Shown here: in pieces, positions 1 to 64,000 of the stretch
Numbering within the stretch: position 1 is the stretch's first letter
Layout of the letters: each line of letters begins with the position of its first letter
Source: Mesorhizobium sp. C432A
GTDB lineage: Bacteria; Pseudomonadota; Alphaproteobacteria; Rhizobiales; Rhizobiaceae
Reading direction: 5' to 3'
DNA: 64,000 bases
Assembly (NCBI RefSeq): GCF_030323145.1
Contig: NZ_CP100470.1
Span: 2,149,001 to 2,213,000, forward strand
Program-made: the position numbers and the translations under genes
Notes under the pieces: model-generated
What the model was told of the DNA's origin: nothing
What the model saw: only the letters and a program-made list of their open reading frames with translations
Databases searched by the model: none

Positions 1-337
1 ACCAGCCGAGCATCCAGGCAAGGCCGGCGCCCAGCGCGGTGGCAAAGCCGATCTGGACAATGGCGCCGGGTACGGCGATGGCGCGGACGGAGAGAAGATC
101 CTTCAGCGAGAAATGCAGGCCGACGCCGAACATGAGCAGGATGACGCCGATTTCGGCCAGCTCATTGGCAAGGCCGGCATCGGCGACGAAGCCGGGCGTG
201 TTCGGCCCAACCAGCACGCCGGCGACGAGGTAGCCGACCAGCGGTGGGATGCGAAAACGGTTGGCGAGCGCCCCGAAGATGAATGCCAGCCCCAGACCGG
301 CGACGATGGTGGCGATAAGGGGCGTGTCATGCGGCAT
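1..337 (-). CDS. Kef/RosB-type cation:proton antiporter, N-terminal part (runs off window)
   Basis: Partial gene: the first 112 codons are visible, read leftwards from the ATG at 337 and open at the window edge. The product is very hydrophobic, with three to four predicted membrane segments. It carries the monovalent cation:proton antiporter-2 pattern near its start (residues about 27-45, RFRIPPLVGYLVAGVLVGP), followed by a glycine-rich helix (GVILLMFGVGL). These are typical of the Na+/H+ exchanger domain of KefB, KefC, YbaL and RosB proteins in the inner membrane. The C-terminal TrkA-N/TrkA-C regulatory region, which would distinguish subgroups, lies outside the window. No clear ribosome site precedes the ATG, so the exact start is moderately certain. 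Confidence 0.8.
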   Translation of the reverse strand, partial: MPHDTPLIATIVAGLGLAFIFGALANRFRIPPLVGYLVAGVLVGPNTPGFVADAGLANELAEIGVILLMFGVGLHFSLKDLLSVRAIAVPGAIVQIGFATALGAGLAWMLGW

Positions 338-524
338 TGTCTATGGAGCGCCTTTCGGGAAATGTCGGGTGTGCGCCGCCCGAAGCCGCCGCCTTTTTCA
401 ATATGGTGGAGGGGGTGCGGGCGACGCAACCCGCAAGACGTAAATTGGTGGCCAGAGGCACCGAAAACGAAAGGCACGCGCAGCAAAACCGCTGCGCGCG
501 CCAATAGCGAATTATCGATGAGCG

Positions 525-974
525 TCACGCCGCCTGCAGCATGGCCTCGATGTCGATCAGCGGGCGGTTGGTCAGTGTCTTTGGGATCTCCGCCTGCACC
601 TTGTCAGTGACTTCCTTGTGCAATTTCTTGCGCATGGTGCCGAGCACCAGCGGCGGCGCGACCAGCACGATGTCGTCGAAGATGCCGTGATGGGCGAGCT
701 TGTAGAGCCGGTCCGCAATCTCTTCGGCAAAGCGTTCCTTGCCCTGCCGGTGCCAGTCGGTTTCCTCAACCGCGCTGCGATGCACAGAGGGGCCGTCATT
801 GTAGCGGCCGGGACTGTCGCTGCCTTGTTCGCGCGTTGCCGGATTGTCCTGGTTCATCTCCTGGAAGAGCTGCAGGTGCGGATAGAGATTGTCGCCCTCG
901 TTCTTCAGGAACAGCGCTTTCTCGCCATCGGCCACCATGACCAGAAGGCCATGTTTCAGGTTGATCTTGCTCAT
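525..974 (-). CDS. Host attachment protein family (baeRF-like domain), 149 aa
   Basis: Resembles the family annotated as 'protein required for attachment to host cells', found widely in rhizobia and related to the archaeal/bacterial release-factor-1-like baeRF fold. Visible family traits are the N-terminal strand LLVMVADGEKALFL, the middle segment HRSAVEETDWHRQGKERFAEEIADRL and the later strand DDIVLVAPPLVLGTMRKKL. Biochemical function is not established; the name stems from plant-attachment work and should not be over-read. The ATG at 974 is chosen over a longer reading because AGGAG lies about 8 nt upstream and the extra N-terminal stretch has no family character. It appears monocistronic. 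Confidence 0.75.
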   Translation of the reverse strand: MSKINLKHGLLVMVADGEKALFLKNEGDNLYPHLQLFQEMNQDNPATREQGSDSPGRYNDGPSVHRSAVEETDWHRQGKERFAEEIADRLYKLAHHGIFDDIVLVAPPLVLGTMRKKLHKEVTDKVQAEIPKTLTNRPLIDIEAMLQAA

Positions 975-1143
975 TTGCGGGCTCCTGTTTGAAGGTTCAA
1001 ATCCAGCCGACGATTGTCTGTTACGGCAGGGGCAGAACGCGTGGCGAAGCGGGAACGTTCCACTTCGTTCGCCGAGATCGCACGCAGCCATATCCAGCCC
1101 GATCTAACGTCCATCGGAGCAATGTCCGAGGTGACGGCTTTAA

Positions 1144-1160
1144 TCTACTAAATTAGTAGA
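1144..1160. promoter_or_regulatory. 17-bp AT-rich palindrome upstream of the sulfite-reduction operon
   Basis: Perfect inverted repeat TCTACTAA-A-TTAGTAGA, about 230 bp upstream of the cysG ATG, in an AT-rich patch of an otherwise GC-rich 418-bp intergenic region (975-1392). It is the only strong dyad I see there and looks like a dimeric regulator site. Assigning it to the cys operon is inference from position. The regulator is unknown; an Rrf2- or LysR-type sulfur regulator would be plausible. No coding gene is evident in the rest of this gap. Confidence 0.45.
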
Positions 1161-1392
1161 ATTTAGAAAAAACAATTTTGCAGCTTGGCCGCCTGCCGGA
1201 TAAAAGAGCCGCAGAACAAGGCCTGCGGCAGCAGCTTGAATCCGCCTGATATGCGGATGTGGAATATTTTTCTCTTGGCCCTTTGGCTTGCGGAAAACCG
1301 ATTGCCTCCCGTCAGGGGATGCGCGAGTGGGTTCCTTCAGCTTTTTCGCGTCCGCGCCTAAAACTGCCGAATTGTTCCGGAATCTGTTCGTC

Positions 1393-2844
1393 ATGCCGCA
1401 CACCAATCCCAAGCTCACCGCGTTCCCGGTCTTCATGCGGGTCGAAGGCGAAGCCGTGGCCATCGTCGGCGGCGGAGGCGAAGCGTTGGCCAAGGCGCGG
1501 CTACTTGATCAGTCGAGTGCTGTGCTTCGCATCATTGCCGATGTTGCCGACGCCGAATTGCTGAGCTTCATCGCCACGACCGGCGCCATCCGTATCGACG
1601 CCCCCTACGACGCCGCGCATCTCGAAGGCGCGGTCCTGGTGTTTGCCGCCAGCGGCGACGAGACGCTCGACCGCCGCGTCGCCCACGATGCGCGCCGCCT
1701 TGGCATTCCGGTCAATGCCGTCGACCGGCCGGAGCTATGCGATTTCTTCACCCCGGCGCTGGTCAACCGCGCCCCGGTCGCCATCGCCATCGGCACGGAA
1801 GGCGCGGGTCCGGTGCTGGCGCAGATGCTGCGCAGCCGCATCGACCGCATGCTGTCGCCGTCGCTCGGGCCGCTGGCAGCGCTTGCCGCCTCGTTCCGGG
1901 GTGCCGCCGAAAAGCTGCTGCCGAAAGGCAACGCCCGCCGCCAGTTCTGGAGCAGTTTTTTCCAGGGTGCACCGGCGCGCGCCGTCGAAGCCGGCGAGCT
2001 TTCGCAGGCGCATGACGCCGCCGCCGATCTGTTGCTGTCGAAGGCTCCGGCTTCGGGCCATATCGCGTTGGTTGGCGCCGGGCCAGGTGCTGAGGATCTT
2101 CTGACGCTGCGCGCGCATCGGCTTTTGATGGAAGCCGACGTCATCGTCTATGACGCGCTGGTGCCGGAGGCGATCGTCGCCATGGGCCGCCGCGACGCCG
2201 AGCGGCTGCCGGTCGGAAAACGCAAGGGATGCCACACCAAGAGCCAGGCCGAGATCAATGCGCTGCTGGTCGATCTCGGCAGGCAGGGCAAGCGCGTCGT
2301 GCGGCTGAAGTCGGGCGACCCGCTCGTGTTCGGCCGCGCCGGCGAGGAGATGGCCGCACTGCGCGATGCCGGCATCGCCTATGATGTCGTCCCCGGCGTC
2401 ACCGCCGCCTTTGCCGCCGCCGCCGACTTCGAGCTGCCGCTGACGCTGCGCGGCGTCTCCTCGTCGATGGTGTTCACCACCGGCCATGATCTGAAGGGCA
2501 ATTCGCTGCCGGATTGGGCCAAGCTCGCCATTTCCGGCGCCACCGTCGCCGTCTATATGGGCCGCTCGGTCGCCGCCGAAGTCGCCGGACGACTGATCGA
2601 GGCCGGCCTGTCGCCGGACACGGCGGTTGCCGTGGTCGAGAATGCCAGCTTGCAGAACCGCCGCCGTTTCCACGGCACACTGGCCGATTTGCCGTCGCTG
2701 GAAGAGCGCGCCGATCTGGCCGGTCCGGTGATGACCATCATCGGCGACGCGGTTGCCGGCGCCAACTTTGAACGTTCCGAGCCGCTCGCGGCCCATAACT
2801 ATGAGGGCGCCGCCAACGCGGCCGACGCAGAGGTCGAGCCATGA
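1393..2844 (+). CDS. cysG: Siroheme synthase CysG (dehydrogenase/ferrochelatase + uroporphyrinogen-III methyltransferase)
   Basis: Makes siroheme, the prosthetic group of the sulfite reductase encoded downstream. Residues 1 to about 210 form the precorrin-2 dehydrogenase/sirohydrochlorin ferrochelatase domain, with an NAD-binding glycine motif (VAIVGGGGEALAKARLL) near residue 20. The region from about residue 220 to 465 is the SAM-dependent methyltransferase, with the diagnostic LVGAGPGAEDLLTLRA and LKSGDPLVFGRAGEE motifs. At 483 aa it has the usual length of a fused CysG. The ATG at 1393 begins MPHTNPKLTAFPVF, a normal family start; a longer in-frame reading from 1288 is possible but adds atypical sequence. 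It is the first gene of a tight operon and overlaps the next gene by 4 bp. Confidence 0.93.
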   Translation: MPHTNPKLTAFPVFMRVEGEAVAIVGGGGEALAKARLLDQSSAVLRIIADVADAELLSFIATTGAIRIDAPYDAAHLEGAVLVFAASGDETLDRRVAHDARRLGIPVNAVDRPELCDFFTPALVNRAPVAIAIGTEGAGPVLAQMLRSRIDRMLSPSLGPLAALAASFRGAAEKLLPKGNARRQFWSSFFQGAPARAVEAGELSQAHDAAADLLLSKAPASGHIALVGAGPGAEDLLTLRAHRLLMEADVIVYDALVPEAIVAMGRRDAERLPVGKRKGCHTKSQAEINALLVDLGRQGKRVVRLKSGDPLVFGRAGEEMAALRDAGIAYDVVPGVTAAFAAAADFELPLTLRGVSSSMVFTTGHDLKGNSLPDWAKLAISGATVAVYMGRSVAAEVAGRLIEAGLSPDTAVAVVENASLQNRRRFHGTLADLPSLEERADLAGPVMTIIGDAVAGANFERSEPLAAHNYEGAANAADAEVEP

Positions 2845-3134
2845 AGATACTGACCGCAAACCGCCTCTCCGACGGCATCGCCGTCTGGTACGCCGATGGC
2901 GGCTGGGCCGAGACGGTCGACCATGCCGACCTTGCCCATGACCAAGCGGCAGAGGACAGGCTGGAAGCAATCGGCGCCAAGGCCAACGCCAACAATCAGG
3001 TTGTCGACGTCAATCTGATCGACGTTGAAGTCATCAATGGCGTCGTCGTGCCGGTACGCTTGCGCGAAAAGATCCGCGCCGCCGGCCCGACCATCCGGGA
3101 AGATCTGGGCAAGCAGGCTGCGCGGGCAGCGTAA
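2841..3134 (+). CDS. DUF2849 protein of the sulfite-reductase operon, 97 aa
   Basis: Small soluble protein that starts inside the cysG stop (ATGA overlap), implying coupled translation. The family (DUF2849) is known almost only from alphaproteobacterial operons next to the nitrite/sulfite reductase gene. No catalytic motif is visible; the sequence is acidic and short, with a C-terminal PVRLREKIRA segment. A role as an accessory factor for the hemoprotein reductase, for example in electron delivery or siroheme insertion, is inference from strict co-occurrence. No flavoprotein partner (CysJ) is present in this operon, so the electron route to the reductase is open. Confidence 0.8.
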   Translation: MKILTANRLSDGIAVWYADGGWAETVDHADLAHDQAAEDRLEAIGAKANANNQVVDVNLIDVEVINGVVVPVRLREKIRAAGPTIREDLGKQAARAA

Positions 3135-3169
3135 CAAAATACGGGCGGACGCGCCCTGAAAGACGAAAC

Positions 3170-4840
3170 ATGTACCGCTACGATGAGTTCGACCACGATT
3201 TTGTCCAGGCCCGCGTCGCCGAGTTCAGCGACCAGGTCGAACGCCGGCTGTCCGGCGAGATCACCGAGGATCAGTTCCGGCCGCTGCGGCTGATGAACGG
3301 CGTCTACCTGCAGCTGCACGCCTACATGCTGCGCATCGCGGTGCCCTATGGCACGCTGAACAGCGCCCAGTTGCGCATGCTCGGCCACATCGCGCGCAAA
3401 TACGACAAGGGCTACGGCCATTTCACCACGCGCCAGAACATCCAGTTCAACTGGCCGGCGCTGTCCGACATTCCGGCGATCCTGGCCGATCTCGCCAGCG
3501 TCGAGATGCATGCCATCCAGACCAGCGGCAATTGCATCCGCAACGTCACCGCCGATCATTTTGCCGGCGCCGCCGCCGACGAGGTCGCTGATCCGCGCCC
3601 CTATGCCGAGATCCTGCGGCAATGGTCGTCTGTGCATCCGGAATTCTCGTTCCTGCCGCGCAAGTTCAAGATCGCGGTGACCGGGGCCGAGCGCGACCGC
3701 GCCGCCATCCAGACGCATGATATCGGTCTGCATCTGAAGAAGGACGCCACCGGCGAGCTCGGCTTTGCCGTCTATGTCGGTGGCGGCCAGGGCCGCACGC
3801 CGATGGTGGCGCGCAAGATCCGCGACTTCCTGCCGGAAGCCGACCTGCTGTCCTACTGCACCGCGATCCTGCGCGTGTACAACCTCTATGGCCGCCGCGA
3901 CAACAAGTACAAGGCGCGCATCAAGATCCTCGTCCACGAGACCGGCGTCGAGGAAATCACCCGCCAGGTCGAGGCCGAATGGCAGGAGCTGAAGGACGCC
4001 GAGCTGAAGCTGCCGGAAGCCGACATCCGTGCCATCGACGCCTATTTCGCGCCGCCGGCACTGACCGCCCGGCCGGAAGGCGACGCGGCGATCAAGCTGG
4101 CGCGGCTCGATTCCAAAAGCTTCTCGGATTGGCTCGACCAGAATGTCGTGACGCATCGCCATCCCGACTATGCCGCGGTGACGATCTCGCTGAAAGGCAT
4201 CGGCGAGGTGCCGGGCGATGCCACCGACAGCCAGATGGAAGCGGTCGCCGACATCGCCGAGAAATACGCGTTCGACGAACTGCGCGTCAGCCATGAGCAG
4301 AACCTGATCCTGCCGCATGTGGCGCGCGCCGATCTCAAGGCTGTCTATGATGCGCTGGTCGATATTGGTCTGGCGACGGCCAATTCCAACCTGATCAGCG
4401 ATATCATCGCGTGCCCTGGCCTCGACTATTGCGCGCTGGCGACGGCGCGCTCGATCCCGATCGCGCAGGAGATTTCGCTTCGCTTCGCCTCGCTCGAGCG
4501 GCAGCGTGAGATCGGCGAATTGAAGCTCAAGATTTCCGGCTGCATCAATGCCTGCGGCCACCACCATGTCGGCCATATCGGTATCCTCGGCGTCGAGAAG
4601 AAGGGCTCCGAGCTCTACCAGGTGACGCTTGGCGGATCGGCCGACGAGAACACCTCGGTTGGCGAAATCATCGGCCGCGGCTTCTCTTCGGAAGAGATCA
4701 CCGACGCCATCGAGCAGATCGTCGACACCTATCTCGGCCTTCGGCTCGGTCCCAGTGAACGTTTTATCGACGCCTACCGCCGTGTCGGTCCCGCGCCGTT
4801 CAAGGAGGCGCTCTATGCTGGCGAAACCAAGGCCGCTTGA
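3170..4840 (+). CDS. cysI: Siroheme-dependent nitrite/sulfite reductase, hemoprotein subunit
   Basis: Catalyses six-electron reduction of sulfite to sulfide (nitrite reductases share the fold). The 556-aa protein has two ferredoxin-like half-domains, with YGTLNSAQLRMLGHIARKYDKGYGHFTTRQNIQ in the first half. The C-terminal half contains the 4Fe-4S/siroheme cysteine clusters, CPGLDYC near residue 418 and SGCINACGHHHVGHIG near residue 457. Context with cysG and cysH argues for sulfite rather than nitrite as substrate. There is no cysJ flavoprotein neighbour, so reducing power probably comes from ferredoxin or another small donor. The 3' end overlaps cysH by 26 bp in a different frame. Confidence 0.9.
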   Translation: MYRYDEFDHDFVQARVAEFSDQVERRLSGEITEDQFRPLRLMNGVYLQLHAYMLRIAVPYGTLNSAQLRMLGHIARKYDKGYGHFTTRQNIQFNWPALSDIPAILADLASVEMHAIQTSGNCIRNVTADHFAGAAADEVADPRPYAEILRQWSSVHPEFSFLPRKFKIAVTGAERDRAAIQTHDIGLHLKKDATGELGFAVYVGGGQGRTPMVARKIRDFLPEADLLSYCTAILRVYNLYGRRDNKYKARIKILVHETGVEEITRQVEAEWQELKDAELKLPEADIRAIDAYFAPPALTARPEGDAAIKLARLDSKSFSDWLDQNVVTHRHPDYAAVTISLKGIGEVPGDATDSQMEAVADIAEKYAFDELRVSHEQNLILPHVARADLKAVYDALVDIGLATANSNLISDIIACPGLDYCALATARSIPIAQEISLRFASLERQREIGELKLKISGCINACGHHHVGHIGILGVEKKGSELYQVTLGGSADENTSVGEIIGRGFSSEEITDAIEQIVDTYLGLRLGPSERFIDAYRRVGPAPFKEALYAGETKAA

Positions 4841-5579
4841 CCGCATCGTCGACGTCGACGACAGCATCGCCGCCAAAGCGGCGGGCTTCGACGCGCTGTA
4901 TGGACATCTGAGCCCGCTCGACATCATCGAACGCGCGGCGAGCGAATTGTTTCATGACGAGATCGCCGCCGTGTCGTCCTTCGGCGCGGATTCCGCCGTC
5001 CTGCTGCATATGATCGCCAAGGTCGACCGCACGCTGCCGGTCATCTTCCTGGACACCGGCAAGCATTTCGAAGAGACGCTGGGCTATCGCGATGCGCTGG
5101 TCGCCGATTTCGGGCTGACCAACATCAGGGTGATCAAGCCCGAAGACGCGGCGCTCGAGCGGGTCGATCCGACGGGCAATCTGCACCAGAGCAATACCGA
5201 TGCCTGCTGCGACGTGCGCAAGGTCGAGCCGCTGGCGCGCGGCGTCGCCCCCTTCCGCGCCTGGCTGACCGGCCGGAAGCGCTTCCAGGCGGCGACGCGA
5301 GCCGCGCTGCCGGTGTTCGAGGCGGTCGGCCCGCGCGTACGCGTCAATCCGCTGGCGCACTGGACGACATCCGACCAGGCCGACTACATGCGCGCGCATG
5401 CGCTGCGCAAAAATCCGCTGGTTGCGTACGGCTATCTGTCGATCGGCTGCTTCCCGTGCACGCAGCCGGTGCAGCCGGGAGAGGATGCGCGCAGCGGCCG
5501 CTGGGCCGGTCATGCCAAGACCGAGTGCGGCATCCATCTGTCGGGACTGGAAGTGTCGCTGACCGACGCATCCCTTTAA
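4815..5579 (+). CDS. cysH: Adenylyl-sulfate (APS) reductase, thioredoxin-dependent, 4Fe-4S type
   Basis: Reduces activated sulfate to sulfite. The 254-aa protein has the PP-loop nucleotide region (SSFGADSAVLLHM, residues 54-66). It carries the cysteine pairs CC at 131-132 and CFPC at 212-215, which hold a 4Fe-4S cluster and mark the plant/bacterial APS reductase type rather than the enteric PAPS type. The catalytic ECGIH box is at about 237-241. The ATG at 4815 is preceded by AAGGAG at 4802-4807 and lies inside the 3' end of cysI, so translation is probably coupled. This indicates sulfate is reduced from APS directly, without need of APS kinase for assimilation. Confidence 0.9.
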   Translation: MLAKPRPLDRIVDVDDSIAAKAAGFDALYGHLSPLDIIERAASELFHDEIAAVSSFGADSAVLLHMIAKVDRTLPVIFLDTGKHFEETLGYRDALVADFGLTNIRVIKPEDAALERVDPTGNLHQSNTDACCDVRKVEPLARGVAPFRAWLTGRKRFQAATRAALPVFEAVGPRVRVNPLAHWTTSDQADYMRAHALRKNPLVAYGYLSIGCFPCTQPVQPGEDARSGRWAGHAKTECGIHLSGLEVSLTDASL

Positions 5580-5613
5580 GCTATGGTGATATTCAGGTGA
5601 GGCTGGCCTGCAA

Positions 5614-5639
5614 CGGCGGCTTCCGCTCGGAGGCCGCCG
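5614..5639 (+). promoter_or_regulatory. GC-rich hairpin between cysH and the DUF934 gene
   Basis: Inverted repeat CGGCGGC...GCCGCCG with inner TCCG/CGGA pairing forms a stable stem-loop in the 117-bp gap between cysH and the last operon gene. It lacks a strong U-run, so it may act as an mRNA-stability or attenuation element rather than a true terminator. This is inference from structure only. Confidence 0.35.
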
Positions 5640-5696
5640 GTTTCGTGTGGACCGGCTTTCGCGGACTTTCGATTTTTAGGGCTTTAGGAATTTTCT

Positions 5697-6230
5697 ATGA
5701 CTGAACAGACCACAGCGGAGACCCGCCTCTGGACCCGGACGGGTTTTCGCGAAGACGAGTGGACACATGCCGAAAGTGCGGATGCACTGGCGGGCAATGG
5801 CCGCTTCATCCTGCCGTTGCAGGCATTTCTCGGCCTCGATGCCGAGGTGCGGCGCTCGGCCAAGGAGCGGCTGGGCGTCGCATTGCTGCCGGGCGACCAG
5901 CTGGAAAAGATCGTGGATCTGCTCGACCAGCTGTCGCTGGTGGCGCTGGCCTTTCCGGCCTTCAGCGACGGCCGCTCGTTTTCCAAGGGCGAATTGCTGC
6001 GCAGCCGCTACGATTTCGAGGGCGCGGTCCGCGCCACGGGCCAGGTGCTCGTCGACCAGCTGCCGCATATGCTGCGCCTCGGCTTCGACGAGTTCGAGAT
6101 CTCCAACCCGGTTCTGCTGAAGCGCCTCGAAGAAGGCCGCACAGGCGGGCTGGGCCTTTACTATCAGCCGACCGAAGCGTCGGAGCCGAAGGGGCCGAAA
6201 TACTCCTGGCGGCGCGTTCGCAACAGCTGA
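5697..6230 (+). CDS. DUF934 protein, sulfite-reductase-associated, 177 aa
   Basis: Member of the DUF934 family, which sits at the 3' end of alphaproteobacterial and pseudomonad sulfite/nitrite reductase operons. Family traits visible here are the LPLQAFLGL segment near residue 40, FPAFSDGRSFSKGELLRSRYDFEG near residue 85 and the conserved C-terminal YYQPTEASEPKGPKYSWRR. No enzyme motif is recognised. In related systems the protein is thought to help the hemoprotein reductase, possibly in electron transfer, but that remains unproved. It is 117 bp downstream of cysH and is followed by a strong intrinsic terminator at 6453-6482. Confidence 0.83.
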   Translation: MTEQTTAETRLWTRTGFREDEWTHAESADALAGNGRFILPLQAFLGLDAEVRRSAKERLGVALLPGDQLEKIVDLLDQLSLVALAFPAFSDGRSFSKGELLRSRYDFEGAVRATGQVLVDQLPHMLRLGFDEFEISNPVLLKRLEEGRTGGLGLYYQPTEASEPKGPKYSWRRVRNS

Positions 6231-6452
6231 CGCGACGGTAATTCCGCCTGTCTTTACAGACTGTGATCGGGCCTTCTCCTGGCTGTCCGGACGGAAATAT
6301 CCGCCGGGCGCGAGGGAGGAATCGGCGCTCATCGGCGGCAACACCAATGCACCGTCCATCATGATCGCCGAAAAGGCGCCTGACATGATCAGGGCTGCAA
6401 GGTCTGGATGCGCGAGGAGCGCAAGGCTGCCTGAGCCGGTTTTTGGGAGATG

Positions 6453-6482
6453 CCGCCGCGCCTTCGGTGCGGCGGTTTTTTT
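6453..6482 (+). terminator. Strong intrinsic terminator of the sulfite-reduction operon
   Basis: A ten-base-pair stem (CCGCCGCGCC / GGTGCGGCGG, one G-T wobble) with a TTC loop is followed by seven T residues. This is a textbook rho-independent terminator on the + strand, 220 bp after the DUF934 stop codon. The intervening 6231-6452 stretch contains further short hairpins but no gene that I can support. Confidence 0.88.
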
Positions 6483-6491
6483 CTTTGTCTT

Positions 6492-6547
6492 ACGGAATTC
6501 CCAAGCGAAAGCCCGGAAAACCGCCTCACACTTTGCTGGAATTGCTT
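6492..6547. repeat. Short intergenic palindromic repeat, family B, copy 1
   Basis: Element with ends GGAATTCC... and ...GGAATTG and a core GGAAAACCGC followed by TCACACTTT. A clearly related copy occurs at 40733-40780. It fills the gap between the operon terminator and the stop codon of the desaturase gene. Such short dispersed elements are usual between rhizobial genes; function unknown. Confidence 0.6.
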
Positions 6548-7570
6548 TTAGGCCAAGGCCCGCGCTTCGCGAAACGAGACCAGCTTGCGGCGGTTCTCGT
6601 CCCACAACGCAAGCTTGACGCAGCGCAGGCTGTCGAGGAGCGTGACGCGGCCGATGCCGCGCAGTTCGGGATAGTCGCGCAGCACTTCCTGCAGCCGGTA
6701 GCCCGGCACCTTGGCCGAGAGATGGTGCACGTGATGGACGCCGATATTGCCGGTGAACCAGTTCAGCACCGGCGGCAAATCATAATAGGACGAGCCGTGC
6801 AGGGCGGCACGCTGGAATTCCCACTCTTCGTCCTTCGCCCATTCCGTCTCCTCGAACTGGTGCTGGACGTAGAACAGCCAGATTCCGGCCGATCCGGCCA
6901 GGATCACGATCGGCAAATGGACGATCAGGAAAGCGCCGGGGCCGACCAGCCAGATAAGCAGCGCTGCCGCGACCGCGATGCCGAGATTGGTGGTCATCGA
7001 CGACACCCAGGGCGTCAGGCCGCCGCGCATCATGCCGACCGGCAGCCTCTGCTCGAAGATGAACAGCCAGATCGGGCCAAGGCCGAACATCACCAGGGGA
7101 TGGCGGTAGAGACGATAGGCAAGGCGTCCCCGCCAAGACAGCTGCCGGTATTCAGCAACCGTCAACGTCCTGATATCGCCCATGCCGCGCTCGTCAAGAT
7201 TGCCGGCGCTGGCGTGATGGGTGGCGTGCGCGCGCCGCCAGCAATCGTAAGGGGTCAGCGTCAGCACGCCGAGCGCGCGGCCGATCCAGTCGTCGGCAGT
7301 GCGGTTGGCGAAGAAGGAGCCGTGGCCGCAATCGTGCTGGATCATGAAGATCCGCACCAGAAAACCGGCGGCGGGAAGGATCAGGATCAAGCCCCACCAG
7401 TGGCCATAGGAATAGGCTGCCGAAGACAGCGCCCACAGCGTAACGAAAGGAATAAGGGTGATGGCGAGTTCAAGAGTGCTGCGTCGCCGGTCGGGCTTCT
7501 TGTAGCGCGCCAGGATCTTCAACCAGGCGCGCTTGCTGTTGGCGGCCGTCTCGGGGGAAATCATGTTCAT
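6548..7570 (-). CDS. Membrane fatty acid desaturase family protein, 340 aa
   Basis: Integral membrane di-iron desaturase/hydroxylase. The three histidine boxes are visible: HDCGH at residues 79-83, HATHH at 115-119 and HHVHH near residue 278. Four hydrophobic segments lie between and around them. This set is typical of bacterial DesA-like acyl-lipid desaturases that introduce a double bond into membrane fatty acids using ferredoxin or a similar donor. The exact position and substrate cannot be told; related rhizobial proteins are annotated only as 'fatty acid desaturase'. The gene may be co-transcribed with the small ORF at 7655-7855, 84 bp upstream. Confidence 0.85.
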   Translation of the reverse strand: MNMISPETAANSKRAWLKILARYKKPDRRRSTLELAITLIPFVTLWALSSAAYSYGHWWGLILILPAAGFLVRIFMIQHDCGHGSFFANRTADDWIGRALGVLTLTPYDCWRRAHATHHASAGNLDERGMGDIRTLTVAEYRQLSWRGRLAYRLYRHPLVMFGLGPIWLFIFEQRLPVGMMRGGLTPWVSSMTTNLGIAVAAALLIWLVGPGAFLIVHLPIVILAGSAGIWLFYVQHQFEETEWAKDEEWEFQRAALHGSSYYDLPPVLNWFTGNIGVHHVHHLSAKVPGYRLQEVLRDYPELRGIGRVTLLDSLRCVKLALWDENRRKLVSFREARALA

Positions 7571-7654
7571 CAGGAAGCATAGGCGGGGCGTCCCGCTGCC
7601 GCAAGGAAAAGCTCACGCAAAATTACTGCGCGTAATTGTCGCGCGATAGCATCG

Positions 7655-7855
7655 CTATTGACGGCGTTGGCCGCCGGCCATGCTGGCTTCTATGCCGTCC
7701 AGCCGATCGAGCAGGTCCCGGAAACGGGCGGGAATGTCGGCCTCGGTGCGGAAGGCCGGCAAGGTGCGCAAGAAGCGCGTCGTCGCCTCGGTGCCGAACT
7801 GGCGCCTGATGTCGGCGGCGAGCTCTTCGCTTCTGTTGCCAGTATTGCGGTCCAT
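7655..7855 (-). CDS. Small conserved-looking hypothetical protein, 66 aa
   Basis: Not recognised. The ATG at 7855 gives a 66-aa, charge-rich, mainly helical protein (segments SEELAADIRRQFG and PARFRDLLDRLDGIEASM) with no signal peptide or membrane segment. A longer reading from 7927 exists, but its N-terminus has low-quality composition. Only a weak GAG precedes the ATG. Even amphipathic spacing and the position just before the desaturase gene, same strand, support it as real, possibly in the same transcript. Confidence 0.5.
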   Translation of the reverse strand: MDRNTGNRSEELAADIRRQFGTEATTRFLRTLPAFRTEADIPARFRDLLDRLDGIEASMAGGQRRQ

Positions 7856-8114
7856 TGTCTCAAATCCTGTGTCGGTGTCAAAACTCCTCCAAGCTTTGAA
7901 TGGTTCCCCATAGCGGGGTATTGGCAAGCAAAGGCTGCCGTTACGGTAAAGTTTGAATTAATTTTGAACGTCTTTGCGTCCCGCACCAAGTCCGACGGGC
8001 AGCCCGCAACATTGCCTGCTGTTGGGCGTCCTCCTGGGCTTACCCCTTGATTTTTGGCCGCCAAACCTCGATATCGGGCGCAAATCCAAACCATTCGAAC
8101 GACGGGAAATGGCG

Positions 8115-8744
8115 ATGAGCGACCAGACAAAAGACGAACGCGCGCCCGAGGATATCGAAACGGCCGAGGCCGAGCGCACGCAAGGCGGCATCGACGGCGA
8201 CTATGAAGCGCTGGTGCGGCTGCTGAAGGAAAACGAGGAGCTGAAGGACCGCGCGCTGCGGGTCGCGGCCGAGATGGAGAATCTGCGCCGCCGCACCGCC
8301 CGCGACGTGCATGATGCGCGCGCCTATGCGGTGGCCAATTTCGCCCGCGACATGCTGTCGGTGTCGGACAATCTGCGCCGCGCACTCGATGCTATCCCCG
8401 CCGAGGCGAAAGCGGCCGGAGATGCCGGCTTCAAGGCGCTGATCGACGGCGTCGAGATCACCGAGCGCGCCATGCTGTCGACGCTGGAACGGCATGGGGT
8501 GAAGAAGCTCGAACCGGAAGGTGAGAAGTTCGACCCGAATTTCCACCAGGCAATGTTCGAAGTGCCCAATCCCGATGTGCCGGCCAACACAGTCGTCCAG
8601 GTCGTGCAGCCGGGCTATTCGATCGGCGAGCGCGTGCTGCGGCCGGCCATGGTCGGGGTCGCCAAGGGCGGCCCCAAGATCGCGGCCACCGAAGCGCCGG
8701 TCGAGCCGGGGCCGGTGAACGAGCAGGCCGAGAAGGATGCGTGA
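8115..8744 (+). CDS. grpE: GrpE, nucleotide exchange factor of DnaK
   Basis: Co-chaperone that releases ADP from DnaK. The 209-aa protein has an acidic N-terminus, a long coiled-coil helix (residues about 35-75, with [26 protein letters not shown]) and the C-terminal beta domain with the family signature [14 protein letters not shown] and [26 protein letters not shown]. The ATG at 8115 is preferred over that at 8109 because GGGA lies at a proper 7-8 nt spacing. CTTGAT at 8046 and CTCGATAT near 8067 could be a weak heat-shock promoter, but this is speculative. hrcA and dnaK are not in the window. Confidence 0.93.
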
Positions 8745-8745
8745 G

Positions 8746-8789
8746 TAGGATAGGGAATAGGGAATAGGGAATAGGGAATAGGGAATAGG
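8746..8789. repeat. Heptamer tandem array (TAGGGAA), about 5 copies
   Basis: Five exact TAGGGAA units (8751-8785) plus partial flanking units begin right after the grpE stop. The same heptamer array recurs at 9499-9570 on the other side of the TRIC-like gene. Simple-sequence arrays of this kind are prone to slippage and would vary between strains. Confidence 0.9.
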
Positions 8790-8855
8790 CAGGCGTATCA
8801 ATCGCGCGGCTTCGTGTTATTCATTCTTTCCCTAATTCCCAATCCCTACTACCTC

Positions 8856-9494
8856 ATGTCCCTGACACCCATCGACCTCCTCGACTATGCTGGCGTCGCC
8901 GTCTTTGCCGCGACCGGGGCGTTGGCGGCTTCGCGCAAGCAGCTCGACATCATCGGCTTCCTGTTTCTGGCCAGCGTCACCGGCATTGGCGGCGGCACGC
9001 TTCGCGACGTCATCCTCAACCTGCCCGTCTTTTGGGTCGCCAACTCCGGCTATGTGCTGGTTTGCGCGGCGGTTGCGGTGCTGGTCTTCTTCATCGCCCA
9101 CCGCGTCGAATCCCGCTGGAAATGGCTGCTCTGGCTCGACGCCATCGGATTGGCGGCCTTTTCCGTAATGGGCGCGGCCAAGGGGCTGGCCATCACCGGC
9201 TCGCCGGTCGTCTCCGTTGTTATGGGCGTGTTGACCGCCACATTTGGCGGCATCCTGCGCGATCTGCTGGCCGGCGAGCCATCGGTGCTGCTCAGGCCCG
9301 AAATCTACGTCACCGCCGCACTCGCGGGCGCCGGCCTCTACACACTTGGCGATCTTGCCGGCCTGCCGCCGCTCGCCTCGGATATTGCCGGCTTCGTCGC
9401 GGCTTTCCTGGTGCGCGGCGGCGCGCTGAAATTCGGCTGGACCTTTCCGTCCTACAAGAGCCGCCCGGGACGGCGACCGGAGGATATTCCGTAG
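8856..9494 (+). CDS. Trimeric intracellular cation channel (TRIC/YicG, UPF0126) family protein, 212 aa
   Basis: Inner-membrane protein with seven hydrophobic segments arranged as an internal duplication. Both halves carry the family glycine motif: ITGIGGGTLRDVILN-like near residue 45 (TGIGGGTLRD) and TATFGGILRDLLAGEPS near residue 128. Prokaryotic TRIC homologues form homotrimeric potassium-permeable channels in vitro; physiological role in bacteria is uncertain. The ATG at 8856 (MSLTPIDLLDYAG) is chosen because a longer reading adds an unlikely leader drawn from a repeat-like stretch. The gene is bracketed by TAGGGAA heptamer arrays. Confidence 0.85.
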   Translation: MSLTPIDLLDYAGVAVFAATGALAASRKQLDIIGFLFLASVTGIGGGTLRDVILNLPVFWVANSGYVLVCAAVAVLVFFIAHRVESRWKWLLWLDAIGLAAFSVMGAAKGLAITGSPVVSVVMGVLTATFGGILRDLLAGEPSVLLRPEIYVTAALAGAGLYTLGDLAGLPPLASDIAGFVAAFLVRGGALKFGWTFPSYKSRPGRRPEDIP

Positions 9495-9498
9495 GGAG

Positions 9499-9570
9499 AG
9501 GGAATAGGGAATAGGGAATAGGGAATAGGGAATAGGGAATAGGGAATAGGGAATAGGGAATAGGGAATAG
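9499..9570. repeat. Heptamer tandem array (AGGGAAT), about 10 copies
   Basis: Ten perfect copies of AGGGAAT in a row start directly after the stop of the TRIC-like gene. The unit is a permutation of the one at 8746-8789, so the gene sits between two direct arrays of one repeat, an arrangement that would allow deletion or amplification by recombination. Confidence 0.95.
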
Positions 9571-9592
9571 TCAGCAATTCGCGGCAGCCTTC

Positions 9593-10510
<918 letters not shown>

Positions 10511-10561
10511 GAGTGATTCTCCTTCGAGCCATCCCTCTTGGCACGGGGATACGGTGTAGGT

Positions 10562-10579
10562 GCAACAGGATTGTGACAG
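10562..10579 (-). promoter_or_regulatory. Pho box upstream of olsB
   Basis: On the minus strand the sequence reads CTGTCAC-AATC-CTGTTGC, two heptamers of the PhoB direct repeat (consensus CTGTCAT) with the canonical four-base spacer, ending 51 bp before the olsB GTG. The first half matches six of seven positions. PhoB control of olsB is established for Sinorhizobium, which supports the functional reading. Confidence 0.75.
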
Positions 10580-10672
10580 TACCGTGATACGGCGCGACGG
10601 GCAATACTTCGTCGGCTGGCGAAAACCCTCATTCGGCTACCTACGTGACGCGAGGATTGCGCCAGCGTCGCC

Positions 10673-10772
10673 TTGAAGCGCGTCGCGCTGGGACGATTCA
10701 CGCGACGCGCTTCAAGTCTTTGTTTTGTGCATGTCGTCTTCTCAAAACCGGGGCCACTTTTGAGCGACATGA
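10673..10772. repeat. Intergenic mosaic repeat, family A, copy 1
   Basis: About 100 bp with an internal palindrome (TTGAAGCGCGTCGC ... GCGACGCGCTTCAA), then AGTCTTTGTTTTGTGCATGTCGT and a tail ending GAGCGACATG. A second copy with the same modular order lies at 25940-26046. The far end reaches the stop region of the hybrid kinase gene. This type of element is dispersed in Mesorhizobium-like genomes; its palindromic arm may form a transcript 3' hairpin. Confidence 0.75.
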
Positions 10773-10774
10773 AT

Positions 10775-13063
10775 TCAGGCGGCCACCTGGCCCTCGACGG
10801 CATGGACCAGCGCGTCGGGATCGAGCGGCTTGGTGACAAAGCCGCTGGCGCCATGGGCGAGCACGGTGTGGCGGGTCTTTTCCTGGCTGTCGGCCGAAAG
10901 CACCATGATCGGAACCGGCGGCACAGCCATTTCCTCCTCGTGGCGGCGGATGGCGGCGATCGCGTCCAGCCCGTCCATAACCGGCATGTGCAAATCCATC
11001 AGCACCACATCGAAGCGATTTTTCAGCCCGGCTTCGGTCACCGCCTCGACCGCGGCCTTGCCATTGCCGACCACTTTCACGCGGTGTCCCGCCTTCAAAA
11101 GCGTGGCGCGGGCAAGCATGGCGTTGATGTCGTTGTCTTCGGCGATCAGCACCGACAAACCTTGCTGGCGCCCGCCATGGGCACGAAGCGAGGACGCGCC
11201 GGTCTTTTCCGGCTTGGGCGGCGGCAAGGCAGGGGCATGACTGGTCAGCAGCACGCGCAGCAGGGTTTCGCCGCGCACCGGCCTCGCCAGGAAGGTGGCG
11301 TAGCCGTTGGTGCGGAATTCGCCAAGCATGCCGCGGTCGGTCGGCGCGATCAGCGTGATCGCCTCGCAATCGGCAAAGCCACTCTGGCGCAGGCGCTTGA
11401 GCAGTCTGCCGTCGCCGTCCTCCAGGGCCGCGTCGATCAACAGCACATCGCAATGTTCGGCGAAGGGCGTCGCCTGGGAAGCGGTTGCGGCGACGTCGAC
11501 GGCGCCGCCATGGGCGCGGATGGTGCGGGCGATGGCGTCCGCCTCGACGGCGTTCTTCGACACGATCACGGCGCGCCGGCCGGCCAGGATGTTCTGCCGG
11601 TTCTGCGGTGCTTCGGTTGCTCCTGCGGCCGGGATCTCGAAGACGAATTCCGATCCCTCGCCAAGCCGGCTCGACACCGAAATGGCACCGCCCATGGCGG
11701 CGACCAGGCGCCTCGATATGGCCAGACCGAGGCCGGCGCCGCCATGGGTGCGGGTCGAGGTGCCGTCGGACTGTTCGAACTCCTCGAAGATGCGCTCCAT
11801 ATCCTCTTCGCGCAGGCCAGGGCCGGTGTCGGCGACGGTGAAGCAGATGCGGTCGCTGGTCTCGGTGCGGGCCCGTGCAACCGAAACCAGCACGCCGCCG
11901 GTGTCGGTGAACTTGATCGCATTGCCGATCAGGTTGAGCAGCACCTGCCTGACTCTTCCCGGATCGGCCATGATCATCTGTGGCACGTCGGGCTCGACAT
12001 GACAGCCGAGGCCGATGTTCTTGGCGAAGGCTTTCGCCGCCATCAGTTCGATGATGTTGTCGGCAATTTCACGCAACGATGTCGGCTGCGGTTCCGGGTC
12101 GAAGCGGCCGGCCTCGATCTTGGAATAGTCGAGCAGGTCTTCGATGAGCGCCAAAAGCGCGCTGGCCGAGGTCGAGACGGCGCCGACATAGGTGCGCTGC
12201 TCGGGCGACAGATTGGTGTCGGCCAGTAGCTTGGCCATGCCCATGATGCCGTTCATCGGCGTGCGGATCTCATGGCTGACGGTGGCGAGGAAGCGCGACT
12301 TGGCCTGGCTGGCATATTCGGCGCGCTCGCGCGCGGTGATCAACGAGGATTCGGCGCGCTTGCGGGCGGTGATGTCACGGGCAATCGCCCGGTGCGAGAC
12401 GGCGCCGCTATCCTTGTCGCGCACCGACAGTTCGATCCACGAGAACCAGCGCGGACCGTTCGGCGTGCGGATGGAGACGTCGGTGGAACTCAGGCATTCG
12501 TGATCCGAAAAGGCGGCGTCGGGAACGATACCGACATCGATGCCGAGGTCGGCCAGAGTCCTGCCGGCAAGGTCGCGCTGATCGGTTCCGACGAGGCCGG
12601 CGAAAACCATGTTGGCATAGACGATGTGGCCGTCGCGGTCGCGGTGGACGACGAGATCGCCGAGCGCATCGATCAGCCCGCGAAAACGCTCCTCGCTCTC
12701 CTGCATCTCCCACATGCGGTCGGCCAGCGTCTCGATCTCGGCGCGGCTGCGCGCGGCGGTTTCGTCGAGCAAGGCCGTCGCGCGGTGGACGGTGCGGCGG
12801 TTGCGCAGGTGCATGGCGACGCCGGCAACGCCTGTCGCCAGCAGGCCGAGGGTGATGAAGATCGGCGCACCGGTGAGGTGGGAGAGGCCCGCCAGCACGA
12901 CACTGGCGACCACCGTCAGGAACGGCAGGCCCTCGGACGTGGGGCGCGGCAAATCCGGCGCCAGCGGCGGCGCGGCAACATGCTGCCGCTTGGGCGTCGC
13001 CGGGTTCGGCCCGTCGATGCTTTCGGCGCGGCTCTTCTCTTTCCTGGCGGACTCCGCGATCAT
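10775..13063 (-). CDS. Membrane-anchored hybrid sensor histidine kinase with PAS and receiver domains, 762 aa
   Basis: Signalling kinase. Order: two adjacent hydrophobic helices (residues about 47-86), a short coiled coil, a PAS domain (about 125-235, beginning [22 protein letters not shown]), HisKA with the phospho-acceptor His264 in [13 protein letters not shown], HATPase with N box (NLIGNAIKF) and G boxes ([32 protein letters not shown]), then a degenerate receiver-like region (about 490-610). A full C-terminal receiver domain follows (about 640-760) with the acceptor Asp in [11 protein letters not shown]. The start ATG at 13063 has AAGGAG upstream. No partner regulator or phosphotransferase gene is next to it; signal and output are unknown. 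Confidence 0.9.
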
Positions 13064-13152
13064 GCGGAACTCCTTGCCAGATAGAGATTATGGAAAAGCG
13101 CGGCGGATCGTTCGAATTTTAGCGGTCATGCATTTTTGGCGGTTTTCCGCAT

Positions 13153-13197
13153 CGCCTGATCTTTTCCGAAACCTGATTCCCTTTCGGGATCATGCTT
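13153..13197. repeat. Partial palindromic repeat, family C
   Basis: Short AT-poor element (CCTGATCTTTTCCGAAACC ... TTTCGGGATCATGCTT) in the gap between the acuI and hybrid kinase genes. It shares the TTTTCCGA, TTTCGGGATCATG pattern with the fuller copy at 61625-61690 and seems to be a truncated member of that family. Confidence 0.45.
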
Positions 13198-13205
13198 CGG
13201 GAGCC

Positions 13206-14195
13206 TCACATATCGACAACCACGCGGCCCCTGATCTTGCCCTCGACGATGTCATGGGCGGCGGTGATGATGCCGTCGAAGCCGATGGTCGTCGACAGGC
13301 CGGCGAGCTTCTTGAGATCAAGATCGCTGCCGATGCGGCGCCAGGCTTCCAGCCGCACAGCCTTTGGCGCCATCACTGAATCGATGCCGAGCAGCGAGAC
13401 GCCGCGCAGGATGAACGGGGCGACGCTCGACGGCAGATCCATGCCACTCGCCAGGCCGCAGGCGGCGACCGCGCCGCCATAGGCGGTCATCGACAGCACA
13501 TTGGCCAGCGTGTGGCTGCCGACGGCATCGATGCCGCCGGCCCAGCGCTCCTTGGCCAGCGGCTTGGCCGGCTGGGAGAGTTCCTCGCGCGAAATCACTT
13601 CGGCGGCACCGAGGTCGATCAGATAGGAGCTTTCGGCGTTGCGGCCGGTCGAGGCGATGACGTGATAGCCAAGGCTGGACAGGATCGAGACCGCGACCGA
13701 CCCAACGCCGCCGGCTGCACCCGTCACCACCACCGGGCCGCGATCCGGCAGGATGCCGTGCCGCTCCAGCGCCATGACGCTGAGCATGGCCGTATAGCCG
13801 GCGGTGCCGACCGCCATCGCATCGTGCGCGCTGATGCCGTCGGGCAACGGCACCAGCCAGTCGCCGTTGACGCGCGCGCGCCCGGCATAGGCGCCGAAAT
13901 GCGTCTCGCCGACGCCCCAGCCATTGAGGATGACCTTGTCGCCCTTGCGCCAGTCGGCATGCGATGAGGAGAGGACGGTTCCGGCGAAATCGATGCCCGG
14001 CACCAGCGGCCAGCGGCGGATCACTGGCGCTTTCCCAGTGATGGCCAGCCCGTCCTTGTAGTTGACCGTCGTCGCCTCGACCGCGACAGTTACGTCGCCT
14101 TCCATCAGATCGGCTTCGCTGAAATCGACGATCTCGACCGATTGCTTCTTTTCGGCGTCGCGCGAAACGAGGATGGCTTTGAAGGTTTCAGGCAT
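13206..14195 (-). CDS. acuI: Acrylyl-CoA reductase-like zinc-free MDR oxidoreductase (AcuI/YhdH)
   Basis: Medium-chain dehydrogenase/reductase, 329 aa, of the YhdH/AcuI type, which reduces acryloyl-CoA to propionyl-CoA with NADPH. Signature segments are TVNYKDGLAITGKAPVIR (residues about 40-58), PGIDFAGTV, the NADPH Rossmann motif VTGAAGGVGSVAVSIL (about 150-165) and LLGIDSVMAP near residue 270. Zinc-ligand cysteines of alcohol dehydrogenases are absent, as expected. The ATG at 14195 is chosen for its AGGAGAAG site; a longer reading upstream has no homology character. In rhizobia the enzyme probably detoxifies acryloyl-CoA or similar enoyl-CoA compounds. Confidence 0.85.
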   Translation of the reverse strand: MPETFKAILVSRDAEKKQSVEIVDFSEADLMEGDVTVAVEATTVNYKDGLAITGKAPVIRRWPLVPGIDFAGTVLSSSHADWRKGDKVILNGWGVGETHFGAYAGRARVNGDWLVPLPDGISAHDAMAVGTAGYTAMLSVMALERHGILPDRGPVVVTGAAGGVGSVAVSILSSLGYHVIASTGRNAESSYLIDLGAAEVISREELSQPAKPLAKERWAGGIDAVGSHTLANVLSMTAYGGAVAACGLASGMDLPSSVAPFILRGVSLLGIDSVMAPKAVRLEAWRRIGSDLDLKKLAGLSTTIGFDGIITAAHDIVEGKIRGRVVVDM

Positions 14196-14300
14196 CTCTT
14201 CTCCTCGGCTTCGCAAAGGCTGGCGGTCGGCATTGGCTGGCTCTGGCCGAACTGTGCGGCGACCGTCCGGCGAGGTCAATTGGTCAAAAGAGTCGGGCCG

Positions 14301-14789
14301 TCAGGCTTCTGGGCCTTGCGGCTTGGCCTCGCGCCGCCAGCCGATGAACTCGTCGAAGACGACCAGCGCCGCGCCGACCGAAATGAAGGCATCGGCAAGG
14401 TTGAAGACGGCGAAGGACCATACCGGCGTGTGGAATAATATATAGTCGATGACGTGGCCGTAGACGGCGCGGTCGATCAGATTGCCGATCGCGCCGCCGA
14501 TGATCAGGGCAAAGCCGATGCGGGCCAGCACATGGCCGGAGGGCGTGCGCGTCGCCAGATAAAGCACGAAGGCAACGACCACGACCGCGATGACGACCAG
14601 GCCGGTGTCGCCGAAGGACGAGAACATCGAGAAGGCGATGCCGGTATTGTAGGTGCGAAACAGCGCCAGGAATGGCACCAGGTCGAGCTTTTCCTGGAAG
14701 ACGAGGCCGGTCTCGATCAGATGCTTTATCCACTGGTCGAGCGCGATTGCCACCATCACCAGCAGCGCATAGGGAGACCATGATTTCAC
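14301..14789 (-). CDS. lspA: Lipoprotein signal peptidase II
   Basis: Inner-membrane aspartyl protease that cleaves signal peptides of lipid-modified prolipoproteins. The 162-aa protein has four membrane segments and the family motifs: LDQWIKHLIE near the N-terminus, TYNTGIAFSMF (residues about 46-56), the first catalytic aspartate in IGGAIGNLIDRAVYG (about 98-112) and the second in VFNLADAFISVG (about 127-138). Its ATG overlaps the stop of the upstream RNA methyltransferase gene by 4 bp, so the two are translationally coupled; this trmH-lspA order is common in rhizobia. Confidence 0.95.
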   Translation of the reverse strand: MKSWSPYALLVMVAIALDQWIKHLIETGLVFQEKLDLVPFLALFRTYNTGIAFSMFSSFGDTGLVVIAVVVVAFVLYLATRTPSGHVLARIGFALIIGGAIGNLIDRAVYGHVIDYILFHTPVWSFAVFNLADAFISVGAALVVFDEFIGWRREAKPQGPEA

Positions 14790-15643
14790 GATGTGGCGTC
14801 CTCGGGGGCAAGTTTCAGCGCGCCGCGGCGGATCTCGAACAGCATGATTCCGGTGGCGACCGCCAAATTGAGTGAATCGGCGCGGCCGGCCTGCGGAATC
14901 CGCAGCAGCCGGTCGCAGCTTTCCGCCAGATTGTCGGGCAGGCCCTGCTGCTCATTGCCCATCATCAAGAGCACCGGTCCTCGGGAGAAATCGACCGAGC
15001 GGTAGTCGACCGCACCCTTCAGATGGGTGCCGACCACCAGGCCCGAGAAGCTGTTTCGCCAAGCCAGAAATGCTTCCGCCGTCGCCTTGGTCACCGGCAC
15101 GGCGAAGATCGAGCCCATGGTGGCGCGCACGGTTTCGACCGAAAACGGATCGGTGGTTTCGCCGACCAGGATGACGCCCTTGGCGCCGACGGCATCGACG
15201 GTGCGGATGACGGTGCCGAGATTGCCGGGATCGCGCACCCGGTCGAGCGCCACCCAGACATCGCCGTCGTGAGTGCGGATGTCTCTTAACGGCAGCAGTT
15301 TCTGCCGGAAGACGCCGACCACCATTTGCGGATTGTCGCGGCGGGTGATGGCGACCAGCACTTTTTCGGACACTTCCAGCACCGTGCCGCCGGCTGCGAC
15401 CGTGCGCGCCGCCACCTTTTCGACCGCCGCATTGCCGCGTCCCGCCTTGGCGAAGACCAGCGTCCTGATCGACCAGCCGAGGTCGAGGGCGTCGATGACC
15501 AGCTTCAGCCCTTCGGCCATGAAGGCGTTCTGCTGGTCGCGGAATTTCTTCTGGGCGAGCGCCTTGATGTCCTTGATCAGCGGATTGGCAAGGCTGGTGA
15601 CTTCCTTGACTTGCCCCGGCGCGCCGATGTGCCGTTCGTTCAT
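14786..15643 (-). CDS. TrmH/SpoU-family RNA 2'-O-methyltransferase, 285 aa
   Basis: SPOUT-class methyltransferase acting on tRNA or rRNA ribose. An N-terminal RNA-binding substrate domain (starting VTSLANPLIKDIKALAQKKFRDQQNAFMAEG-like) is followed by the knotted catalytic domain. Its motifs are visible: motif 1 DRVRDPGNLGTVIRTVDAVGAKGVIL (about 128-155), motif 2 LLMMGNEQQGLPDNL (about 228-243) and motif 3 RIPQAGRADSLNLAVATGIMLFE (about 252-275). The target nucleotide cannot be read from sequence. It lies 18 bp after the next methyltransferase gene on the same strand and is coupled to lspA. Confidence 0.9.
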   Translation of the reverse strand: MNERHIGAPGQVKEVTSLANPLIKDIKALAQKKFRDQQNAFMAEGLKLVIDALDLGWSIRTLVFAKAGRGNAAVEKVAARTVAAGGTVLEVSEKVLVAITRRDNPQMVVGVFRQKLLPLRDIRTHDGDVWVALDRVRDPGNLGTVIRTVDAVGAKGVILVGETTDPFSVETVRATMGSIFAVPVTKATAEAFLAWRNSFSGLVVGTHLKGAVDYRSVDFSRGPVLLMMGNEQQGLPDNLAESCDRLLRIPQAGRADSLNLAVATGIMLFEIRRGALKLAPEDATS

Positions 15644-15661
15644 TCAAATCCCCACGGCATT

Positions 15662-16783
15662 TCAGGCCACCCAGCGCGAAAACAGCGATGTCGACAGCGC
15701 CCGGCCGGCGGATTGCTCGCGGATGATCAGTTCGCCTGATTCAACGGTGCCGCCCATGCCGGCAAAGGTGTCGCGCATCAAGGCATGGATGGCGAAGAAG
15801 GAGGCGCGGATGGAATAGGCGGTCAGCACCACGGTGAGCGGTTTCGGCGTCAGGATCGCGCGGCAAAGATCGGTCAGGCCGGGCAGGTCCTCGAACAACT
15901 GCCAGACCTCGCCCTTGGGGCCGCGGCCATAGGCGGGCGGGTCGAACAGGATGATGTCGTAGCGGCTGCCGCGGCGCTCTTCGCGCTCGGCGAATTTCAC
16001 AGCATCGTCGACGATCCAGCGGATCGGCTTGCTGCCGAGACCGGCCATTTCCTGGTTTTCGCGCGCCCAGCCGACCGCCTTCTTGGAGGCATCGACATGG
16101 GTGACCTCGGCACCGGCGCGGGCGGCTACGAGAGACGCGAGCCCGGTATAGCCGAACAGGTTCAGCACCTTGACCGGGCGGTTGGCCGCCGCGATCAGGC
16201 TGGCCATATGGTCCCAGTGCGAAGCCTGCTCGGGGAAGACGCCGACATGGCGAAACGAGGTGAAGCGGCCGAGATAGTCGATGCCGTCATGCTTCATCGG
16301 CCAGGTCTCGCCCAGCGGTACCTTCGGGAACCGCCAGCGGCCGATGCCTTCCTCGTCGGTGTCGCCGGTGAAGATGGCGTCGGCTCGGTCCCAGTCCCTG
16401 GCGGGCAAGGCCTTTTGCCAGATCGCCTGTCCCTCGGGCCGCACGATGCGGTAGGGGCCGTATTGTTCGAGCTTCTCGCCGGCACCGCTGTCGAGCAGTG
16501 CATAATCCTGATTGGGCGCCACTTCGAGGATCACCGGCAGGCGCTCAGTGGGCAGGATGCCTTCGCGACGCGCCAGGATACGGGGGGCGGGCTTCGGATC
16601 AGACCGGTCGTCCGGTTTTGTTTCGTGGCGTTGCTGTCTGGCTTCGGGTCGGATTGGTACGGTCTCCGGCTGCGGCCGCGCATGTTCGGTCCTGCCTTTT
16701 GCGGGCGGACGGTTGTCGCGGCGTTTGTCGCGAAAGGACTTCAAGCAGGAGCGTCTCCGGAGGCGGCAGGCCGCTTTTGGCAT
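15662..16783 (-). CDS. Class I SAM-dependent rRNA (cytosine/guanine) methyltransferase-like protein, 373 aa
   Basis: The C-terminal half is a Rossmann methyltransferase of the RlmI/RlmK/YccW type: SAM motif VLNLFGYTGLASLVAARAGAEVTHVDASKKAV (about residues 195-226), motif IV ILFDPPAYGRGP and a late SGELIIRE strand. The N-terminal about 100 residues are arginine- and proline-rich and look disordered. The start is uncertain: the ATG at 16783 is the first after the divergent YafY promoter area, but it has no strong ribosome site and an internal start near the GILPTERLPV segment is possible. It is probably co-transcribed with the TrmH-like gene and lspA. Confidence 0.8.
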   Translation of the reverse strand: MPKAACRLRRRSCLKSFRDKRRDNRPPAKGRTEHARPQPETVPIRPEARQQRHETKPDDRSDPKPAPRILARREGILPTERLPVILEVAPNQDYALLDSGAGEKLEQYGPYRIVRPEGQAIWQKALPARDWDRADAIFTGDTDEEGIGRWRFPKVPLGETWPMKHDGIDYLGRFTSFRHVGVFPEQASHWDHMASLIAAANRPVKVLNLFGYTGLASLVAARAGAEVTHVDASKKAVGWARENQEMAGLGSKPIRWIVDDAVKFAEREERRGSRYDIILFDPPAYGRGPKGEVWQLFEDLPGLTDLCRAILTPKPLTVVLTAYSIRASFFAIHALMRDTFAGMGGTVESGELIIREQSAGRALSTSLFSRWVA

Positions 16784-16871
16784 AGGGTCACCGGCTGCGC
16801 AAACAAAATGGTCCAGCGTGCGAATGTCTGAGGTGGTGGACCTCGCTGAGGAAACAGGCAAATCTCGAATC

Positions 16872-17519
16872 ATGTCCCGTTCCGAACGCCTGCTCGACCT
16901 GATCCAGATCCTGCGCCGGCATCGCCGGCCGGTGAGCGGTCGCACGCTTGCCGGCGAGATGGACGTTTCGATCCGAACGCTCTACCGCGACATTGCCACG
17001 CTGCAGGGGCAAGGCGCGCCGATCGAGGGCGAGGCTGGGCTGGGCTATGTGCTGAAACCCGGCTTCATGCTGCCGCCACTGATGTTCACCGACGAGGAGA
17101 TCGAGGCCATCGTTCTGGGATCGCGTTGGGTTGCCAGACAACCGGACAAGCGGCTGTCGGCCGCCGCCACCGACGCGCTGGCCAAGATCGCCGCTGTGCT
17201 GCCGGATGATCTGCGCGAGGACCTCGATGCGACCGCGCTTTTGGTCGGGCCGCACGGCGATGCTGTCGAAAGCATCGACCTTGGCCTGGTGCGCCAGGCG
17301 ATCCGCAACGAGAGAAAACTCGGCTTTCTTTACCGCGACGCCGGCGGCGCCGCCTCCGAGCGCTTGATCTGGCCATTCGCGCTCGGCTTTTTCGACAAGG
17401 TGCGGGTGGTGGTGGCCTGGTGCGAGACGCGGCAGGATTTCAGACATTTTCGCTCCGACCGGATGTCGGGGCTCAACACCACGGATACCGCTATCCGCGT
17501 CGTCGGCAGGCGCTGCTGA
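16872..17519 (+). CDS. YafY-family HTH transcriptional regulator with WYL domain, 215 aa
   Basis: DNA-binding regulator. An N-terminal winged HTH (residues 1-60, with SGRTLAGEMDVSIRTLYRDIATLQGQGAPIEGE) is followed by a WYL-type domain (about 135-215) that in this family may bind small ligands or nucleic acids. The ATG at 16872 (MSRSERLLDLIQIL) is the canonical family start; another ATG at 16824 in frame would add 16 residues. It is divergent from the rRNA methyltransferase gene and 141 bp upstream of the VOC and EVE genes on the same strand, the likely regulatory targets. Short for the family, with the C-terminal extension absent. Confidence 0.85.
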   Translation: MSRSERLLDLIQILRRHRRPVSGRTLAGEMDVSIRTLYRDIATLQGQGAPIEGEAGLGYVLKPGFMLPPLMFTDEEIEAIVLGSRWVARQPDKRLSAAATDALAKIAAVLPDDLREDLDATALLVGPHGDAVESIDLGLVRQAIRNERKLGFLYRDAGGAASERLIWPFALGFFDKVRVVVAWCETRQDFRHFRSDRMSGLNTTDTAIRVVGRRC

Positions 17520-17660
17520 AGGAATGGCGCGCGACGCTGGACGCACCGAAGCGCCAGCCTGGCGCTTAATGCTCCTTTCCACGCGCCCACAAGACTCTGC
17601 TGCCAGAATCTGACAGTGGGGTCACCTATGCTCCTCCAATCGAAACCCTGGAGAGCAGAC

Positions 17661-18071
17661 ATGAACACCCCCAATTTCGTCATCCTTTATGTCGACAGCC
17701 CGGAGCGGAGCGGCGCCTTCTACGGTGCGCTGCTGGGACGCCAGCCGGTGGAGACGTCGCCGACCTTCGTGCTGTTCGTGCTCGACAATGGCTTCAAGCT
17801 CGGCCTGTGGTCGCGCCACACGGTGGAGCCGTCGGCCGCGGCCGCGGGCGGCGGTGCGGAGCTCGTCTTCGCGTTGGACCGGCCTGATGCGGTGGACGCC
17901 GCCTACACGGACTGGGCAGGACGCGGCTTGACCATTCTGCAGACGCCGACCGACATGGACTTCGGCCGCACCTTCGTTGCGCTCGATCCCGACAAGCACC
18001 GGCTGCGCGTCTACTGGCTGAACGACGGAGAACAGGCCAATGGGGAACAGGCCAATGGAGAACAGAAATGA
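17661..18071 (+). CDS. VOC-family (glyoxalase/bleomycin-resistance fold) protein, 136 aa
   Basis: Small cytosolic beta-alpha-beta-beta-beta protein of the vicinal oxygen chelate superfamily: [20 protein letters not shown] near residue 8, [14 protein letters not shown] near residue 47, and a closing strand [16 protein letters not shown]. Substrate unknown. The ATG at 17661 follows GGAGAG. The last residues are [14 protein letters not shown], encoded by a 15-bp tandem duplication, so the C-terminus is length-variable. It overlaps the EVE-domain gene by 4 bp and follows the YafY regulator. Confidence 0.8.
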
Positions 18072-18502
18072 GTGCGCACTGGATCGCGGTCGCTTCCGCC
18101 GAACATGTCCGGCGCGGCCGCGAGGCCGGCTTCATGCAGGTCAACCACGGCAAGGCGGCACCTTTGCGCCGCATCAAGCCCGGCGACGGTGTGGTCTACT
18201 ACTCGCCGACCACAATTCTGCGAGAGAAAGACGGCCTGCAGGCCTTCACGGCAATCGGCACGGTGCGCGAAGGCGAGCCTTACCAGGGCGACATGGGCGG
18301 TGGCTTCACGCCGTTCCGCAGGGATGTCGAATGGGCAAAGGCCGAGGAAGCGCCGATCAAGCCGCTGCTCGAGCAGCTCGACTTCACCGCGGGCAAATCG
18401 AACTGGGGTTATCAACTGCGCTTTGGCCTGTTCGAAATTACCGCGCATGATTTCGCGCTGATCGCCGAGGCGATGGGCGCAAAGGCCATGAAGGCAGGCT
18501 GA
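18068..18502 (+). CDS. EVE-domain protein (UPF0310), 144 aa
   Basis: EVE domains are PUA-like folds that bind modified bases in nucleic acids. The family traits here are the starting [26 protein letters not shown], the central GDGVVYYSP and [16 protein letters not shown] segments and [12 protein letters not shown] near the C-terminus. Homologues are short, stand-alone proteins of about 145 residues, as here. Start is fixed by the ATGA overlap with the VOC gene. A role in RNA modification biology or defence against modified DNA is only family-level inference; no restriction partner is adjacent. Confidence 0.85.
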
Positions 18503-18535
18503 AGCATCCAGCCGCCGGATCGGCAAGGCAGCGTG

Positions 18536-18571
18536 ACAAGGCTGCTGACACCAAGTTATCAGCAGCCTTGT
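18536..18571. terminator. Thirteen-base-pair hairpin after the EVE gene
   Basis: Perfect inverted repeat ACAAGGCTGCTGA / TCAGCAGCCTTGT with a 10-nt loop, 34 bp after the EVE-domain stop and 51 bp before the next gene. No T-run follows, so it may be a factor-assisted terminator, an mRNA stabiliser or an operator for the second VOC gene. I favour a transcript-end role because of the position. Confidence 0.55.
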
Positions 18572-18622
18572 GCGACAAGCGATTGTCTTCAGATAGCGAC
18601 GCGCTTGCCCCAGGAGAATAAG

Positions 18623-19045
18623 ATGGACTTCGTCTCGATCCGCATCATTACCGACCAGATCAAGCCCTTGGTGGCATTCTACGAGACGATCACCGGGCTT
18701 ACCGCAACCTGGTTCACAGACGATTTCGCCGAACTGGCAACGCCGTCCTGCACACTGGCGATCGGCAGCACCCGCACGCTGGCCCTGTTCGGAACTGACG
18801 TGGCGCAGCCGGCCGCCAATCGCTCAGCGGTCATCGAGTTTCGCGTCGCCGATGTTGATGCTGAGTACAGCAGGCTGGCGAAAATTATCGGCGATTTCGT
18901 ACAGACGCCGACGACGATGCCATGGGGTAACCGGTCGCTGCTGCTGCGCGATCCCGATGGCAATCTGGTGAACTTCTTCACCCCGGTCAGCGCGGAAGCG
19001 ATCAGGAAGTTCGATCGCAGAACCGGCGCAGACGCTACTGCTTGA
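18623..19045 (+). CDS. VOC-family protein, 140 aa
   Basis: Second glyoxalase-fold protein, unrelated in detail to the one at 17661. Segments FVSIRIITDQIKPLVAFYETITGL, SAVIEFRVADVDAEYSRLAKI and LLLRDPDGNLVNFFTPV mark the two beta-alpha-beta-beta-beta modules. The acidic metal ligand of lyase-type members is not certain, so it may be a binding protein. The ATG at 18623 follows CAGGAG at a good spacing. Its 3' end overlaps that of the convergent ornithine-cyclodeaminase homologue by 11 bp, so the two messages are antisense over their tails. Confidence 0.8.
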   Translation: MDFVSIRIITDQIKPLVAFYETITGLTATWFTDDFAELATPSCTLAIGSTRTLALFGTDVAQPAANRSAVIEFRVADVDAEYSRLAKIIGDFVQTPTTMPWGNRSLLLRDPDGNLVNFFTPVSAEAIRKFDRRTGADATA

Positions 19046-20000
19046 GCGCGTTGTAGACGGCAATGCCGGCGGCAAGGTCCTCAAGCGCGGCGCCGACCGA
19101 CTTGAACAGCGTGACCTCAGTGGGGCTCTGCCGGCCCTGTTTTTCCCCGCGCGCCAGCTCATGCAGATCGGCGACGATGGCTTCCGGCTTCAGCACGCCG
19201 GAGGCGAGCGGCTGGACGATGTCGCCGGCTTCCTTGGTGGCGCCGGCGCGGGTGTCGACATAGACGCTGGCGCGCGCGATCGCGTCGTCGTCGCTTTCGC
19301 GCATGGTCGGCGTGAAGCCGCCGACCAGATCGACATGCGCGCCCGGCTTGAGCAGCGCACCCTTGACCAGCGGCGTCGTCGTGATCGTCGCCGATGAGAC
19401 GATGTCGGCCTCGGCGAGTTCGGCGTCGAGATCGCTTGCGGCCTCGGCGCTGAAACCGTCCGCGCGCAAATCAGCCGCGACCTTTTCGGCATTGGCGGGC
19501 GTGCGGTTCCAGATGCGGATGGTCTTGATCGGCCGCACCGCGGAGTGCGCCTTGGCGAGGAACGGCGACAGCGCGCCGGCGCCGACCACCAGAAGCCGCG
19601 ATGCGTCCTCGCGGGCGAGATAGGAGGCCGCCACCGCCGAGGCGCAAGCGGTGCGCCACTGTGTCAGCCGTTGGCCGTCGATCAGCGCTTCGGGCTCGCC
19701 GGTGGCGCCGTTGAGCAGGAGGTAGAGCCCCATTACCGCCGGTTTGCCGATGGCGTTGTTGTCGGGCGATACGGTGACGATCTTGACGCCGATATGACCC
19801 CCGACCGACGTGCCGGCCGCATGGAAGTCGGTCCACGCCGGCATCAAAAGCAGCGTGGATGTGGCACCGTCGGGCCGCTCGACCCCGTGATGATGGCGGA
19901 CGGGTTGCACAGCACCCTCGCGGAAGGCCGCGCGCAATGTCTCGACCAGCCCGGGAAAGGTCAGCGCCTGGTCGACAGCGTCGGCCGAAATGGTCAGCAT
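19035..20000 (-). CDS. Ornithine cyclodeaminase/mu-crystallin family dehydrogenase, 321 aa
   Basis: NAD(P)-dependent enzyme of the OCD/mu-crystallin family. The nucleotide-binding Rossmann motif LLVVGAGALSPFLAKAH is at about residues 140-156. The substrate side is marked by GVKIVTVSPDNNAIGKPAVMGLYLLLNGATGEPEALIDG (about 70-108) and DLVGGFTPTMRESDDDAIARASVYVD (about 225-250). Members include ornithine cyclodeaminase, alanine dehydrogenase and delta-1-pyrroline-2-carboxylate reductase; I cannot decide which reaction applies. It is a lone gene, followed downstream by the convergent VOC gene. Confidence 0.82.
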   Translation of the reverse strand: MLTISADAVDQALTFPGLVETLRAAFREGAVQPVRHHHGVERPDGATSTLLLMPAWTDFHAAGTSVGGHIGVKIVTVSPDNNAIGKPAVMGLYLLLNGATGEPEALIDGQRLTQWRTACASAVAASYLAREDASRLLVVGAGALSPFLAKAHSAVRPIKTIRIWNRTPANAEKVAADLRADGFSAEAASDLDAELAEADIVSSATITTTPLVKGALLKPGAHVDLVGGFTPTMRESDDDAIARASVYVDTRAGATKEAGDIVQPLASGVLKPEAIVADLHELARGEKQGRQSPTEVTLFKSVGAALEDLAAGIAVYNALKQ

Positions 20001-20031
20001 GCAAAACTCCGCGAAGATAAAAGCGCCGGCT

Positions 20032-20376
20032 TCAGGCCGTTGGCTTCGGCAGCGCCGGCCCCTGGCCCGAGCCTTGCGGTGCGGCGGGTACCCGGCTGAC
20101 CGCCTGGCGCAAATTCTCGGCCTCGACGCCGCGCTGGCGCGCCAGCTTGCGGTAGCGGCCCTGCTTGACCCAGGTCGCCAGGCTGCCGACGACCATGCCG
20201 ATGGCGAGCGCCACGAACAGGAAGATGAACAGCGGCAAGGTCAGCGTCAGTTTCGGATTGCCGGGGTTGAACGGGTCGAGCGTGAAGGCGACCAGCTCGC
20301 GGTTGGTGACGGCCAGCGCAATCAGGATGACGGCGAGCGGCACGAAGACTACGATAAGTATGAAGCGGTTCAACAT
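20032..20376 (-). CDS. LapA-domain (DUF1049) membrane protein, 114 aa
   Basis: Small inner-membrane protein with two hydrophobic helices (about residues 5-25 and 45-68) and a cytoplasmic tail, matching the LapA (lipopolysaccharide assembly protein A) domain. The tail contains KQGRYRKLARQRGVEAENL, a short amphipathic helix, then a Pro/Gly-rich end. E. coli LapA works with LapB in regulating LPS synthesis; here no LapB is adjacent. The position downstream of ihfB and sppA on the same strand is a conserved rhizobial arrangement, suggesting a common transcript. Confidence 0.82.
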   Translation of the reverse strand: MLNRFILIVVFVPLAVILIALAVTNRELVAFTLDPFNPGNPKLTLTLPLFIFLFVALAIGMVVGSLATWVKQGRYRKLARQRGVEAENLRQAVSRVPAAPQGSGQGPALPKPTA

Positions 20377-20429
20377 AGAAATTCCCTGGAGAAGGCAGGC
20401 CTTGATAACGCCGGCGCGTTGGTCCGCGC

Positions 20430-20714
20430 CTACTTGCCGCCATTCAGCCTTTCACGCAATTCCTTGCCGGTCTTGAAGAACGGCACCCACTTCTCCTCGA
20501 CCTCGACGGATTCGCCGGTGCGCGGGTTGCGGCCGGTGCGGGCAGGGCGATTTTTCACCGAAAAAGCGCCGAAGCCACGCAACTCGACCCGATTGCCTTC
20601 CGCCAGGGCATCGGTGATCTCGTCGAAGATCGCTCCCACGATGTTTTCGACGTCGCGCAGGAAAAGATGCGGGTTGCGCGTGGCAATGATCTGCACAAGC
20701 TCGGATTTGATCAT
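20430..20714 (-). CDS. ihfB: Integration host factor beta subunit
   Basis: HU/IHF-family architectural protein that, with the alpha subunit, bends DNA sharply; in rhizobia it helps sigma-54 promoters. The 94-aa length is standard, with the starting [17 protein letters not shown] and the DNA-intercalating arm [33 protein letters not shown]. The proline at the arm tip (NPRTG) is present. It is between lapA and sppA on the same strand; rpoN, whose targets often need IHF, lies 3.6 kb away on the other strand. Confidence 0.95.
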
Positions 20715-20794
20715 CAGAAAGGTCCCCGTGAAAGCGCTGCGGTCAAATTATCAGGATGATTTTATTTGCTTTTTTACTCGCCCCAACCGGCAGA

Positions 20795-21751
20795 TCAAGG
20801 GTGCCAGACGGAAACGAGACCGTCAAGAAACAAGCGATCCGCGCCAATTTCGTGAAGCACGTCGCTGCCGGCCTCCGACATGCCGAGCGCGCTGCCGACG
20901 CTGCGCGCTATTGCTTTCGAGAACAGGAAGCCGCCACGCCGCTCGGTGTCCTTCCATTCCACCACCTTGAGCTTGGCGTCGACACCCTTGGTCGCCAGCC
21001 AGTCGATCGCCACGCTCTCGCCGCCGACAGCGTCGATCAGACCGTTGGCAAGGCCCTGGCGGCCGGTGAAGATCGAGCCGTCGGCAAGGGCCAGTGCCTG
21101 ATCGCGGGTCATTTTGCGGCGCTCGGCGACGATGCCGACGAACCAGTCATAGCTGTCGAGGATGAGCTTGCGGACCATGGCTCGCTCGTCTTCATTGGTC
21201 GGCTTGAAGGGCGAGGGCGATGCCTTCAGCGGCGAGGATTTCACTTCCTCGAGCTTGATGCCGACCTTGTCCATCAGACCGCTGACATCGGGATACTGGA
21301 TGAGCACACCGATCGAGCCGACGATCGACGTCTTGCGGGCAACGATATGGTCGCTGGCACTGGCGATCATGTAGCCGGCCGATGCGGCCAGCGTGCCGAC
21401 CTCGGCCACCACCGGCTTGTCGGCGGCAAGCTTGCGCACCTCCTCGTAGATCGATTCGCCGCCGACCGTGGTGCCGCCGGGCGAATCGATCGCCAGGATG
21501 ACGCCCTTGACCTGCGAGGATGTGCGGATGGTTTCCAGCCGCTTGATCAGTTCCTCGTCCTCGGTGATGGTGCCTTCGATCCTGACCTTGGCGATGTGGT
21601 CGACGGAAGAACCGCCGAGGTCGCCCCCATAGAACCAGCTTGCAAGCGCAATCACCCCAAGGGCCACGATGGCAATGGCGGCGCCGCGCCAGAAGGTCAG
21701 CTTGCGCCGCAAGCGGCGGCGGTCGATCAGGTCGTCGGCTCTCAGTGCCAT
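20795..21751 (-). CDS. sppA: Signal peptide peptidase SppA, short (half-size) form, 318 aa
   Basis: Membrane-bound serine/lysine protease that degrades released signal peptides. One N-terminal membrane anchor (about residues 22-42) is followed by the single S49 peptidase domain. Visible are AIDSPGGTTVGGESIYEEV, the nucleophile serine in GTLAASAGYMIAS (about 127-139), IVGSIGVLIQ and the general-base lysine region in KSSPLKASPSPF. Single-domain SppA proteins of this length are normal in alphaproteobacteria. The ATG at 21751 with GAGG 6 nt upstream is preferred to the GTG at 21763. ihfB and lapA follow on the same strand. Confidence 0.9.
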   Translation of the reverse strand: MALRADDLIDRRRLRRKLTFWRGAAIAIVALGVIALASWFYGGDLGGSSVDHIAKVRIEGTITEDEELIKRLETIRTSSQVKGVILAIDSPGGTTVGGESIYEEVRKLAADKPVVAEVGTLAASAGYMIASASDHIVARKTSIVGSIGVLIQYPDVSGLMDKVGIKLEEVKSSPLKASPSPFKPTNEDERAMVRKLILDSYDWFVGIVAERRKMTRDQALALADGSIFTGRQGLANGLIDAVGGESVAIDWLATKGVDAKLKVVEWKDTERRGGFLFSKAIARSVGSALGMSEAGSDVLHEIGADRLFLDGLVSVWHP

Positions 21752-22046
21752 GGTCTGCCTCACAGTCGGTGGGAAGCGATGCTTTTAAAGCAAGCGTCCG
21801 CGCCCGGCTACCTCTTCCTCAAGAGCGTGCGACGAAGCGACCTTCACGACGGAGGCATTTCAGGAAAAAATGACGCGGCGCGTTCGTTTCTGCTATGAAG
21901 TGAGGAAATTGTGTCGCCTGAGTTCCGTCTGTAAAACAGCGGCCGTCACATTTTTGCGGTTTTCCTCCGCTTGTGCTTGCTTGCGGGGGCCGGCAACCCA
22001 CCTATAGCAGGTGTTTTGGCGGACAAGGGTTTATTAGAAGTCAGTC

Positions 22047-22760
22047 ATGCTTGCGCGATCGAACGAACCGACCAATGCCGATGCGGCCTTGGCGCCCACG
22101 GCGCCAGCGGGCACGCGCGGCGACGCCTTCGACCGCGCCCAGCGCCACTCGCGCCGCGTGCGCGTGCTTAAGTTCGCCGTGCCGGTGCTTGCCGCCGGGA
22201 TCGCGGTTGCGTTTCCGGTCTATTCCTATCTGGCGGCGCCGATCAACATTTCGATACAGGCAGACGGCACCGCTTTCGCGGATGGCAAGCTGGTGATGGC
22301 CAATCCGAAGCTCAACGGCTTCACCAAGGACAAGCTGCCCTATTCGCTGACGGCCTTGCGCGCCATCCAGGATGTCGGCAAGCAGGACATCATCGAACTC
22401 GAAGGCATCCATGCCAAATTGCCGCTGACGGCCGACAATGTGGCGACCGTCGACGCCAAGCGCGGCATCTACAACAGAAACGCCAACACGATGGACATGA
22501 CCAGCAACGTTACCGTCACCACCACCGACGGCGTCGCTGCCATCTTCAAATCGGTCTTCCTCGATATGGGCAAAGGCTCTATGAAGACAGGTGATGCGGT
22601 CGATGTCAGCCGTAACGGCTCGCGGATCACCGCGGGTTCAATGTCGGTCGAAGACAATGGCAAGGTCATCGTTTTCGAGAACAAGGTAAGCGTTCACATC
22701 GATCCGGCCACTATGAAGGCGGCAGAGGCAAAGAGCGGAGAAACGAATGCGTCCCAGTAA
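22047..22760 (+). CDS. lptC: LPS export ABC transporter periplasmic protein LptC
   Basis: Bitopic inner-membrane component of the Lpt bridge that receives lipopolysaccharide from LptBFG. A short cytoplasmic N-terminus rich in Ala/Arg, one membrane helix (about residues 44-66), then a periplasmic beta-jellyroll with repeated strands (LPLTADNVATVDAKRGIYNRNANTMDMTSNVTV). 237 aa is the usual alphaproteobacterial length. The gene opens the lptCAB-rpoN-hpf-ptsN block and overlaps lptA by 14 bp. The 283-bp gap before it, shared with divergent sppA, must hold the promoter; no obvious operator was seen. Confidence 0.88.
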   Translation: MLARSNEPTNADAALAPTAPAGTRGDAFDRAQRHSRRVRVLKFAVPVLAAGIAVAFPVYSYLAAPINISIQADGTAFADGKLVMANPKLNGFTKDKLPYSLTALRAIQDVGKQDIIELEGIHAKLPLTADNVATVDAKRGIYNRNANTMDMTSNVTVTTTDGVAAIFKSVFLDMGKGSMKTGDAVDVSRNGSRITAGSMSVEDNGKVIVFENKVSVHIDPATMKAAEAKSGETNASQ

Positions 22761-23331
22761 TTCGGCACGGCTTGTCGCCGCAGCCTCGGCCTTGCTGTTG
22801 CTGGGTATGGCGCCGTCCTGGGCTCAGTCCAGCGCCAGCAGCCAATCCGGGCTCAAACTGTCGGGCGACCAGCCGATCCAGATCGAGAGCGACAAACTTG
22901 AGGTCCGCCAGGCCGACAGCATGGCGCTGTTCAGCGGCAACGTCACCGTCACGCAAGGGCCAACGCTGCTCAAGGCCGGCAGCATGGAGGTCTACTACGT
23001 CAAGGACCCCAACGCCGCCAAAGGTGCTGCCGCCGGCGCTTCGGCTATGACCGGTTCGGCCAATATCGACCATCTGGTGGTCAAGAACAAAGTCTACATC
23101 AAGTCGAATGACCAGATCGCGACCGGCGACAACGCCACGTTCGACATGAAGACGCAGGTGCTTGTTCTGTCGGGCAAGGAGGTCGTCTTGTCCCAAGGAC
23201 CCAACGTCCTCAAGGGCTGCAAGCTCACCGTGCAGATGAAAAGCGGCCTGGCTCAGGTCGATGGCTGCGGCGGGCGCGTCATCATGTCGATGACGCCGCC
23301 ACCGAAATCCGAGGCCCCGAAGCCCGAATGA
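22747..23331 (+). CDS. lptA: LptA, periplasmic LPS transport protein
   Basis: Periplasmic OstA-like beta-jellyroll protein that polymerises into the bridge carrying LPS to the outer membrane. A signal peptide (residues 1-26, ending SWAQ) precedes the domain with the OstA motif [41 protein letters not shown] central insertion rich in Ala ([13 protein letters not shown]) is typical of rhizobial forms. GGAG lies just before the ATG at 22747. It overlaps lptC upstream and lptB downstream (ATGA), so the three are coupled. Confidence 0.9.
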
Positions 23332-24146
23332 CTGGCGTATCTTCGCTGCTGACCCGCCTTCCGGGACGGGCGGCCAGTAAACTTGCTGCACCGGCCACAG
23401 TCACCGTCGATTCCGCGAAGTTCAAGGGCACCCTGATCGCCAAGGGTCTGACCAAGAGCTACAAGGGCCGCAAGGTGGTCAGCGGTGTCACCATCGGCGT
23501 GCGCGCCGGCGAGGCTGTCGGGCTGCTCGGGCCGAACGGCGCCGGCAAGACCACCTGTTTCTACATGGTCACCGGCCTGGTGCCGGTCGATGAGGGCACG
23601 ATCGAGATCGACGGTTTCGACGTCACCTCGATGCCGATGTACCGCCGCGCCCGCCTCGGCATCGGCTATCTGCCGCAGGAAGCCTCGATCTTCCGCGGCC
23701 TGAATGTCGAGCAGAACATCCGCGCCGTGCTCGAAGTGGTTGAGAAGGACCGCAAGGTGCGCGAGCGCAACCTCGACGAACTGCTCGAGGAATTTCACAT
23801 CAGCCATCTGCGGAAGTCGCCGTCCATGTCGCTGTCGGGTGGCGAGCGGCGGCGTCTTGAGATCGCCCGAGCTTTGGCGACGCGCCCGGCCTACATGCTG
23901 CTCGACGAGCCGTTCGCCGGCATCGACCCGATTGCCGTCGCCGACATCCAGCAGCTGGTTCGTCATCTGACGGCGCGCGGCATCGGCGTGCTGATTACCG
24001 ACCACAATGTGCGCGAAACGCTCGGCCTCATCGACCGCGCCTACATCATCCATGCCGGCCAGGTGCTGACGCATGGCCGTGCCGACGAGGTGGTGGCGAA
24101 CCCCGATGTGCGCCGGCTCTACCTCGGCGAAGGTTTCACGCTCTGA
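23328..24146 (+). CDS. lptB: LptB, ATPase of the LPS export ABC transporter
   Basis: Cytoplasmic ATPase driving LPS extraction with LptFG. The standard motifs are present: Walker [16 protein letters not shown] (about residues 66-80), Q loop [18 protein letters not shown], signature [16 protein letters not shown] (about 168-183), Walker [17 protein letters not shown] and the switch histidine in [11 protein letters not shown]. About 30 extra residues at the N-terminus, before the ABC domain, are usual in rhizobia. Start fixed by overlap with lptA. The context before rpoN is highly conserved. Confidence 0.95.
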
Positions 24147-24179
24147 GCGTGAAATTTGTTTCCTGACGTGATTTTTGCC

Positions 24180-24196
24180 GCCCCGCCGGGCTTTTT
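24180..24196 (+). terminator. Weak intrinsic terminator after lptB
   Basis: Short GCCC-CGCC-GGGC stem-loop followed by five T residues, 34 bp after the lptB stop. The stem is only four pairs, so termination is probably partial and rpoN may still receive read-through, in addition to a promoter in 24200-24358. Confidence 0.35.
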
Positions 24197-24358
24197 CTCC
24201 GGTTTTGCGTGAGATAATGCTTCCGTAGGGGCCTTTTGCCATCGTTCGCCTTGACAAGCAAAAGCCGGGCCAGTTTCTATGGAAGGTCGGAAAATTCATT
24301 TTCCGGCAGCTTCTGATGTGTAGGCTTCCGGGTGCAGAAGGGCGTTTGAAACCGAACC

Positions 24359-25885
24359 ATGGCGTTGGCGGCGAAACTACAGCTACGACAATCCCAGTCG
24401 CTGGTGATGACGCCGCAGCTGATGCAGTCGATCAGGCTGTTGCAGCTCACCCATGTCGAGCTCGACCACTTCATCGACGACGAGATCGAGCGCAATCCGC
24501 TGCTGGAGCGCGCCGAGCCCCAGGATGACGCCGCAAGCGACCAGGTGCAGAAGGGCGATGCCGCTCCTGAGCCTGCCGCCGATGGCGACTGGTTCGAAAA
24601 CGAGACGGCGTGGAGCGCCGAAGCGATCTCCGACAAGCTCGACAGCTCGCTGGAAAATCTGTTCCCCGACGATCCCGGCACCAGCGAGCGGCTCGGTCCC
24701 GACCTGACGGCGCAGTGGAAGTCGGCCACCGGCAATGGTTCGTCCGGTTCGTCCGAAGGCTTCGACGTCGGCGACATGGCCGCTGCGGCGATCACGCTGC
24801 GCCAGCATGTTGGCGAGCAGATCGCGCTTGCCTTTGCCGATCCGGCCGCAAGGCTGATTGCAGCCGAACTGGCCGACGGCCTGGACGAGGCCGGCTATCT
24901 GCGCGCCGATCCCGCCGAGATCGCCAAACGGCTCGGCGCCGATCAGGCGATGGTGGCCAATGTGCTGGCAGCCTGCCACACATTCGAGCCGGTCGGCCTG
25001 TTTGCGCGCGACCTTGCCGAATGCCTGTCGCTGCAGCTTGCCATGCGCGATCGTCTCGATCCGGCGATGAAGACGCTGGTCGGCAACCTCGAACTGTTGG
25101 CGCGGCGGGATTTCCAGACGCTGAAGCGGCTTTGCGGGGTCGACGAGGAGGATCTCCTCGACATGCTGGCCGAAATCCGCGCGCTCGACCCGCGCCCGGG
25201 CATGGCGTTTTCGGGCGGCGCCAGCGACGCCATCGTCGCCGATGTCGAAGTCCGCGCCGCCAATGACGGCAGCTGGACGGTCGAGCTCAATGCCGAGACG
25301 CTGCCGCGCGTGCTTGTCGATCACATCTATTTCGCCCAGGTCTCGCCGCATGCGAAGAATCAGGCGGAGAAGGATTTCCTGGCCGAATGCCTGCAGAATG
25401 CCAACTGGCTGACGCGCAGTCTCGACCAGCGGGCAAAGACGATCCTGAAAGTGGCGTCGGAAATCGTGCGCCAGCAGGACGCCTTTCTCGTCCATGGCGT
25501 GCGTCAGCTCAGGCCGCTCAACCTGCGCACGGTGGCCGATGCCATCGGCATGCATGAATCGACCGTCAGCCGGGTGACGGCCAACAAATACATGCTGACG
25601 CCGCGTGGCGTGTTCGAGCTGCGTTATTTCTTCACGGCTTCGATCGCGGCGTCGGGCGGCGGTGATGCGCATTCCTCGGAAGCGGTGCGCGACCGCATCA
25701 AGCAGCTGATCGACGAGGAAAAGCCCGCCGATGTGCTGTCCGATGACGCAATCGTCGATATGTTGAAGGAAAGCGGCGTCGATATTGCCCGGCGCACGGT
25801 GGCCAAGTACCGGGAGGGTATGAATATTCCCTCGTCGGTGCAGCGGCGGCGTGAAAAGCGTGCTCTGGCGAGCGCGGGGCGCTAG
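24359..25885 (+). CDS. rpoN: RNA polymerase sigma-54 factor RpoN
   Basis: Sigma factor for -24/-12 promoters, needed in rhizobia for nitrogen fixation, dicarboxylate transport and nitrogen assimilation genes. Region I is glutamine/leucine-rich (KLQLRQSQSLVMTPQLMQSIRLLQL). An acidic linker (about residues 55-130), the core-binding domain and the HTH (DAIGMHESTVSRVTANKYMLTPRGVFELRYFF) follow, with the C-terminal RpoN box ARRTVAKYRE, which recognises the -24 element, ahead of MNIPSSVQRRREKR. 508 aa is normal. The hpf and ptsN genes follow in the usual order. Confidence 0.97.
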   Translation: MALAAKLQLRQSQSLVMTPQLMQSIRLLQLTHVELDHFIDDEIERNPLLERAEPQDDAASDQVQKGDAAPEPAADGDWFENETAWSAEAISDKLDSSLENLFPDDPGTSERLGPDLTAQWKSATGNGSSGSSEGFDVGDMAAAAITLRQHVGEQIALAFADPAARLIAAELADGLDEAGYLRADPAEIAKRLGADQAMVANVLAACHTFEPVGLFARDLAECLSLQLAMRDRLDPAMKTLVGNLELLARRDFQTLKRLCGVDEEDLLDMLAEIRALDPRPGMAFSGGASDAIVADVEVRAANDGSWTVELNAETLPRVLVDHIYFAQVSPHAKNQAEKDFLAECLQNANWLTRSLDQRAKTILKVASEIVRQQDAFLVHGVRQLRPLNLRTVADAIGMHESTVSRVTANKYMLTPRGVFELRYFFTASIAASGGGDAHSSEAVRDRIKQLIDEEKPADVLSDDAIVDMLKESGVDIARRTVAKYREGMNIPSSVQRRREKRALASAGR

Positions 25886-25939
25886 GTCTGCTTGCCCGGC
25901 AAGGCTTTTGCTATGGCTGGATTCCACAACTTTCCGACC

Positions 25940-26046
25940 TTAAAGCGCATCGCGCTGAAACGGATTCATACGACGCGCTTTAAGTCTTTGTTTTGATGCA
26001 TGTCGTTGTCCCAGAACCGCAGCGCACTTCTGGGCGACATGCATTA
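25940..26046. repeat. Intergenic mosaic repeat, family A, copy 2
   Basis: Palindromic arm TTAAAGCGCATCGC ... GACGCGCTTTAA followed by GTCTTTGTTTTGATGCATGTCGTTGTCCCAGAACCG and ending GGGCGACATGC. Same modules in the same order and orientation as 10673-10772. It sits in the 397-bp gap between rpoN and hpf; the remaining 26047-26282 presumably carries the hpf promoter, but I see no gene there. Confidence 0.8.
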
Positions 26047-26282
26047 ATTGACAAGCTGCAATGAAGTGTCTAGAAGCCCGCCCGCATGAGACGGGCTCGC
26101 GGCCCGCATGCGGATGGTCCGTCACGATGAAGGCCACGGGACGGCCAAGAAGGCGGATTGTGATCAACCGGAAAGTTCGGATCTAAAATCGGCGCGAGTT
26201 GACGCCGCAAAGCTTGTGCGCACGGATCACGAGTATAAACTCTGGCCAGTTTGAAGCCTGAGCAAGGAAGGTCAGTTTTCAG

Positions 26283-26867
26283 ATGAAATTGCGCATATCG
26301 GGTAAACACATGGATATCGGCGATGCGTTGCGTACGCGCATTACCGATCGTGTCGGCGAGGCGATTGGAAAATATTTCGATCGCGGTTTTTCAGGGCACG
26401 TCACGGTCATCAAATCGGGGTCGCGTTACTCGGCCGATTGCATGATCAGGCTGGATTCCGGCGCTTCGCTGCAGGCAACCGGCGATTCCCAGGATCCGAC
26501 ACTTGCCTTCGAGGCGGCCGCGGACCGCCTCGAAACCAGGCTGCGGCGCTACAAACGCCGTCTGAAATCGCACAATTCAGGCAATGGAAATGGCGAAATC
26601 ACCGACATCGCCTATACGGTGATGGCGCCGCTGACTGATGACGATGAGGACATTCCGGAGGACTACGCCCCGGCCATCGTCGCCGAATCAACCATGACGC
26701 TGCAGACCATGTCGGTCGCGTCGGCGGTCATCGAACTCGACACCAAGGACAGCCCGGTTTTCGTCTTCCGCAACGCCGGAAACGACCACCTCAACATCGT
26801 CTATCGGCGGCCGGACGGAAATATCGGCTGGATCGACCCGTGGACGACCAAAGTCGCACAGGCGTGA
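26283..26867 (+). CDS. hpf: Long-form ribosome hibernation promoting factor
   Basis: Binds 70S ribosomes and pairs them into inactive 100S dimers in resting cells. The N-terminal S30AE domain (residues 1-110: LRISGKHMDIGDALRTRITDRVGEAIGKYFDRG) is joined by an acidic linker to the C-terminal dimerisation domain (about 130-194: SAVIELDTKDSPVFVFRNAGNDHLNIVYRRPDGNIGWIDP). The presence of that second domain marks it as long HPF. Conserved between rpoN and ptsN. Its last codons form the first unit of a 3' direct repeat (see 26853-26911). Confidence 0.93.
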   Translation: MKLRISGKHMDIGDALRTRITDRVGEAIGKYFDRGFSGHVTVIKSGSRYSADCMIRLDSGASLQATGDSQDPTLAFEAAADRLETRLRRYKRRLKSHNSGNGNGEITDIAYTVMAPLTDDDEDIPEDYAPAIVAESTMTLQTMSVASAVIELDTKDSPVFVFRNAGNDHLNIVYRRPDGNIGWIDPWTTKVAQA

Positions 26868-26911
26868 CGACAACGACAATGGTCGCACAGGTGACGACAA
26901 TGGTCGCACAG
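26853..26911. repeat. Direct repeats GTCGCACAG...GACAATG at the 3' end of hpf
   Basis: GTCGCACAG occurs three times (26853, 26882, 26903), separated by GTGACGACAATG-like spacers of 12 and 20 bases. The first copy encodes the C-terminal VAQA of HPF and the rest are in the hpf-ptsN gap. The stretch looks like local duplication of the gene end. Confidence 0.75.
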
Positions 26912-26975
26912 AGATGATAGCCAGCCGCGCGAGGGGCGAGGACTGGTGACGGCAGGCGAATAAGGGATTTCAAAC

Positions 26976-27440
26976 ATGGATCTGAGCGATCTTCTCAACG
27001 TTCCGGCGATCTTGCCGGCGTTGAAGGCGAACTCCAAAAAGCAGCTTTTGCAGTTGCTGTCCGAGAGAGCGGCGGCGATTTCCGGCATTCCGGAGCGCGA
27101 AGTGTTCGACACCATCCTGCAGCGCGAACGGCTGGGCTCCACCGGCGTCGGCAACGGCATCGCCATTCCGCACGGCAAGCTCGCCGGGGTGAAGCGCATC
27201 GCCGGCGTCTTTGCCCGGCTGGAGACGCCGGTCGATTTCGAGGCCCTGGATGACCAGCCGGTCGATCTGGTGTTCTTGCTGCTGGCCCCGGAAGGCGCCG
27301 GCGCCGATCACCTCAAGGCACTGTCGCGCATCGCCAGGGTTTTGCGCGACGCCGACACGGTGGCCAAGATCAGGGGCACGCGCGACGCGGTCGCCATCCA
27401 CGCTCTGCTGTCGGACACGCAAGCCTCGCACGCCGCCTGA
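26976..27440 (+). CDS. ptsN: PTS IIA-like nitrogen-regulatory protein PtsN
   Basis: Terminal phospho-acceptor of the nitrogen PTS (PtsP-NPr-PtsN), a regulatory chain that links nitrogen state to potassium uptake and metabolism. The 154-aa EIIA-Ntr/Fru fold has the phosphorylatable His66 in GNGIAIPHGKL. In E. coli and rhizobia unphosphorylated PtsN influences the KdpD kinase, so the kdp operon at 50-58 kb in this window is a possible downstream partner (inference). Directly follows hpf, as in most alphaproteobacteria. Confidence 0.94.
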   Translation: MDLSDLLNVPAILPALKANSKKQLLQLLSERAAAISGIPEREVFDTILQRERLGSTGVGNGIAIPHGKLAGVKRIAGVFARLETPVDFEALDDQPVDLVFLLLAPEGAGADHLKALSRIARVLRDADTVAKIRGTRDAVAIHALLSDTQASHAA

Positions 27441-27465
27441 AGTTCTTTGGAATTAAGTCTTCCAG

Positions 27466-27484
27466 GGGCCGCCGAAGGCGGCCC
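27466..27484 (+). terminator. GC-rich hairpin after ptsN
   Basis: GGGCCGCC-GAA-GGCGGCCC, an eight-base-pair stem with a three-base loop, 26 bp after the ptsN stop and before the convergent DUF1150 gene. Only a mixed pyrimidine tail follows, so strength is uncertain; it could serve both strands. Confidence 0.5.
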
Positions 27485-27511
27485 TCTCCATTTCAACCGC
27501 CAGCAGTCGCC

Positions 27512-27769
27512 TTAGTGAATGGCGACAGTGGTCAGGTCGTTTTCCATGGCGCCGGCCAAAGCCCGGTCTTTCGCATCCGAAAGCAGGATCGGCTGGCCGT
27601 TGGCGGCAAACAGGGCCCACAGGACCATACCAGGCGCTATTTCGCCGAGGTTGGGGAAGCGCCCGAGCAGCTCGTCGCTCGAGACCTTCCGGAGATAAGC
27701 GACCGAGCCTTCGCCGAGATGGGCGAATTCGCCGCTGGTCATGGTGATGGTTTCGTCAGTTCTGGTCAT
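27512..27769 (-). CDS. DUF1150 protein paired with small heat-shock protein, 85 aa
   Basis: Small acidic protein of the DUF1150 family, known mainly from alphaproteobacteria and usually located right after an Hsp20 gene. The ATG at 27769 has a near-perfect AAGGAGG ribosome site; the longer reading is rejected. The core segment is AHLGEGSVAYLRKVSSDELLGRFPNLGEIAPGMVLWALFAANGQPILLSD. No catalytic motif. It is 64 bp after hsp20 on the same strand, so it is likely part of the same heat-inducible transcript. Function unknown. Confidence 0.82.
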   Translation of the reverse strand: MTRTDETITMTSGEFAHLGEGSVAYLRKVSSDELLGRFPNLGEIAPGMVLWALFAANGQPILLSDAKDRALAGAMENDLTTVAIH

Positions 27770-27833
27770 TTCAAGCCTCCTTGGCGCGAGGACGCCGCTC
27801 AAGGCCATCCCGCATGAGAGCCATCGGTAAAGA

Positions 27834-28259
27834 TCAGTCTTTCACCGATATATTTATTTTCCGTACCAGCCGTTCGGTATCCGGCCGATCGAGATCGATC
27901 GACAAAAGGCCGTTCTTCAGTTCCGCTGCGATCACCCGCATGCCGTCGGCCAGCACGAAACAGCGCTGGAATTGGCGCGCGGCGATGCCGCGATGGAGGA
28001 ATTCGCGCTCGGTGTCGTCGGTTTGACGGCCGCGCACGACCAACTGGTTTTCCTCCGTGGTGACATCGAGATCGCTTTCGGCGAAACCCGCGACAGCCAG
28101 CGTAATGCGCAGCCTTTCGGCCTTGCCGTCGGCACCGCTGAGGCGCTCGATGTTGTAGGGAGGATAGCTGTCACCGGATTTCGCCAGTCGTTCCAGGGTC
28201 TTTTCCATGGCATCGAAACCAAGGAGAAGCGGGCTGGAGAAGGGCGTCATTCGGCTCAT
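27834..28259 (-). CDS. Small heat-shock protein, Hsp20/IbpA family, 141 aa
   Basis: ATP-independent holdase that binds unfolding proteins. N-terminal region MSRMTPFSSPLLLGFDAMEKTLERL is typical of rhizobial class-A sHsps. The alpha-crystallin domain (about residues 33-125) shows YPPYNIER, LAVAGFAESDLDVTTEENQLVVRGR and the C-terminal GLLSIDL strand. The expected IxI-like tail is seen as KINISV. Start at 28259 is set by the family N-terminus; GAGGA lies about 10 nt upstream. An RpoH-type promoter is visible at 28328-28356. DUF1150 follows. Confidence 0.9.
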   Translation of the reverse strand: MSRMTPFSSPLLLGFDAMEKTLERLAKSGDSYPPYNIERLSGADGKAERLRITLAVAGFAESDLDVTTEENQLVVRGRQTDDTEREFLHRGIAARQFQRCFVLADGMRVIAAELKNGLLSIDLDRPDTERLVRKINISVKD

Positions 28260-28327
28260 GTTACACTGTCCTCTTTGGAGCGACATAAACTGGAAAAACC
28301 CGGATGGCATTTTTCCCGATGGTCTTG

Positions 28328-28356
28328 ATATGGTCCGCGCCGCGGCCAAGTTCAAG
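28328..28356 (-). promoter_or_regulatory. RpoH (heat-shock sigma) type promoter of hsp20
   Basis: On the minus strand CTTGAA (28356-28351) and CCATAT (28333-28328) are separated by 17 bp, a good match to the alphaproteobacterial sigma-32 pattern. The start point would fall near 28320, giving an untranslated leader of about 60 nt. I looked for a ROSE thermometer stem covering the ribosome site and did not find a convincing one. Confidence 0.6.
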
Positions 28357-28403
28357 CCGCCGAACACCCCCGCCAAAAAGACTCCCCCGCATAAGGAAAT
28401 GAA

Positions 28404-29345
28404 ATGCCCCAGACCCGCAAGATCATCATCGACACGGATCCCGGCCAGGACGATGCCGTCGCCATATTGCTGGCGCTCGGCAGCGCCGAGCTGGAGATCG
28501 TCGGCATCTCTGCTGTTGCCGGCAACGTGCCGCTGAAATTGACCGAAAAGAACGCCAGGAAAATCTGCGAACTGGCGGGACGGCCCGATATCAAGGTCTA
28601 TGCAGGCGCCATCCGCCCGTTGGCGCGCGAACTGGTCACCGCCGAGGAAGTGCATGGCAAGACCGGCCTCAACGGCCCGCAACTGCCCGATCCGAAGATG
28701 AAGCTGCAGGGCCAGTATGCGGTCGACTTCATCGTCGAGACCCTGATGAAGGAAGAGGCCGGTACGATCACCCTGTGCGCGCTCGGCCCGCTCACCAATG
28801 TCGCGCTGGCGCTGATCCGTGAGCCGAAGATCGCGCCGCGCATCAAGGAAATCGTACTGATGGGCGGCGGTTTCTTCGAAGGCGGCAATGTCACGCCGAC
28901 CGCAGAATTCAACATCTATGTCGATCCGCAAGCCGCCGACCTGGTGTTCAAATCCGGCATTCCGATCGTCATGATGCCGCTCGACGTCACCCACAAGGCG
29001 CTGACCACGGCCAAGCGCACGCAGGCCATCCGCCAGCTCGGCACCAGGGTCGGCACCGCGACGGCCGAGATGCTGGAGTTCTTCGAGCGCTTCGACGAGG
29101 AGAAATACGGCACCGATGGCGGCCCGCTGCACGACCCCTGCGTCATCGCCTATCTGTTGAAGCCGGAGCTGTTCAAGGGCCGCAACTGCAACGTCACCGT
29201 CGAAACCACCTCCGAACTCACCATGGGCATGACCGTGATCGACTGGTGGGGCGTGACCAAGCGGCCGAAGAACGCCATGGTGATGCGCGACATCGACCAT
29301 GACGCCTTTTTCGCGCTGCTGGTGGAGCGGTTGGCTCGGCTTTAG
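28404..29345 (+). CDS. Nucleoside hydrolase (inosine-uridine preferring family), 313 aa
   Basis: Cleaves the N-glycosidic bond of nucleosides to base and ribose. The calcium-binding N-terminal signature IIIDTDPGQDDAVAILLAL (residues about 7-25) is intact. Also visible are LTLCALGPLTNVALAL-like (about 125-140), KEIVLMGGGFFEGGNVTPTAEFNIYVDPQAA (about 150-180) and the C-terminal PLHDPCVIAYLL with the catalytic-region histidine/aspartate. Ribose from this step could feed the ribokinase encoded at 31717-32625 on the other strand, a plausible salvage link, though the genes are not in one operon. Confidence 0.9.
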   Translation: MPQTRKIIIDTDPGQDDAVAILLALGSAELEIVGISAVAGNVPLKLTEKNARKICELAGRPDIKVYAGAIRPLARELVTAEEVHGKTGLNGPQLPDPKMKLQGQYAVDFIVETLMKEEAGTITLCALGPLTNVALALIREPKIAPRIKEIVLMGGGFFEGGNVTPTAEFNIYVDPQAADLVFKSGIPIVMMPLDVTHKALTTAKRTQAIRQLGTRVGTATAEMLEFFERFDEEKYGTDGGPLHDPCVIAYLLKPELFKGRNCNVTVETTSELTMGMTVIDWWGVTKRPKNAMVMRDIDHDAFFALLVERLARL

Positions 29346-29358
29346 CTCTGTCTTTCCT

Positions 29359-29534
29359 TTCTCCCCATTGTGGGTTCCGAAGGGACGGGGCGAGACAAGT
29401 GGCTCGCCCCCGGGCGGTGTCGCCGAAGGCGACGGAGAGGTGTTCCAGGAAACGCCAGCGTCTCACTCCGCTGGAACACCCCTCAACCGTCTCGGCGCTA
29501 TCGCGCCGATCCACCTTCTCCCACAAGGGGAGAA
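29359..29534. repeat. Long imperfect palindromic intergenic element, family D, copy 1
   Basis: Outer arms TTCTCCCCATTGTGGG and CCCACAAGGGGAGAA and inner arms GAGGTGTTCCAG and CTGGAACACCCCTC fold the 176 bp back on itself. It lies between the convergent nucleoside hydrolase and LysE genes and may act as a bidirectional transcript end. A related CT-rich palindrome is at 60217-60373. Confidence 0.8.
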
Positions 29535-29547
29535 GGAAAAGGCGCCG

Positions 29548-30162
29548 TTACTTCGCCTTTGAAAACGCCAGCCACACGCCGCCGCCGACCAAAAAACTGC
29601 CGCTGATCCTGGACATCAGCTTGATGCGGCTGGCCGAGAGCAGGCGGCCGGCGCGGCTGGCGGCGAGCGCGTAGGTCGAGTCCGAGACGGCGGCAAAGAT
29701 CATGGCGGTAAGGCCCATGACGACGATCTGCAGGGTGTAATTGCCCTGCGGGGCGATGAATTGCGGGAAGAAGGCGCCGAAGAACACCAGGGTCTTGGGG
29801 TTGCTCAGCGCCACGAGCAGGCCCTGCAGGAAGAAGCCGCCGCGCGGCTTTCTCGCGGTGCCGTCGGCATTCAGCGCGCCCTTGGAACGGAACATCTGCA
29901 CCCCCATCCAGATCAGATAGGCGGCGCCGATCAGGCGTACCCATTCGAACCAGTGGCCCATGCCCGATATCAGCGTGTTGAGGCCGATGCCGACAATGGC
30001 GATCATCACGGCGAGCCCGGCCTGCGTGCCGGCGACATTGGCAAGGCCGGCGCGGTAGCCATGGCGGATGCTGTTGGCGATGATCAGCGTCACAGTCGGA
30101 CCGGGCACCAGGATGATGACGATGCAGGCAAGGACATAGGCGGCGTAGAGTTCCAGCGACAT
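29548..30162 (-). CDS. LysE/RhtB-family amino-acid exporter, 204 aa
   Basis: Inner-membrane exporter with six hydrophobic segments. The family start is clear: YAAYVLACIVIILVPGPTVTLIIANSIRHGYRAGLANVAGTQAG, where PGP near residue 22 is the LysE signature. NPKTLVFFGAFFPQFI near residue 135 is the second family mark. Homologues export lysine, threonine, homoserine lactone or other amino acids; the substrate cannot be told. The ATG at 30162 has GAGGAAA upstream; longer reading rejected. Single gene. Confidence 0.87.
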   Translation of the reverse strand: MSLELYAAYVLACIVIILVPGPTVTLIIANSIRHGYRAGLANVAGTQAGLAVMIAIVGIGLNTLISGMGHWFEWVRLIGAAYLIWMGVQMFRSKGALNADGTARKPRGGFFLQGLLVALSNPKTLVFFGAFFPQFIAPQGNYTLQIVVMGLTAMIFAAVSDSTYALAASRAGRLLSASRIKLMSRISGSFLVGGGVWLAFSKAK

Positions 30163-30259
30163 GGGGATTTCCTCGAGGATGCGCTTAGGCGGCTGGCTGC
30201 AATCAATGCATGGCGGCGGGGCTGGTGCAAGCCGGTCGCAGACCGTGCCGCCCCTCGCG

Positions 30260-31720
30260 TCAGGACGCCCCCACCTGCCAAGGCAAGGTCGCCTCATAGG
30301 CCGCTCCGGCCCTGAGCACGGCGAGGTCGCCGCGCGGCCGGCCGATCAACTGCATGCCCATGGGGCGGCCTTTGTCGTCGAAGCCGACAGGCACGTTGAG
30401 CGCCGGACAGCCGCCGAGCGTGGCGAAGGCCGAAACCTGCATCCAGCGATGGTAGCTGTCCATGGCGCGTCCGGCGACCTCACTTGGCCAATGCGTGCCG
30501 ACTTCGAAAGGAAACACCTGCGCCGTCGGCAGCGCGATGAGATCGAAGTGCTCGAACAGCGACAGCAGCGTCCGGTGCCAGGAGGTGCGGATGACCGAGG
30601 CCGCGCGGATCTGCGGCGCCGTCAGTCGCATGGCGTTCTCCACCTCCCAGACGGCTTCCGGCTTCAGCAGGGCGCGCTTGTGCGGGTCGTCATAATGGAC
30701 TTTCAGCGCCGAGCCGCTGCTCGCCTGCCGCAGCGTCACGAAGGCTTGCCACAGTGCCTCGAAATCGAAATCCGGCAGCAAGGGCTCGGTCAGGAAGGAT
30801 GCCTCCGCGAAGCGGCCGAGTGCGGCCTCGCACAGGTCGAGGATGCCAGGCTCTACCGGCAGGTGACCGCCGAGATCACCGAGCCAGCCGACGCGGCCGC
30901 CGCTTGCCGGCGTTGCCAGCCCTTCGAGGAACGAACCAGGCTTTTCCCAGGACAAGGGCGCATGCGGACGGTAGCCCGCCTGCACATCGAGCAGCAGCGC
31001 CATGTCCCTGATGCTGCGGCCCATCGGTCCGTCTATGCCCATCTGGGCATGAAAGACTTCAAGATCCGGCCCGCCGGGGACAAGGCCCTGCGACGGGCGG
31101 AAGCCATAGACATTGTTCCACGCCGCCGGATTGCGGAGCGAGCCGCCGAAATCGCTGCCGTCGGCGACCGGGACCATGTCGAGCGCAAGGGCGACCGCTG
31201 CGCCGCCGCTCGAGCCGCCGGCGGTCAGCGCCGGATCGAACGCGTTCAGCGTCGGTCCGAAAACATTATTGTAGGTGTTGGATCCCAGCCCGAATTCGGG
31301 AACGTTGGTCTTGCCGATGATGATGCCGCCGGCCTTGCGGATGCGCTCGACGAAGAAATCATCCTCCTGTGGCACGAAATCGGCGAAGATCGGCGAGCCG
31401 AAACTGGTCCTCAAGCCGCGCGTCATGGCGAGGTCTTTTATCGCCATCGGCAGGCCAAACAGCGAGCCGGCCGGCCCGCCTTGCGCTAGATGCGCGTCCG
31501 CCGCGTCGGCCTCGCGCAGGATGTCGGAGCGCTCGCGCAACGAGACGATGGCGTTGACCAGCGGGTTTACCGCGTCGATGCGGTCGAGGAATGCGGCGAC
31601 CAACTCGCGCACGGACAGGCGGCGCAGCCGGATCGCCTCGGCCAGGTCGACAGCGGACATCCGGCAGATGTCGCCGGCGGGGGGCACGGCGTGCTTCGTT
31701 GCGGGGCGCAGGGCTGTCAT
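30260..31720 (-). CDS. Amidase (amidase-signature family), 486 aa
   Basis: Serine amidase with the Ser-cisSer-Lys triad: lysine in LPMAIKDLAMTRGLRTSFGS (about residues 88-107), the glycine/serine-rich block DPALTAGGSSGGAAVALALDMVPVADGSDFGGSLRNPAAWN (about 165-205) that contains both catalytic serines, and a late GFDDKGRPMGMQLIGRP. The start at 31720 overlaps the ribokinase stop by 4 bp, so translation is coupled; a longer frame upstream lies within rbsK and is rejected. Substrate unknown: amide, carbamate or nucleoside-derived amide are all possible. It is not GatA, as GatB/GatC are absent and motifs differ. Confidence 0.87.
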   Translation of the reverse strand: MTALRPATKHAVPPAGDICRMSAVDLAEAIRLRRLSVRELVAAFLDRIDAVNPLVNAIVSLRERSDILREADAADAHLAQGGPAGSLFGLPMAIKDLAMTRGLRTSFGSPIFADFVPQEDDFFVERIRKAGGIIIGKTNVPEFGLGSNTYNNVFGPTLNAFDPALTAGGSSGGAAVALALDMVPVADGSDFGGSLRNPAAWNNVYGFRPSQGLVPGGPDLEVFHAQMGIDGPMGRSIRDMALLLDVQAGYRPHAPLSWEKPGSFLEGLATPASGGRVGWLGDLGGHLPVEPGILDLCEAALGRFAEASFLTEPLLPDFDFEALWQAFVTLRQASSGSALKVHYDDPHKRALLKPEAVWEVENAMRLTAPQIRAASVIRTSWHRTLLSLFEHFDLIALPTAQVFPFEVGTHWPSEVAGRAMDSYHRWMQVSAFATLGGCPALNVPVGFDDKGRPMGMQLIGRPRGDLAVLRAGAAYEATLPWQVGAS

Positions 31721-32625
31721 CCGGCGTTGTTGCGCAGGGCGGTGTCGACATCCGCCGCCAGCGGGATGGCCGGCTGGGCGCCGGGCTTCAGGCAGGCGAG
31801 CGAGCCGGCGGCTGCGGCGCGGGTGAGAGCCTGCTCCAGCGGCAGGTTGGACGCCAGCCCGGCGGCGAGATAACCGCAAAAAGTATCGCCGGCCCCGACG
31901 GTGTCGACCGGCGTGATCTTCAGCGCCGGCACGGTCAGGAAATCCTCCGGGGTCGCCGCCAGCACGCCGTCGCCGCCGAGCGTGACGACGATGGTGCGGC
32001 CGGTTTTGCCGGCGAAGTCGCGCATGCGCGCCGGGCGGTCGCGGCCTTTCAGCGACAGCGCCTCGCCGTAAAGGTCGAATTCGGTTTCGTTGGCGACGGC
32101 GTAGTCGGCCTTGCCGAGCAACGCTGCCGCCTCGCTACGGAACGGCGCGGTGTTGAGCACGGTGACGGCGCCGGCGGCGCGTGCGGCGTCAAGCGCTGCA
32201 TCGACGGTCTGCAGCGGGATCTCGTGCTGCAGCAGGACGACGTCGCCCTTCGCAAGGAAAGCCTTGGCGAGATCGCCGGGCAGCACCGAATCATTGGCGC
32301 CCGGCACGACGGCGATGACATTCTCGCCATCGGCGCCGACGAGGATCAGCGCCGTGCCGGTGGAGGCGAAGCTCTGGCCGACGCCGGAGAGATCGACCTT
32401 GCCGGCCACGAGCAAAGCGAGGGCTTCGGTTGCGAAATTGTCCTTGCCGACGGCGCCGACCATGCGCACCTTGGCGCCGGCGCGCGCCGCAGCCAGCGCC
32501 TGGTTGGCGCCCTTGCCGCCGGGCGCGGTGGTGAAGCCGGAGCCGCGAACCGTCTCGCCCGGCGAAGGCAGGCGGTCGACATTGGCGATAAGGTCGAGGT
32601 TGATCGAGCCGACAACGATGATCAA
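31717..32625 (-). CDS. rbsK: Ribokinase, PfkB family
   Basis: Phosphorylates ribose at O5 using ATP. Family signatures are the N-terminal GSINLDLIANVDRLPSPGETVRG, the sugar-binding PGGKGANQALAAARAG (about residues 34-50) and the C-terminal ATP/anion-hole motif VDTVGAGDTFCGYLAAGLA with catalytic aspartate (about 243-262). 302 aa is typical. It leads a two-gene unit with the amidase. No ribose ABC transporter is next to it, so ribose may come from nucleoside breakdown (see hydrolase at 28404). Confidence 0.88.
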   Translation of the reverse strand: MIIVVGSINLDLIANVDRLPSPGETVRGSGFTTAPGGKGANQALAAARAGAKVRMVGAVGKDNFATEALALLVAGKVDLSGVGQSFASTGTALILVGADGENVIAVVPGANDSVLPGDLAKAFLAKGDVVLLQHEIPLQTVDAALDAARAAGAVTVLNTAPFRSEAAALLGKADYAVANETEFDLYGEALSLKGRDRPARMRDFAGKTGRTIVVTLGGDGVLAATPEDFLTVPALKITPVDTVGAGDTFCGYLAAGLASNLPLEQALTRAAAAGSLACLKPGAQPAIPLAADVDTALRNNAG

Positions 32626-32709
32626 GAAAGCCTCCTGCGGAATGCGCGGGAAGCTAACCTGTAAGCCGGCGGCTTGCCAGAGCGTGCGGATGTTTTGCGC
32701 CGGGAGCTC

Positions 32710-32749
32710 GCAAAAAGAAAAACACCGGCGAAGGGATTTCGCCGGTGTT
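32710..32749 (-). terminator. Intrinsic terminator of the ada gene
   Basis: Twelve-base-pair stem AACACCGGCGAA / TTCGCCGGTGTT with a five-base loop. On the minus strand it is followed by TTTCTTTTTG, a good U-tract, placed 17 bp after the ada stop. It also separates ada from rbsK, whose start is at 32625. Confidence 0.85.
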
Positions 32750-32766
32750 GTTTGATGCGGGCAGCT

Positions 32767-33672
32767 TCAGGACGCGGTCTGGCCCGCTTCCCAACCGAGG
32801 ATGGCGCGTTTGCGGGTCAGGCCCCAGTGGTAGCCGGTGAGTGCGCCGGACTTGCCCAGCGCCCGATGGCAAGGGACGACGAAGGACAATGGGTTGGCGC
32901 CGACCGCCGCCCCCACCGCCCGGCTGGCGTTTGGCGCGCCGATCCTGGAGGCGATCGAAGAATAAGTGCAGGCCTTGCCCATCGGGATCCTGAGCAGCGC
33001 GTCCCAGACGCGCAGCTGGAAGTCGGAGCCGATCATCACCACGCGCAGCGGCTGGTCGGCGCGCCACAATGTCGGATCGAAGATGCGCGCCGCATAGGGC
33101 TGGGTGGCGCTCATGTCCTCGACATAGGTGGCGTTCGGCCAGCGGCCCGACATGTCGGCGAAAGCCGCCCGCTCGCCGCCCGGATCGTTGAAGGCGAGCC
33201 CCGCAAGGCCACGGTCGGTGACCATGATCAGGGCGATGCCGAAGGGCGAGATGTGGTAGCCGTAGCGGATGGTCAGGCCGGCGCCGCGCGTCTTGTAGTC
33301 GCCCGGCGACATCGCCTCGTGGGTGACGAACAAATCGTGCAGCCGGCCGGGGCCGGACATGCCGAGTTCGAACGATGTTTCGAGGAGCGGCATGCCGGAA
33401 TCGAGCAGTTTGCGGGCATGGTCGAGGGTGACCGCCTGCAGGAAGGCTTTTGGCGACAGGCCGGCCCAGCGGGTGAACAGCTTTTGCAGGCCCGTGGGTG
33501 TCTCGCCGACATCGGCTGCCAGGGCTTCCAGCGAGGGCTGGTCGCGATAGTCGAGGCTGATCTTCTCGATGGCGCGGCGCACGACCTCGTAGTCGCTGCC
33601 CTCGGGGGTGATGTCGTGCTGCAGGATCGCTGTCGGTTTCATCTGCGTATTCATGGTCATCTGGGCGTTCAT
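32767..33672 (-). CDS. ada: Ada-like AraC regulator/O6-methylguanine-DNA methyltransferase fusion, lacking the N-terminal zinc domain
   Basis: Fusion of an AraC-type HTH (residues about 25-125) with a methylguanine-DNA methyltransferase domain (about 135-300). The suicide cysteine is C268 in VVPCHRAL, and GWEAGQ-like residues end the protein. The N-terminal Ada zinc/methylphosphotriester domain of E. coli Ada (CysX-Cys ligands) is missing: the HTH begins within 30 residues of the start. Thus the sensing switch of classic Ada cannot be the same. The ATG at 33672 has AAGGAG. A terminator follows. Such two-domain forms are known in alphaproteobacteria. Confidence 0.87.
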   Translation of the reverse strand: MNAQMTMNTQMKPTAILQHDITPEGSDYEVVRRAIEKISLDYRDQPSLEALAADVGETPTGLQKLFTRWAGLSPKAFLQAVTLDHARKLLDSGMPLLETSFELGMSGPGRLHDLFVTHEAMSPGDYKTRGAGLTIRYGYHISPFGIALIMVTDRGLAGLAFNDPGGERAAFADMSGRWPNATYVEDMSATQPYAARIFDPTLWRADQPLRVVMIGSDFQLRVWDALLRIPMGKACTYSSIASRIGAPNASRAVGAAVGANPLSFVVPCHRALGKSGALTGYHWGLTRKRAILGWEAGQTAS

Positions 33673-33787
33673 GGCAATATCTCCTTGACCGCGAATATCG
33701 GTCTTTCCGCCCCTTGCAACCACCCGAAACTTGCCTTGTTGCCGCCTGTTCCCAGATAAATACTGGATTGCGCCCCGGGAGATGCCA

Positions 33788-34603
33788 ATGGCCGGCGAAA
33801 GGGTGAATCTGAGCGGAGCAAGGGAGACCTTGCTGATGACGCTTTATGGCAAGGCACTGGAAAGCCGGCTGCCGCATTCGCTGCTCGGGGATCGCTTCGC
33901 CGACGAGGCCGTGCGCAAGATCGACTATGATTTCTCGCGCCTCAAGGTCGACACCAATCTCGGCATCGGCCTGGCGATCCGGGCCAAGACGTATGATGTC
34001 CGCGTTCAGGACTTCATCGCCAGAAATCCCGGCGCCATCGTGCTGCATCTCGGCTGCGGGCTCGATACGCGCATTTTCCGTGTCGATCCACCCGAAGGCG
34101 TGGAGTGGTTCGATGTCGATTTTCCGGATGTCATCGCGCTCCGGCGCAAGCTTTACCCGTCCCGGGACCACTACCACCTCGTCGGCTCTTCGGTAACCGA
34201 CCCAGACTGGCTGGCAGAAGTGCCGCGCAATCGTCCGGCCGTCGTGGTGATGGAGGGGTTGACGCCTTATCTCCCGGTAGAGGAGGGGCCACGGCTGCTG
34301 TCACGCCTTGTCGCGCATCTTGCCGGCGGCGAGCTGATGTTCGACGCCTACAGCCACTTCGGCCTGAAGATGCTGCGCCTCAATCCGACCATCAGGGCGA
34401 CGGGCGCCGAGGTTCACTGGGCGATCGACGACCCGCAGGTACTGGAGCGTGCCGTTCCGAAGCTGCGCTTTGTCGACGATATCTCGGCCTACAGCGCGGA
34501 ACGCACAGCGCATATGAGCTGGTCCGCAAAACTGTTCATCGGGCTCTGGAGACACATTCCCGCATTGCGCAAGGTCGGCAGGATTTTACGCTACCGGTTC
34601 TGA
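33788..34603 (+). CDS. Class I SAM-dependent methyltransferase, LCM/Tcmp-type, 271 aa
   Basis: Resembles the leucine-carboxyl-methyltransferase-like/polyketide O-methyltransferase (TcmP) group. The SAM motif is VLHLGCGLDTRIFRVDPPEGVEWFDVDFPDVIALRRKLYP (about residues 80-120), and VVVMEGLTPYLP (about 152-163) is the family's post-I motif. The N-terminal GERVNLSGARETLLMTLYGKALES also matches. Substrate is unknown; homologues methylate carboxyl or hydroxyl groups of small molecules. The ATG at 33788 follows GGGAGA. Divergent from ada and convergent with the DUF2244 gene. Confidence 0.83.
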   Translation: MAGERVNLSGARETLLMTLYGKALESRLPHSLLGDRFADEAVRKIDYDFSRLKVDTNLGIGLAIRAKTYDVRVQDFIARNPGAIVLHLGCGLDTRIFRVDPPEGVEWFDVDFPDVIALRRKLYPSRDHYHLVGSSVTDPDWLAEVPRNRPAVVVMEGLTPYLPVEEGPRLLSRLVAHLAGGELMFDAYSHFGLKMLRLNPTIRATGAEVHWAIDDPQVLERAVPKLRFVDDISAYSAERTAHMSWSAKLFIGLWRHIPALRKVGRILRYRF

Positions 34604-34613
34604 CGCGCCGGCT

Positions 34614-35108
34614 CTAACGCGTCCTGGCTTTTGTCAGAGCACGTGAAAATGCAGTGGCAAAACTCTCGCGGGAGTCAGGGTCCAGGAATGACCCGATCGG
34701 CACATTCTGTCCTTGTGCTTCCACCGTCATCCTGGTGATGCCGATCTCGGCATGGCGAGCGACGGAAAAGCGTGCCCAGAACGGGTTGAAGCGATGCGCT
34801 TCCGACTTTCCCGAGGGCGCCGTCTTGCGGATGTCGAGGCTGGTGCGCGACACCGACACTTCCTCGCGGGCACGGGCGGCACGATAGTTGGCGCGGAAGG
34901 CGATGTAGACGGCGATGACGTCGAGGCCGAAGAAGCCGAACACCGGCCAAGCGCCGCGCGACAGGAAAAACGCCCCGGTCACCACCCAGCCGAACAGCAG
35001 CGCGCCCATCAGCACGGCAAAGCCGGTGCGGCCCAGCGAGCGGTGCGGTGTCAGCAGCGCCTGGAAGAATGGCTCGTCGGCCTGAAACGAGGCGTTTGTG
35101 TCGCTCAT
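34614..35108 (-). CDS. DUF2244 integral membrane protein, 164 aa
   Basis: Membrane protein with two adjacent hydrophobic helices (about residues 25-72) followed by a cytoplasmic PH-like region (VSVSRTSLDIRKTAPSGKSEAHRFNPFWARFSV). The domain is DUF2244, present throughout alphaproteobacteria and often divergent from nth, as here (22 bp between the start codons). No function is established. The overlapping short divergent promoter implies shared regulation with nth, but that is only positional inference. Confidence 0.82.
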   Translation of the reverse strand: MSDTNASFQADEPFFQALLTPHRSLGRTGFAVLMGALLFGWVVTGAFFLSRGAWPVFGFFGLDVIAVYIAFRANYRAARAREEVSVSRTSLDIRKTAPSGKSEAHRFNPFWARFSVARHAEIGITRMTVEAQGQNVPIGSFLDPDSRESFATAFSRALTKARTR

Positions 35109-35130
35109 CCCAGGATATTATAGGAGGGAT

Positions 35131-35964
35131 ATGGCCAGCCCCAAGTCCAAAAATCTTTCCCTATCCAAAAGTGAACTGCCGCCCGGGCGGCGCGACGGCT
35201 CGAATGCCAAGCCGCGACCGCGGCCGGCGCGGCTCCGTTCGCTCTACAGCGCCGCCGAGGTGCATGAGATCTTCCGGCGGTTTTCGGTGCAGCGGCCCGA
35301 GCCGAAGGGCGAGCTCGAGCACGTCAACGCCTTCACGCTGCTGGTGGCCGTGGTGCTGTCGGCGCAGGCGACCGATGCCGGCGTCAACAAGGCAACGCGG
35401 GCGTTGTTCAAGGTCGCCGACACACCTGAAAAGATGCTGGCGCTGGGCGGAGCCAGGGTCGGCGAGTACATCCGCACCATCGGACTCTGGCGCAACAAGG
35501 CCAAGAATGTCGTGGCGCTCTCGGAGGCGCTGATACGCGATTACGGCGGCGAGGTGCCCAGCGAGCGCGATGAGTTGGTCAAGCTGCCGGGGGTCGGGCG
35601 CAAGACCGCCAATGTCGTGCTCAACATGGCATTCGGCCAGCACACGATGGCGGTCGACACCCATATTTTCCGCATCGGCAACCGCCTCGGCCTGGCGCCA
35701 GGCAAGACCCCGGAGCAGGTCGAGGAAGGGCTGCTGCGGATCATTCCGGATGAGTATATGCGCCATGCGCATCACTGGCTGATCCTGCATGGCCGCTATG
35801 TCTGCAAGGCGCGCAAACCCGATTGCCCGGCCTGCGTCATTGCCGATCTCTGCAAGGCCGAGGTGAAGACGACCGATGTGCCGGCGCCGCTGGTGGAAAT
35901 CGCGGCGCCCGGCGTCCCGACAACTAGCTTTCCTCCACGAACACCTCTTCGCGCTTCTTCTTGA
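35131..35964 (+). CDS. nth: Endonuclease III (DNA glycosylase/AP lyase)
   Basis: Removes oxidised pyrimidines and nicks abasic DNA. The helix-hairpin-helix LPGVGRKTANVVL carries catalytic Lys158, and the catalytic aspartate is D176 in VDTHIFRIGNRL. Cysteines 225, 232, 235 and 241 bind the 4Fe-4S cluster. The protein is 277 aa with a 35-residue basic N-terminal tail, usual in rhizobia. The ATG at 35131 follows TAGGAGGGAT. The C-terminus runs about 33 residues past the cluster and its codons overlap the convergent tctA gene by 41 bp. Confidence 0.95.
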   Translation: MASPKSKNLSLSKSELPPGRRDGSNAKPRPRPARLRSLYSAAEVHEIFRRFSVQRPEPKGELEHVNAFTLLVAVVLSAQATDAGVNKATRALFKVADTPEKMLALGGARVGEYIRTIGLWRNKAKNVVALSEALIRDYGGEVPSERDELVKLPGVGRKTANVVLNMAFGQHTMAVDTHIFRIGNRLGLAPGKTPEQVEEGLLRIIPDEYMRHAHHWLILHGRYVCKARKPDCPACVIADLCKAEVKTTDVPAPLVEIAAPGVPTTSFPPRTPLRASS

Positions 35965-37432
35965 CCGACGGCAGGAAGACGACGACGAGCACGGCCAGTG
36001 CGACGAGCAGCAGGCCGGCGCTGATCGGCCGCGTCACGAAGGTCGAAGGGTCGCCGCGCGACAGGATCATGGCGCGGCGCAGGTTTTCCTCGAGCAGCGG
36101 GCCGAGCACGAAGCCGAGCAGCAGGGGGGCGGGTTCGCAGCGCAGCTTGGTCAGGATGTAGCCGAGCAGGCCGAAGAATGCCACCGCGTAGAGATCGAAG
36201 GCGTTGGTGTTGACGCTGTAAACGCCGATCGAGCAGAACGCCATGATGATCGGGAAGAGCACATAATAGGGGATCGTCAGCAGCTTCACCCACAGCCCGA
36301 TCAGCGGCAGGTTCAGCACGATCAGCATCAGATTGCCGATCCACATCGAGGCGATGATGCCCCAGAACAGCGCCGGCTGCTCGATCGCGACATTGGGGCC
36401 GGGCACGATGCCCTGGATGATCATGGCGCCGATCATCAGCGCCATGACCGGATTGGCCGGAATGCCCAGCGTCAGCATCGGAATGAAGGAGGTCTGGGCG
36501 CCGGCATTGTTGGCCGATTCCGGTCCGGCGACGCCGGCAATGGCGCCCTTGCCGAACTCCTCCGGGTGTTTCGACACGCGCTTTTCGACCGTGTAGGAGG
36601 CAAAGGCCGCAAGCACCGCGCCGCCGCCGGGCAGGATGCCGAGCGCCGAACCGATGATCGTGCCGCGCACGATGGGCGCGGCCATCGCCTTGAAGTCGTC
36701 GCGGGTCGGCATCAGGCCGGAGACCTTTTTGATCATCACCGAGCGCTCGTGCTCGTTTTCGAGATTGCGCAGGATCTCGGCAACGCCGAAGACGCCGACC
36801 GCCACCGCGACGAAGTTCAGCCCGTCGGCATATTCGCGGATGCCGAGCGTGAAGCGCGGCGTGCCGGTGTAGATGTCGGTGCCGACAATGCCGAGCAGCA
36901 GGCCGAGCACGACCATCGCCAGCGCCTTGACGATCGAGCCGTGGGCGAGCGCGATGGACGAGACGAGGCCGACGATCATCAGCGAAAAATATTCGGCCGC
37001 GCCGAATTGCAGGGCTATTGCCGTCAGCGGCGGGGCAAAGACGGCGACGAGAAAGGTCGACACCGTGCCGGCGAAGAACGAGCCGATCGCGGCGATCGCC
37101 AGAGCCGCCCCGGCGCGACCGTTCCTGGCCATCTGGTAGCCGTCGATGGCGGTCACGGCCGAGGAGGATTCGCCGGGCATGTTGATGAGAATGGCGGTGG
37201 TCGAACCGCCATACTGGGCGCCGTAGTAGATGCCGGCCAGCATGATGAGGGACGAGACCGGGTCGCCGATCTGGAAGGTGATCGGCAGCAGCATGGCGAT
37301 GGTTGCGGTGGCGCCGATGCCGGGCAGGACGCCGATCAGCGTGCCGAGCAGAACGCCGATGAGGCAAAAACCCAGATTGGCCGGCGTGGTGGCCGTCGAA
37401 AAGCCGAGTTCGAGGTTCCTGAGGAGGTCCAT
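35924..37432 (-). CDS. TctA-family large permease of a tripartite tricarboxylate transporter (cassette 1)
   Basis: Large membrane subunit of a TTT secondary transporter, 502 aa with about 12 hydrophobic segments. Family motifs: GVLLGTLIGVLPGIGATATIAMLLPIT near residue 25, IYYGAQYGGSTTAILINMPGESSSAVTAIDGYQMA near residue 68-100, GPESANNAGAQTSFIPMLTLGIPANPVMALMIG near residue 305-335. It couples uptake to the proton or sodium gradient with the TctC-type binding protein encoded 0.6 kb upstream. The order is tctC-tctB-tctA on the minus strand. Substrate not predictable from sequence. Confidence 0.92.
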   Translation of the reverse strand: MDLLRNLELGFSTATTPANLGFCLIGVLLGTLIGVLPGIGATATIAMLLPITFQIGDPVSSLIMLAGIYYGAQYGGSTTAILINMPGESSSAVTAIDGYQMARNGRAGAALAIAAIGSFFAGTVSTFLVAVFAPPLTAIALQFGAAEYFSLMIVGLVSSIALAHGSIVKALAMVVLGLLLGIVGTDIYTGTPRFTLGIREYADGLNFVAVAVGVFGVAEILRNLENEHERSVMIKKVSGLMPTRDDFKAMAAPIVRGTIIGSALGILPGGGAVLAAFASYTVEKRVSKHPEEFGKGAIAGVAGPESANNAGAQTSFIPMLTLGIPANPVMALMIGAMIIQGIVPGPNVAIEQPALFWGIIASMWIGNLMLIVLNLPLIGLWVKLLTIPYYVLFPIIMAFCSIGVYSVNTNAFDLYAVAFFGLLGYILTKLRCEPAPLLLGFVLGPLLEENLRRAMILSRGDPSTFVTRPISAGLLLVALAVLVVVFLPSVKKKREEVFVEES

Positions 37433-37441
37433 CTCAGCGCC

Positions 37442-37915
37442 TCACAATGCCAGCCATTGGGGCAACCAGGGGCCGAAGCGCTGGAATGGCAGCCCGAGCG
37501 CGTAGCTGAAGACCAGCACCGAAAACAGCGTCAGGCCGGCCGACAGCAGAAGTGCCGTCAGCGGCTTCATGCGGGCGCTGGCAAAAGAGGCGATCAGCGC
37601 CGTCAGGAAGATCGACGGGACGAAGCCGAGGCCGCGCACGGTCATGCCGAAAAAGATCGGCGCCGGCAGGATGAACAGCATGCCGCGCCACGCAATGGGG
37701 CCGATCGGCTCGCCCTCGACGCGCACCGCCTGGACGAGGATGATGGCGCCAAGCACGATCAGCACGATCGCCAGCACCAGCGGGAAATAGCCCGGTCCCA
37801 TGCGGAAGGCGGTGCCGATTTCGAGGCCGAGCGATTGTATCGCGAAAAAGGCGCCGAAAAAGATGAACAGCGCGGCGCACAGGCCGTTTGTCCTGTCGAT
37901 GGCGAAAGGTTTCAT
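37442..37915 (-). CDS. TctB-family small permease subunit (cassette 1), 157 aa
   Basis: Small four-helix membrane subunit of the TTT transporter: an N-terminal helix (NGLCAALFIFFGAFFAIQSLGL), the conserved MGPGYFPLVLAIVLIVLGAIIL block and two further helices. Poorly conserved in sequence across the family, as usual, but length and helix pattern fit. The ATG at 37915 follows GGGAGGA; 9 bp separate its stop from the tctA start. A hairpin lies between tctC and this gene. Confidence 0.87.
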   Translation of the reverse strand: MKPFAIDRTNGLCAALFIFFGAFFAIQSLGLEIGTAFRMGPGYFPLVLAIVLIVLGAIILVQAVRVEGEPIGPIAWRGMLFILPAPIFFGMTVRGLGFVPSIFLTALIASFASARMKPLTALLLSAGLTLFSVLVFSYALGLPFQRFGPWLPQWLAL

Positions 37916-37978
37916 GGCGGTCCTCCCTGACCCTTGCGACGGCTGCCGTTGCAAATGTGAAACGGACGTCGAAGCGAA

Positions 37979-38003
37979 AACGGGGCGCCGGCAGCGCCCC
38001 GTT
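37979..38003 (-). promoter_or_regulatory. Hairpin between tctC and tctB (cassette 1)
   Basis: AACGGGGCGC-CGGCA-GCGCCCCGTT, ten perfect pairs, 6 bp after the tctC stop. Without a U-tract it is best read as a stabilising or partial-termination stem that keeps the binding-protein message more abundant than that of the membrane subunits. A similar hairpin follows tctC of cassette 2 (43848-43869). Confidence 0.6.
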
Positions 38004-38009
38004 CAAGCC

Positions 38010-38987
38010 TCAGTCGGCGTATTGGCCGGCGGCTTCGATGATCGGCTTCCAACGCGTGATCTCGCCTTCCAGCTTGGCCTTCAGCGCTGCCGGCGTCGCG
38101 TCGGACTCGGACGACGGCTTGGTGCCCAGTTCGGCAAAGCGGGCGATGACGTTGGGGTCCTTCAGCGCGACCTGGAGCGATTTCGACAGTCGGCCGGTGA
38201 TCTCGGCCGGCGTGCCCTTCGGCGCATAGAGGCCGTGCCAGATGCTGACCTGCACCGCGGGCAGGCCGGCTTCGATGGTCGTCGGCACGTCCTTCAGCAC
38301 GTCGAGGCGTTCCGGCGTGGTGACGGCATAGGCCTTGATCGTGCCGCCCTGGATCTGCTTGGTGGTGTTGGTGGTCTGGTCGCACATAATGTCGACTTGG
38401 CCGCCGAGAAGGTCGGTCATGGCCGGGCCGGTGCCCTTGTAGGGTACGGTGACCAGCGGCGTGCCGATGGCGCTCATGAATAGCATGCCGCACAGATGCG
38501 AGGCAGCGCCGATGCCGGCATTGGCTACAGTGATGGTGTCCTTGTTGGTCTTGGCGTATTCGACCAGCCCTTTCAGGTCGGCCGGCTCCAGGTCCTTGCG
38601 GGCGACGATCGCCATCGGCACCTCGGTGACGAGGCCGACATACTCGAAGGCGTTCAGCGTGTCATAGGCGAGTTTTCTGTAGAGGGTCGCGCTGGTCGCC
38701 ATGCCGATGTGATGGAGGAGCAGCGTGTAGCCATCCGGGTCGGCGTTGGCGACGCGGCCGGCGCCCAGCGTGCCGCCGGCGCCGCCGACATTTTCGACGA
38801 TGATCTGCTGGCCAAGATCCTTCGACATGGCTTCGGCGACGAGCCGCGTAACCGTGTCGGTCGGACCGCCGGCCGCAAACGGCACGACGACGGTGATGGT
38901 GCGCTCGGGATAGGTCTGTGCGCTGGCGGCGAACGAATAAAGCGAGACGGCCGCGGCGGCGGCCAGGGCGGCTACAATTTTCCTCAT
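38010..38987 (-). CDS. TctC-family periplasmic solute-binding protein (cassette 1), 325 aa
   Basis: Extracytoplasmic receptor of the Bug/TctC family. Signal peptide residues 1-23 with cleavage after ASA. The mature protein starts QTYPERTITVVVPFAAGGPTDTVTRL; the AAGGPTDTVTR loop and the VENVGGAGGTLGAGRVANADPDGYTLL block are family signatures that hold two carboxylate-bridging waters. Binds a di- or tricarboxylate or similar small acid. First gene of cassette 1; no regulator is adjacent, in contrast to cassette 2. Confidence 0.92.
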   Translation of the reverse strand: MRKIVAALAAAAAVSLYSFAASAQTYPERTITVVVPFAAGGPTDTVTRLVAEAMSKDLGQQIIVENVGGAGGTLGAGRVANADPDGYTLLLHHIGMATSATLYRKLAYDTLNAFEYVGLVTEVPMAIVARKDLEPADLKGLVEYAKTNKDTITVANAGIGAASHLCGMLFMSAIGTPLVTVPYKGTGPAMTDLLGGQVDIMCDQTTNTTKQIQGGTIKAYAVTTPERLDVLKDVPTTIEAGLPAVQVSIWHGLYAPKGTPAEITGRLSKSLQVALKDPNVIARFAELGTKPSSESDATPAALKAKLEGEITRWKPIIEAAGQYAD

Positions 38988-39165
38988 CGTAATTCTCCTC
39001 CCAGGATATCAATCTCCGATCGCTGTGCAGGTCAGGCAGCGACGGTGCAACAAAGGCAAGCTAACAGATTGTCGCCTGACGCAAACTGCAAAATACAGCC
39101 GTGCGCAACCATGGCGATCAGTGCGGAGTATGCCCGGCGGAGATGGGTTTGGTGTTGGCGTTGCT

Positions 39166-39621
39166 TCAATAACCGTAGCCGCGCGCCATCGCCGCCGCGA
39201 AGATCGGGATCAGCAGGAAGATGAAGGCTTCGGCGCGCACATAGGTCTTCACCGAGGCGAGTTCCGCCACCGGCACCTGAAAGCCGGGATTTGCACTGGC
39301 TTGCCGCTTCCAGGAGATGAAGCGGATGGTCGGGATGATCGACAGCAGGCCAACGATGCCGAATGCCGCCATCTTGGCCCAGAACACCCAGTTGTAGACG
39401 TAGAATTCCCAGCCCTTCAGGCCGTAGATGACGCGGCAGATGCCGATGATGATGATCAGCATGGCGATGATGCCATAATGGCGGTCGATGCCGGCAAGCC
39501 GCTTGAGCGTGGCGGCGGAGAGGTCGCCGCGGATCAGGACAAATTCGGCGCCGATGATGCCGGCCAGCGACAACACCAGCAGATGATGGAAAATGGCAAG
39601 CACGAGATCGGTGGTGTCCAT
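39166..39621 (-). CDS. DUF2214 membrane protein, 151 aa
   Basis: Integral membrane protein with four hydrophobic segments. The sequence fits the DUF2214 family: LAIFHHLLVLSLAGIIGAEFVLIRGDLS near the N-terminus and CRVIYGLKGWEFYVYNWVFWAKMAAFGIVGLLSIIPTIRFISWKR in the middle. Conserved histidines (HH near residue 12, HY near 48) might be haem or metal ligands, but there is no proof. The ATG at 39621 with GGGAGGAGA upstream is preferred. Function unknown; monocistronic. Confidence 0.8.
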   Translation of the reverse strand: MDTTDLVLAIFHHLLVLSLAGIIGAEFVLIRGDLSAATLKRLAGIDRHYGIIAMLIIIIGICRVIYGLKGWEFYVYNWVFWAKMAAFGIVGLLSIIPTIRFISWKRQASANPGFQVPVAELASVKTYVRAEAFIFLLIPIFAAAMARGYGY

Positions 39622-39762
39622 GGCGTTCTCCTCCCATTGGCGGTATCGAGACCGGCCCTTGCCGGACCGGTTGCGAAAGGTAGCATCGTTCGGCAGAATT
39701 CCCAGAGGCGGACCTGGGTTGGACCATCGGCGTCGCCATCCTGACAGCTGGGGTTTTCTGAA

Positions 39763-39993
39763 ATGACCGGACTGAAGCGCGCCCTGAACCCGATGCCGGA
39801 CGACATCCGCATCGCCCTGACCGAAAAAGGACTGACAGCGGCCTACGAGGCGCGGCCGGACTACCAGAAGAACGATTATCTCGGCTGGGTCGCCCGCGCC
39901 AAACGCAGCGACACCAGGCAGAAGCGGCTCGACCAGATGCTGGACGAATTGCGGCGCGGTGGGCTCTACATGAAGATGGTCTGGCACGGCTGA
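39763..39993 (+). CDS. YdeI/OmpD-associated family short protein, 76 aa
   Basis: Matches the C-terminal half of the YdeI 'bacteriocin-protection/OmpD-associated' family: PMPDDIRIALTEKGLTAAYEARPDYQKNDYLGWVARAKRSDTRQKRLDQMLDELRRG. Only this helical segment is present, so it is a short form rather than a fragment of a decayed gene (start and stop are clean and no remnant precedes it). Cytosolic; function unknown. Confidence 0.72.
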   Translation: MTGLKRALNPMPDDIRIALTEKGLTAAYEARPDYQKNDYLGWVARAKRSDTRQKRLDQMLDELRRGGLYMKMVWHG

Positions 39994-40135
39994 AAGTAAG
40001 CCGACGCTGTTCGCTTCGACCGTCTGGTCGCGCCAGGCCGTTCGGAAGCTTCCCTGGCTGAATGATGATCCGGCTTGGCCCTTGTCCGGGCGCGCTGGTT
40101 TGCTAAACGCTGACCGTCAACGGAGGCAGAGTTTC

Positions 40136-40675
40136 ATGGGCAGTCCAAAAACAGCCGGCGTCCCGGTTCTCGAAACGGAACGGACCATCATGCGGGCGCA
40201 CCGGATCGAAGATTTCGACGACTATGCCGTCATGTGGGCCGACCCCGTCACCACCCGTTTCATAGGCGGCAAGCCGCGGACGCGGGAGGAAAGCTGGATG
40301 CGGTTCCTGCGGCATGCCGGCCTGTGGTCGCTGCTCGGCTACGGCTTCTGGGCGGTCGAGGACAAGGCCAGCGGTCGCTTCATCGGCGAAGCCGGATTCC
40401 ACGACCTGAAGCGCGACATCGAGCCGTCGCTCGAGGGCATTCCGGAAGCCGGCTGGGCGCTGGCGCCGCAAGCGCATGGCAAGGGTCTTGCCAGCGAAGT
40501 CGTCAGAAGGGCCCTGGCCTGGGGCGACGAAACCTTTGCCGGCGCGAGAACCGTCTGCATCATCGATCCGGAAAACACCGGCTCGTTGAACGTTGCGGCA
40601 AAGTGCGGCTACACCAAGGTCCTGGAAACCACCTATCACGACGGGCTGACGATCCTGCTCGAACGGCGGGTGTGA
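40136..40675 (+). CDS. GNAT-family N-acetyltransferase (RimJ/RimL-like), 179 aa
   Basis: Acetyl-CoA dependent acetyltransferase with the RimJ/RimL layout: LETERTIMRAHRIEDFDDYAVMWADPVTTRFIGG at the N-terminus. The acetyl-CoA loop is EAGWALAPQAHGKGLASEVVRRALAWG (about residues 105-132, Q/R-x-x-G-x-A type), and IDPENTGSLNVAAKCGY follows near residue 142. Acceptor unknown: protein N-terminus or a small amine. The ATG at 40136 follows GGAGGCAGAG. Isolated gene. Confidence 0.85.
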   Translation: MGSPKTAGVPVLETERTIMRAHRIEDFDDYAVMWADPVTTRFIGGKPRTREESWMRFLRHAGLWSLLGYGFWAVEDKASGRFIGEAGFHDLKRDIEPSLEGIPEAGWALAPQAHGKGLASEVVRRALAWGDETFAGARTVCIIDPENTGSLNVAAKCGYTKVLETTYHDGLTILLERRV

Positions 40676-40732
40676 AGCGCTTCATCGACGCAATTTCCAC
40701 GTTCTGCCAGGGTTGGCTATTCTAATCTAGCT

Positions 40733-40780
40733 ACGCAATTCCTGTGGGAAAACCGCTCACACTTTTCCTGGAATTGCTCT
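40733..40780. repeat. Short intergenic palindromic repeat, family B, copy 2
   Basis: ACGCAATTCC ... GGGAAAACCGC-TCACACTTTTCC-TGGAATTGCT, the same modules as 6492-6547. It abuts the ribosome site of the following OmpA-like gene, so it lies inside its leader. Confidence 0.6.
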
Positions 40781-40795
40781 TTGGGGGAGCCGACC

Positions 40796-41896
40796 ATGCG
40801 TGCGATCAATGCGATATTTCTGAAGCTTTTCTGGGCGGGGCTGCTGCTCCTGGCGGCCGTGCAACTGGCGGGCGCCGATGCGACGGTGCCGACCGCCGAC
40901 ATCGAGGGCGGTGCCGACAATCATCTGGCCAAGCGCTACGAGGGGTCGTTCATCGTCTCCTACGAAAAATTCGCCTATACCGATTTTACAGTGCCGCTGT
41001 CGCCGCTGAAGCCGAGCGCCGATCCGGATGCCCGTGACACGATGAACAACCGTGTGTTCGCGCCGGACAAGAAGGCTGAGGTCGAAGGCGCGCTGACCCG
41101 CATCGCCTATGTGCTGCCGGCCGGGCGCTCCCCGCTCGAAGTGCTGCGCAACTACCAGGATGTGATCGCGGCCGCCGGCGGCGAAGTCCTGTTCGAATGC
41201 AAGAAGGAAGAGTGCGGCGGCGCCGCCGACCGGTCGTCGAGCGGTGGCGGCGGCGACATGAGCCTGATGATGTATTTCTTCCATGAAAGCGACGTCAAGG
41301 ACGCGGCCTTTTCCAATGGCGCCTGTGCGGTAACCACCGGTATCAACGACCAGCGCTTCTTCGCTGCCAAGGTGCCGCAGGATGGCGGCGACGCCTATGT
41401 CACTGTTCAGGCCTATTCGCTGATCGACGACCTCTACTGCAAGGAACTCAACGGCCGCACCATCGCCGTCGTTCAGGTGCTGGAGCCCAAGGCGCGCGAC
41501 AAGAAGATGGTGGTGGTCGAAGCGGCCAAGATGGCGGATTCGCTGTCGGCCACCGGCTCCATCTCGCTCTACGGCATCTTCTTCGACACCGACAAGGCCG
41601 ACATCAAGCCGGAATCGGAACCGACGCTGAAGGAGATCTCGACGCTTCTGACCAACGAGCCCGGTATGGCGGTGATCGTCGTCGGTCATACCGACAACCA
41701 GGGCGCCTTCGACTACAATATCGATCTGTCGTCGCGGCGGGCGCAGTCGGTGAAGGCGGCGCTGGTCTCGAAATACGGCATCGATGGCGGCCGGCTGACC
41801 GCCGCCGGCGCCGGCATGATGGCGCCCGTCGCCAGCAATGACGGCGAAACCGGCCGCGCCAAGAACCGCCGTGTGGTGCTGGTCAAGGCGAACTGA
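40796..41896 (+). CDS. OmpA-family protein with N-terminal DUF4892-like region, 366 aa
   Basis: Envelope protein: a signal peptide (residues about 1-28), a unique periplasmic domain (about 30-240) resembling DUF4892, and a C-terminal OmpA peptidoglycan-binding domain (about 255-366). The OmpA domain shows GIFFDTDKADIKPESEPTLKEI, VVGHTDNQGAFDYNIDLSSRRAQSVK and NRRVVLV, with the DAP-binding Asp and Arg intact. There is no N-terminal beta barrel, so it is periplasmic or anchored otherwise. The ATG at 40796 is chosen over TTG at 40781 on the basis of GGGGGAG. Convergent overlap of 14 bp with the IclR gene. Confidence 0.85.
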   Translation: MRAINAIFLKLFWAGLLLLAAVQLAGADATVPTADIEGGADNHLAKRYEGSFIVSYEKFAYTDFTVPLSPLKPSADPDARDTMNNRVFAPDKKAEVEGALTRIAYVLPAGRSPLEVLRNYQDVIAAAGGEVLFECKKEECGGAADRSSSGGGGDMSLMMYFFHESDVKDAAFSNGACAVTTGINDQRFFAAKVPQDGGDAYVTVQAYSLIDDLYCKELNGRTIAVVQVLEPKARDKKMVVVEAAKMADSLSATGSISLYGIFFDTDKADIKPESEPTLKEISTLLTNEPGMAVIVVGHTDNQGAFDYNIDLSSRRAQSVKAALVSKYGIDGGRLTAAGAGMMAPVASNDGETGRAKNRRVVLVKAN

Positions 41897-42656
41897 GGCC
41901 GATCACGGTTTCAGCGCCGGCTAGGCGCGCTGCCTGCTCCAGCATCGAGGCATCCTCGCCGAAGGCGCGGGTGGCGCGAGCGGCGGCCTCCAGCAGGTCC
42001 GGTGTCATGCGGCGCAGGAACGCCGTGTCGACGCGTGTCGACGGGCCGGCGAGCGTCAAGGCGCCGAGCAGAACGCGGCCCGGTCCGAACACCGGCACCG
42101 AGACGCCCGCCGTCTCAGGGTCGCGGTCGCCGATCGACAGATAGTGGCAGGCGTTGCGGATGGTCTCGTATGGTTCGCCCGGCTGGCCTGAAAACGCTGC
42201 CAGCACGCGGCCGCCAGAGCCGGTGAGCAACGGCAGCAGGTCGCCTTCCCGGATCGTGTAGCGGATCGGGTGCTTGGATTCGACGCGGTAGAGACAGGTG
42301 CGGGCGTCGCCCGAGCGGACATAGAACGCCACGCTTTCCCAGCTGCGTTCGGCAAGATCGCGCATGATCGGCAGCAAGATGTCGACCGCCACGACCGAGC
42401 GCTGGTAAAGCGCGCCAAGCCGGAAGGTGGCGGGTCCGATGCGGTAGCGGCCATCGTCGAGCCGCTCCAGCAACTGCCCACGCAGCAATGAGTTCGCTAG
42501 CCTCAAAATGGTGCTTTTGTAGAGCCCGGTGCGCGCCGCGATCTCGGCCAGGCTGAGCGAGCGGTCGGCGGTCGCGAACGCGTCGAGAATGGCGATCGCG
42601 CGGTCGAGCGCGGCAACACCATCGGCCGGCAACGGCTGGGATCGCGCTTCGGTCAT
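41883..42656 (-). CDS. IclR-family transcriptional regulator of TTT cassette 2, 257 aa
   Basis: N-terminal winged HTH (residues about 14-75: ALDRAIAILDAFATADRSLSLAEIAARTGLYKSTILRLANSLLRGQLLER) followed by the IclR effector-binding GAF-like domain (about 90-250). It is divergent from tctC2 and most likely controls the tctCBA-CoA-transferase-lyase operon in response to its substrate or a CoA intermediate. The start is uncertain: the ATG at 42656 gives a normal IclR length, but two further in-frame ATGs at 42728 and 42782 exist; the latter readings would run through the operator palindromes. Confidence 0.88.
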   Translation of the reverse strand: MTEARSQPLPADGVAALDRAIAILDAFATADRSLSLAEIAARTGLYKSTILRLANSLLRGQLLERLDDGRYRIGPATFRLGALYQRSVVAVDILLPIMRDLAERSWESVAFYVRSGDARTCLYRVESKHPIRYTIREGDLLPLLTGSGGRVLAAFSGQPGEPYETIRNACHYLSIGDRDPETAGVSVPVFGPGRVLLGALTLAGPSTRVDTAFLRRMTPDLLEAAARATRAFGEDASMLEQAARLAGAETVIGLSSP

Positions 42657-42729
42657 CTCACGAACAGTTTCATTCCAGTTTACCTGCTCGGACAAAGGCC
42701 GGCCGAAGCGATTGTGCCGCACATCCATG

Positions 42730-42766
42730 GTTCTGTCTAGTAGAACAGCGTTCCTGTTGACAGAAC
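42730..42766. promoter_or_regulatory. Double 17-bp palindrome operator between iclR-type gene and tctC2
   Basis: GTTCTGTCTAGTAGAAC (42730-42746) and GTTCCTGTTGACAGAAC (42750-42766) share the GTTC...GAAC frame and start exactly 20 bp (two helical turns) apart. An outer repeat GTTCTGTC/GACAGAAC spans both. The second overlaps a TTGACA -35-like hexamer at 42757-42762 directed to tctC2. This layout suits IclR proteins, which bind as pairs of dimers. Confidence 0.65.
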
Positions 42767-42786
42767 GTACCGAAATCGGCATGAAT
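42757..42786 (+). promoter_or_regulatory. Putative promoter of the tctC2 operon
   Basis: TTGACA at 42757-42762 and an ATGAAT-like -10 at 42781-42786 with an 18-bp spacer. The -35 is perfect, the -10 weak, and the -35 is covered by the second operator palindrome, which fits repression or activator-assisted start. Confidence 0.45.
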
Positions 42787-42862
42787 TTTTGCCGAGCGGG
42801 TCTGTTTTCAGGCTACGTTTCTGGCAGGCACCGGAGGAGGTGTCGTGATTTGGAGGAATCCC

Positions 42863-43840
42863 ATGCTGAACAGACGCAGATTTTTGATGAGCACCGCGGC
42901 CGCAGGCGCTGCCGGATTCGTTGCAACGCATTTGACGCCCGCCCTCGCTCAGGATGCACCGCAGATCCAGATCTTCGTGCCGGCCGCGCCCGGCGGCGGC
43001 TGGGACCAGACGGGGCGCACCATCGACCAGGTGCTGCGCAGTGAAAAACTGATCTCCGGCTCGCAGATCACCAATGTCGGCGGCGCCGGCGGCACGGTCG
43101 GCCTGCCGCAGTTCATCAGCCAATGGAAGGGCAAGGGCAATTCGCTGATGGTGGCCGGCATGGTCATGGTCGGCGCCATCATCGCCAACAAATCGGCCAA
43201 CAACCTCTCCGAAGTGACGCCCATCGCTCGCCTCACCGGCGAGTTCGAGGCGCTGGTGGTGCCGGCGGATTCGCCGTTCAAGACGGCCGGCGATTTCGTC
43301 GCCGCGCTCAAAGCGGATCCGACCAAGGTTCCGGTGGCCGGCGGCTCGGCCGGTGGCTCCGACCACATCCTGTTCGGGCTGATCGCCAAGACGGTCGGCG
43401 TTCCGGCAACCAACCTCTCCTATGTGCCTTTCGCCGGCGGCGGCGAGGCGCTGTCGGCGCTGCTCGGCAACCAGGTGGCGGCCGGCATTTCCGGCTTCGG
43501 CGAGTTCTCCGAGCAGGTCAAGGCGGGCGCGCTTCGGCTGTTGGCGATCTCCGCCGACAAGCGCCAGGACGGCATCGACGCACCGACGATGAAGGAAGCC
43601 GGCATCGACGTCGAACTGTTCAACTGGCGCGGCGTATTCGCACCGCCAGGCGTCTCCGACGCCGACAAGGCGGCGATGGTCACGATGATCGAGACCATGG
43701 CCAAGAGCGATGCCTGGGCAGCCGAATGCAAGAACCGCAACTGGACCCCCATCCTTCTGACCGGCGACGATTATGCGAAATTCCTCGTCGACGACACCGC
43801 CCGCATCACCGCGATCCTCAAGGATCTCGGCCTCGCCTGA
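42863..43840 (+). CDS. TctC-family solute-binding protein (cassette 2), Tat-type signal, 325 aa
   Basis: Periplasmic Bug/TctC receptor. The N-terminus MLNRRRFLMSTAAAGAAGF has a twin-arginine motif (RRRFLM), unlike the Sec signal of cassette 1, and cleavage is likely after ALA near residue 30. Family blocks: IQIFVPAAPGGGWDQTGRTIDQVLR and TNVGGAGGTVGLPQFI; SYVPFAGGGEALSALLGNQV is near residue 193. GGWDQTGR in place of the GGPTDT loop marks a distinct ligand subclass. The ATG at 42863 follows GGAGG. A hairpin follows the stop. Confidence 0.92.
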   Translation: MLNRRRFLMSTAAAGAAGFVATHLTPALAQDAPQIQIFVPAAPGGGWDQTGRTIDQVLRSEKLISGSQITNVGGAGGTVGLPQFISQWKGKGNSLMVAGMVMVGAIIANKSANNLSEVTPIARLTGEFEALVVPADSPFKTAGDFVAALKADPTKVPVAGGSAGGSDHILFGLIAKTVGVPATNLSYVPFAGGGEALSALLGNQVAAGISGFGEFSEQVKAGALRLLAISADKRQDGIDAPTMKEAGIDVELFNWRGVFAPPGVSDADKAAMVTMIETMAKSDAWAAECKNRNWTPILLTGDDYAKFLVDDTARITAILKDLGLA

Positions 43841-43847
43841 TGTCTTC

Positions 43848-43869
43848 AGGGGCGGCCACGGCCGCCCCT
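43848..43869 (+). promoter_or_regulatory. Hairpin after tctC2
   Basis: AGGGGCGGCC-AC-GGCCGCCCCT, ten perfect pairs, 7 bp after the tctC2 stop and 96 bp before tctB2. As in cassette 1, this probably favours a short abundant message for the binding protein, with partial read-through to the membrane subunits. Confidence 0.65.
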
Positions 43870-43965
43870 TCCGACATTAGCCTGCGAGATGGACATATCA
43901 TGCGCTGGGAGTGAAACTGCGGATGCGGCCGGCGGGAGGATGCCGGCCATCTCGGGAGGACATCG

Positions 43966-44502
43966 ATGAGCACCAGCGACCAGCAGCCGGCGCCCCCGCG
44001 CCTTGCCATGCCCGAATTGTTGATCGGCATCGGGCTTCTCGCCTGTGCCGCGGCCGTGGCGTGGCAGACCCTGGCGATCCCGGTTTCGCCGCTCTATTCC
44101 AAGGTCGGGCCGACCGTCTTCCCCTACATCACCATGACAGGCATGATCGTGCTTTCGCTGCTGCTCATCGTCGCCGCGCTGCGCGGCGGCTGGCAGCCGC
44201 AGGAGGAAAAGGAAACGCCGACCGACTGGAAGGCCATGGGCATCGTCGTTGCCGGCCTGGTCGCCAATCTGGTGCTGATCCAGCCGCTCGGCTTCACCGC
44301 CGCCTCGGTCATCATGTTCGTGCTCGTCTGTTATGGCTTCGGCAGCAAGCACACGCTGCGCGATGCGCTGACCGGCCTGATCCTGGCGCTTGCCGCCTAT
44401 TTCGGCTTTGCCAGGGCGCTCGGCGTCAACATTGGCGCCGGCTTCATCGAAAACCAGCTGAACACGGTGATCGACGCGATCATCGCCACTGCGAGGGGCT
44501 GA
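43966..44502 (+). CDS. TctB-family small permease subunit (cassette 2), 178 aa
   Basis: Four-helix membrane protein of the TTT transporter: helix 1 [22 protein letters not shown], then [32 protein letters not shown] with the family P-x2-FP element, a charged loop and two further helices ending in [12 protein letters not shown]. The last is longer than in cassette 1. It lies 4 bp before tctA2; the ATG follows GGGAGGACATCG. Confidence 0.87.
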
Positions 44503-44506
44503 CGCC

Positions 44507-46030
44507 ATGGAGACGCTCGGCCATCTCGCCCACGGATTTTCCGTCGCTTTCTCGCCGATGAACCTGCTGTGGTGCCTGGTCGGCACCACGCTCGGCACGG
44601 CCATCGGCGTGCTGCCCGGCCTCGGGCCGGCGCTGACCATCGCGCTGCTGCTGCCGATCACCTACCAGGTGGCGCCGGAGGCGTCCTTCATCCTGTTTGC
44701 TGGCATCTATTACGGCGCCATGTATGGCGGCTCGACGACCTCGATCCTGCTCAACACGCCGGGCGAAAGCGCCACCATCGTCACCGCGCTGGAAGGCAAC
44801 AGGATGGCCCGCTCGGGTCGCGGCGGCGCGGCACTGGCGACCTCGGCGATCGGCTCCTTCGTCGCCGGCACCATCGGCACGATGGGCGTCGCCTTCCTGG
44901 CCCCGGTGGTGGTGAAGTTCGCGCTCGCCTTCGGGCCGGCCGAATATTTCTCGCTGATGGTGCTTGCCTTCATCACGGTGTCGGCGGTGCTCGGCTCGTC
45001 CTCCGTGCGCGGCCTCACCAGCCTGTTCATCGGTTTCGTCATCGGCATGATCGGCGTCGACCTGCAGACGGGACAGCCGCGCTTCACCTTCGGCATGAAC
45101 GAACTGCTCGATGGCGTCGATGTCATCATTGCCGCGGTCGGCCTGTTTGCCGTCGGCGAGACGCTCTACATGGCCTCGCGCCGCTATGCCGGCAAGGACG
45201 AGATCGTGCCGCTCAAGGGCTCGCTCTACATGACCGCGGCCGAATGGGGGCGCTCGTGGAAGCCATGGCTGCGCGGCGCTTTCATCGGCTTCCCGATCGG
45301 CGCCATGCCTGCCGGAGGCGCCGAGATCCCGACCTTCCTGTCCTACGCCATCGAAAAGAAGCTGTCGAAGCACAAGGAGGAGTTCGGCACGGTCGGCGCC
45401 ATCGAGGGCGTTGCCGGACCGGAAGCCGCCAACAATGCGTCTGCCGCCGGCGTGCTGGTGCCGATGCTCACCCTTGGCCTGCCGACCTCGGCGACCGCCG
45501 CAATCATGCTGTCGGCCTTCCAGAGCTACGGCATCAATCCGGGACCGCTGCTGTTGACGACGCAGGCCGATCTGGTCTGGGGCCTGATCGCCAGCCTGTT
45601 CATCGCCAACGTCATCCTGGTCGTTCTCAACCTGCCGCTGATCGGGCTGTGGGTACGGCTGTTGAAAATCCCGGCGCCGCAGCTCTATGCCGGCATCCTG
45701 GTGTTCGCCACCGTCGGCACCTACGGCATCTCGCAATCGCCGATCGACCTCGTCATCCTCTATCTCCTGGGGGCCGCCGGCTTCCTGATGCGGCGCTTCG
45801 ATTTCCCGACCGCGCCGGTCATCATCGGCATGATCCTGGGGCCGCTTGCCGAAACGCAGTTCCGCCGGGCGATGACGATCTCGAACGGCGACTGGTCGGT
45901 GTTCTACACCCACAAGCTGTCGCTGGTGCTGCTGATCCTTGCCTTCATCGGGCTCGCCGGTCCGCATATCTGGGCCTTCATCGAGCATCGGCGCCGGCGC
46001 GGACCCGAGCATGTGCCGGGCGATGCCTGA
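44507..46030 (+). CDS. TctA-family large permease subunit (cassette 2), 507 aa
   Basis: Main membrane subunit of the second TTT system. Family motifs: [73 protein letters not shown] near the N-terminus and [44 protein letters not shown] near residue 305-348. About twelve hydrophobic segments. It is roughly as similar to cassette-1 TctA as family members in general, so this is not a recent duplicate. 15 bp separate it from the CoA-transferase gene, arguing for one operon and a shared substrate. Confidence 0.93.
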
Positions 46031-46045
46031 GCGACCTGGAGCATC

Positions 46046-47223
46046 ATGACCGATCTGCTTGCCGGCATCCGCATTCTCGACCTGACCAATGTGCTGGCGG
46101 GCCCTTATTGTGCCTACCAGCTGGCGCTGCTCGGCGCCGATGTCATCAAGGTCGAGACGCCGCAAGGCGGCGATCTGGCGCGCCAGCTCGGCGCCTCGCC
46201 GGCGCTCAACGAGGCGGGGATGGGCGCGTCGTTCCTGGCGCAGAATGCCGGCAAGCGATCGGTGGTGCTGGATCTCAAAAGCGAAGCCGACCGCGAACGC
46301 TTCCTCGATCTCGTCGCCTCCGCCGATGCGCTGGTCGAGAACTTTCGACCGGGCGTGATGGGGCGGCTGGGGCTTGGCTATGAGGCGCTGAAAGCGGTTC
46401 GTCCGGGTCTCGTCTATTGCGCCATATCGGGGTTCGGCCAGACCGGGCCGATGCGCGACAATCCGGCCTACGACCAGATCATCCAGGGGCTGTCCGGCAT
46501 CATGAGCATCACCGGCACGCCGGAGACCGCACCCTTGCGGGTCGGCTATCCCGTCGCCGACACGCTGGGCGGGCTGGTCGGGGCCTTCGCCATCGCCGCG
46601 GCGCTGGTCAAGCAGAAGACCTCGGGCGAGGGCGCGTTTCTCGATGTCTCGATGCTCGAATGCACGCTGTCGGCGCTGGGCTGGCCGGTGTCCAACTATC
46701 TGACCGCCGGCGTCGAGCCGCAGCCGATGGGCAATGAGAACATGACGGCTGCGCCCTCCGGCGCGTTTCGCACCGGCGACGGCCTGCTCAACATCGCCGC
46801 CAACAAGCAGGAGCAGTTCGTCACGCTTTGCCGGCTGATCGGCCAGCCGGAACTGGCCGACGATCCGCGCTTTGCCGAGCGCGAGACGCGCAAGCAGAAC
46901 CGCGCTGTGCTGAAGGTGCTGATCGAGACGGCCTTGGCGAGCGCCTCGGCCGCAGCCTGGGAGGAAAAATTCAACCGCGCCGGCGTGCCGGCGGGCCGGG
47001 TGCTGACGATCCCCAAGTGCTTGGCGAGCGCCAGGTGGTCGAGCGCGACATGACCACGCGTTTCCAGGGTCTGCCCGGCATGGCGCAGCCGCTGACCGTG
47101 GTGCGCGGCGGCTTCATGGTCGATGGCGCGGCACCCTTGCCGGTCCTGCCGCCGCCTGTGCTGGGCGAGCATATGGACGAGGTTTTTTCCACCCTGCCGC
47201 CGCGCGCCAGGAGAAGCGCGTGA
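46046..47223 (+). pseudogene. CaiB/BaiF-family CoA-transferase, frameshifted near the 3' end
   Basis: Class III CoA-transferase that moves CoA between acids via aspartyl-CoA. N-terminal LDLTNVLAGPYCAYQLALLGADVIKVE, catalytic Asp172 in GYPVADTLGG, and FLDVSMLECTLSALGWPVSNYL are intact. The open frame stops at 47053 (335 aa), but the expected C-terminus (VVERDMTTRFQGLPG ... LPPPVLGEH) continues in another frame to 47223. The region is 1178 bp (392 codons plus 2), so one base is missing close to 47017 (AAGTGCTT where AAGGTGCTT would restore the frame). The stop of the continued frame overlaps the lyase GTG by 4 bp, as expected for an intact coupled pair. Deletion or sequencing error; activity doubtful. 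Confidence 0.85.
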
Positions 47224-48086
47224 GCGAGAGAAAAACCGGCCGCGAACGCGGCGAGGAATGGTGGCAGACCGGCATCATCGAGATGAGCCCCGGCATTATC
47301 CGGCTGCGCGGCTATGAAATCCAGGAGCTGATCGGCCGCGTCAGCTTTCCGGCCACGATCTGGCTGATGCTGCGCGGCGAATTGCCGAGCGAGGAGCAGG
47401 CGGCGCTGCTCGGCATTGCGCTGGGGGCGGCCGTCGACCACGGGCCGCAGGCGCCGTCGATCGCCATTGCCCGCATGGCCATCACCTGCGGCGTCGGCAT
47501 CAACAGCGCCATGGCGTCCGCCGTCAACGTGCTGGGTGACGTGCATGGCGGCGCCGGCGAACAGGCGCTGTCCTTCTATGGCGACATTGCCGTGGCACTT
47601 GACCAGGGTGTTGCGCTGGACCAAGCCGTAGCCGCACGGCTCGACCGTTTCTTCGCCGAGGAGAAAGGCTATGTGCCGGGATTTGGCCATCGCTTCCACC
47701 CGGTCGATCCGCGCGCGCCGCGCCTGATCGCAGTGACGCGCGAGTTTGCCGCGCGCGGCGTCGTCAGCGGACGCTTTGCCGACATCGCCGAGGCCGTCGA
47801 ATCAGAGGTGGCACGGCGCAAGGGGAAGAAAATACCGCTCAACATCGACGGCGCCACCGCCGTCATCTATGGCGAGCTCGGCTTTCCGCCGCCGTTGACG
47901 CGCGGCCTGTTCGTGCTCTCGCGCTCGGTCGGCATCCTGGCGCATGCATGGGAACAGTCGCAGCAAAGCGAGCGCAACAAAGGGCCGCTGCCGCGCGAAT
48001 GGCTGTGGGCCTATACGGGCACGCCGCTGCGGCCATTTCCCGCTGAGGGGGATGAGGGTCCCGCTGAAGGGGACGAGGGCAAGTGA
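47220..48086 (+). CDS. Citryl-CoA lyase-like protein with citrate-synthase fold, 288 aa
   Basis: Short citrate-synthase-superfamily protein. The family start RLRGYEIQELIGRVSFPATIWLMLRGELPSEEQ is clear. The catalytic triad is kept: His109 in GDVHGGAGEQ, His157 in FGHRFHPVDPR and Asp210 in LNIDGATAVIYGELG. It is about 100 residues shorter than citrate synthase, matching proteins annotated as citryl-CoA lyase, which cleave a 3-hydroxy-3-carboxy acyl-CoA. Start is GTG at 47220 overlapping the CoA-transferase stop. The C-terminus ends in a duplicated PAEGDEG. Neighbours suggest that the imported acid is made a CoA thioester, then cleaved to acetyl-CoA and an oxoacid. Confidence 0.83.
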   Translation: MSERKTGRERGEEWWQTGIIEMSPGIIRLRGYEIQELIGRVSFPATIWLMLRGELPSEEQAALLGIALGAAVDHGPQAPSIAIARMAITCGVGINSAMASAVNVLGDVHGGAGEQALSFYGDIAVALDQGVALDQAVAARLDRFFAEEKGYVPGFGHRFHPVDPRAPRLIAVTREFAARGVVSGRFADIAEAVESEVARRKGKKIPLNIDGATAVIYGELGFPPPLTRGLFVLSRSVGILAHAWEQSQQSERNKGPLPREWLWAYTGTPLRPFPAEGDEGPAEGDEGK

Positions 48087-48092
48087 GGTTGG

Positions 48093-48569
48093 TCAGGCCG
48101 GGTCCGGCACTGCCGGCTGAGGCGGCGCCAGGTTGGCCATCAGCGTCGAGAGATCCGGCTCATCGATGAGCAACGCCGCGTCCTGCGGCTTGAGCCATGC
48201 CCGCTGGCGGCTCTTGGCCTCCTGCCAGTTGGCCAGTTCCTCGGACACCTCCAACAGATAGACGACGACGTCGACGCGCACAAAATTGTGCTCCAGCCGT
48301 TTCCAGTAGGAATAGCTGCCGGCAGGCGCCTTGCGGGTCTTGCCGAGCACGCCGGCTTCTTCGCGCGCCTCGATGGTGGCGGCCTTGCGCCCGCTCTTTC
48401 CTTTCATCGGCCAGCCCTTGGGCACGATGAACCGCTTCGTCGCTCGCGACGTCACCAGCATCACTTCGAAATTGCCTGAAACGTCCAGACGAAAGGGAAT
48501 GGCGGCGACCTGGCGAATGCGTTCGCCTCGCCTTGCCTTGCGTACCGCCTTTTTCTTCGTCGTCGCCAT
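48093..48569 (-). CDS. NUDIX hydrolase with degenerate Nudix box, 158 aa
   Basis: Nudix fold: QVAAIPFRLDVSGNFEVMLVTSRATKRFIVPKGWPMKGKSGRKAATIEAREEAGVLG. The glycine, E-x-x-E-E-x-G part (IEAREEAGV) is present, but the upstream glutamate of G-x5-E and the arginine of RE are replaced. This pattern is common in the rhizobial branch related to diphosphoinositol-polyphosphate or diadenosine-polyphosphate hydrolases. A basic N-terminus (TTKKKAVRKARRGERIR) precedes it. Convergent with the lyase gene (6 bp between stops). ATG at 48569 is chosen; the longer frame is unsupported. Confidence 0.8.
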   Translation of the reverse strand: MATTKKKAVRKARRGERIRQVAAIPFRLDVSGNFEVMLVTSRATKRFIVPKGWPMKGKSGRKAATIEAREEAGVLGKTRKAPAGSYSYWKRLEHNFVRVDVVVYLLEVSEELANWQEAKSRQRAWLKPQDAALLIDEPDLSTLMANLAPPQPAVPDPA

Positions 48570-48689
48570 GTGCTGAAAATCCGGTCGGCGGGCGCACCGC
48601 CGCACGCCGCCTGCAAACCCTGATATGCCCGCGAGGCAATGAGCATTTTTAGTAAATAAGTCGACTAAGTAAATCGCAAGCGACCGATA

Positions 48690-48992
48690 TCAACGGCAAA
48701 CACGCACAATCTGGTTGTTGACGATCTGAATCGGACAAGCTTGCCGGACGACGGGCACTTCGGGGCGCGGCTGCGGCACGATCCGACGGTCCTGCTCGCG
48801 ATATTGCTGCTGCTGTTGCTGGAACTGCTGCCGCTGCAGGCTGTTGCGCAATTGCTGCAGCTGGTTCTGCTGGATCAGCCGGTTGGCGCTGGGATTGACG
48901 GACTGAGCCGCAGCAGATTGCATGATTCCGGCGAGCGTTGCCACCGCCAGCATTGCCGACATCAGAACTGTCGATAGGCGAAGCGTCGACAT
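48690..48992 (-). CDS. Small secreted glutamine-rich protein, 100 aa
   Basis: Signal peptide (residues 1-30, ending SAAAQ) followed by a glutamine/asparagine-rich coiled region (LIQQNQLQQLRNSLQRQQFQQQQQQYR) and a C-terminal RQACPIQIVNNQIVRVCR with two cysteines that may form a disulfide. Probably periplasmic. Resembles small hypothetical secreted proteins seen in rhizobia, function unknown. The poly-Gln codons make it prone to length change. Confidence 0.7.
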   Translation of the reverse strand: MSTLRLSTVLMSAMLAVATLAGIMQSAAAQSVNPSANRLIQQNQLQQLRNSLQRQQFQQQQQQYREQDRRIVPQPRPEVPVVRQACPIQIVNNQIVRVCR

Positions 48993-49210
48993 CAGTTCGT
49001 TCCCGTACAGATATAACCTCCTCTCTATATAGGGCGTTCGTCTCGATCTGCCATGGGCGGGTCTGCCATGGGCCGATCTGCCACGGGTTGGCGAAATCCC
49101 TGAGGAAGCGGCCTGGCCGCACTTGACAGAAAAGATCGATTGACCGCTCTATCGGGCGCGGATCTCGGGCTCAATCGCTGCTGACTCGAGGCACAATCGG
49201 GAGCATATTG

Positions 49211-49801
49211 ATGAAAAGCAGGCAAGTATATTTCGCGGCGCTACTGGGCAGCATCTGTATTCTTGGCCCGGTGGCAGTCGCGGCGCAAACCAAGACCGAC
49301 AAGGCGGCGCCTGCCGCCGCAGCGCCCGCCCCTGCTGCCGGCCCGACATTGCCTGGCGGCGCCTCGGCGCTGTCCGAGACACATGGCGACTGGACGGTCA
49401 ATTGCCAGGTAACCGGCACGGCCAAGGTTTGCAGCCTGTCGCATCAGCAGTTCAACAAGCAGTCCAACCAGCGCCTGCTGGCGATCGAGCTGTCGAGCAA
49501 GAGCGGCGAGGATGCCGCCGGAACGCTGGCGCTGCCGTTCGGCCTGGCGCTCGCCAAAGGAGTCAGCCTGACCATCGACGACCAGAAGCTGGAAGGCAGC
49601 TTGCCGTTCAACACCTGCCAGGCCGTCGGCTGCCTGGTGCCGGTGGCGTTCGATGCCAGCGTCACGCCGCTGCTCAAGGCAGCCACCACGCTGAAGATCG
49701 ACGCCTTCGCGGCCGACACCGGTCAAGCGGTGAGTTTCACTATCCCGCTCAACGGCTTCGGCGGCGCACTGGCACGGACCGCGGAACTCTCGGCGGACTG
49801 A
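49211..49801 (+). CDS. Invasion-associated locus B (IalB) family periplasmic protein, 196 aa
   Basis: Signal peptide (residues 1-26, ending VAAQT), an alanine/proline-rich linker (about 30-55), then the IalB domain: HGDWTVNCQVTGTAKVCSLSHQQF, LALPFGLALAKGVSLTIDD and FNTCQAVGCLVPVAFD, with four cysteines probably in two disulfides. Named for Bartonella erythrocyte invasion but widespread in soil rhizobia, where its role is not known. The ATG at 49211 (GGGAG upstream) is preferred over TTG at 49208. Convergent with kdpE, 15 bp between stops. Confidence 0.85.
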   Translation: MKSRQVYFAALLGSICILGPVAVAAQTKTDKAAPAAAAPAPAAGPTLPGGASALSETHGDWTVNCQVTGTAKVCSLSHQQFNKQSNQRLLAIELSSKSGEDAAGTLALPFGLALAKGVSLTIDDQKLEGSLPFNTCQAVGCLVPVAFDASVTPLLKAATTLKIDAFAADTGQAVSFTIPLNGFGGALARTAELSAD

Positions 49802-49816
49802 GCGGAAAACGTCCGG

Positions 49817-50509
49817 TCACTCAACCTCGCGCAGCCGGTACCCCACCCCGGTTTCGGTGGTGATGTAGCGCGGCTGGTCGGGCGACTTTTCGATCTTCTG
49901 CCGGAGCTGGCGGACATAGACCCTCAGATACTGCACGTCGGTCGAATCGCCCCACACCTGCTTCAGAATGAAATGGTGGGTCAGCACCTTGCCGGCATGC
50001 TGCACCATAATGCGCAATATGTCGTACTCCTTGGGGGAGAGCTTTATCTCCTTGCCTTCGACCTTGACGATGCGCTTGACCAGGTCGACGCTGAGATCGC
50101 CGGTGTGGAACACCGGCTTTTCGCCCTGCTGCTGGAATTTGTGGCGCAGCGCGACGCGGATGCGGGCGACCAGCTCGTTCATGCCGAACGGCTTGGTGAT
50201 GTAGTCGTCAGCGCCGAGTTCGAGCGCCGCGACGATGCCGGCTTCGTCGGTGCGGCTGGACAGGATGACCACGGGCACGTCGAGGCCGTCGCCGCGCCAT
50301 TTGCGCAGGAGGTCGAGGCCGCCCATGCCGGGCAGGCCGAGATCGAGCAGGATCAGATCCGGCTTTTGCGCGTCGACGAGTTCGATCGCAGCGTTGGCGT
50401 TGGGCGCTTCGCTGACCGCATAACCCTGGCTGCCGAGGCCGACGCGCAGCAGTTTGCGGATCGGCGGCTCGTCATCGACGACCAGTATGCTGACGTTGGA
50501 ATTTGTCAT
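49817..50509 (-). CDS. kdpE: KdpE, response regulator of the potassium-uptake operon
   Basis: OmpR-family regulator, 230 aa: receiver domain with the phospho-acceptor Asp56 in LILLDLGLPGMGG and conserved VVDDEPPIRKLL, then a winged-helix DNA-binding domain (about residues 130-228: KIVKVEGKEIKLSPKEYDILRIMVQHAGKVLTHHFILKQVWG). Phosphorylated by KdpD under potassium shortage. Starts inside the kdpD stop (4-bp overlap). A direct repeat at 58290-58306 resembles its known target. Confidence 0.95.
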   Translation of the reverse strand: MTNSNVSILVVDDEPPIRKLLRVGLGSQGYAVSEAPNANAAIELVDAQKPDLILLDLGLPGMGGLDLLRKWRGDGLDVPVVILSSRTDEAGIVAALELGADDYITKPFGMNELVARIRVALRHKFQQQGEKPVFHTGDLSVDLVKRIVKVEGKEIKLSPKEYDILRIMVQHAGKVLTHHFILKQVWGDSTDVQYLRVYVRQLRQKIEKSPDQPRYITTETGVGYRLREVE

Positions 50510-53238
50510 GCCGGATCACCAGATGCTTGCTCGTCCACACCTGATACGTCCGTATCGGACGATTGTACCAACCTCGGCATGCGGATTGTGAAGACTGCGC
50601 CCGGGCGATCGCTGCGGTTCGCCGCCATGATCGTGCCGCCCATCGCCTCGATGAAGCCCCGGCAGATCGACAGGCCGAGCCCGGTGCCGGCCTGGACCTG
50701 ATCGCGCTTGCGCACCCGGTAGAAGCTGTCGAAGACGCGCTCCAGGTCGGCGGGCGGAATGCCCGGTCCCTCATCCATGATCTGCAGCGCGACGGAGCCA
50801 TTGTCGGCCCAGCCCTGCAGCCGGATTGTCGATCCCTGTGGCGCGTATTTCGCGGCATTGTCGAGCAGATTGAACAGCATCTGTTCGAACAGCACGGGAT
50901 CAAGCTTCAGCATCGGCAGGTCGGCCGGAACATCAACCTCGGTCTTGTGCCCGGCAGTGATCTTGCGCGCCCGTTGCAAGGCCGAGCCGACGACATCGCC
51001 GACATAGTGGAGAGCAAAATTCGGCTCCATGGCGCCGGATTCAATCTTGGTCATGTCGAGCAGATTGGCGATGAAGCGGTTCAGCCGTTCGGACTCGTCG
51101 AGCACGGTGGTCAGCAGCTCGGCCCGATCGTTCTCGGGCAGTGCCGGCGCAAATTCCCTGAGCGTGCCGGCCGCGCCCATGATGGCCGCCAGCGGCGTCT
51201 TCAGATCATGCGAGATCGACGTCAGCAGTGCCGAGCGCAAGCGGTCGGCCTCGGCCGCCAGCCTGGCGCGATCGACATCGGCGACCAGCTGGATGCGCTC
51301 GATGGCAACCGCCGCCTGATCGGCCAGCGCGTCGAGCAGGCGCTGTTGCTCGGGCGTCAAGAGCGGCCCCTGCTTGTCATTGTCGAGGCCAACGACGCCG
51401 ATGGCGGTACGGCCGGTCCGCAAGGGCAGGTAGAGCCGTTTTGCCCCGGGCAGGGTATCGGCGCCACGGCCGGCAGCCCGGTTGTGTTCCCAGGCCCAGC
51501 GTGCAGCCGCGATGTCGGCCTCGGCCAGCGTGTCGTCGGGGGGATAACCGGCCTTGACGGTGATCGTGCCTTCTTCCGGCAACAGCAGCACTACGCGCAG
51601 CTTCAGCATCGAGGCGATCTGGAACGCGGTGGCCCACAAAACGTCGTCGAGCGTGCCGGCGCCGGCGAGTTTCTTTGAAAAGAGGTAGATGTCCTCGGTG
51701 GCCCGGGCGCGTGAACGGGCGGCGGCTGCCTGACGCTGCACACGCGCCGTCAGATTGCTGGCGATGACGGCAACGACGAGGAAGACGGCGAAGGCAACGA
51801 TGCTCTCCGGATCGCGGATCGTCATCGTGTAGCGCGGCTCGAGAAAGAAGAAGTTGAAGGCAATGGCGCTGAGGAAACAGGCGTACAGCGCCGGCCACAG
51901 GCCAAAGGTCACTGCCGATGTCAGCACCGCCAGCAGAAGCACGCTGGCAAGGTTGCGAACGTCGAGGAACTGATCGAGAACGGCACTGACGGCAAGCGCG
52001 CCGGCGACATAGACGGTCGAGAAAAGATAAGGCCAGATTTGAAATGGCGTCTGCTCGGCCGCCGCCTTGACCCTCGACGTGGCCTCGTTGTCGCGCTCCG
52101 TTCCTGAAATGACATGGACGCTGATATCGCCGGCATTGCGGATCAGATCGTAGGTGAGCGAGCCCTCGATCAGTTCGCGCCAGCGCGAGCGGGTCGGCCT
52201 GCCGACGACGATATGGGTGAAATTGTTCACTGTGGCGTGGCGGACGATGTCCTGGGCGACGTTCTGGCCCGGAATGGTCGTCACCTCGGCGCCGAGCTGC
52301 TCGGCCAGGCGCAAGAGCGTGGCCAGCTGGTCCTTGTCTTCCTCCGACATGCCGGCCGAACGCGGCGTGTCGACATGCAGCGCCGTCCACGGTGCGCGCA
52401 GCCGGTCGGCCAGCCGGCGCGCATAGCGGACACGAGACGCTCCGCCCGGACGCGCATCGACGCAGACGAGCACCCTTTCGCCCGCCGCCCAGGGGCCGGG
52501 AATGGCGTGCGACTGCATGTGGTTGAGCAACTGCTCGTCGACGCGCTGGGCGGTGCGGCGCAGCGCCAATTCCCGAAGCGCGGTCAGATTGCCCGGCGAG
52601 AAATAGTTTTCGACTGCGCGCTGGGCAGTGTTGGGGAAATAGACCTTGCCCTCCTTCAGCCGCTTGATCAGGTCGTCGGGCGTGAGGTCGATGATCTCGA
52701 TGTCGTCGGCCTGGTCGATGATGGAGTCCGGGACCGTTTCGCGCACCCTGACGCGGGTGATCTGTGCCACGACGTCATTCAGGCTCTCGACATGCTGGAT
52801 ATTGAGCGTGGTGTAAACGTCGATGCCGCGCGCAAGGATTTCCTGGACGTCGAGATAGCGCTTGGGGTGGCGGCTGCCGGGTGCGTTGGTGTGGGCGAGT
52901 TCGTCGACGAGCACCAGCGCCGGCCGGCGGGCGAGGATGGCGTCGATGTCCATCTCATTCAGCACGCGGTCCTTGTAGTCGACCTTCTGGCGCGGGATGA
53001 CCTCGTAGCCGTCGACCAGCGCCAGTGTTTCCTTGCGGCCGTGGGTCTCGACGACGCCGATCACTACGTCGACGCCGTCGGCCAACCTGGCGCGGCCGGC
53101 CATCAGCATTTCATAGGTCTTGCCGACGCCGGGGGCCGCGCCGAGAAATATCCGCAGACGGCCGCGCTCTTCCCGTTCCGCATGCTCGAGCAGCGCGTCC
53201 GGAGAGGGTCTGGTATCGTTGCTTCTGGCGTCCGGCAT
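50506..53238 (-). CDS. kdpD: KdpD, sensor histidine kinase for potassium limitation
   Basis: 910-aa membrane kinase. N-terminal KdpD domain with Walker A GAAPGVGKTY (residues about 33-42) and GVVETHGRKET; a universal-stress-protein domain (about 245-370); four close membrane helices (DUF4118, about 395-495); GAF-like region; HisKA with SISHDLKTPLAAIMG and HATPase with NLLDNAAKYAP, DEGPGIPP and GTGLGLSICRGF. Receives input from potassium levels and, in several bacteria, from PtsN and c-di-AMP. Placed 67 bp after kdpC on the same strand, so part of the operon or transcribed by read-through. Confidence 0.96.
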   Translation of the reverse strand: MPDARSNDTRPSPDALLEHAEREERGRLRIFLGAAPGVGKTYEMLMAGRARLADGVDVVIGVVETHGRKETLALVDGYEVIPRQKVDYKDRVLNEMDIDAILARRPALVLVDELAHTNAPGSRHPKRYLDVQEILARGIDVYTTLNIQHVESLNDVVAQITRVRVRETVPDSIIDQADDIEIIDLTPDDLIKRLKEGKVYFPNTAQRAVENYFSPGNLTALRELALRRTAQRVDEQLLNHMQSHAIPGPWAAGERVLVCVDARPGGASRVRYARRLADRLRAPWTALHVDTPRSAGMSEEDKDQLATLLRLAEQLGAEVTTIPGQNVAQDIVRHATVNNFTHIVVGRPTRSRWRELIEGSLTYDLIRNAGDISVHVISGTERDNEATSRVKAAAEQTPFQIWPYLFSTVYVAGALAVSAVLDQFLDVRNLASVLLLAVLTSAVTFGLWPALYACFLSAIAFNFFFLEPRYTMTIRDPESIVAFAVFLVVAVIASNLTARVQRQAAAARSRARATEDIYLFSKKLAGAGTLDDVLWATAFQIASMLKLRVVLLLPEEGTITVKAGYPPDDTLAEADIAAARWAWEHNRAAGRGADTLPGAKRLYLPLRTGRTAIGVVGLDNDKQGPLLTPEQQRLLDALADQAAVAIERIQLVADVDRARLAAEADRLRSALLTSISHDLKTPLAAIMGAAGTLREFAPALPENDRAELLTTVLDESERLNRFIANLLDMTKIESGAMEPNFALHYVGDVVGSALQRARKITAGHKTEVDVPADLPMLKLDPVLFEQMLFNLLDNAAKYAPQGSTIRLQGWADNGSVALQIMDEGPGIPPADLERVFDSFYRVRKRDQVQAGTGLGLSICRGFIEAMGGTIMAANRSDRPGAVFTIRMPRLVQSSDTDVSGVDEQASGDPA

Positions 53239-53305
53239 CAGGCTCGATCATGAACGGCGCCGAGGATCGTGTCGATCCCCGGCCCCTGGCTTCAGAGATT
53301 GTCTC

Positions 53306-53872
53306 TCACTGCTTGGTATCGTCCAGTGCCAGGTTGAGCGCCAGCACATTGACGACCGGCTCGCCGAGGAAGCCGAGTTCGCGGCCTTCGACATGGCTGT
53401 CGACAAGCGCCTTGACCTTGGCTTCGTCGAAGCCCCTGGCCTTGGCCACCCGAGCGACCTGGAAATAGGCGGCGTCCGGGCTGATGGCGGGGTCGAGGCC
53501 GCTGCCGGACGTCGTCACCAGATCCATCGGCACCGGCTGGTTCGGGTTCTCCGCCTTCAGCTTTGCAACATCGCCCTTGATGCGGTCGATCAGCTTGGGG
53601 TTGGTTGGACCGAGATTGGAGCCGCTGGACGCTGCGGCGTTGTATCCGTCGCCGGCAGCCGAGGGGCGGCCATGGAAATACTTGTCGTCGGCAAAGCCCT
53701 CGCCGATCAGTTCGGAGCCGATGACCGTGCCGTTTTTCTCGATCAAGCTGCCATTGGCCTGGTGCGGAAACAGCGCCTGGGCGATGCCGGTCATGCCCAG
53801 GGGATAGATCAGGCCGGTCAAAACGGTGAAAAAGACGATCATGATAACAGCGGGTCTTATCTGAGTGAGCAT
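53306..53872 (-). CDS. kdpC: KdpC subunit of the potassium-transporting ATPase
   Basis: Single-helix accessory subunit that stabilises KdpAB. N-terminal membrane segment (residues 8-34: [29 protein letters not shown]), then a periplasmic domain with the family motifs [26 protein letters not shown] and [29 protein letters not shown]. 188 aa is standard. 12 bp after kdpB. Confidence 0.95.
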
Positions 53873-53884
53873 GGACGTATTTCC

Positions 53885-55978
53885 TTAAGCGAGGCCGAGG
53901 CCGGTGACGATCATGTCGATCGCCTTGATGCCGGCGAAGGGAACGATGATGCCGCCGAGGCCGTAGACCAGCAGGTTGCGGCTGAGCAGCGCGCCGGCGC
54001 CGATGGCGCGGTATTTGACGCCTTTAAGCGACAGCGGGATCAGAGCGATGATGATCAGCGCGTTGAAGATGATGGCCGACAGGATGGCGCTCTGCGGCGT
54101 CGCCAGATGCATGATGTTGAGCGCTTGCAGGGGGCCGATTGTATGTCCCGGCGCAACGTAGAAGACGGCAAACATGGCCGGGATGATGGCGAAGTATTTG
54201 GCGACGTCGTTGGCGATCGAGAAGGTCGTCAGCGAGCCGCGCGTCATCAGCAGCGCCTTGCCGATCTCGACGATCTCGATCAGCTTGGTCGGGTCACTAT
54301 CGAGGTCGATCATGTTGCCGGCCTCGCGGGCGGCAACCGTGCCGGTGTTCATGGCGACGCCGACATCGGCCTGCGCCAAGGCCGGCGCGTCGTTGGTGCC
54401 GTCACCGCACATGGCGACCAGCTTGCCCTTGGCCTGTTCGTCGCGGATCAGCTTCAGCTTGTCCTCGGGCGTGGCCTGGGCGAGGAAATCGTCGACGCCG
54501 GCTTCGGCTGCGATCGCCGCCGCAGTCATCGGATTGTCGCCGGTGATCATCACGGTGCGGATGCCCATTTTGCGCAGTTCGGCAAAGCGCTCGCGGATAC
54601 CACCCTTGACGATGTCCTTGAGGTGGACGACGCCGAGCAGGCGGCCGTCACGCTCGACGGCCAGCGGCGTGCCGCCCGACTTGGCGATCTCGTCGGCGAT
54701 CGCCTGGAGATCCTTGACGGTGTCGCTGCCGGGGCGCGCGCCGTGAGTGGCCGATGTCGACTGGCTGACATAGGCGAGAACCGAATCGACGGCGCCCTTG
54801 CGCACCGACGAGCCATCGATGTCGACGCCGCTCATCCGGGTCTGCGCGGTGAAGGGCACGAAGCTGGCATGCAAGGTTGCCATGTCACGGGCGCGGATGG
54901 CGTATTTCTCCTTGGCCAGCACGACGATCGAGCGTCCCTCAGGCGTCTCGTCGGCGAGCGAGGCGAGCTGCGCGGCATCGGCCAGTTCCTGTTCGGTGAC
55001 GCCCTTGACCGGGCGGAATTCGGTGGCCTGGCGGTTGCCGAGCGTGATGGTGCCGGTCTTGTCGAGCAAAAGCGTATCGACGTCGCCCGCCGCTTCGACG
55101 GCACGGCCGGACATGGCCAGCACGTTGAAGCGCACCAGGCGGTCCATCCCGGCAATGCCGATGGCCGACAGCAGGGCGCCGATGGTGGTCGGGATCAAGG
55201 TGACGAACAGCGCGACCAGCACCGTCACCGGGATATAGCCGCCGGAATAGGAGGCAAAGCTCGGGATCGTGGCGGTGGCCAGCACGAAGATCAGCGTCAT
55301 GCCGACGAGCAGGATGTTGAGCGCGATCTCGTTGGGCGTCTTCTGGCGCGAGGCACCCTCGACCAGCGAGATCATGCGGTCGAGGAAGGTGTGGCCGGAG
55401 GCGGCTGATATGCGCACGCGAATCCAGTCGGACAGAACCTGCGTGCCGCCGGTGACCGCCGAACGGTCGCCGCCGGATTCGCGAATGACGGGTGCGGACT
55501 CGCCGGTGATTGCCGCCTCGTTGACCGAGGCCACGCCTTCGATCACTTCACCGTCGGACGGGATGATGTCGCCGGCTTCGACCAGCACGATGTCGCCAAC
55601 CTTCAGGCTGGTGCCGGGCACCAGCTTGAACCTGGAGCGGTCTTCGCCGGCAAGCAGCTTGGCCTGGGTTTCGGTGCGCGCCTTGCGCAGCGAATCGGCC
55701 TGCGCCTTGCCGCGGCCTTCGGCGACGGCCTCGGCGAAGTTGGCGAACAGCACGGTGAACCACAGCCAGATGATGATCTGCAGCGTAAAGCCGAAATCGC
55801 CGCCGCCGGTGGCGAGATCCTTGACGAACAGGACCGTGGTAAGAAGCGAGACGATGGCGACGACGAACATCACCGGGTTCCTGACCAGCGTGCGGGGGTC
55901 GAGTTTCCTGAAGGCGCCGCCGATGGCCGGCCACAGGATGCGGGCATCCATGATGCTCGCGGATTTGGACTGGCTCAT
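53885..55978 (-). CDS. kdpB: KdpB, P-type ATPase subunit of the potassium pump
   Basis: Catalytic subunit, 697 aa. Phosphorylated Asp306 in [13 protein letters not shown], the actuator loop ITGESAPV (residues 157-164, with the serine whose phosphorylation inhibits E. coli KdpB), the hinge [18 protein letters not shown] and seven hydrophobic segments. Hydrolyses ATP to drive potassium entering through KdpA. Begins with a 4-bp overlap with a 75-aa small ORF that separates it from kdpA, an unusual insertion. Confidence 0.97.
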
Positions 55979-56202
55979 TTGGTGGCTCCAGTATCTGAAC
56001 TGTTGGCCGGCACCGACCGATCGGATGCCGAAAAGAGGGGCGGCGGACCATAGGCCAGCAGCCAGATCACGATCATGACTGCCGCGAGGCCGAGGAAGGT
56101 AGATACGCTGGGGAAGGGAGGGGGCGTTTCCTCCCCCTCATTGCCGGCTCGTGGGCCGGCTCGCGGCCGGGCCTTCATGCGTTTTGGGTAGAACCAGGAC
56201 AT
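55975..56202 (-). CDS. Small single-helix membrane protein between kdpA and kdpB, 75 aa
   Basis: Not recognised. The ATG at 56202 lies 8 bp after the kdpA stop, with GAGG overlapping that stop. Its own stop overlaps the kdpB ATG by 4 bp. This tight coupling on both sides argues it is translated. The product has a basic N-terminus ([20 protein letters not shown]), an acidic/proline stretch, one hydrophobic helix (about residues 38-56, [18 protein letters not shown]) and a short polar tail, with N-in topology predicted. E. coli has no such gene between kdpA and kdpB. Could be a Kdp accessory subunit or regulator. Confidence 0.7.
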
Positions 56203-56210
56203 GACAAGCC

Positions 56211-57914
56211 TCAGAATGTCTGGCCGTTGATGGCAGCCAGGTGCTCGACGATCGGTCCGATCGCCAGTGCCGGGAAGAAGGTCAGGCCGACGACGATCAG
56301 GATGACGCCGACGAGCAGGCCGACGAACAGCGGGCCGTCGGTCGGGAAGGTGCCGGCGGAAGCCGGAACCGTCTTCTTCGTCGCTAGCGAGCCGGCAATG
56401 GCAAGCGCTGGAATGATGACGAAGAAGCGACCCACCCACATGGAGATGCCGAGCGTGATGTTGTACCAGGGCGTGTTGCCGGAAAGGCCGCCAAAGGCCG
56501 AGCCGTTGTTGGCCGCCGCCGAAGTGTAGGCATAAAGAACCTCGGAGAAGCCATGCGGACCGCCATTGGCCATCGAGGCGACGGCGCTTGGCAGCACGAC
56601 CGCTATTGCCGTGAAGACCAGCATGACCAACGGCAGAGCGAGGATGGCGAGCATTGCCATCTTGACCTCCTTGGCCTCGATCTTCTTGCCGAGATATTCG
56701 GGCGTGCGGCCAACCATCAGGCCGGCGACGAACACGGTGATGACGATGAACATGACGATGCCGTAGAAGCCGGCGCCGACGCCGCCGACGATGACTTCGC
56801 CGAGCTGCATGTTGAGCATCGGGACCAGGCCGCCAAGTGCTGTGAACGAGTCATGCATGGCGTTCACCGCACCGCAGCTCGCAGCCGTGGTGATGACGGC
56901 GAATAGTGCCGAAGCGGCAATGCCGAAGCGGCTCTCCTTGCCTTCCATGTTGGCGCCGTCGACGCCCAACGCATGGACCAGCGGATTGCCCGCGGCTTCC
57001 GCCCAGTAGCAGATAACGACGCCAGCGATGAACAGCACACCCATCGTGGCCAGGATCGCCCAGCCCTGGCGCTGGTTGCCGACCATGCGGCCGAAGACGT
57101 TGGTGAGTGCAGCACCCAGCGCGAAGATCGTCACCATCTGGATCATGTTGGAGATGGCGTCGGGGTTTTCGAAAGGATGCGCGGCATTGGCGTTGAAGAA
57201 GCCGCCGCCATTGGTGCCGAGCATCTTGATGGCGACCTGCGAGGCGACCGGCCCAAGGGCGAGCGTCTGCTTGGCGCCCTCCAGCGTGGTGGCGTCGACA
57301 TAAGGCCCGAGCGTCTGCGGCATGCCGAGCCAGACATAGACAAGGGTGAGCACGATGCTGAGCGGCAGCAGGATGTAGAGCGTGCAGCGGGTCATATCGA
57401 CCCAGAAATTGCCGATCGATTTGGCCGAGGCGCGGGCGAAGCCGCGGATCAGCGCCACCGCAATGGCAATGCCGACGGCGGCGGACATGAAGTTCTGAAC
57501 AGTCAGGCCCGCCATCTGCACGAGGTAGGACAACGTGCTTTCGCCGCCGTAATTCTGCCAGTTGGTGTTGGTGACGAAGCTGACGGCAGTGTTGAAGGCG
57601 AGATTGGGTTCGACCGATGCCATCCCGGCCGGATTGTAAGGCAGGACGCCCTGCAGGCGTTGCAGAAAGTACAGCACCAGGAAGCTGGCAAGGCTGAAGA
57701 AGATGATTCCTGCCGCGTAGGTCGTCCAGTGCTGCTCCTCGCGCTCGCTGGTTCCCGAAATGCGGTAGAGGCCGCGCTCAACGGGCCCGAGTATGGGCGA
57801 GAGAAAGGTGCGATCGCCATTGAAGACGCGGTACATGTAGCCGCCGAGCGGCTTCACCAGCAAAACGACGATCCCGCAATAAACCAGGATCTGTATCCAT
57901 CCGTTGAGTGTCAT
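56211..57914 (-). CDS. kdpA: KdpA, potassium-binding channel-like subunit
   Basis: 567-aa integral membrane subunit related to Ktr/Trk potassium channels, with about ten helices and four selectivity-filter-like loops. Visible ones are [35 protein letters not shown] and [33 protein letters not shown] ([11 protein letters not shown]) occurs near the N-terminus. It binds and translocates potassium, energised by KdpB. Starts 18 bp after kdpF. Confidence 0.97.
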
Positions 57915-57932
57915 GGGTTTCCGTGCCTTGCT

Positions 57933-58022
57933 TCAGAAGCGTTCTGGGCGAACGAGGGCGTATGTCAGGTAGACGAGCAGGAACAAGGTCACGCCGCCAC
58001 CGAGGATGTAATCGACAAGCAT
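57933..58022 (-). CDS. kdpF: KdpF, small membrane subunit, 29 aa
   Basis: Twenty-nine residue hydrophobic peptide, MLVDYILGGGVTLFLLVYL followed by TYALVRPERF, the typical KdpF with a single helix and C-terminal YALxRPE(R/K)F motif. It stabilises the KdpABC complex in E. coli. AAGGAT precedes the ATG at 58022. Located just before kdpA as expected. Confidence 0.9.
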   Translation of the reverse strand: MLVDYILGGGVTLFLLVYLTYALVRPERF

Positions 58023-58038
58023 GGTGCGATCCTTCCGC

Positions 58039-58119
58039 TTAAAGAGCGTCGCAAGCTTTGATGTAGGCGAGGGAAAGACCGAAGAACAAAGCCTCGATCC
58101 CGATGACGACGATGTCCAT
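58039..58119 (-). CDS. Micro-protein upstream of kdpF, 26 aa
   Basis: Open frame from the ATG at 58119 to TAA at 58039: MDIVVIGIEALFFGLSLAYI then KACDAL. One hydrophobic helix and a short polar tail. AAGGA lies about 10 nt before the ATG and only 16 bp separate it from kdpF. Similar 25-30 residue peptides ending in an AYxxxCD-type tail precede kdpF in other proteobacteria, as far as I recall, so this is probably a translated, unnamed Kdp component rather than chance. Confidence 0.65.
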   Translation of the reverse strand: MDIVVIGIEALFFGLSLAYIKACDAL

Positions 58120-58289
58120 TTGTGTTGGTCCTTGCTTCTGCTTGTATTTGGCGCCAGCGACTGGCGAGCCAGAAATTCCATGAGAACGGCCCGCCGTAAC
58201 TCTGGGGTCACGGCGTCCGCAGCGTTTTGCTCGAGATGGAATATGGACCCGATCGCCATAAAGGTTCGAGACGGGGCCGGGAGGAAAGA

Positions 58290-58306
58290 TATAAAATTCC
58301 TATAAA
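58290..58306 (-). promoter_or_regulatory. KdpE-like direct repeat upstream of the kdp operon
   Basis: On the minus strand TTTATA-GGAAT-TTTATA: two hexamers with a five-base spacer, closely resembling the E. coli KdpE target (TTTATA-N5-TTTACA). It lies 171 bp upstream of the first kdp micro-ORF in the 305-bp divergent gap (58120-58424), otherwise without genes. Function inferred. Confidence 0.55.
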
Positions 58307-58424
58307 GATTTCCGGGAGATGGCTCCGTTCCGGGCCGCTAGAAACCGACGCCATGATATCGCGACCCCTCTTGCGGCGGCTCCGTCTTTCGAAACAATGG
58401 GAACGCAAAACGAGGGAAAAACAG

Positions 58425-60215
58425 ATGCTCGACATGGCACCATCGAAACAGGCGGCGACATGGCTTTGCGCGCTTGCACGGGCGCTGGAAGCTGATGACG
58501 CCGAGGCGGCCGCCAACCTGTTCGTCGAGGATTGCTACTGGCGCGATCTGCTGGCTTTCACCTGGAACATCACCACGATGGAAGGCCGCGATGAGATCCG
58601 CGACATGCTGCAAGCGACGCTGGCGGAAACGAAGCCCTCACACTGGACGCTGTCCGGCGAGGCGACCTCGGATGAGGGCACCGTCGAGGCCTGGTTCACG
58701 TTCGAAACGGCGGTCGCGCGGGGCGAAGGGATTGTGCGCCTTACGGACGGCCGCTGCCGGACCTTGTTCACGGCGGTGCGTGAGCTCAAGGGGTTCGAGG
58801 AACAAAAGGGACCGGCGCGGCCGCTTGGTATCCGTCACAAGGCCGATCCGAAGCGCGAAACCTGGGCGGAGGCGCGGGCGCGCGAGACGCGCGACCTCGG
58901 CGCCACCGAGCAGCCCTATTGCCTGGTGATCGGCGGCGGGCAGGGCGGCATCATGCTCGGCGCGCGGCTGAGGCAGCTCGGTGTGCCCACCATCATCATC
59001 GAGAAAAATGCGCGCCCCGGCGATTCCTGGCGCAACCGTTATCGCTCGCTCGTGCTCCACGATCCGGTCTGGTACGACCATCTGCCCTACATTCCGTTCC
59101 CGGAGAACTGGCCGGTGTTCACGCCCAAGGACAAGATGGGCGACTGGCTGGAGATGTACACCAGGGTGATGGAGCTCAACTACTGGGTCGCCACCAAATG
59201 CCTCAGCGCCAGCTATGACGAGGCCGAGAAGGTGTGGACTGTGGTGGTCGACCGCGTCGGCCGGCAGATCACGCTGAAGCCGAAGCACATTGTCTTTGCC
59301 ACCGGCGCCTATGGCCCGCCACGCCAGATCGCGCTGCCCGGCGCCGAGACCTTCAAGGGCGAACTCCTGCATTCCAGCCAGTATGCAAGCGGCGAGAAAT
59401 TCCGCGGCAGACGTGTCGCTGTCATCGGCGCGGCAAGCTCGGGGCACGATGTCAGCGTCGACCTCTGGGAGAGCGGCGCAGACGTCACCATGATCCAGCG
59501 GTCGCCGACGACAGTGGTGAAATCCGACACTCTGATGGAAGTCGGCTTCGAGATCTTCTCGGAAAAGGCTTTGGCGCGCGGCATCAGCACCGACAAGGCC
59601 GACCTGATCGTCGCGTCCACGCCGTTCGCGCTTGTACCCAAGGGCCAGCGGGATCTTTACGAGGTGATCAAGGCACGCGACGCAGACTTCTACGACCAGC
59701 TACGCGCCGCCGGCTTCGCCATCGATTTCGGGGAGGACGAGACCGGGCTGTTGATGAAGGCCTACCGCACCGGCTCCGGCTACTACATCGATGTCGGCGC
59801 CTGCGAACTGATCATCAATGGCGAGATCAAAGTGAAGAGCGGCGTCGGCATCAGTTCATTGACGCCGACCGGCATCCTGTTCGACGACCGCAGCGAGCTG
59901 GCCGTCGATGCGATCGTCGCCTGTACCGGCTACCAGTCGATGAACGAGACCGTGGCGGCCATCGTCTCGCGCGAGGTCGCCGACAAGGTCGGGCCATGCT
60001 GGGGCCTCGGCTCCGGCGTCAAGGGCGATCCCGGTCCTTGGCAAGGCGAGCTGCGCAACATGTGGAAGCCGACGGCGCAGGACGCGCTGTGGTTCCACGG
60101 CGGCAATCTGGCGCTGTCGCGGTTTTACTCGAAATATGTGGCGCTGCAGATCAAGGCGCGGATGGAAGGGATTGCGACGCCGGTGTTTGGGGCGGTGAGT
60201 AACGCAGGGCGCTAG
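58425..60215 (+). CDS. Flavin-containing monooxygenase with N-terminal NTF2-like domain, 596 aa
   Basis: Two-domain protein: residues about 8-130 form an NTF2/SnoaL-like fold (ALARALEADDAEAAANLFVEDCYWRDLLAFTWNITTMEGRDEIRDM), and 160-590 an FAD/NADPH monooxygenase of the YUCCA/FMO type. The FAD motif is VIGGGQGGIMLGARLRQLG (about 168-186), the NADPH motif VAVIGAASSGHDVSVDLWESG (about 335-355) and the terminal motif IVACTGYQSMNE. Homologues oxidise indole-pyruvate, amines or steroids; substrate unknown. ATG at 58425 follows GAGGGA; an upstream extension is rejected. Divergent from kdp. Confidence 0.85.
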   Translation: MLDMAPSKQAATWLCALARALEADDAEAAANLFVEDCYWRDLLAFTWNITTMEGRDEIRDMLQATLAETKPSHWTLSGEATSDEGTVEAWFTFETAVARGEGIVRLTDGRCRTLFTAVRELKGFEEQKGPARPLGIRHKADPKRETWAEARARETRDLGATEQPYCLVIGGGQGGIMLGARLRQLGVPTIIIEKNARPGDSWRNRYRSLVLHDPVWYDHLPYIPFPENWPVFTPKDKMGDWLEMYTRVMELNYWVATKCLSASYDEAEKVWTVVVDRVGRQITLKPKHIVFATGAYGPPRQIALPGAETFKGELLHSSQYASGEKFRGRRVAVIGAASSGHDVSVDLWESGADVTMIQRSPTTVVKSDTLMEVGFEIFSEKALARGISTDKADLIVASTPFALVPKGQRDLYEVIKARDADFYDQLRAAGFAIDFGEDETGLLMKAYRTGSGYYIDVGACELIINGEIKVKSGVGISSLTPTGILFDDRSELAVDAIVACTGYQSMNETVAAIVSREVADKVGPCWGLGSGVKGDPGPWQGELRNMWKPTAQDALWFHGGNLALSRFYSKYVALQIKARMEGIATPVFGAVSNAGR

Positions 60216-60216
60216 C

Positions 60217-60373
60217 GATCTCCTCCCCCCTCGAGGGGGAGATGTCGCCGAAGGCGACAGAGGGGGTCGCCACGCGTGGAGCGCTGACCTTCATTCTCGG
60301 CAAGGAAGGTCGCGTCCGGTCGAACCGACCCCCTCTGGCCTGCCGGCCATCTCCCCCTCAAGGAGGGAGATTA
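60217..60373. repeat. CT-rich palindromic intergenic element, family D, copy 2
   Basis: Arms ATCTCCTCCCCCCTCGAGG... and ...ATCTCCCCCTCAAGGAGGGAGAT with internal GTCGCCGAAGGCGACAGAGGGGGTC and GACCCCCTCTGGCCTGCCGGCC. Convergent junction between monooxygenase and amidohydrolase; the element reaches into the last codon of the latter. Such CTC/GAG palindromes are common between rhizobial genes. Confidence 0.8.
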
Positions 60374-61597
60374 TCCACGCCCGAAATGCCGTGCCGCGAC
60401 CTCGACATGCGTATGTGCCGCATGCGGCGCGAAGCGCTCGGTCTCGTTGTGGTCGGGCGCTTCGTTCGGCCACCAGACACCGCCGATAACAATGCCTTCT
60501 GAGACCAGCCGCTGATCCGCGATCAGCGCCGCACCGACCGCATCGACGAAGGTAAAGCGCCCGGGGCGCAGTCTCAGCACCGCGACATCGCCGACACCGC
60601 CAACTTTCAACGTCCCAAGCTCCGGCCTGGCGATCGCCTCGGCTGGCCTTTGCGTGGCGGCGCGCAGCACCTCGACCAGCGGCATGCCCAGCGCCATTAG
60701 CTTCGACATGCAGACCAGTATGTCGAAGGCCGGACCGTCGACGCAATAGAGATGCACGTCGCTGGAGATGACGTCGGGCGCGAGGCCCTCGGCCAGCATC
60801 GCTTTCGCCACGGCGAAGTCGAACGATCCCATGCCGTGGCCGATGTCGAAGATGACGCCGCGTTCGCGGGCCAGCCGCATGTCCGGCCGCACCGCGCCGG
60901 AGGCGAAGACCGGCGCGTTGGGGAACGGGCGAAAACAGTGCGTGAGGATGTCACCCTTGCGCAGCCGCGGCAGCACTTCGGAGCGGCCGGGCGGCGGCTC
61001 GTCTATATGCGCCATCAGCGGCAGGCCGGCCTGGTCGGCGGCTTCCAGCGCGAGATCGACCGGCGCGATGCCGCTGGCGCCGCCGGCATGCTTGCCGGAG
61101 CGCACTTTTACGCCGACGACGACATCGGCGTGCTCGCGCACCGCAGCCACCGTCTCGCGTGGCTCGCAGAGCCTGAGATCGCTGCATTCGCCGACAGAGA
61201 CGCTTTGCGAGAAGCCGAATATGCCGGCAAAGGAGATGTTGACATAGGCCAGGATGCGCACCTTCGAGCGCTCGATGACATGGCGGCGAAAGCCCAGAAA
61301 ATTGCCGGCGCCGGCGCTGCCGGCATCGATGAAGGTGGTGGTGCCGCTCTTGGCCGCCAGCCGGTCGGCGTCGACGCCAAGCGAGGTGCCGCCCCAGTAG
61401 ACATGGCTGTGCAGGTCGATGAGGCCGGGTGTGACGATGCAATCACGAGCATCGACTATCTTGGTGGCGTGCTCGGCATCGATCGCCGCCTCGATGGCCA
61501 CGATGCGTCCGCCCGCAACGGCGACATCGCGCGGCGCGTCCAGGCCCGAGGCCGGATCGATCAGGCGGCCGCCCTTGATCAGGAGATCGAACTGCAT
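60371..61597 (-). CDS. Amidohydrolase/deacetylase-family metallohydrolase, 408 aa
   Basis: TIM-barrel metal-dependent hydrolase: N-terminal FDLLIKGGRLIDPASGLDAPRDVAVAGGRIVAIE, metal-binding VTPGLIDLHSHVYWGG (HxH, about residues 62-76), lysine/histidine region VVVGVKVRSGKHAGG, MAHIDEPP, DILTHCF and DIGHGMGSFDF. Matches the 'amidohydrolase/deacetylase family' (EF_0837/AHA_3915-like), mostly of unknown substrate; dihydroorotase-like and N-acyl amino-acid deacetylation are alternatives. ATG at 61597 follows GAGGCAGG. A RidA gene lies 103 bp upstream, same strand, with a family C repeat between. Confidence 0.83.
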   Translation of the reverse strand: MQFDLLIKGGRLIDPASGLDAPRDVAVAGGRIVAIEAAIDAEHATKIVDARDCIVTPGLIDLHSHVYWGGTSLGVDADRLAAKSGTTTFIDAGSAGAGNFLGFRRHVIERSKVRILAYVNISFAGIFGFSQSVSVGECSDLRLCEPRETVAAVREHADVVVGVKVRSGKHAGGASGIAPVDLALEAADQAGLPLMAHIDEPPPGRSEVLPRLRKGDILTHCFRPFPNAPVFASGAVRPDMRLARERGVIFDIGHGMGSFDFAVAKAMLAEGLAPDVISSDVHLYCVDGPAFDILVCMSKLMALGMPLVEVLRAATQRPAEAIARPELGTLKVGGVGDVAVLRLRPGRFTFVDAVGAALIADQRLVSEGIVIGGVWWPNEAPDHNETERFAPHAAHTHVEVAARHFGRG

Positions 61598-61624
61598 CGG
61601 CGCCTGCCTCTCTTCGTTTTGGGG

Positions 61625-61690
61625 CATGATCTCTGGACAAAACGGTTTCCGTTTGTCCGAGAAAACCGGTTTCCACTTTTCGAGATCATG
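61625..61690. repeat. Palindromic intergenic repeat, family C, full copy
   Basis: CATGATCTC ... GAGATCATG arms enclosing GGACAAAACGGTTTCCG, GTTTGTCC and AAACCGGTTTCCACTTTTCG. Fills the gap between the amidohydrolase and RidA genes. A shortened relative is at 13153-13197. Confidence 0.75.
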
Positions 61691-61700
61691 CCCCGACTGG

Positions 61701-62066
61701 TCAAACCGGCCGGTAGGCGACGGCTTCGACCTCGATTTTGATATCGATCATCAGCCGCGATTCGACCGTGGTGCGGGCCGGCGGATTCTTCGGGAAGTGC
61801 TTGGCGTAGACGGCATTGAAGGCGCCGAAGTCGCGCGCGTCCTCGAGCCAGACCGTGGTCTTGACGACATCGTCCATGGTGCAACCGGCCAGCGCGAGTG
61901 CCGCCTTCACATTCTGCAGCACCTGCTCGGTCTGCTCGGTGATGCCGCCCTTGACCACGATGCGGTCGCTGTCGACCGGCACCTGGCCTGAGATGTAGAC
62001 GAAATCCCCGGCGCGCACGGCCGGCGACAGCGGCACGTGGGATGTTCCAAAACACTCTTTAGGCAA
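61701..62066 (-). CDS. RidA-family (YjgF/UK114) protein, 121 aa
   Basis: Small trimeric protein of the Rid family. Reactive enamine/imine deaminases of this group carry an arginine near residue 105, seen here in the PARTTVESRLMIDIKIEVEAVAY segment. N-terminal HVPLSPAVRAGDFVYISGQVPVD and TEQVLQNVKAALALAGCTMDDVVKTTVWL are further marks. It may remove reactive intermediates or be a catabolic subgroup member paired with the amidohydrolase next to it. The start ATG at 62066 is supported by AGGAG upstream. Confidence 0.9.
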   Translation of the reverse strand: MPKECFGTSHVPLSPAVRAGDFVYISGQVPVDSDRIVVKGGITEQTEQVLQNVKAALALAGCTMDDVVKTTVWLEDARDFGAFNAVYAKHFPKNPPARTTVESRLMIDIKIEVEAVAYRPV

Positions 62067-62241
62067 AGGAAACTCCTGTTCAGAATGGCGGGCCGCGCCC
62101 CGTTTTCGACGACCGCTCTACGCCTGTCCCGGTGATCCTCATAGGGGGCTTTTTGGAAAGCAGCATTTTTCCAAACGCGTGTTGCTTTATCGCAGGCTCG
62201 CCAGCATCTTGCGCGTCGCATTTTCCCGACAGGAGATTTCA

Positions 62242-62727
62242 ATGACCTTCGACAAGAACCCGTTTCCAGAGGGCGATGCCGATCGCCACGCGCTCTGGGA
62301 AATGTTGGTGCGGCGCGACATCGACGCCTTTATCGGTCAGGACTGGTCGATGGTCGAGGATGATTTCCTCGCCGACAGCTTCTTCGGCATGCATGCGCAT
62401 TTCCTCAGCGATGCCGACGCCTGGCGTCTGCAATTCCCGAGCCTTGCCGTCTATCGCGACGAATGGCTGCGCCAGGCCAAGGAGACGGCGGCGGCCAGAT
62501 TCGCCGAGCCGCTGCGCGAGGCGCTGTTTCGCGTCACCAACATGCGCGACATCGATGTCGATGGCGACCGCGCCGTGCTGCACAAGAAGTTCAACGGCTC
62601 GGTGGCCAAGGCCGATGGCAGCGTCGACAAGCTGAAATGGCAGACGCTGTATTTTTGCAGGAAGGTGGCGGGCCACTGGAAGATCGGCGGCTTCGTCGGC
62701 TACATGCCACATCCCTTGGGGATCTGA
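62242..62727 (+). CDS. Conserved hypothetical, possibly NTF2-like, 161 aa
   Basis: Soluble protein, 161 aa. The pattern DRHALWEMLVRRDIDAFIGQDWSMVEDDFLADSFFGMHAHFLSDADAWRL, then two-strand C-terminal VDGDRAVLHKKFNG and LYFCRKVAGHWKIGGFVGYMPHP, resembles SnoaL/NTF2-like domains. I do not recognise a specific family. ATG at 62242 follows ACAGGAG. Neighbours give no firm hint; it is divergent from ridA. Confidence 0.65.
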   Translation: MTFDKNPFPEGDADRHALWEMLVRRDIDAFIGQDWSMVEDDFLADSFFGMHAHFLSDADAWRLQFPSLAVYRDEWLRQAKETAAARFAEPLREALFRVTNMRDIDVDGDRAVLHKKFNGSVAKADGSVDKLKWQTLYFCRKVAGHWKIGGFVGYMPHPLGI

Positions 62728-62858
62728 GGTTTACCCGCTTATGCTATTGCCGGCTTCGCGCACGAAGACGTCCGCTTCCGGGCTGCAGCTGTAAAAGCTC
62801 GCCAACCGAACCCACTCGAGCTCAAGCGAGTTGAACGGGACAGGTTCGTCCCACAGGG

Positions 62859-63089
62859 CTAGCGGGAGCGGTGGTCGAACACGACCGCCATGGTCTTACC
62901 AATTGCCGCCATGACGACGAGTTCGACGAGATCGTCGTCGCTGTCGACACAGGTTGGATCCATGCGGCGGATGGCGTCGAGCGCCGCTCTAGTCGAGACG
63001 GTATCGCCGGCGCGGAATCTGGAAAGCGCAGAGGAAACAAGGTTCTGGGTTGTCACGTCGATGACAGGTACGCTCGGCACTACGTTCAT
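62859..63089 (-). CDS. Small hypothetical protein, 76 aa
   Basis: Not recognised. The ATG at 63089 has a very strong AGGAGGAAG ribosome site. The product has a segment PVIDVTTQNLVSSALSRFRAG and acidic DPTCVDSDDDLVELVVMAAIGKTMAV, looks helical and soluble with no signal. The good ribosome site and clean reading make it likely real despite its small size. Confidence 0.55.
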   Translation of the reverse strand: MNVVPSVPVIDVTTQNLVSSALSRFRAGDTVSTRAALDAIRRMDPTCVDSDDDLVELVVMAAIGKTMAVVFDHRSR

Positions 63090-63235
63090 GGCTTCCTCCT
63101 GCCAAGAACCCTCTCCCGAAGGAAATAATACGCCGAACGACGGCGTGTGCCAGCGGAATCGTGGTCCGACCAGATTGCCGGGAGGGCACGTTTGCGTGTT
63201 TGATAGGGTCGAGCCCACAGCGTCCAGGACCGGAT

Positions 63236-63877
63236 ATGAAACTGTACTTCAGCCGCAATCCCAATCCGCGCCTTGCGGTAGCAACGGCACGTCATCTGCA
63301 GGCCAAGGTCGAGTGTGAGTTCGCGGCACCCATGGCGCCCCGGCAGGCTGAGCGGTTTCGTCAGCTCAATCCCAATCTTACCCTGCCGATATTGGCATGG
63401 ACGGGCGGCAGCCTGTGGGAAGCCGACGCCATAGCCTGCCTTCTGTCGCGCGAAGCGGGTTCGGATTTCTGGCGCGGCGGCGGCGACCAACCCGACATGA
63501 TCCGCTGGCTGAGCTGGGGCAAGGAAAATTTCGTGCGGGCCTGCGACACCGTGCATTTCGAGCGCGGAACCAAGCAGCGCTACGGGATTGGGCCCGTCGA
63601 CCAGACCAAGGTCGAGGAGGGGCTGGCGGAGTTCCGCATCGCGGCAGCGATTCTCGAGGCGGAGCTCGCCAAGCGGCCATGGCTTGTGGGCAAGTCGCTC
63701 TCCTATGCCGATTTCCGCATGGCGACGTTTTTGCCGTTCAACGATCCAGCCGGCCTGCCGCTGGCGGACTATCCCTCTGTTCTGGGTTGGTATCGCCGGC
63801 TCGAAGCCATCGATGCCTGGCGCGATCCCTTCGACGGGCTGGACGCGCCGCTTCTGCCGCCGGTCAACTCCGCTTGA
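63236..63877 (+). CDS. Glutathione S-transferase family protein, 213 aa
   Basis: N-terminal thioredoxin-like domain (MKLYFSRNPNPRLAVATARHL, with RQLNPNLTLPIL, and the glutathione-binding ESD-like motif replaced by LWEADAIACLL) and a helical C-terminal domain (about 85-200) with LVGKSLSYADFRMATFLPF, the conserved N-capping Asp. Probable catalytic residue is the N-terminal serine/arginine region; exact class not clear. Soluble. Last gene fully in the window. 63878-64000 holds no gene that I can support. Confidence 0.85.
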   Translation: MKLYFSRNPNPRLAVATARHLQAKVECEFAAPMAPRQAERFRQLNPNLTLPILAWTGGSLWEADAIACLLSREAGSDFWRGGGDQPDMIRWLSWGKENFVRACDTVHFERGTKQRYGIGPVDQTKVEEGLAEFRIAAAILEAELAKRPWLVGKSLSYADFRMATFLPFNDPAGLPLADYPSVLGWYRRLEAIDAWRDPFDGLDAPLLPPVNSA

Positions 63878-64000
63878 TGTGCTTCCCTTTGGGCAGATGG
63901 GCTGATGTGTGGCGCTTTGGCAGCATAGGTGTGGAACAGCGGGCGAGTTGCCATGGCGCGCTCGACGGCTCGCGGCCGGGTTGATAAGCCCTGTCCGCAA

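Follow-up and report, generated by a model that had tools for sequence, protein, structure and literature searches.

The 64,000-nucleotide stretch of Mesorhizobium sp. C432A DNA analysed here (the window) carries what is probably an inducible operon for the breakdown of an external acid of the form R-C(OH)(COO-)-CH2-COO-. In the proposed route, a tripartite tricarboxylate transporter (TTT) would import this 2-hydroxy-2-carboxy acid. A class III CoA-transferase (CaiB) would load CoA, taken for example from succinyl-CoA or acetyl-CoA, onto the CH2-COO- carboxyl. A citryl-CoA-lyase-type protein (CCL) would then cleave the thioester by a retro-Claisen reaction, giving acetyl-CoA and the 2-oxo acid R-CO-COO-. 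With acetyl-CoA as the donor, CaiB and CCL would amount to a citrate lyase divided into two free enzymes. From the genes, the predicted fold, conserved residues, adjacency and co-occurrence, all of which were observed, we infer the chemistry, donor, direction, induction and substrate.

All six genes listed in a sequence-only reading of this DNA were found in place. An IclR-family regulator (41883..42782, minus strand; Pfam HTH_IclR, 55.7 bits, and IclR_C, 41.6 bits) lies divergently, 62 bp from the first plus-strand gene, TctC, the TTT binding protein (42845..43840; Pfam TctC, 104.8 bits). In the PDB, this TctC has relatives among the TTT binding proteins, Bug27 and BugD for example (top score, 86.9 bits). 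TctB, the small membrane subunit (43966..44502, plus strand; Pfam TctB, 75.6 bits), and TctA, the large one (44507..46030, plus strand; Pfam TctA, 510.9 bits), follow, so that all three transporter components are present by Pfam. The operon had been called tightly spaced. This holds for TctB–TctA (4 bp) and TctA–CaiB (15 bp), but not for TctC–TctB, which are 125 bp apart.

The transferase is split between two frames. The first 335 residues of CaiB are encoded at 46046..47053 (plus strand; Pfam CoA_transf_3, 375.2 bits), and the remainder, matching the C-terminus of intact relatives, lies in another frame at 47014..47223 (plus strand; start approximate). A break in this frame had been hinted at, and comparison with four intact relatives (L005–L008) bears it out: the window differs from them in length by one base near 47013. 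While intact relatives exist, the window genome has no complete CaiB reading frame. Asp172 (numbering of the intact relatives), which from Frc we take to be the catalytic aspartate, is invariant in all 15 aligned CaiB sequences. Because the CaiB frame is broken, the operon of the window genome may not work, and the prospect that it is a decaying remnant in this strain is close to even. Within the genus, 76 of 119 members have a CCL match, which in 3 of them is broken or fragmentary; the lack of a match in the other 43 may reflect loss or a gene never gained. Against decay, the remaining five genes are open, and the one-base difference may be a sequencing error.

The last gene encodes CCL (47220..48086, plus strand), which has the Citrate_synt domain only, corresponding to the C-terminal citrate-synthase fold. 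It scores 431.1 bits against a curated cut-off of 261 for citryl-CoA lyase (NF004864/Ccl). His109, His157 and Asp210, singled out in the earlier reading, are present and conserved in all covering alignment rows (139, 139 and 137, respectively; 23 of the 139 rows, L097–L119, duplicate places also entered as L120–L142). Alignment with the genome's own citrate synthase and with 6hxp maps H74, H109, H157, R165, D210 and R235, invariant in every covering row, to what are presumably the catalytic His/His/Asp and substrate-binding Arg residues of citrate synthase. The partner-subunit Arg that binds the third carboxylate in citrate synthases aligns with a Gly in CCL. At the position just before this Gly stands Lys254, which does not vary in any of the 135 covering rows; it could hold a third carboxylate instead. 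For the predicted CCL model, which is weak at residues 261–288, citryl-CoA lyases ranked above citrate synthases and the closest structures are lyases; VIA-align here was a re-examination of Foldseek's 791 best chains only. An ordinary citrate synthase was rejected on this structural ranking and on the match to the C-terminal domain only. Nor is CCL an ATP-citrate lyase: it has 288 residues, with Citrate_synt alone and no fused succinyl-CoA-synthetase-like part.

The same fold family contains citrate synthase, and class III transferases and citryl-CoA-lyase-type lyases are reversible in principle. CCL could therefore act as a small synthase that condenses acetyl-CoA with a 2-oxo acid, CaiB then freeing the product from its thioester. 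We consider this highly improbable, since the operon's transporter belongs to an import family and its regulator is of the IclR type, CCL lacks the N-terminal part of citrate synthase, and its closest structures are lyases.

In the catabolic model, the transferase and lyase act in one pathway, and their distribution supports this. Near CCL in 60 Mesorhizobium-group loci, TctC was found in 59, TctA in 59 and CaiB in 60 (separate counts, not joint), an arrangement that is therefore not due to chance. CaiB lies within 2 kb of CCL in 101 of 115 loci, and the adjacency recurs in Alpha-, Beta- and Gammaproteobacteria and one Streptomyces. Of the 60 Mesorhizobium-group loci, 54 have an IclR gene no more than 8 kb from CCL, as do 22 of the 55 others. 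TctA is near CCL in only 13 of these 55, which places the transporter outside the conserved core. Among genomes, 21 have a close CaiB and 24 have CCL; 19 are common to both, where 1.27 were expected (Fisher p 7e-26, a test that ignores kinship). Taking all 26 CaiB matches at E <= 1e-90, 19 are again shared with CCL (p 2e-22, kinship likewise ignored). The proposed logic of import, CoA transfer and cleavage is supported, and adjacency and co-occurrence support the view that transferase and lyase belong together. The exceptions are genomes with CaiB but no close CCL (G280 and G331, plus five further genomes with CaiB at 42–44% identity) and those with CCL but no close CaiB (G083, G091, G099, G238 and G274).

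CCL also has alternative partners: two kinds of class III transferase, 29–30% alike, and, in four loci, an acylating-aldehyde-dehydrogenase-like gene. From these partners we infer that the common need is an acyl-CoA. In a 60-row CCL tree the acylating-dehydrogenase loci do not group: their 4 rows take 4 changes, not below the number in shuffles. The tree therefore shows no single origin, and it is no measure of how often these loci arose. In QuiC-type clusters, CCL is present without an adjacent CaiB. Squalene/hopene genes near the Cupriavidus CCL and NagA/NagB-like genes beside L136 were dropped as unrelated neighbours. These QuiC-type clusters, and the retention of TctCBA-CaiB without CCL in G331, would fit a transferase and lyase that are mere neighbours serving separate pathways. 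That is very unlikely given the 19 genomes with both genes, in four of which they are unlinked, and the breadth of the adjacency.

Citrate (R = CH2COO-), yielding acetyl-CoA and oxaloacetate, is the leading single candidate substrate, with roughly a third of the probability; citramalate, malate and itatartarate together take most of the rest. In favour of the model, CCL is above the citryl-CoA lyase cut-off and keeps the His, Asp and two Arg residues of citrate synthase. Tricarboxylate-type genes also occur in other loci, most of them below curated cut-offs: a TctD-like regulator (184 against 337) with a sensor kinase beside TctCBA-CaiB in L145, which has no CCL; a TcuA-like oxidoreductase in L087 and L091 (358 and 350 against 369); an aconitase-family gene in L091; and in L072 an RraA-like protein (aldolase-like match, 125 against 179), closest in the PDB to a 4-carboxy-4-hydroxy-2-oxoadipate aldolase. 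The scores short of their cut-offs, the missing CCL in L145 and the Gly at the partner-subunit Arg position count against the model. A bacterium with a TCA cycle should in general need no CaiB/CCL-type route for citrate, a point in favour of another acid.

A smaller or different hydroxy acid is a serious prospect, if short of even. The candidates are citramalate, malate and itatartarate, which would give pyruvate, glyoxylate and hydroxypyruvate, respectively; itatartarate might be reached from hydroxyparaconate through ring opening by a lactonase. Lactonase-like neighbours (Pfam was run on the L085 and L066 copies only) point this way, with an Amidohydro_2-type gene adjoining CCL in L073, L074, L081, L082 and L085 and, in L070, lying 4 kb upstream of it, and an SMP-30-type gene in L066, L067, L088 and L093. 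So do glyoxylate/hydroxypyruvate-reductase-like 2-hydroxyacid dehydrogenases in L072, L075, L076 and L083, a GhrA-like gene in L093, the 4-hydroxybutyrate-dehydrogenase-like and SSADH-like genes that accompany CCL in L139, and the lack of an Arg at the third-carboxylate position. However, these neighbours are restricted to particular lineages and do not occur in the window operon; among the loci named, L093 alone combines the lactonase and reductase types, and no dehydrogenase or lactonase match exceeds a curated NCBIfam cut-off. CCL itself scores as a citryl-CoA lyase, and the invariant Lys254 could still bind a third carboxylate. HMG-CoA was dropped by reasoning, as its cleavage gives no 2-oxo acid of the kind handled by this fold. 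Since the CaiB–CCL pair is small and probably easy to assay, experiment can address the question of its substrate directly.

Among the open-access papers listed (30 of 1,286 matches in one listing, 20 of 29 in another), no title or abstract opening describes a CaiB and citryl-CoA lyase catabolic unit, though body text may mention one; the operon is uncharacterised as judged from open-access literature only. If the model is correct, it would assign a function to widespread proteins of soil and marine bacteria whose database name, citryl-CoA lyase, was taken from an autotrophic cycle. It would also link a set of TTT transporters to a single chemistry. A more speculative and rather unlikely reading makes the stand-alone lyase a catabolic hub with two sources of citryl-CoA or a close analogue. 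One would be imported acids, activated by class III CoA-transferases. The other would be a quinate-linked 2-oxo acid, converted by a ThDP decarboxylase and an acylating aldehyde dehydrogenase; this branch, passing through a citrate semialdehyde, would give quinate breakdown an ending not reported before.

Among known systems, citryl-CoA synthetase/lyase likewise has a stand-alone lyase of citrate-synthase fold and similar length, the best structural match to CCL. There the synthetase makes the thioester, whereas the window operon likely uses a class III CoA-transferase, with a transporter and regulator. Citrate lyase (CitDEF) exchanges a thioester and then cleaves, as the operon would, but its lyase fold differs; a Pfam scan of the seven translated operon pieces found no ACP or CitE/CitF-type domains. 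In Chloroflexus, a succinyl-CoA:citramalate CoA-transferase and a citramalyl-CoA lyase serve carbon fixation. In both systems a class III transferase is paired with a lyase that acts, or in the operon would act, on a 2-hydroxy dicarboxylate, but the Chloroflexus lyase is of another family and the setting differs. The lyase of the itaconate pathway is of the CitE type, unlike the citrate-synthase fold of CCL, and the Pfam scan found no hydratase domain, such as an itaconyl-CoA hydratase would have, among the operon pieces. As outlined in two papers, that pathway (ict-ich-ccl) resembles the operon in combining a CoA-transferase with an acetyl-CoA-releasing lyase, which also frees a 2-oxo acid (PMC12290011, PMC9875883). 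For the operon as read, the contrasts originally drawn are correct: it differs from citrate lyase, from the Hydrogenobacter citryl-CoA synthetase route and from the itaconate pathway.

The operon is real. At the coordinates of the sequence-only reading (41883-48086), a divergent IclR gene (41883-42782, minus strand) lies opposite TctC (42845-43840), TctB (43966-44502), TctA (44507-46030), CaiB (46046-47053) and the citryl-CoA-lyase-type protein CCL (47220-48086), each with matching domains. The host genome is one contig of 6.02 Mb. Among the best 80 of 156 homologous loci, a sample that therefore leans to close relatives, the nearest are mostly Mesorhizobium. Compared with four intact relatives, the CaiB reading frame is interrupted near 47013, so the enzyme is probably truncated in the window, unless the base difference is a sequencing error. 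A second tripartite transporter (TTT) set lies nearby: the gene at 35924-37432 (minus strand) is 48% identical to the operon TctA, and an open reading frame at 38010-38987 (minus strand) resembles a TctC protein by eye.

To the homologous loci were added all 23 CCL matches in the phylum outside the window's own genome and 12 plasmid records, three without gene annotation, hand-picked for annotation and diversity (246 had a match, 60 were listed). Neighbour counts omit L001-L004, L097-L119 (repeats) and L143. In the Mesorhizobium group, CaiB lies less than 2 kb from CCL on the same strand at 60 of 60 loci; TctA and TctC each fall within 7.5 kb at 59, and IclR within 8 kb at 54. At the other 55 loci, which include three from genus members (two with broken CCL) and some near-copies, the neighbours are CaiB (41), TctA (13), TctC (21), IclR (22) and LysR (14). 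The transporter type beside CCL differs among loci: TTT, TctC alone, DASS, two kinds of ABC, or TRAP. An Amidohydro_2-type (lactonase-like) gene adjoins CCL, with a DASS transporter and LysR, at L073, L074, L081, L082 and L085.

Fourteen of the 55 lack CaiB on the same strand within 2 kb. It lies at 2.7 kb in L066 and L067 and at 7.4 kb in L090. An acylating-aldehyde-dehydrogenase-like gene occurs at 2.3-5.8 kb in L079 (opposite strand), L127, L132 and L138; L133 has a QuiC-like gene with no such dehydrogenase in range. Neither gene is in range at L075, L093, L136, L137, L139 and L142; in L075 a CaiB of 44% identity lies on the opposite strand, roughly 7 kb off; L139 has another, of 37%, at roughly 8 kb, and L093 carries an annotated CoA-transferase fragment.

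CCL matches at E ≤ 1e-30 occur in 76 of 119 genomes of the genus, broken or fragmentary in three (G071, locus L141; G274, locus L142; G432), and are absent at that cut-off from 43. Across 398 genomes of the phylum (E ≤ 1e-60 for CCL, ≤ 1e-90 for CaiB), CCL was found in 24, two with broken copies. CaiB gave 26 matches, 21 at ≥55% identity and five at 42-44%, a split made post hoc with the list already seen. Nineteen genomes hold both, against 1.27 expected from the 21 (p 7e-26) or 1.57 from all 26 (p 2e-22), kinship being ignored in both. With family f1 set aside, 16 are common to sets of 17 and 20. The match ends lie 18-185 bases apart in 15 of the 19. In the other four (G226, G319, G339, G208) the genes are on different contigs or 212 kb apart, and in G226, G339 and G208 the unlinked CaiB follows a separate TctCBA set. 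CaiB and CCL behave as a conserved functional unit. Separately, G331 carries a TctCBA-CaiB set without CCL (L148), 79-87% like the window's; its best CCL-like match reaches only 33%.

Either a transferase or an aldehyde can probably supply CCL with its thioester, judging by the QuiC-type gene sets and the pattern of CaiB presence and absence. In the quinate-type clusters (L127, L132, L138, L079), CCL accompanies QuiC-like, acylating-dehydrogenase-like and ThDP-enzyme genes. The QuiC-like gene of L127 scores 453 bits (cut-off 1200), the acylating sulfoacetaldehyde dehydrogenase-like gene 411 (600) and the ThDP enzyme, of the acetolactate synthase group, 413 (538), all below cut-off; the L127 shikimate dehydrogenase passes (377 vs 235). 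If the ThDP enzyme decarboxylated 4-carboxy-4-hydroxy-2-oxoadipate, it would give citrate semialdehyde, whose thioester would be citryl-CoA. Six genomes without adjacent CaiB were searched with the Ruegeria CaiB as reference. G226, G319, G208 and G339 encode one elsewhere at 63-72% identity; G083 and G099 have none above 38%. Azoarcus L086 combines CaiB and CCL with QuiC-like halves, a ThDP enzyme and a shikimate dehydrogenase.

Several substrates are candidates. The family of the CCL enzyme and the TTT and DASS transporters among the loci argue for citrate. We also counted for it a sensor kinase adjoining the TTT genes of L121, a TctD-like regulator paired with such a kinase at L145, where CCL is absent, and, slightly under cut-off, the TcuA-like oxidoreductases of L087 and L091, together with an aconitase-family gene in L091 and an RraA-like protein in L072. 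The RraA-like protein passes only a model called hypothetical protein (254 vs 231) and scores 125 against a cut-off of 179 as 4-carboxy-4-hydroxy-2-oxoadipate aldolase, its nearest PDB relative. Against citrate we counted that it feeds straight into the TCA cycle and that most hits in its favour fall below cut-off. Among other acids, itatartarate derived from fungal hydroxyparaconate would fit the lactonase-like and hydroxypyruvate-reductase-like neighbours of CCL, these too scoring under their cut-offs. In the part of De Witt et al. available (PMC9875883), lactone opening is demonstrated in Pseudomonas, and the subsequent fate of itatartarate is speculation only.

In Cupriavidus metallidurans CH34 (L094) both CCL and CaiB were found; its genome paper describes the citryl-CoA synthetase and lyase route as not encoded. 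In the open-access literature searched, available in part, we found no description of a class III transferase paired with a citrate-synthase-fold lyase. Anatomy and comparison both lend good support to the proposed operon mechanism, whose parts and logic belong to known kinds.
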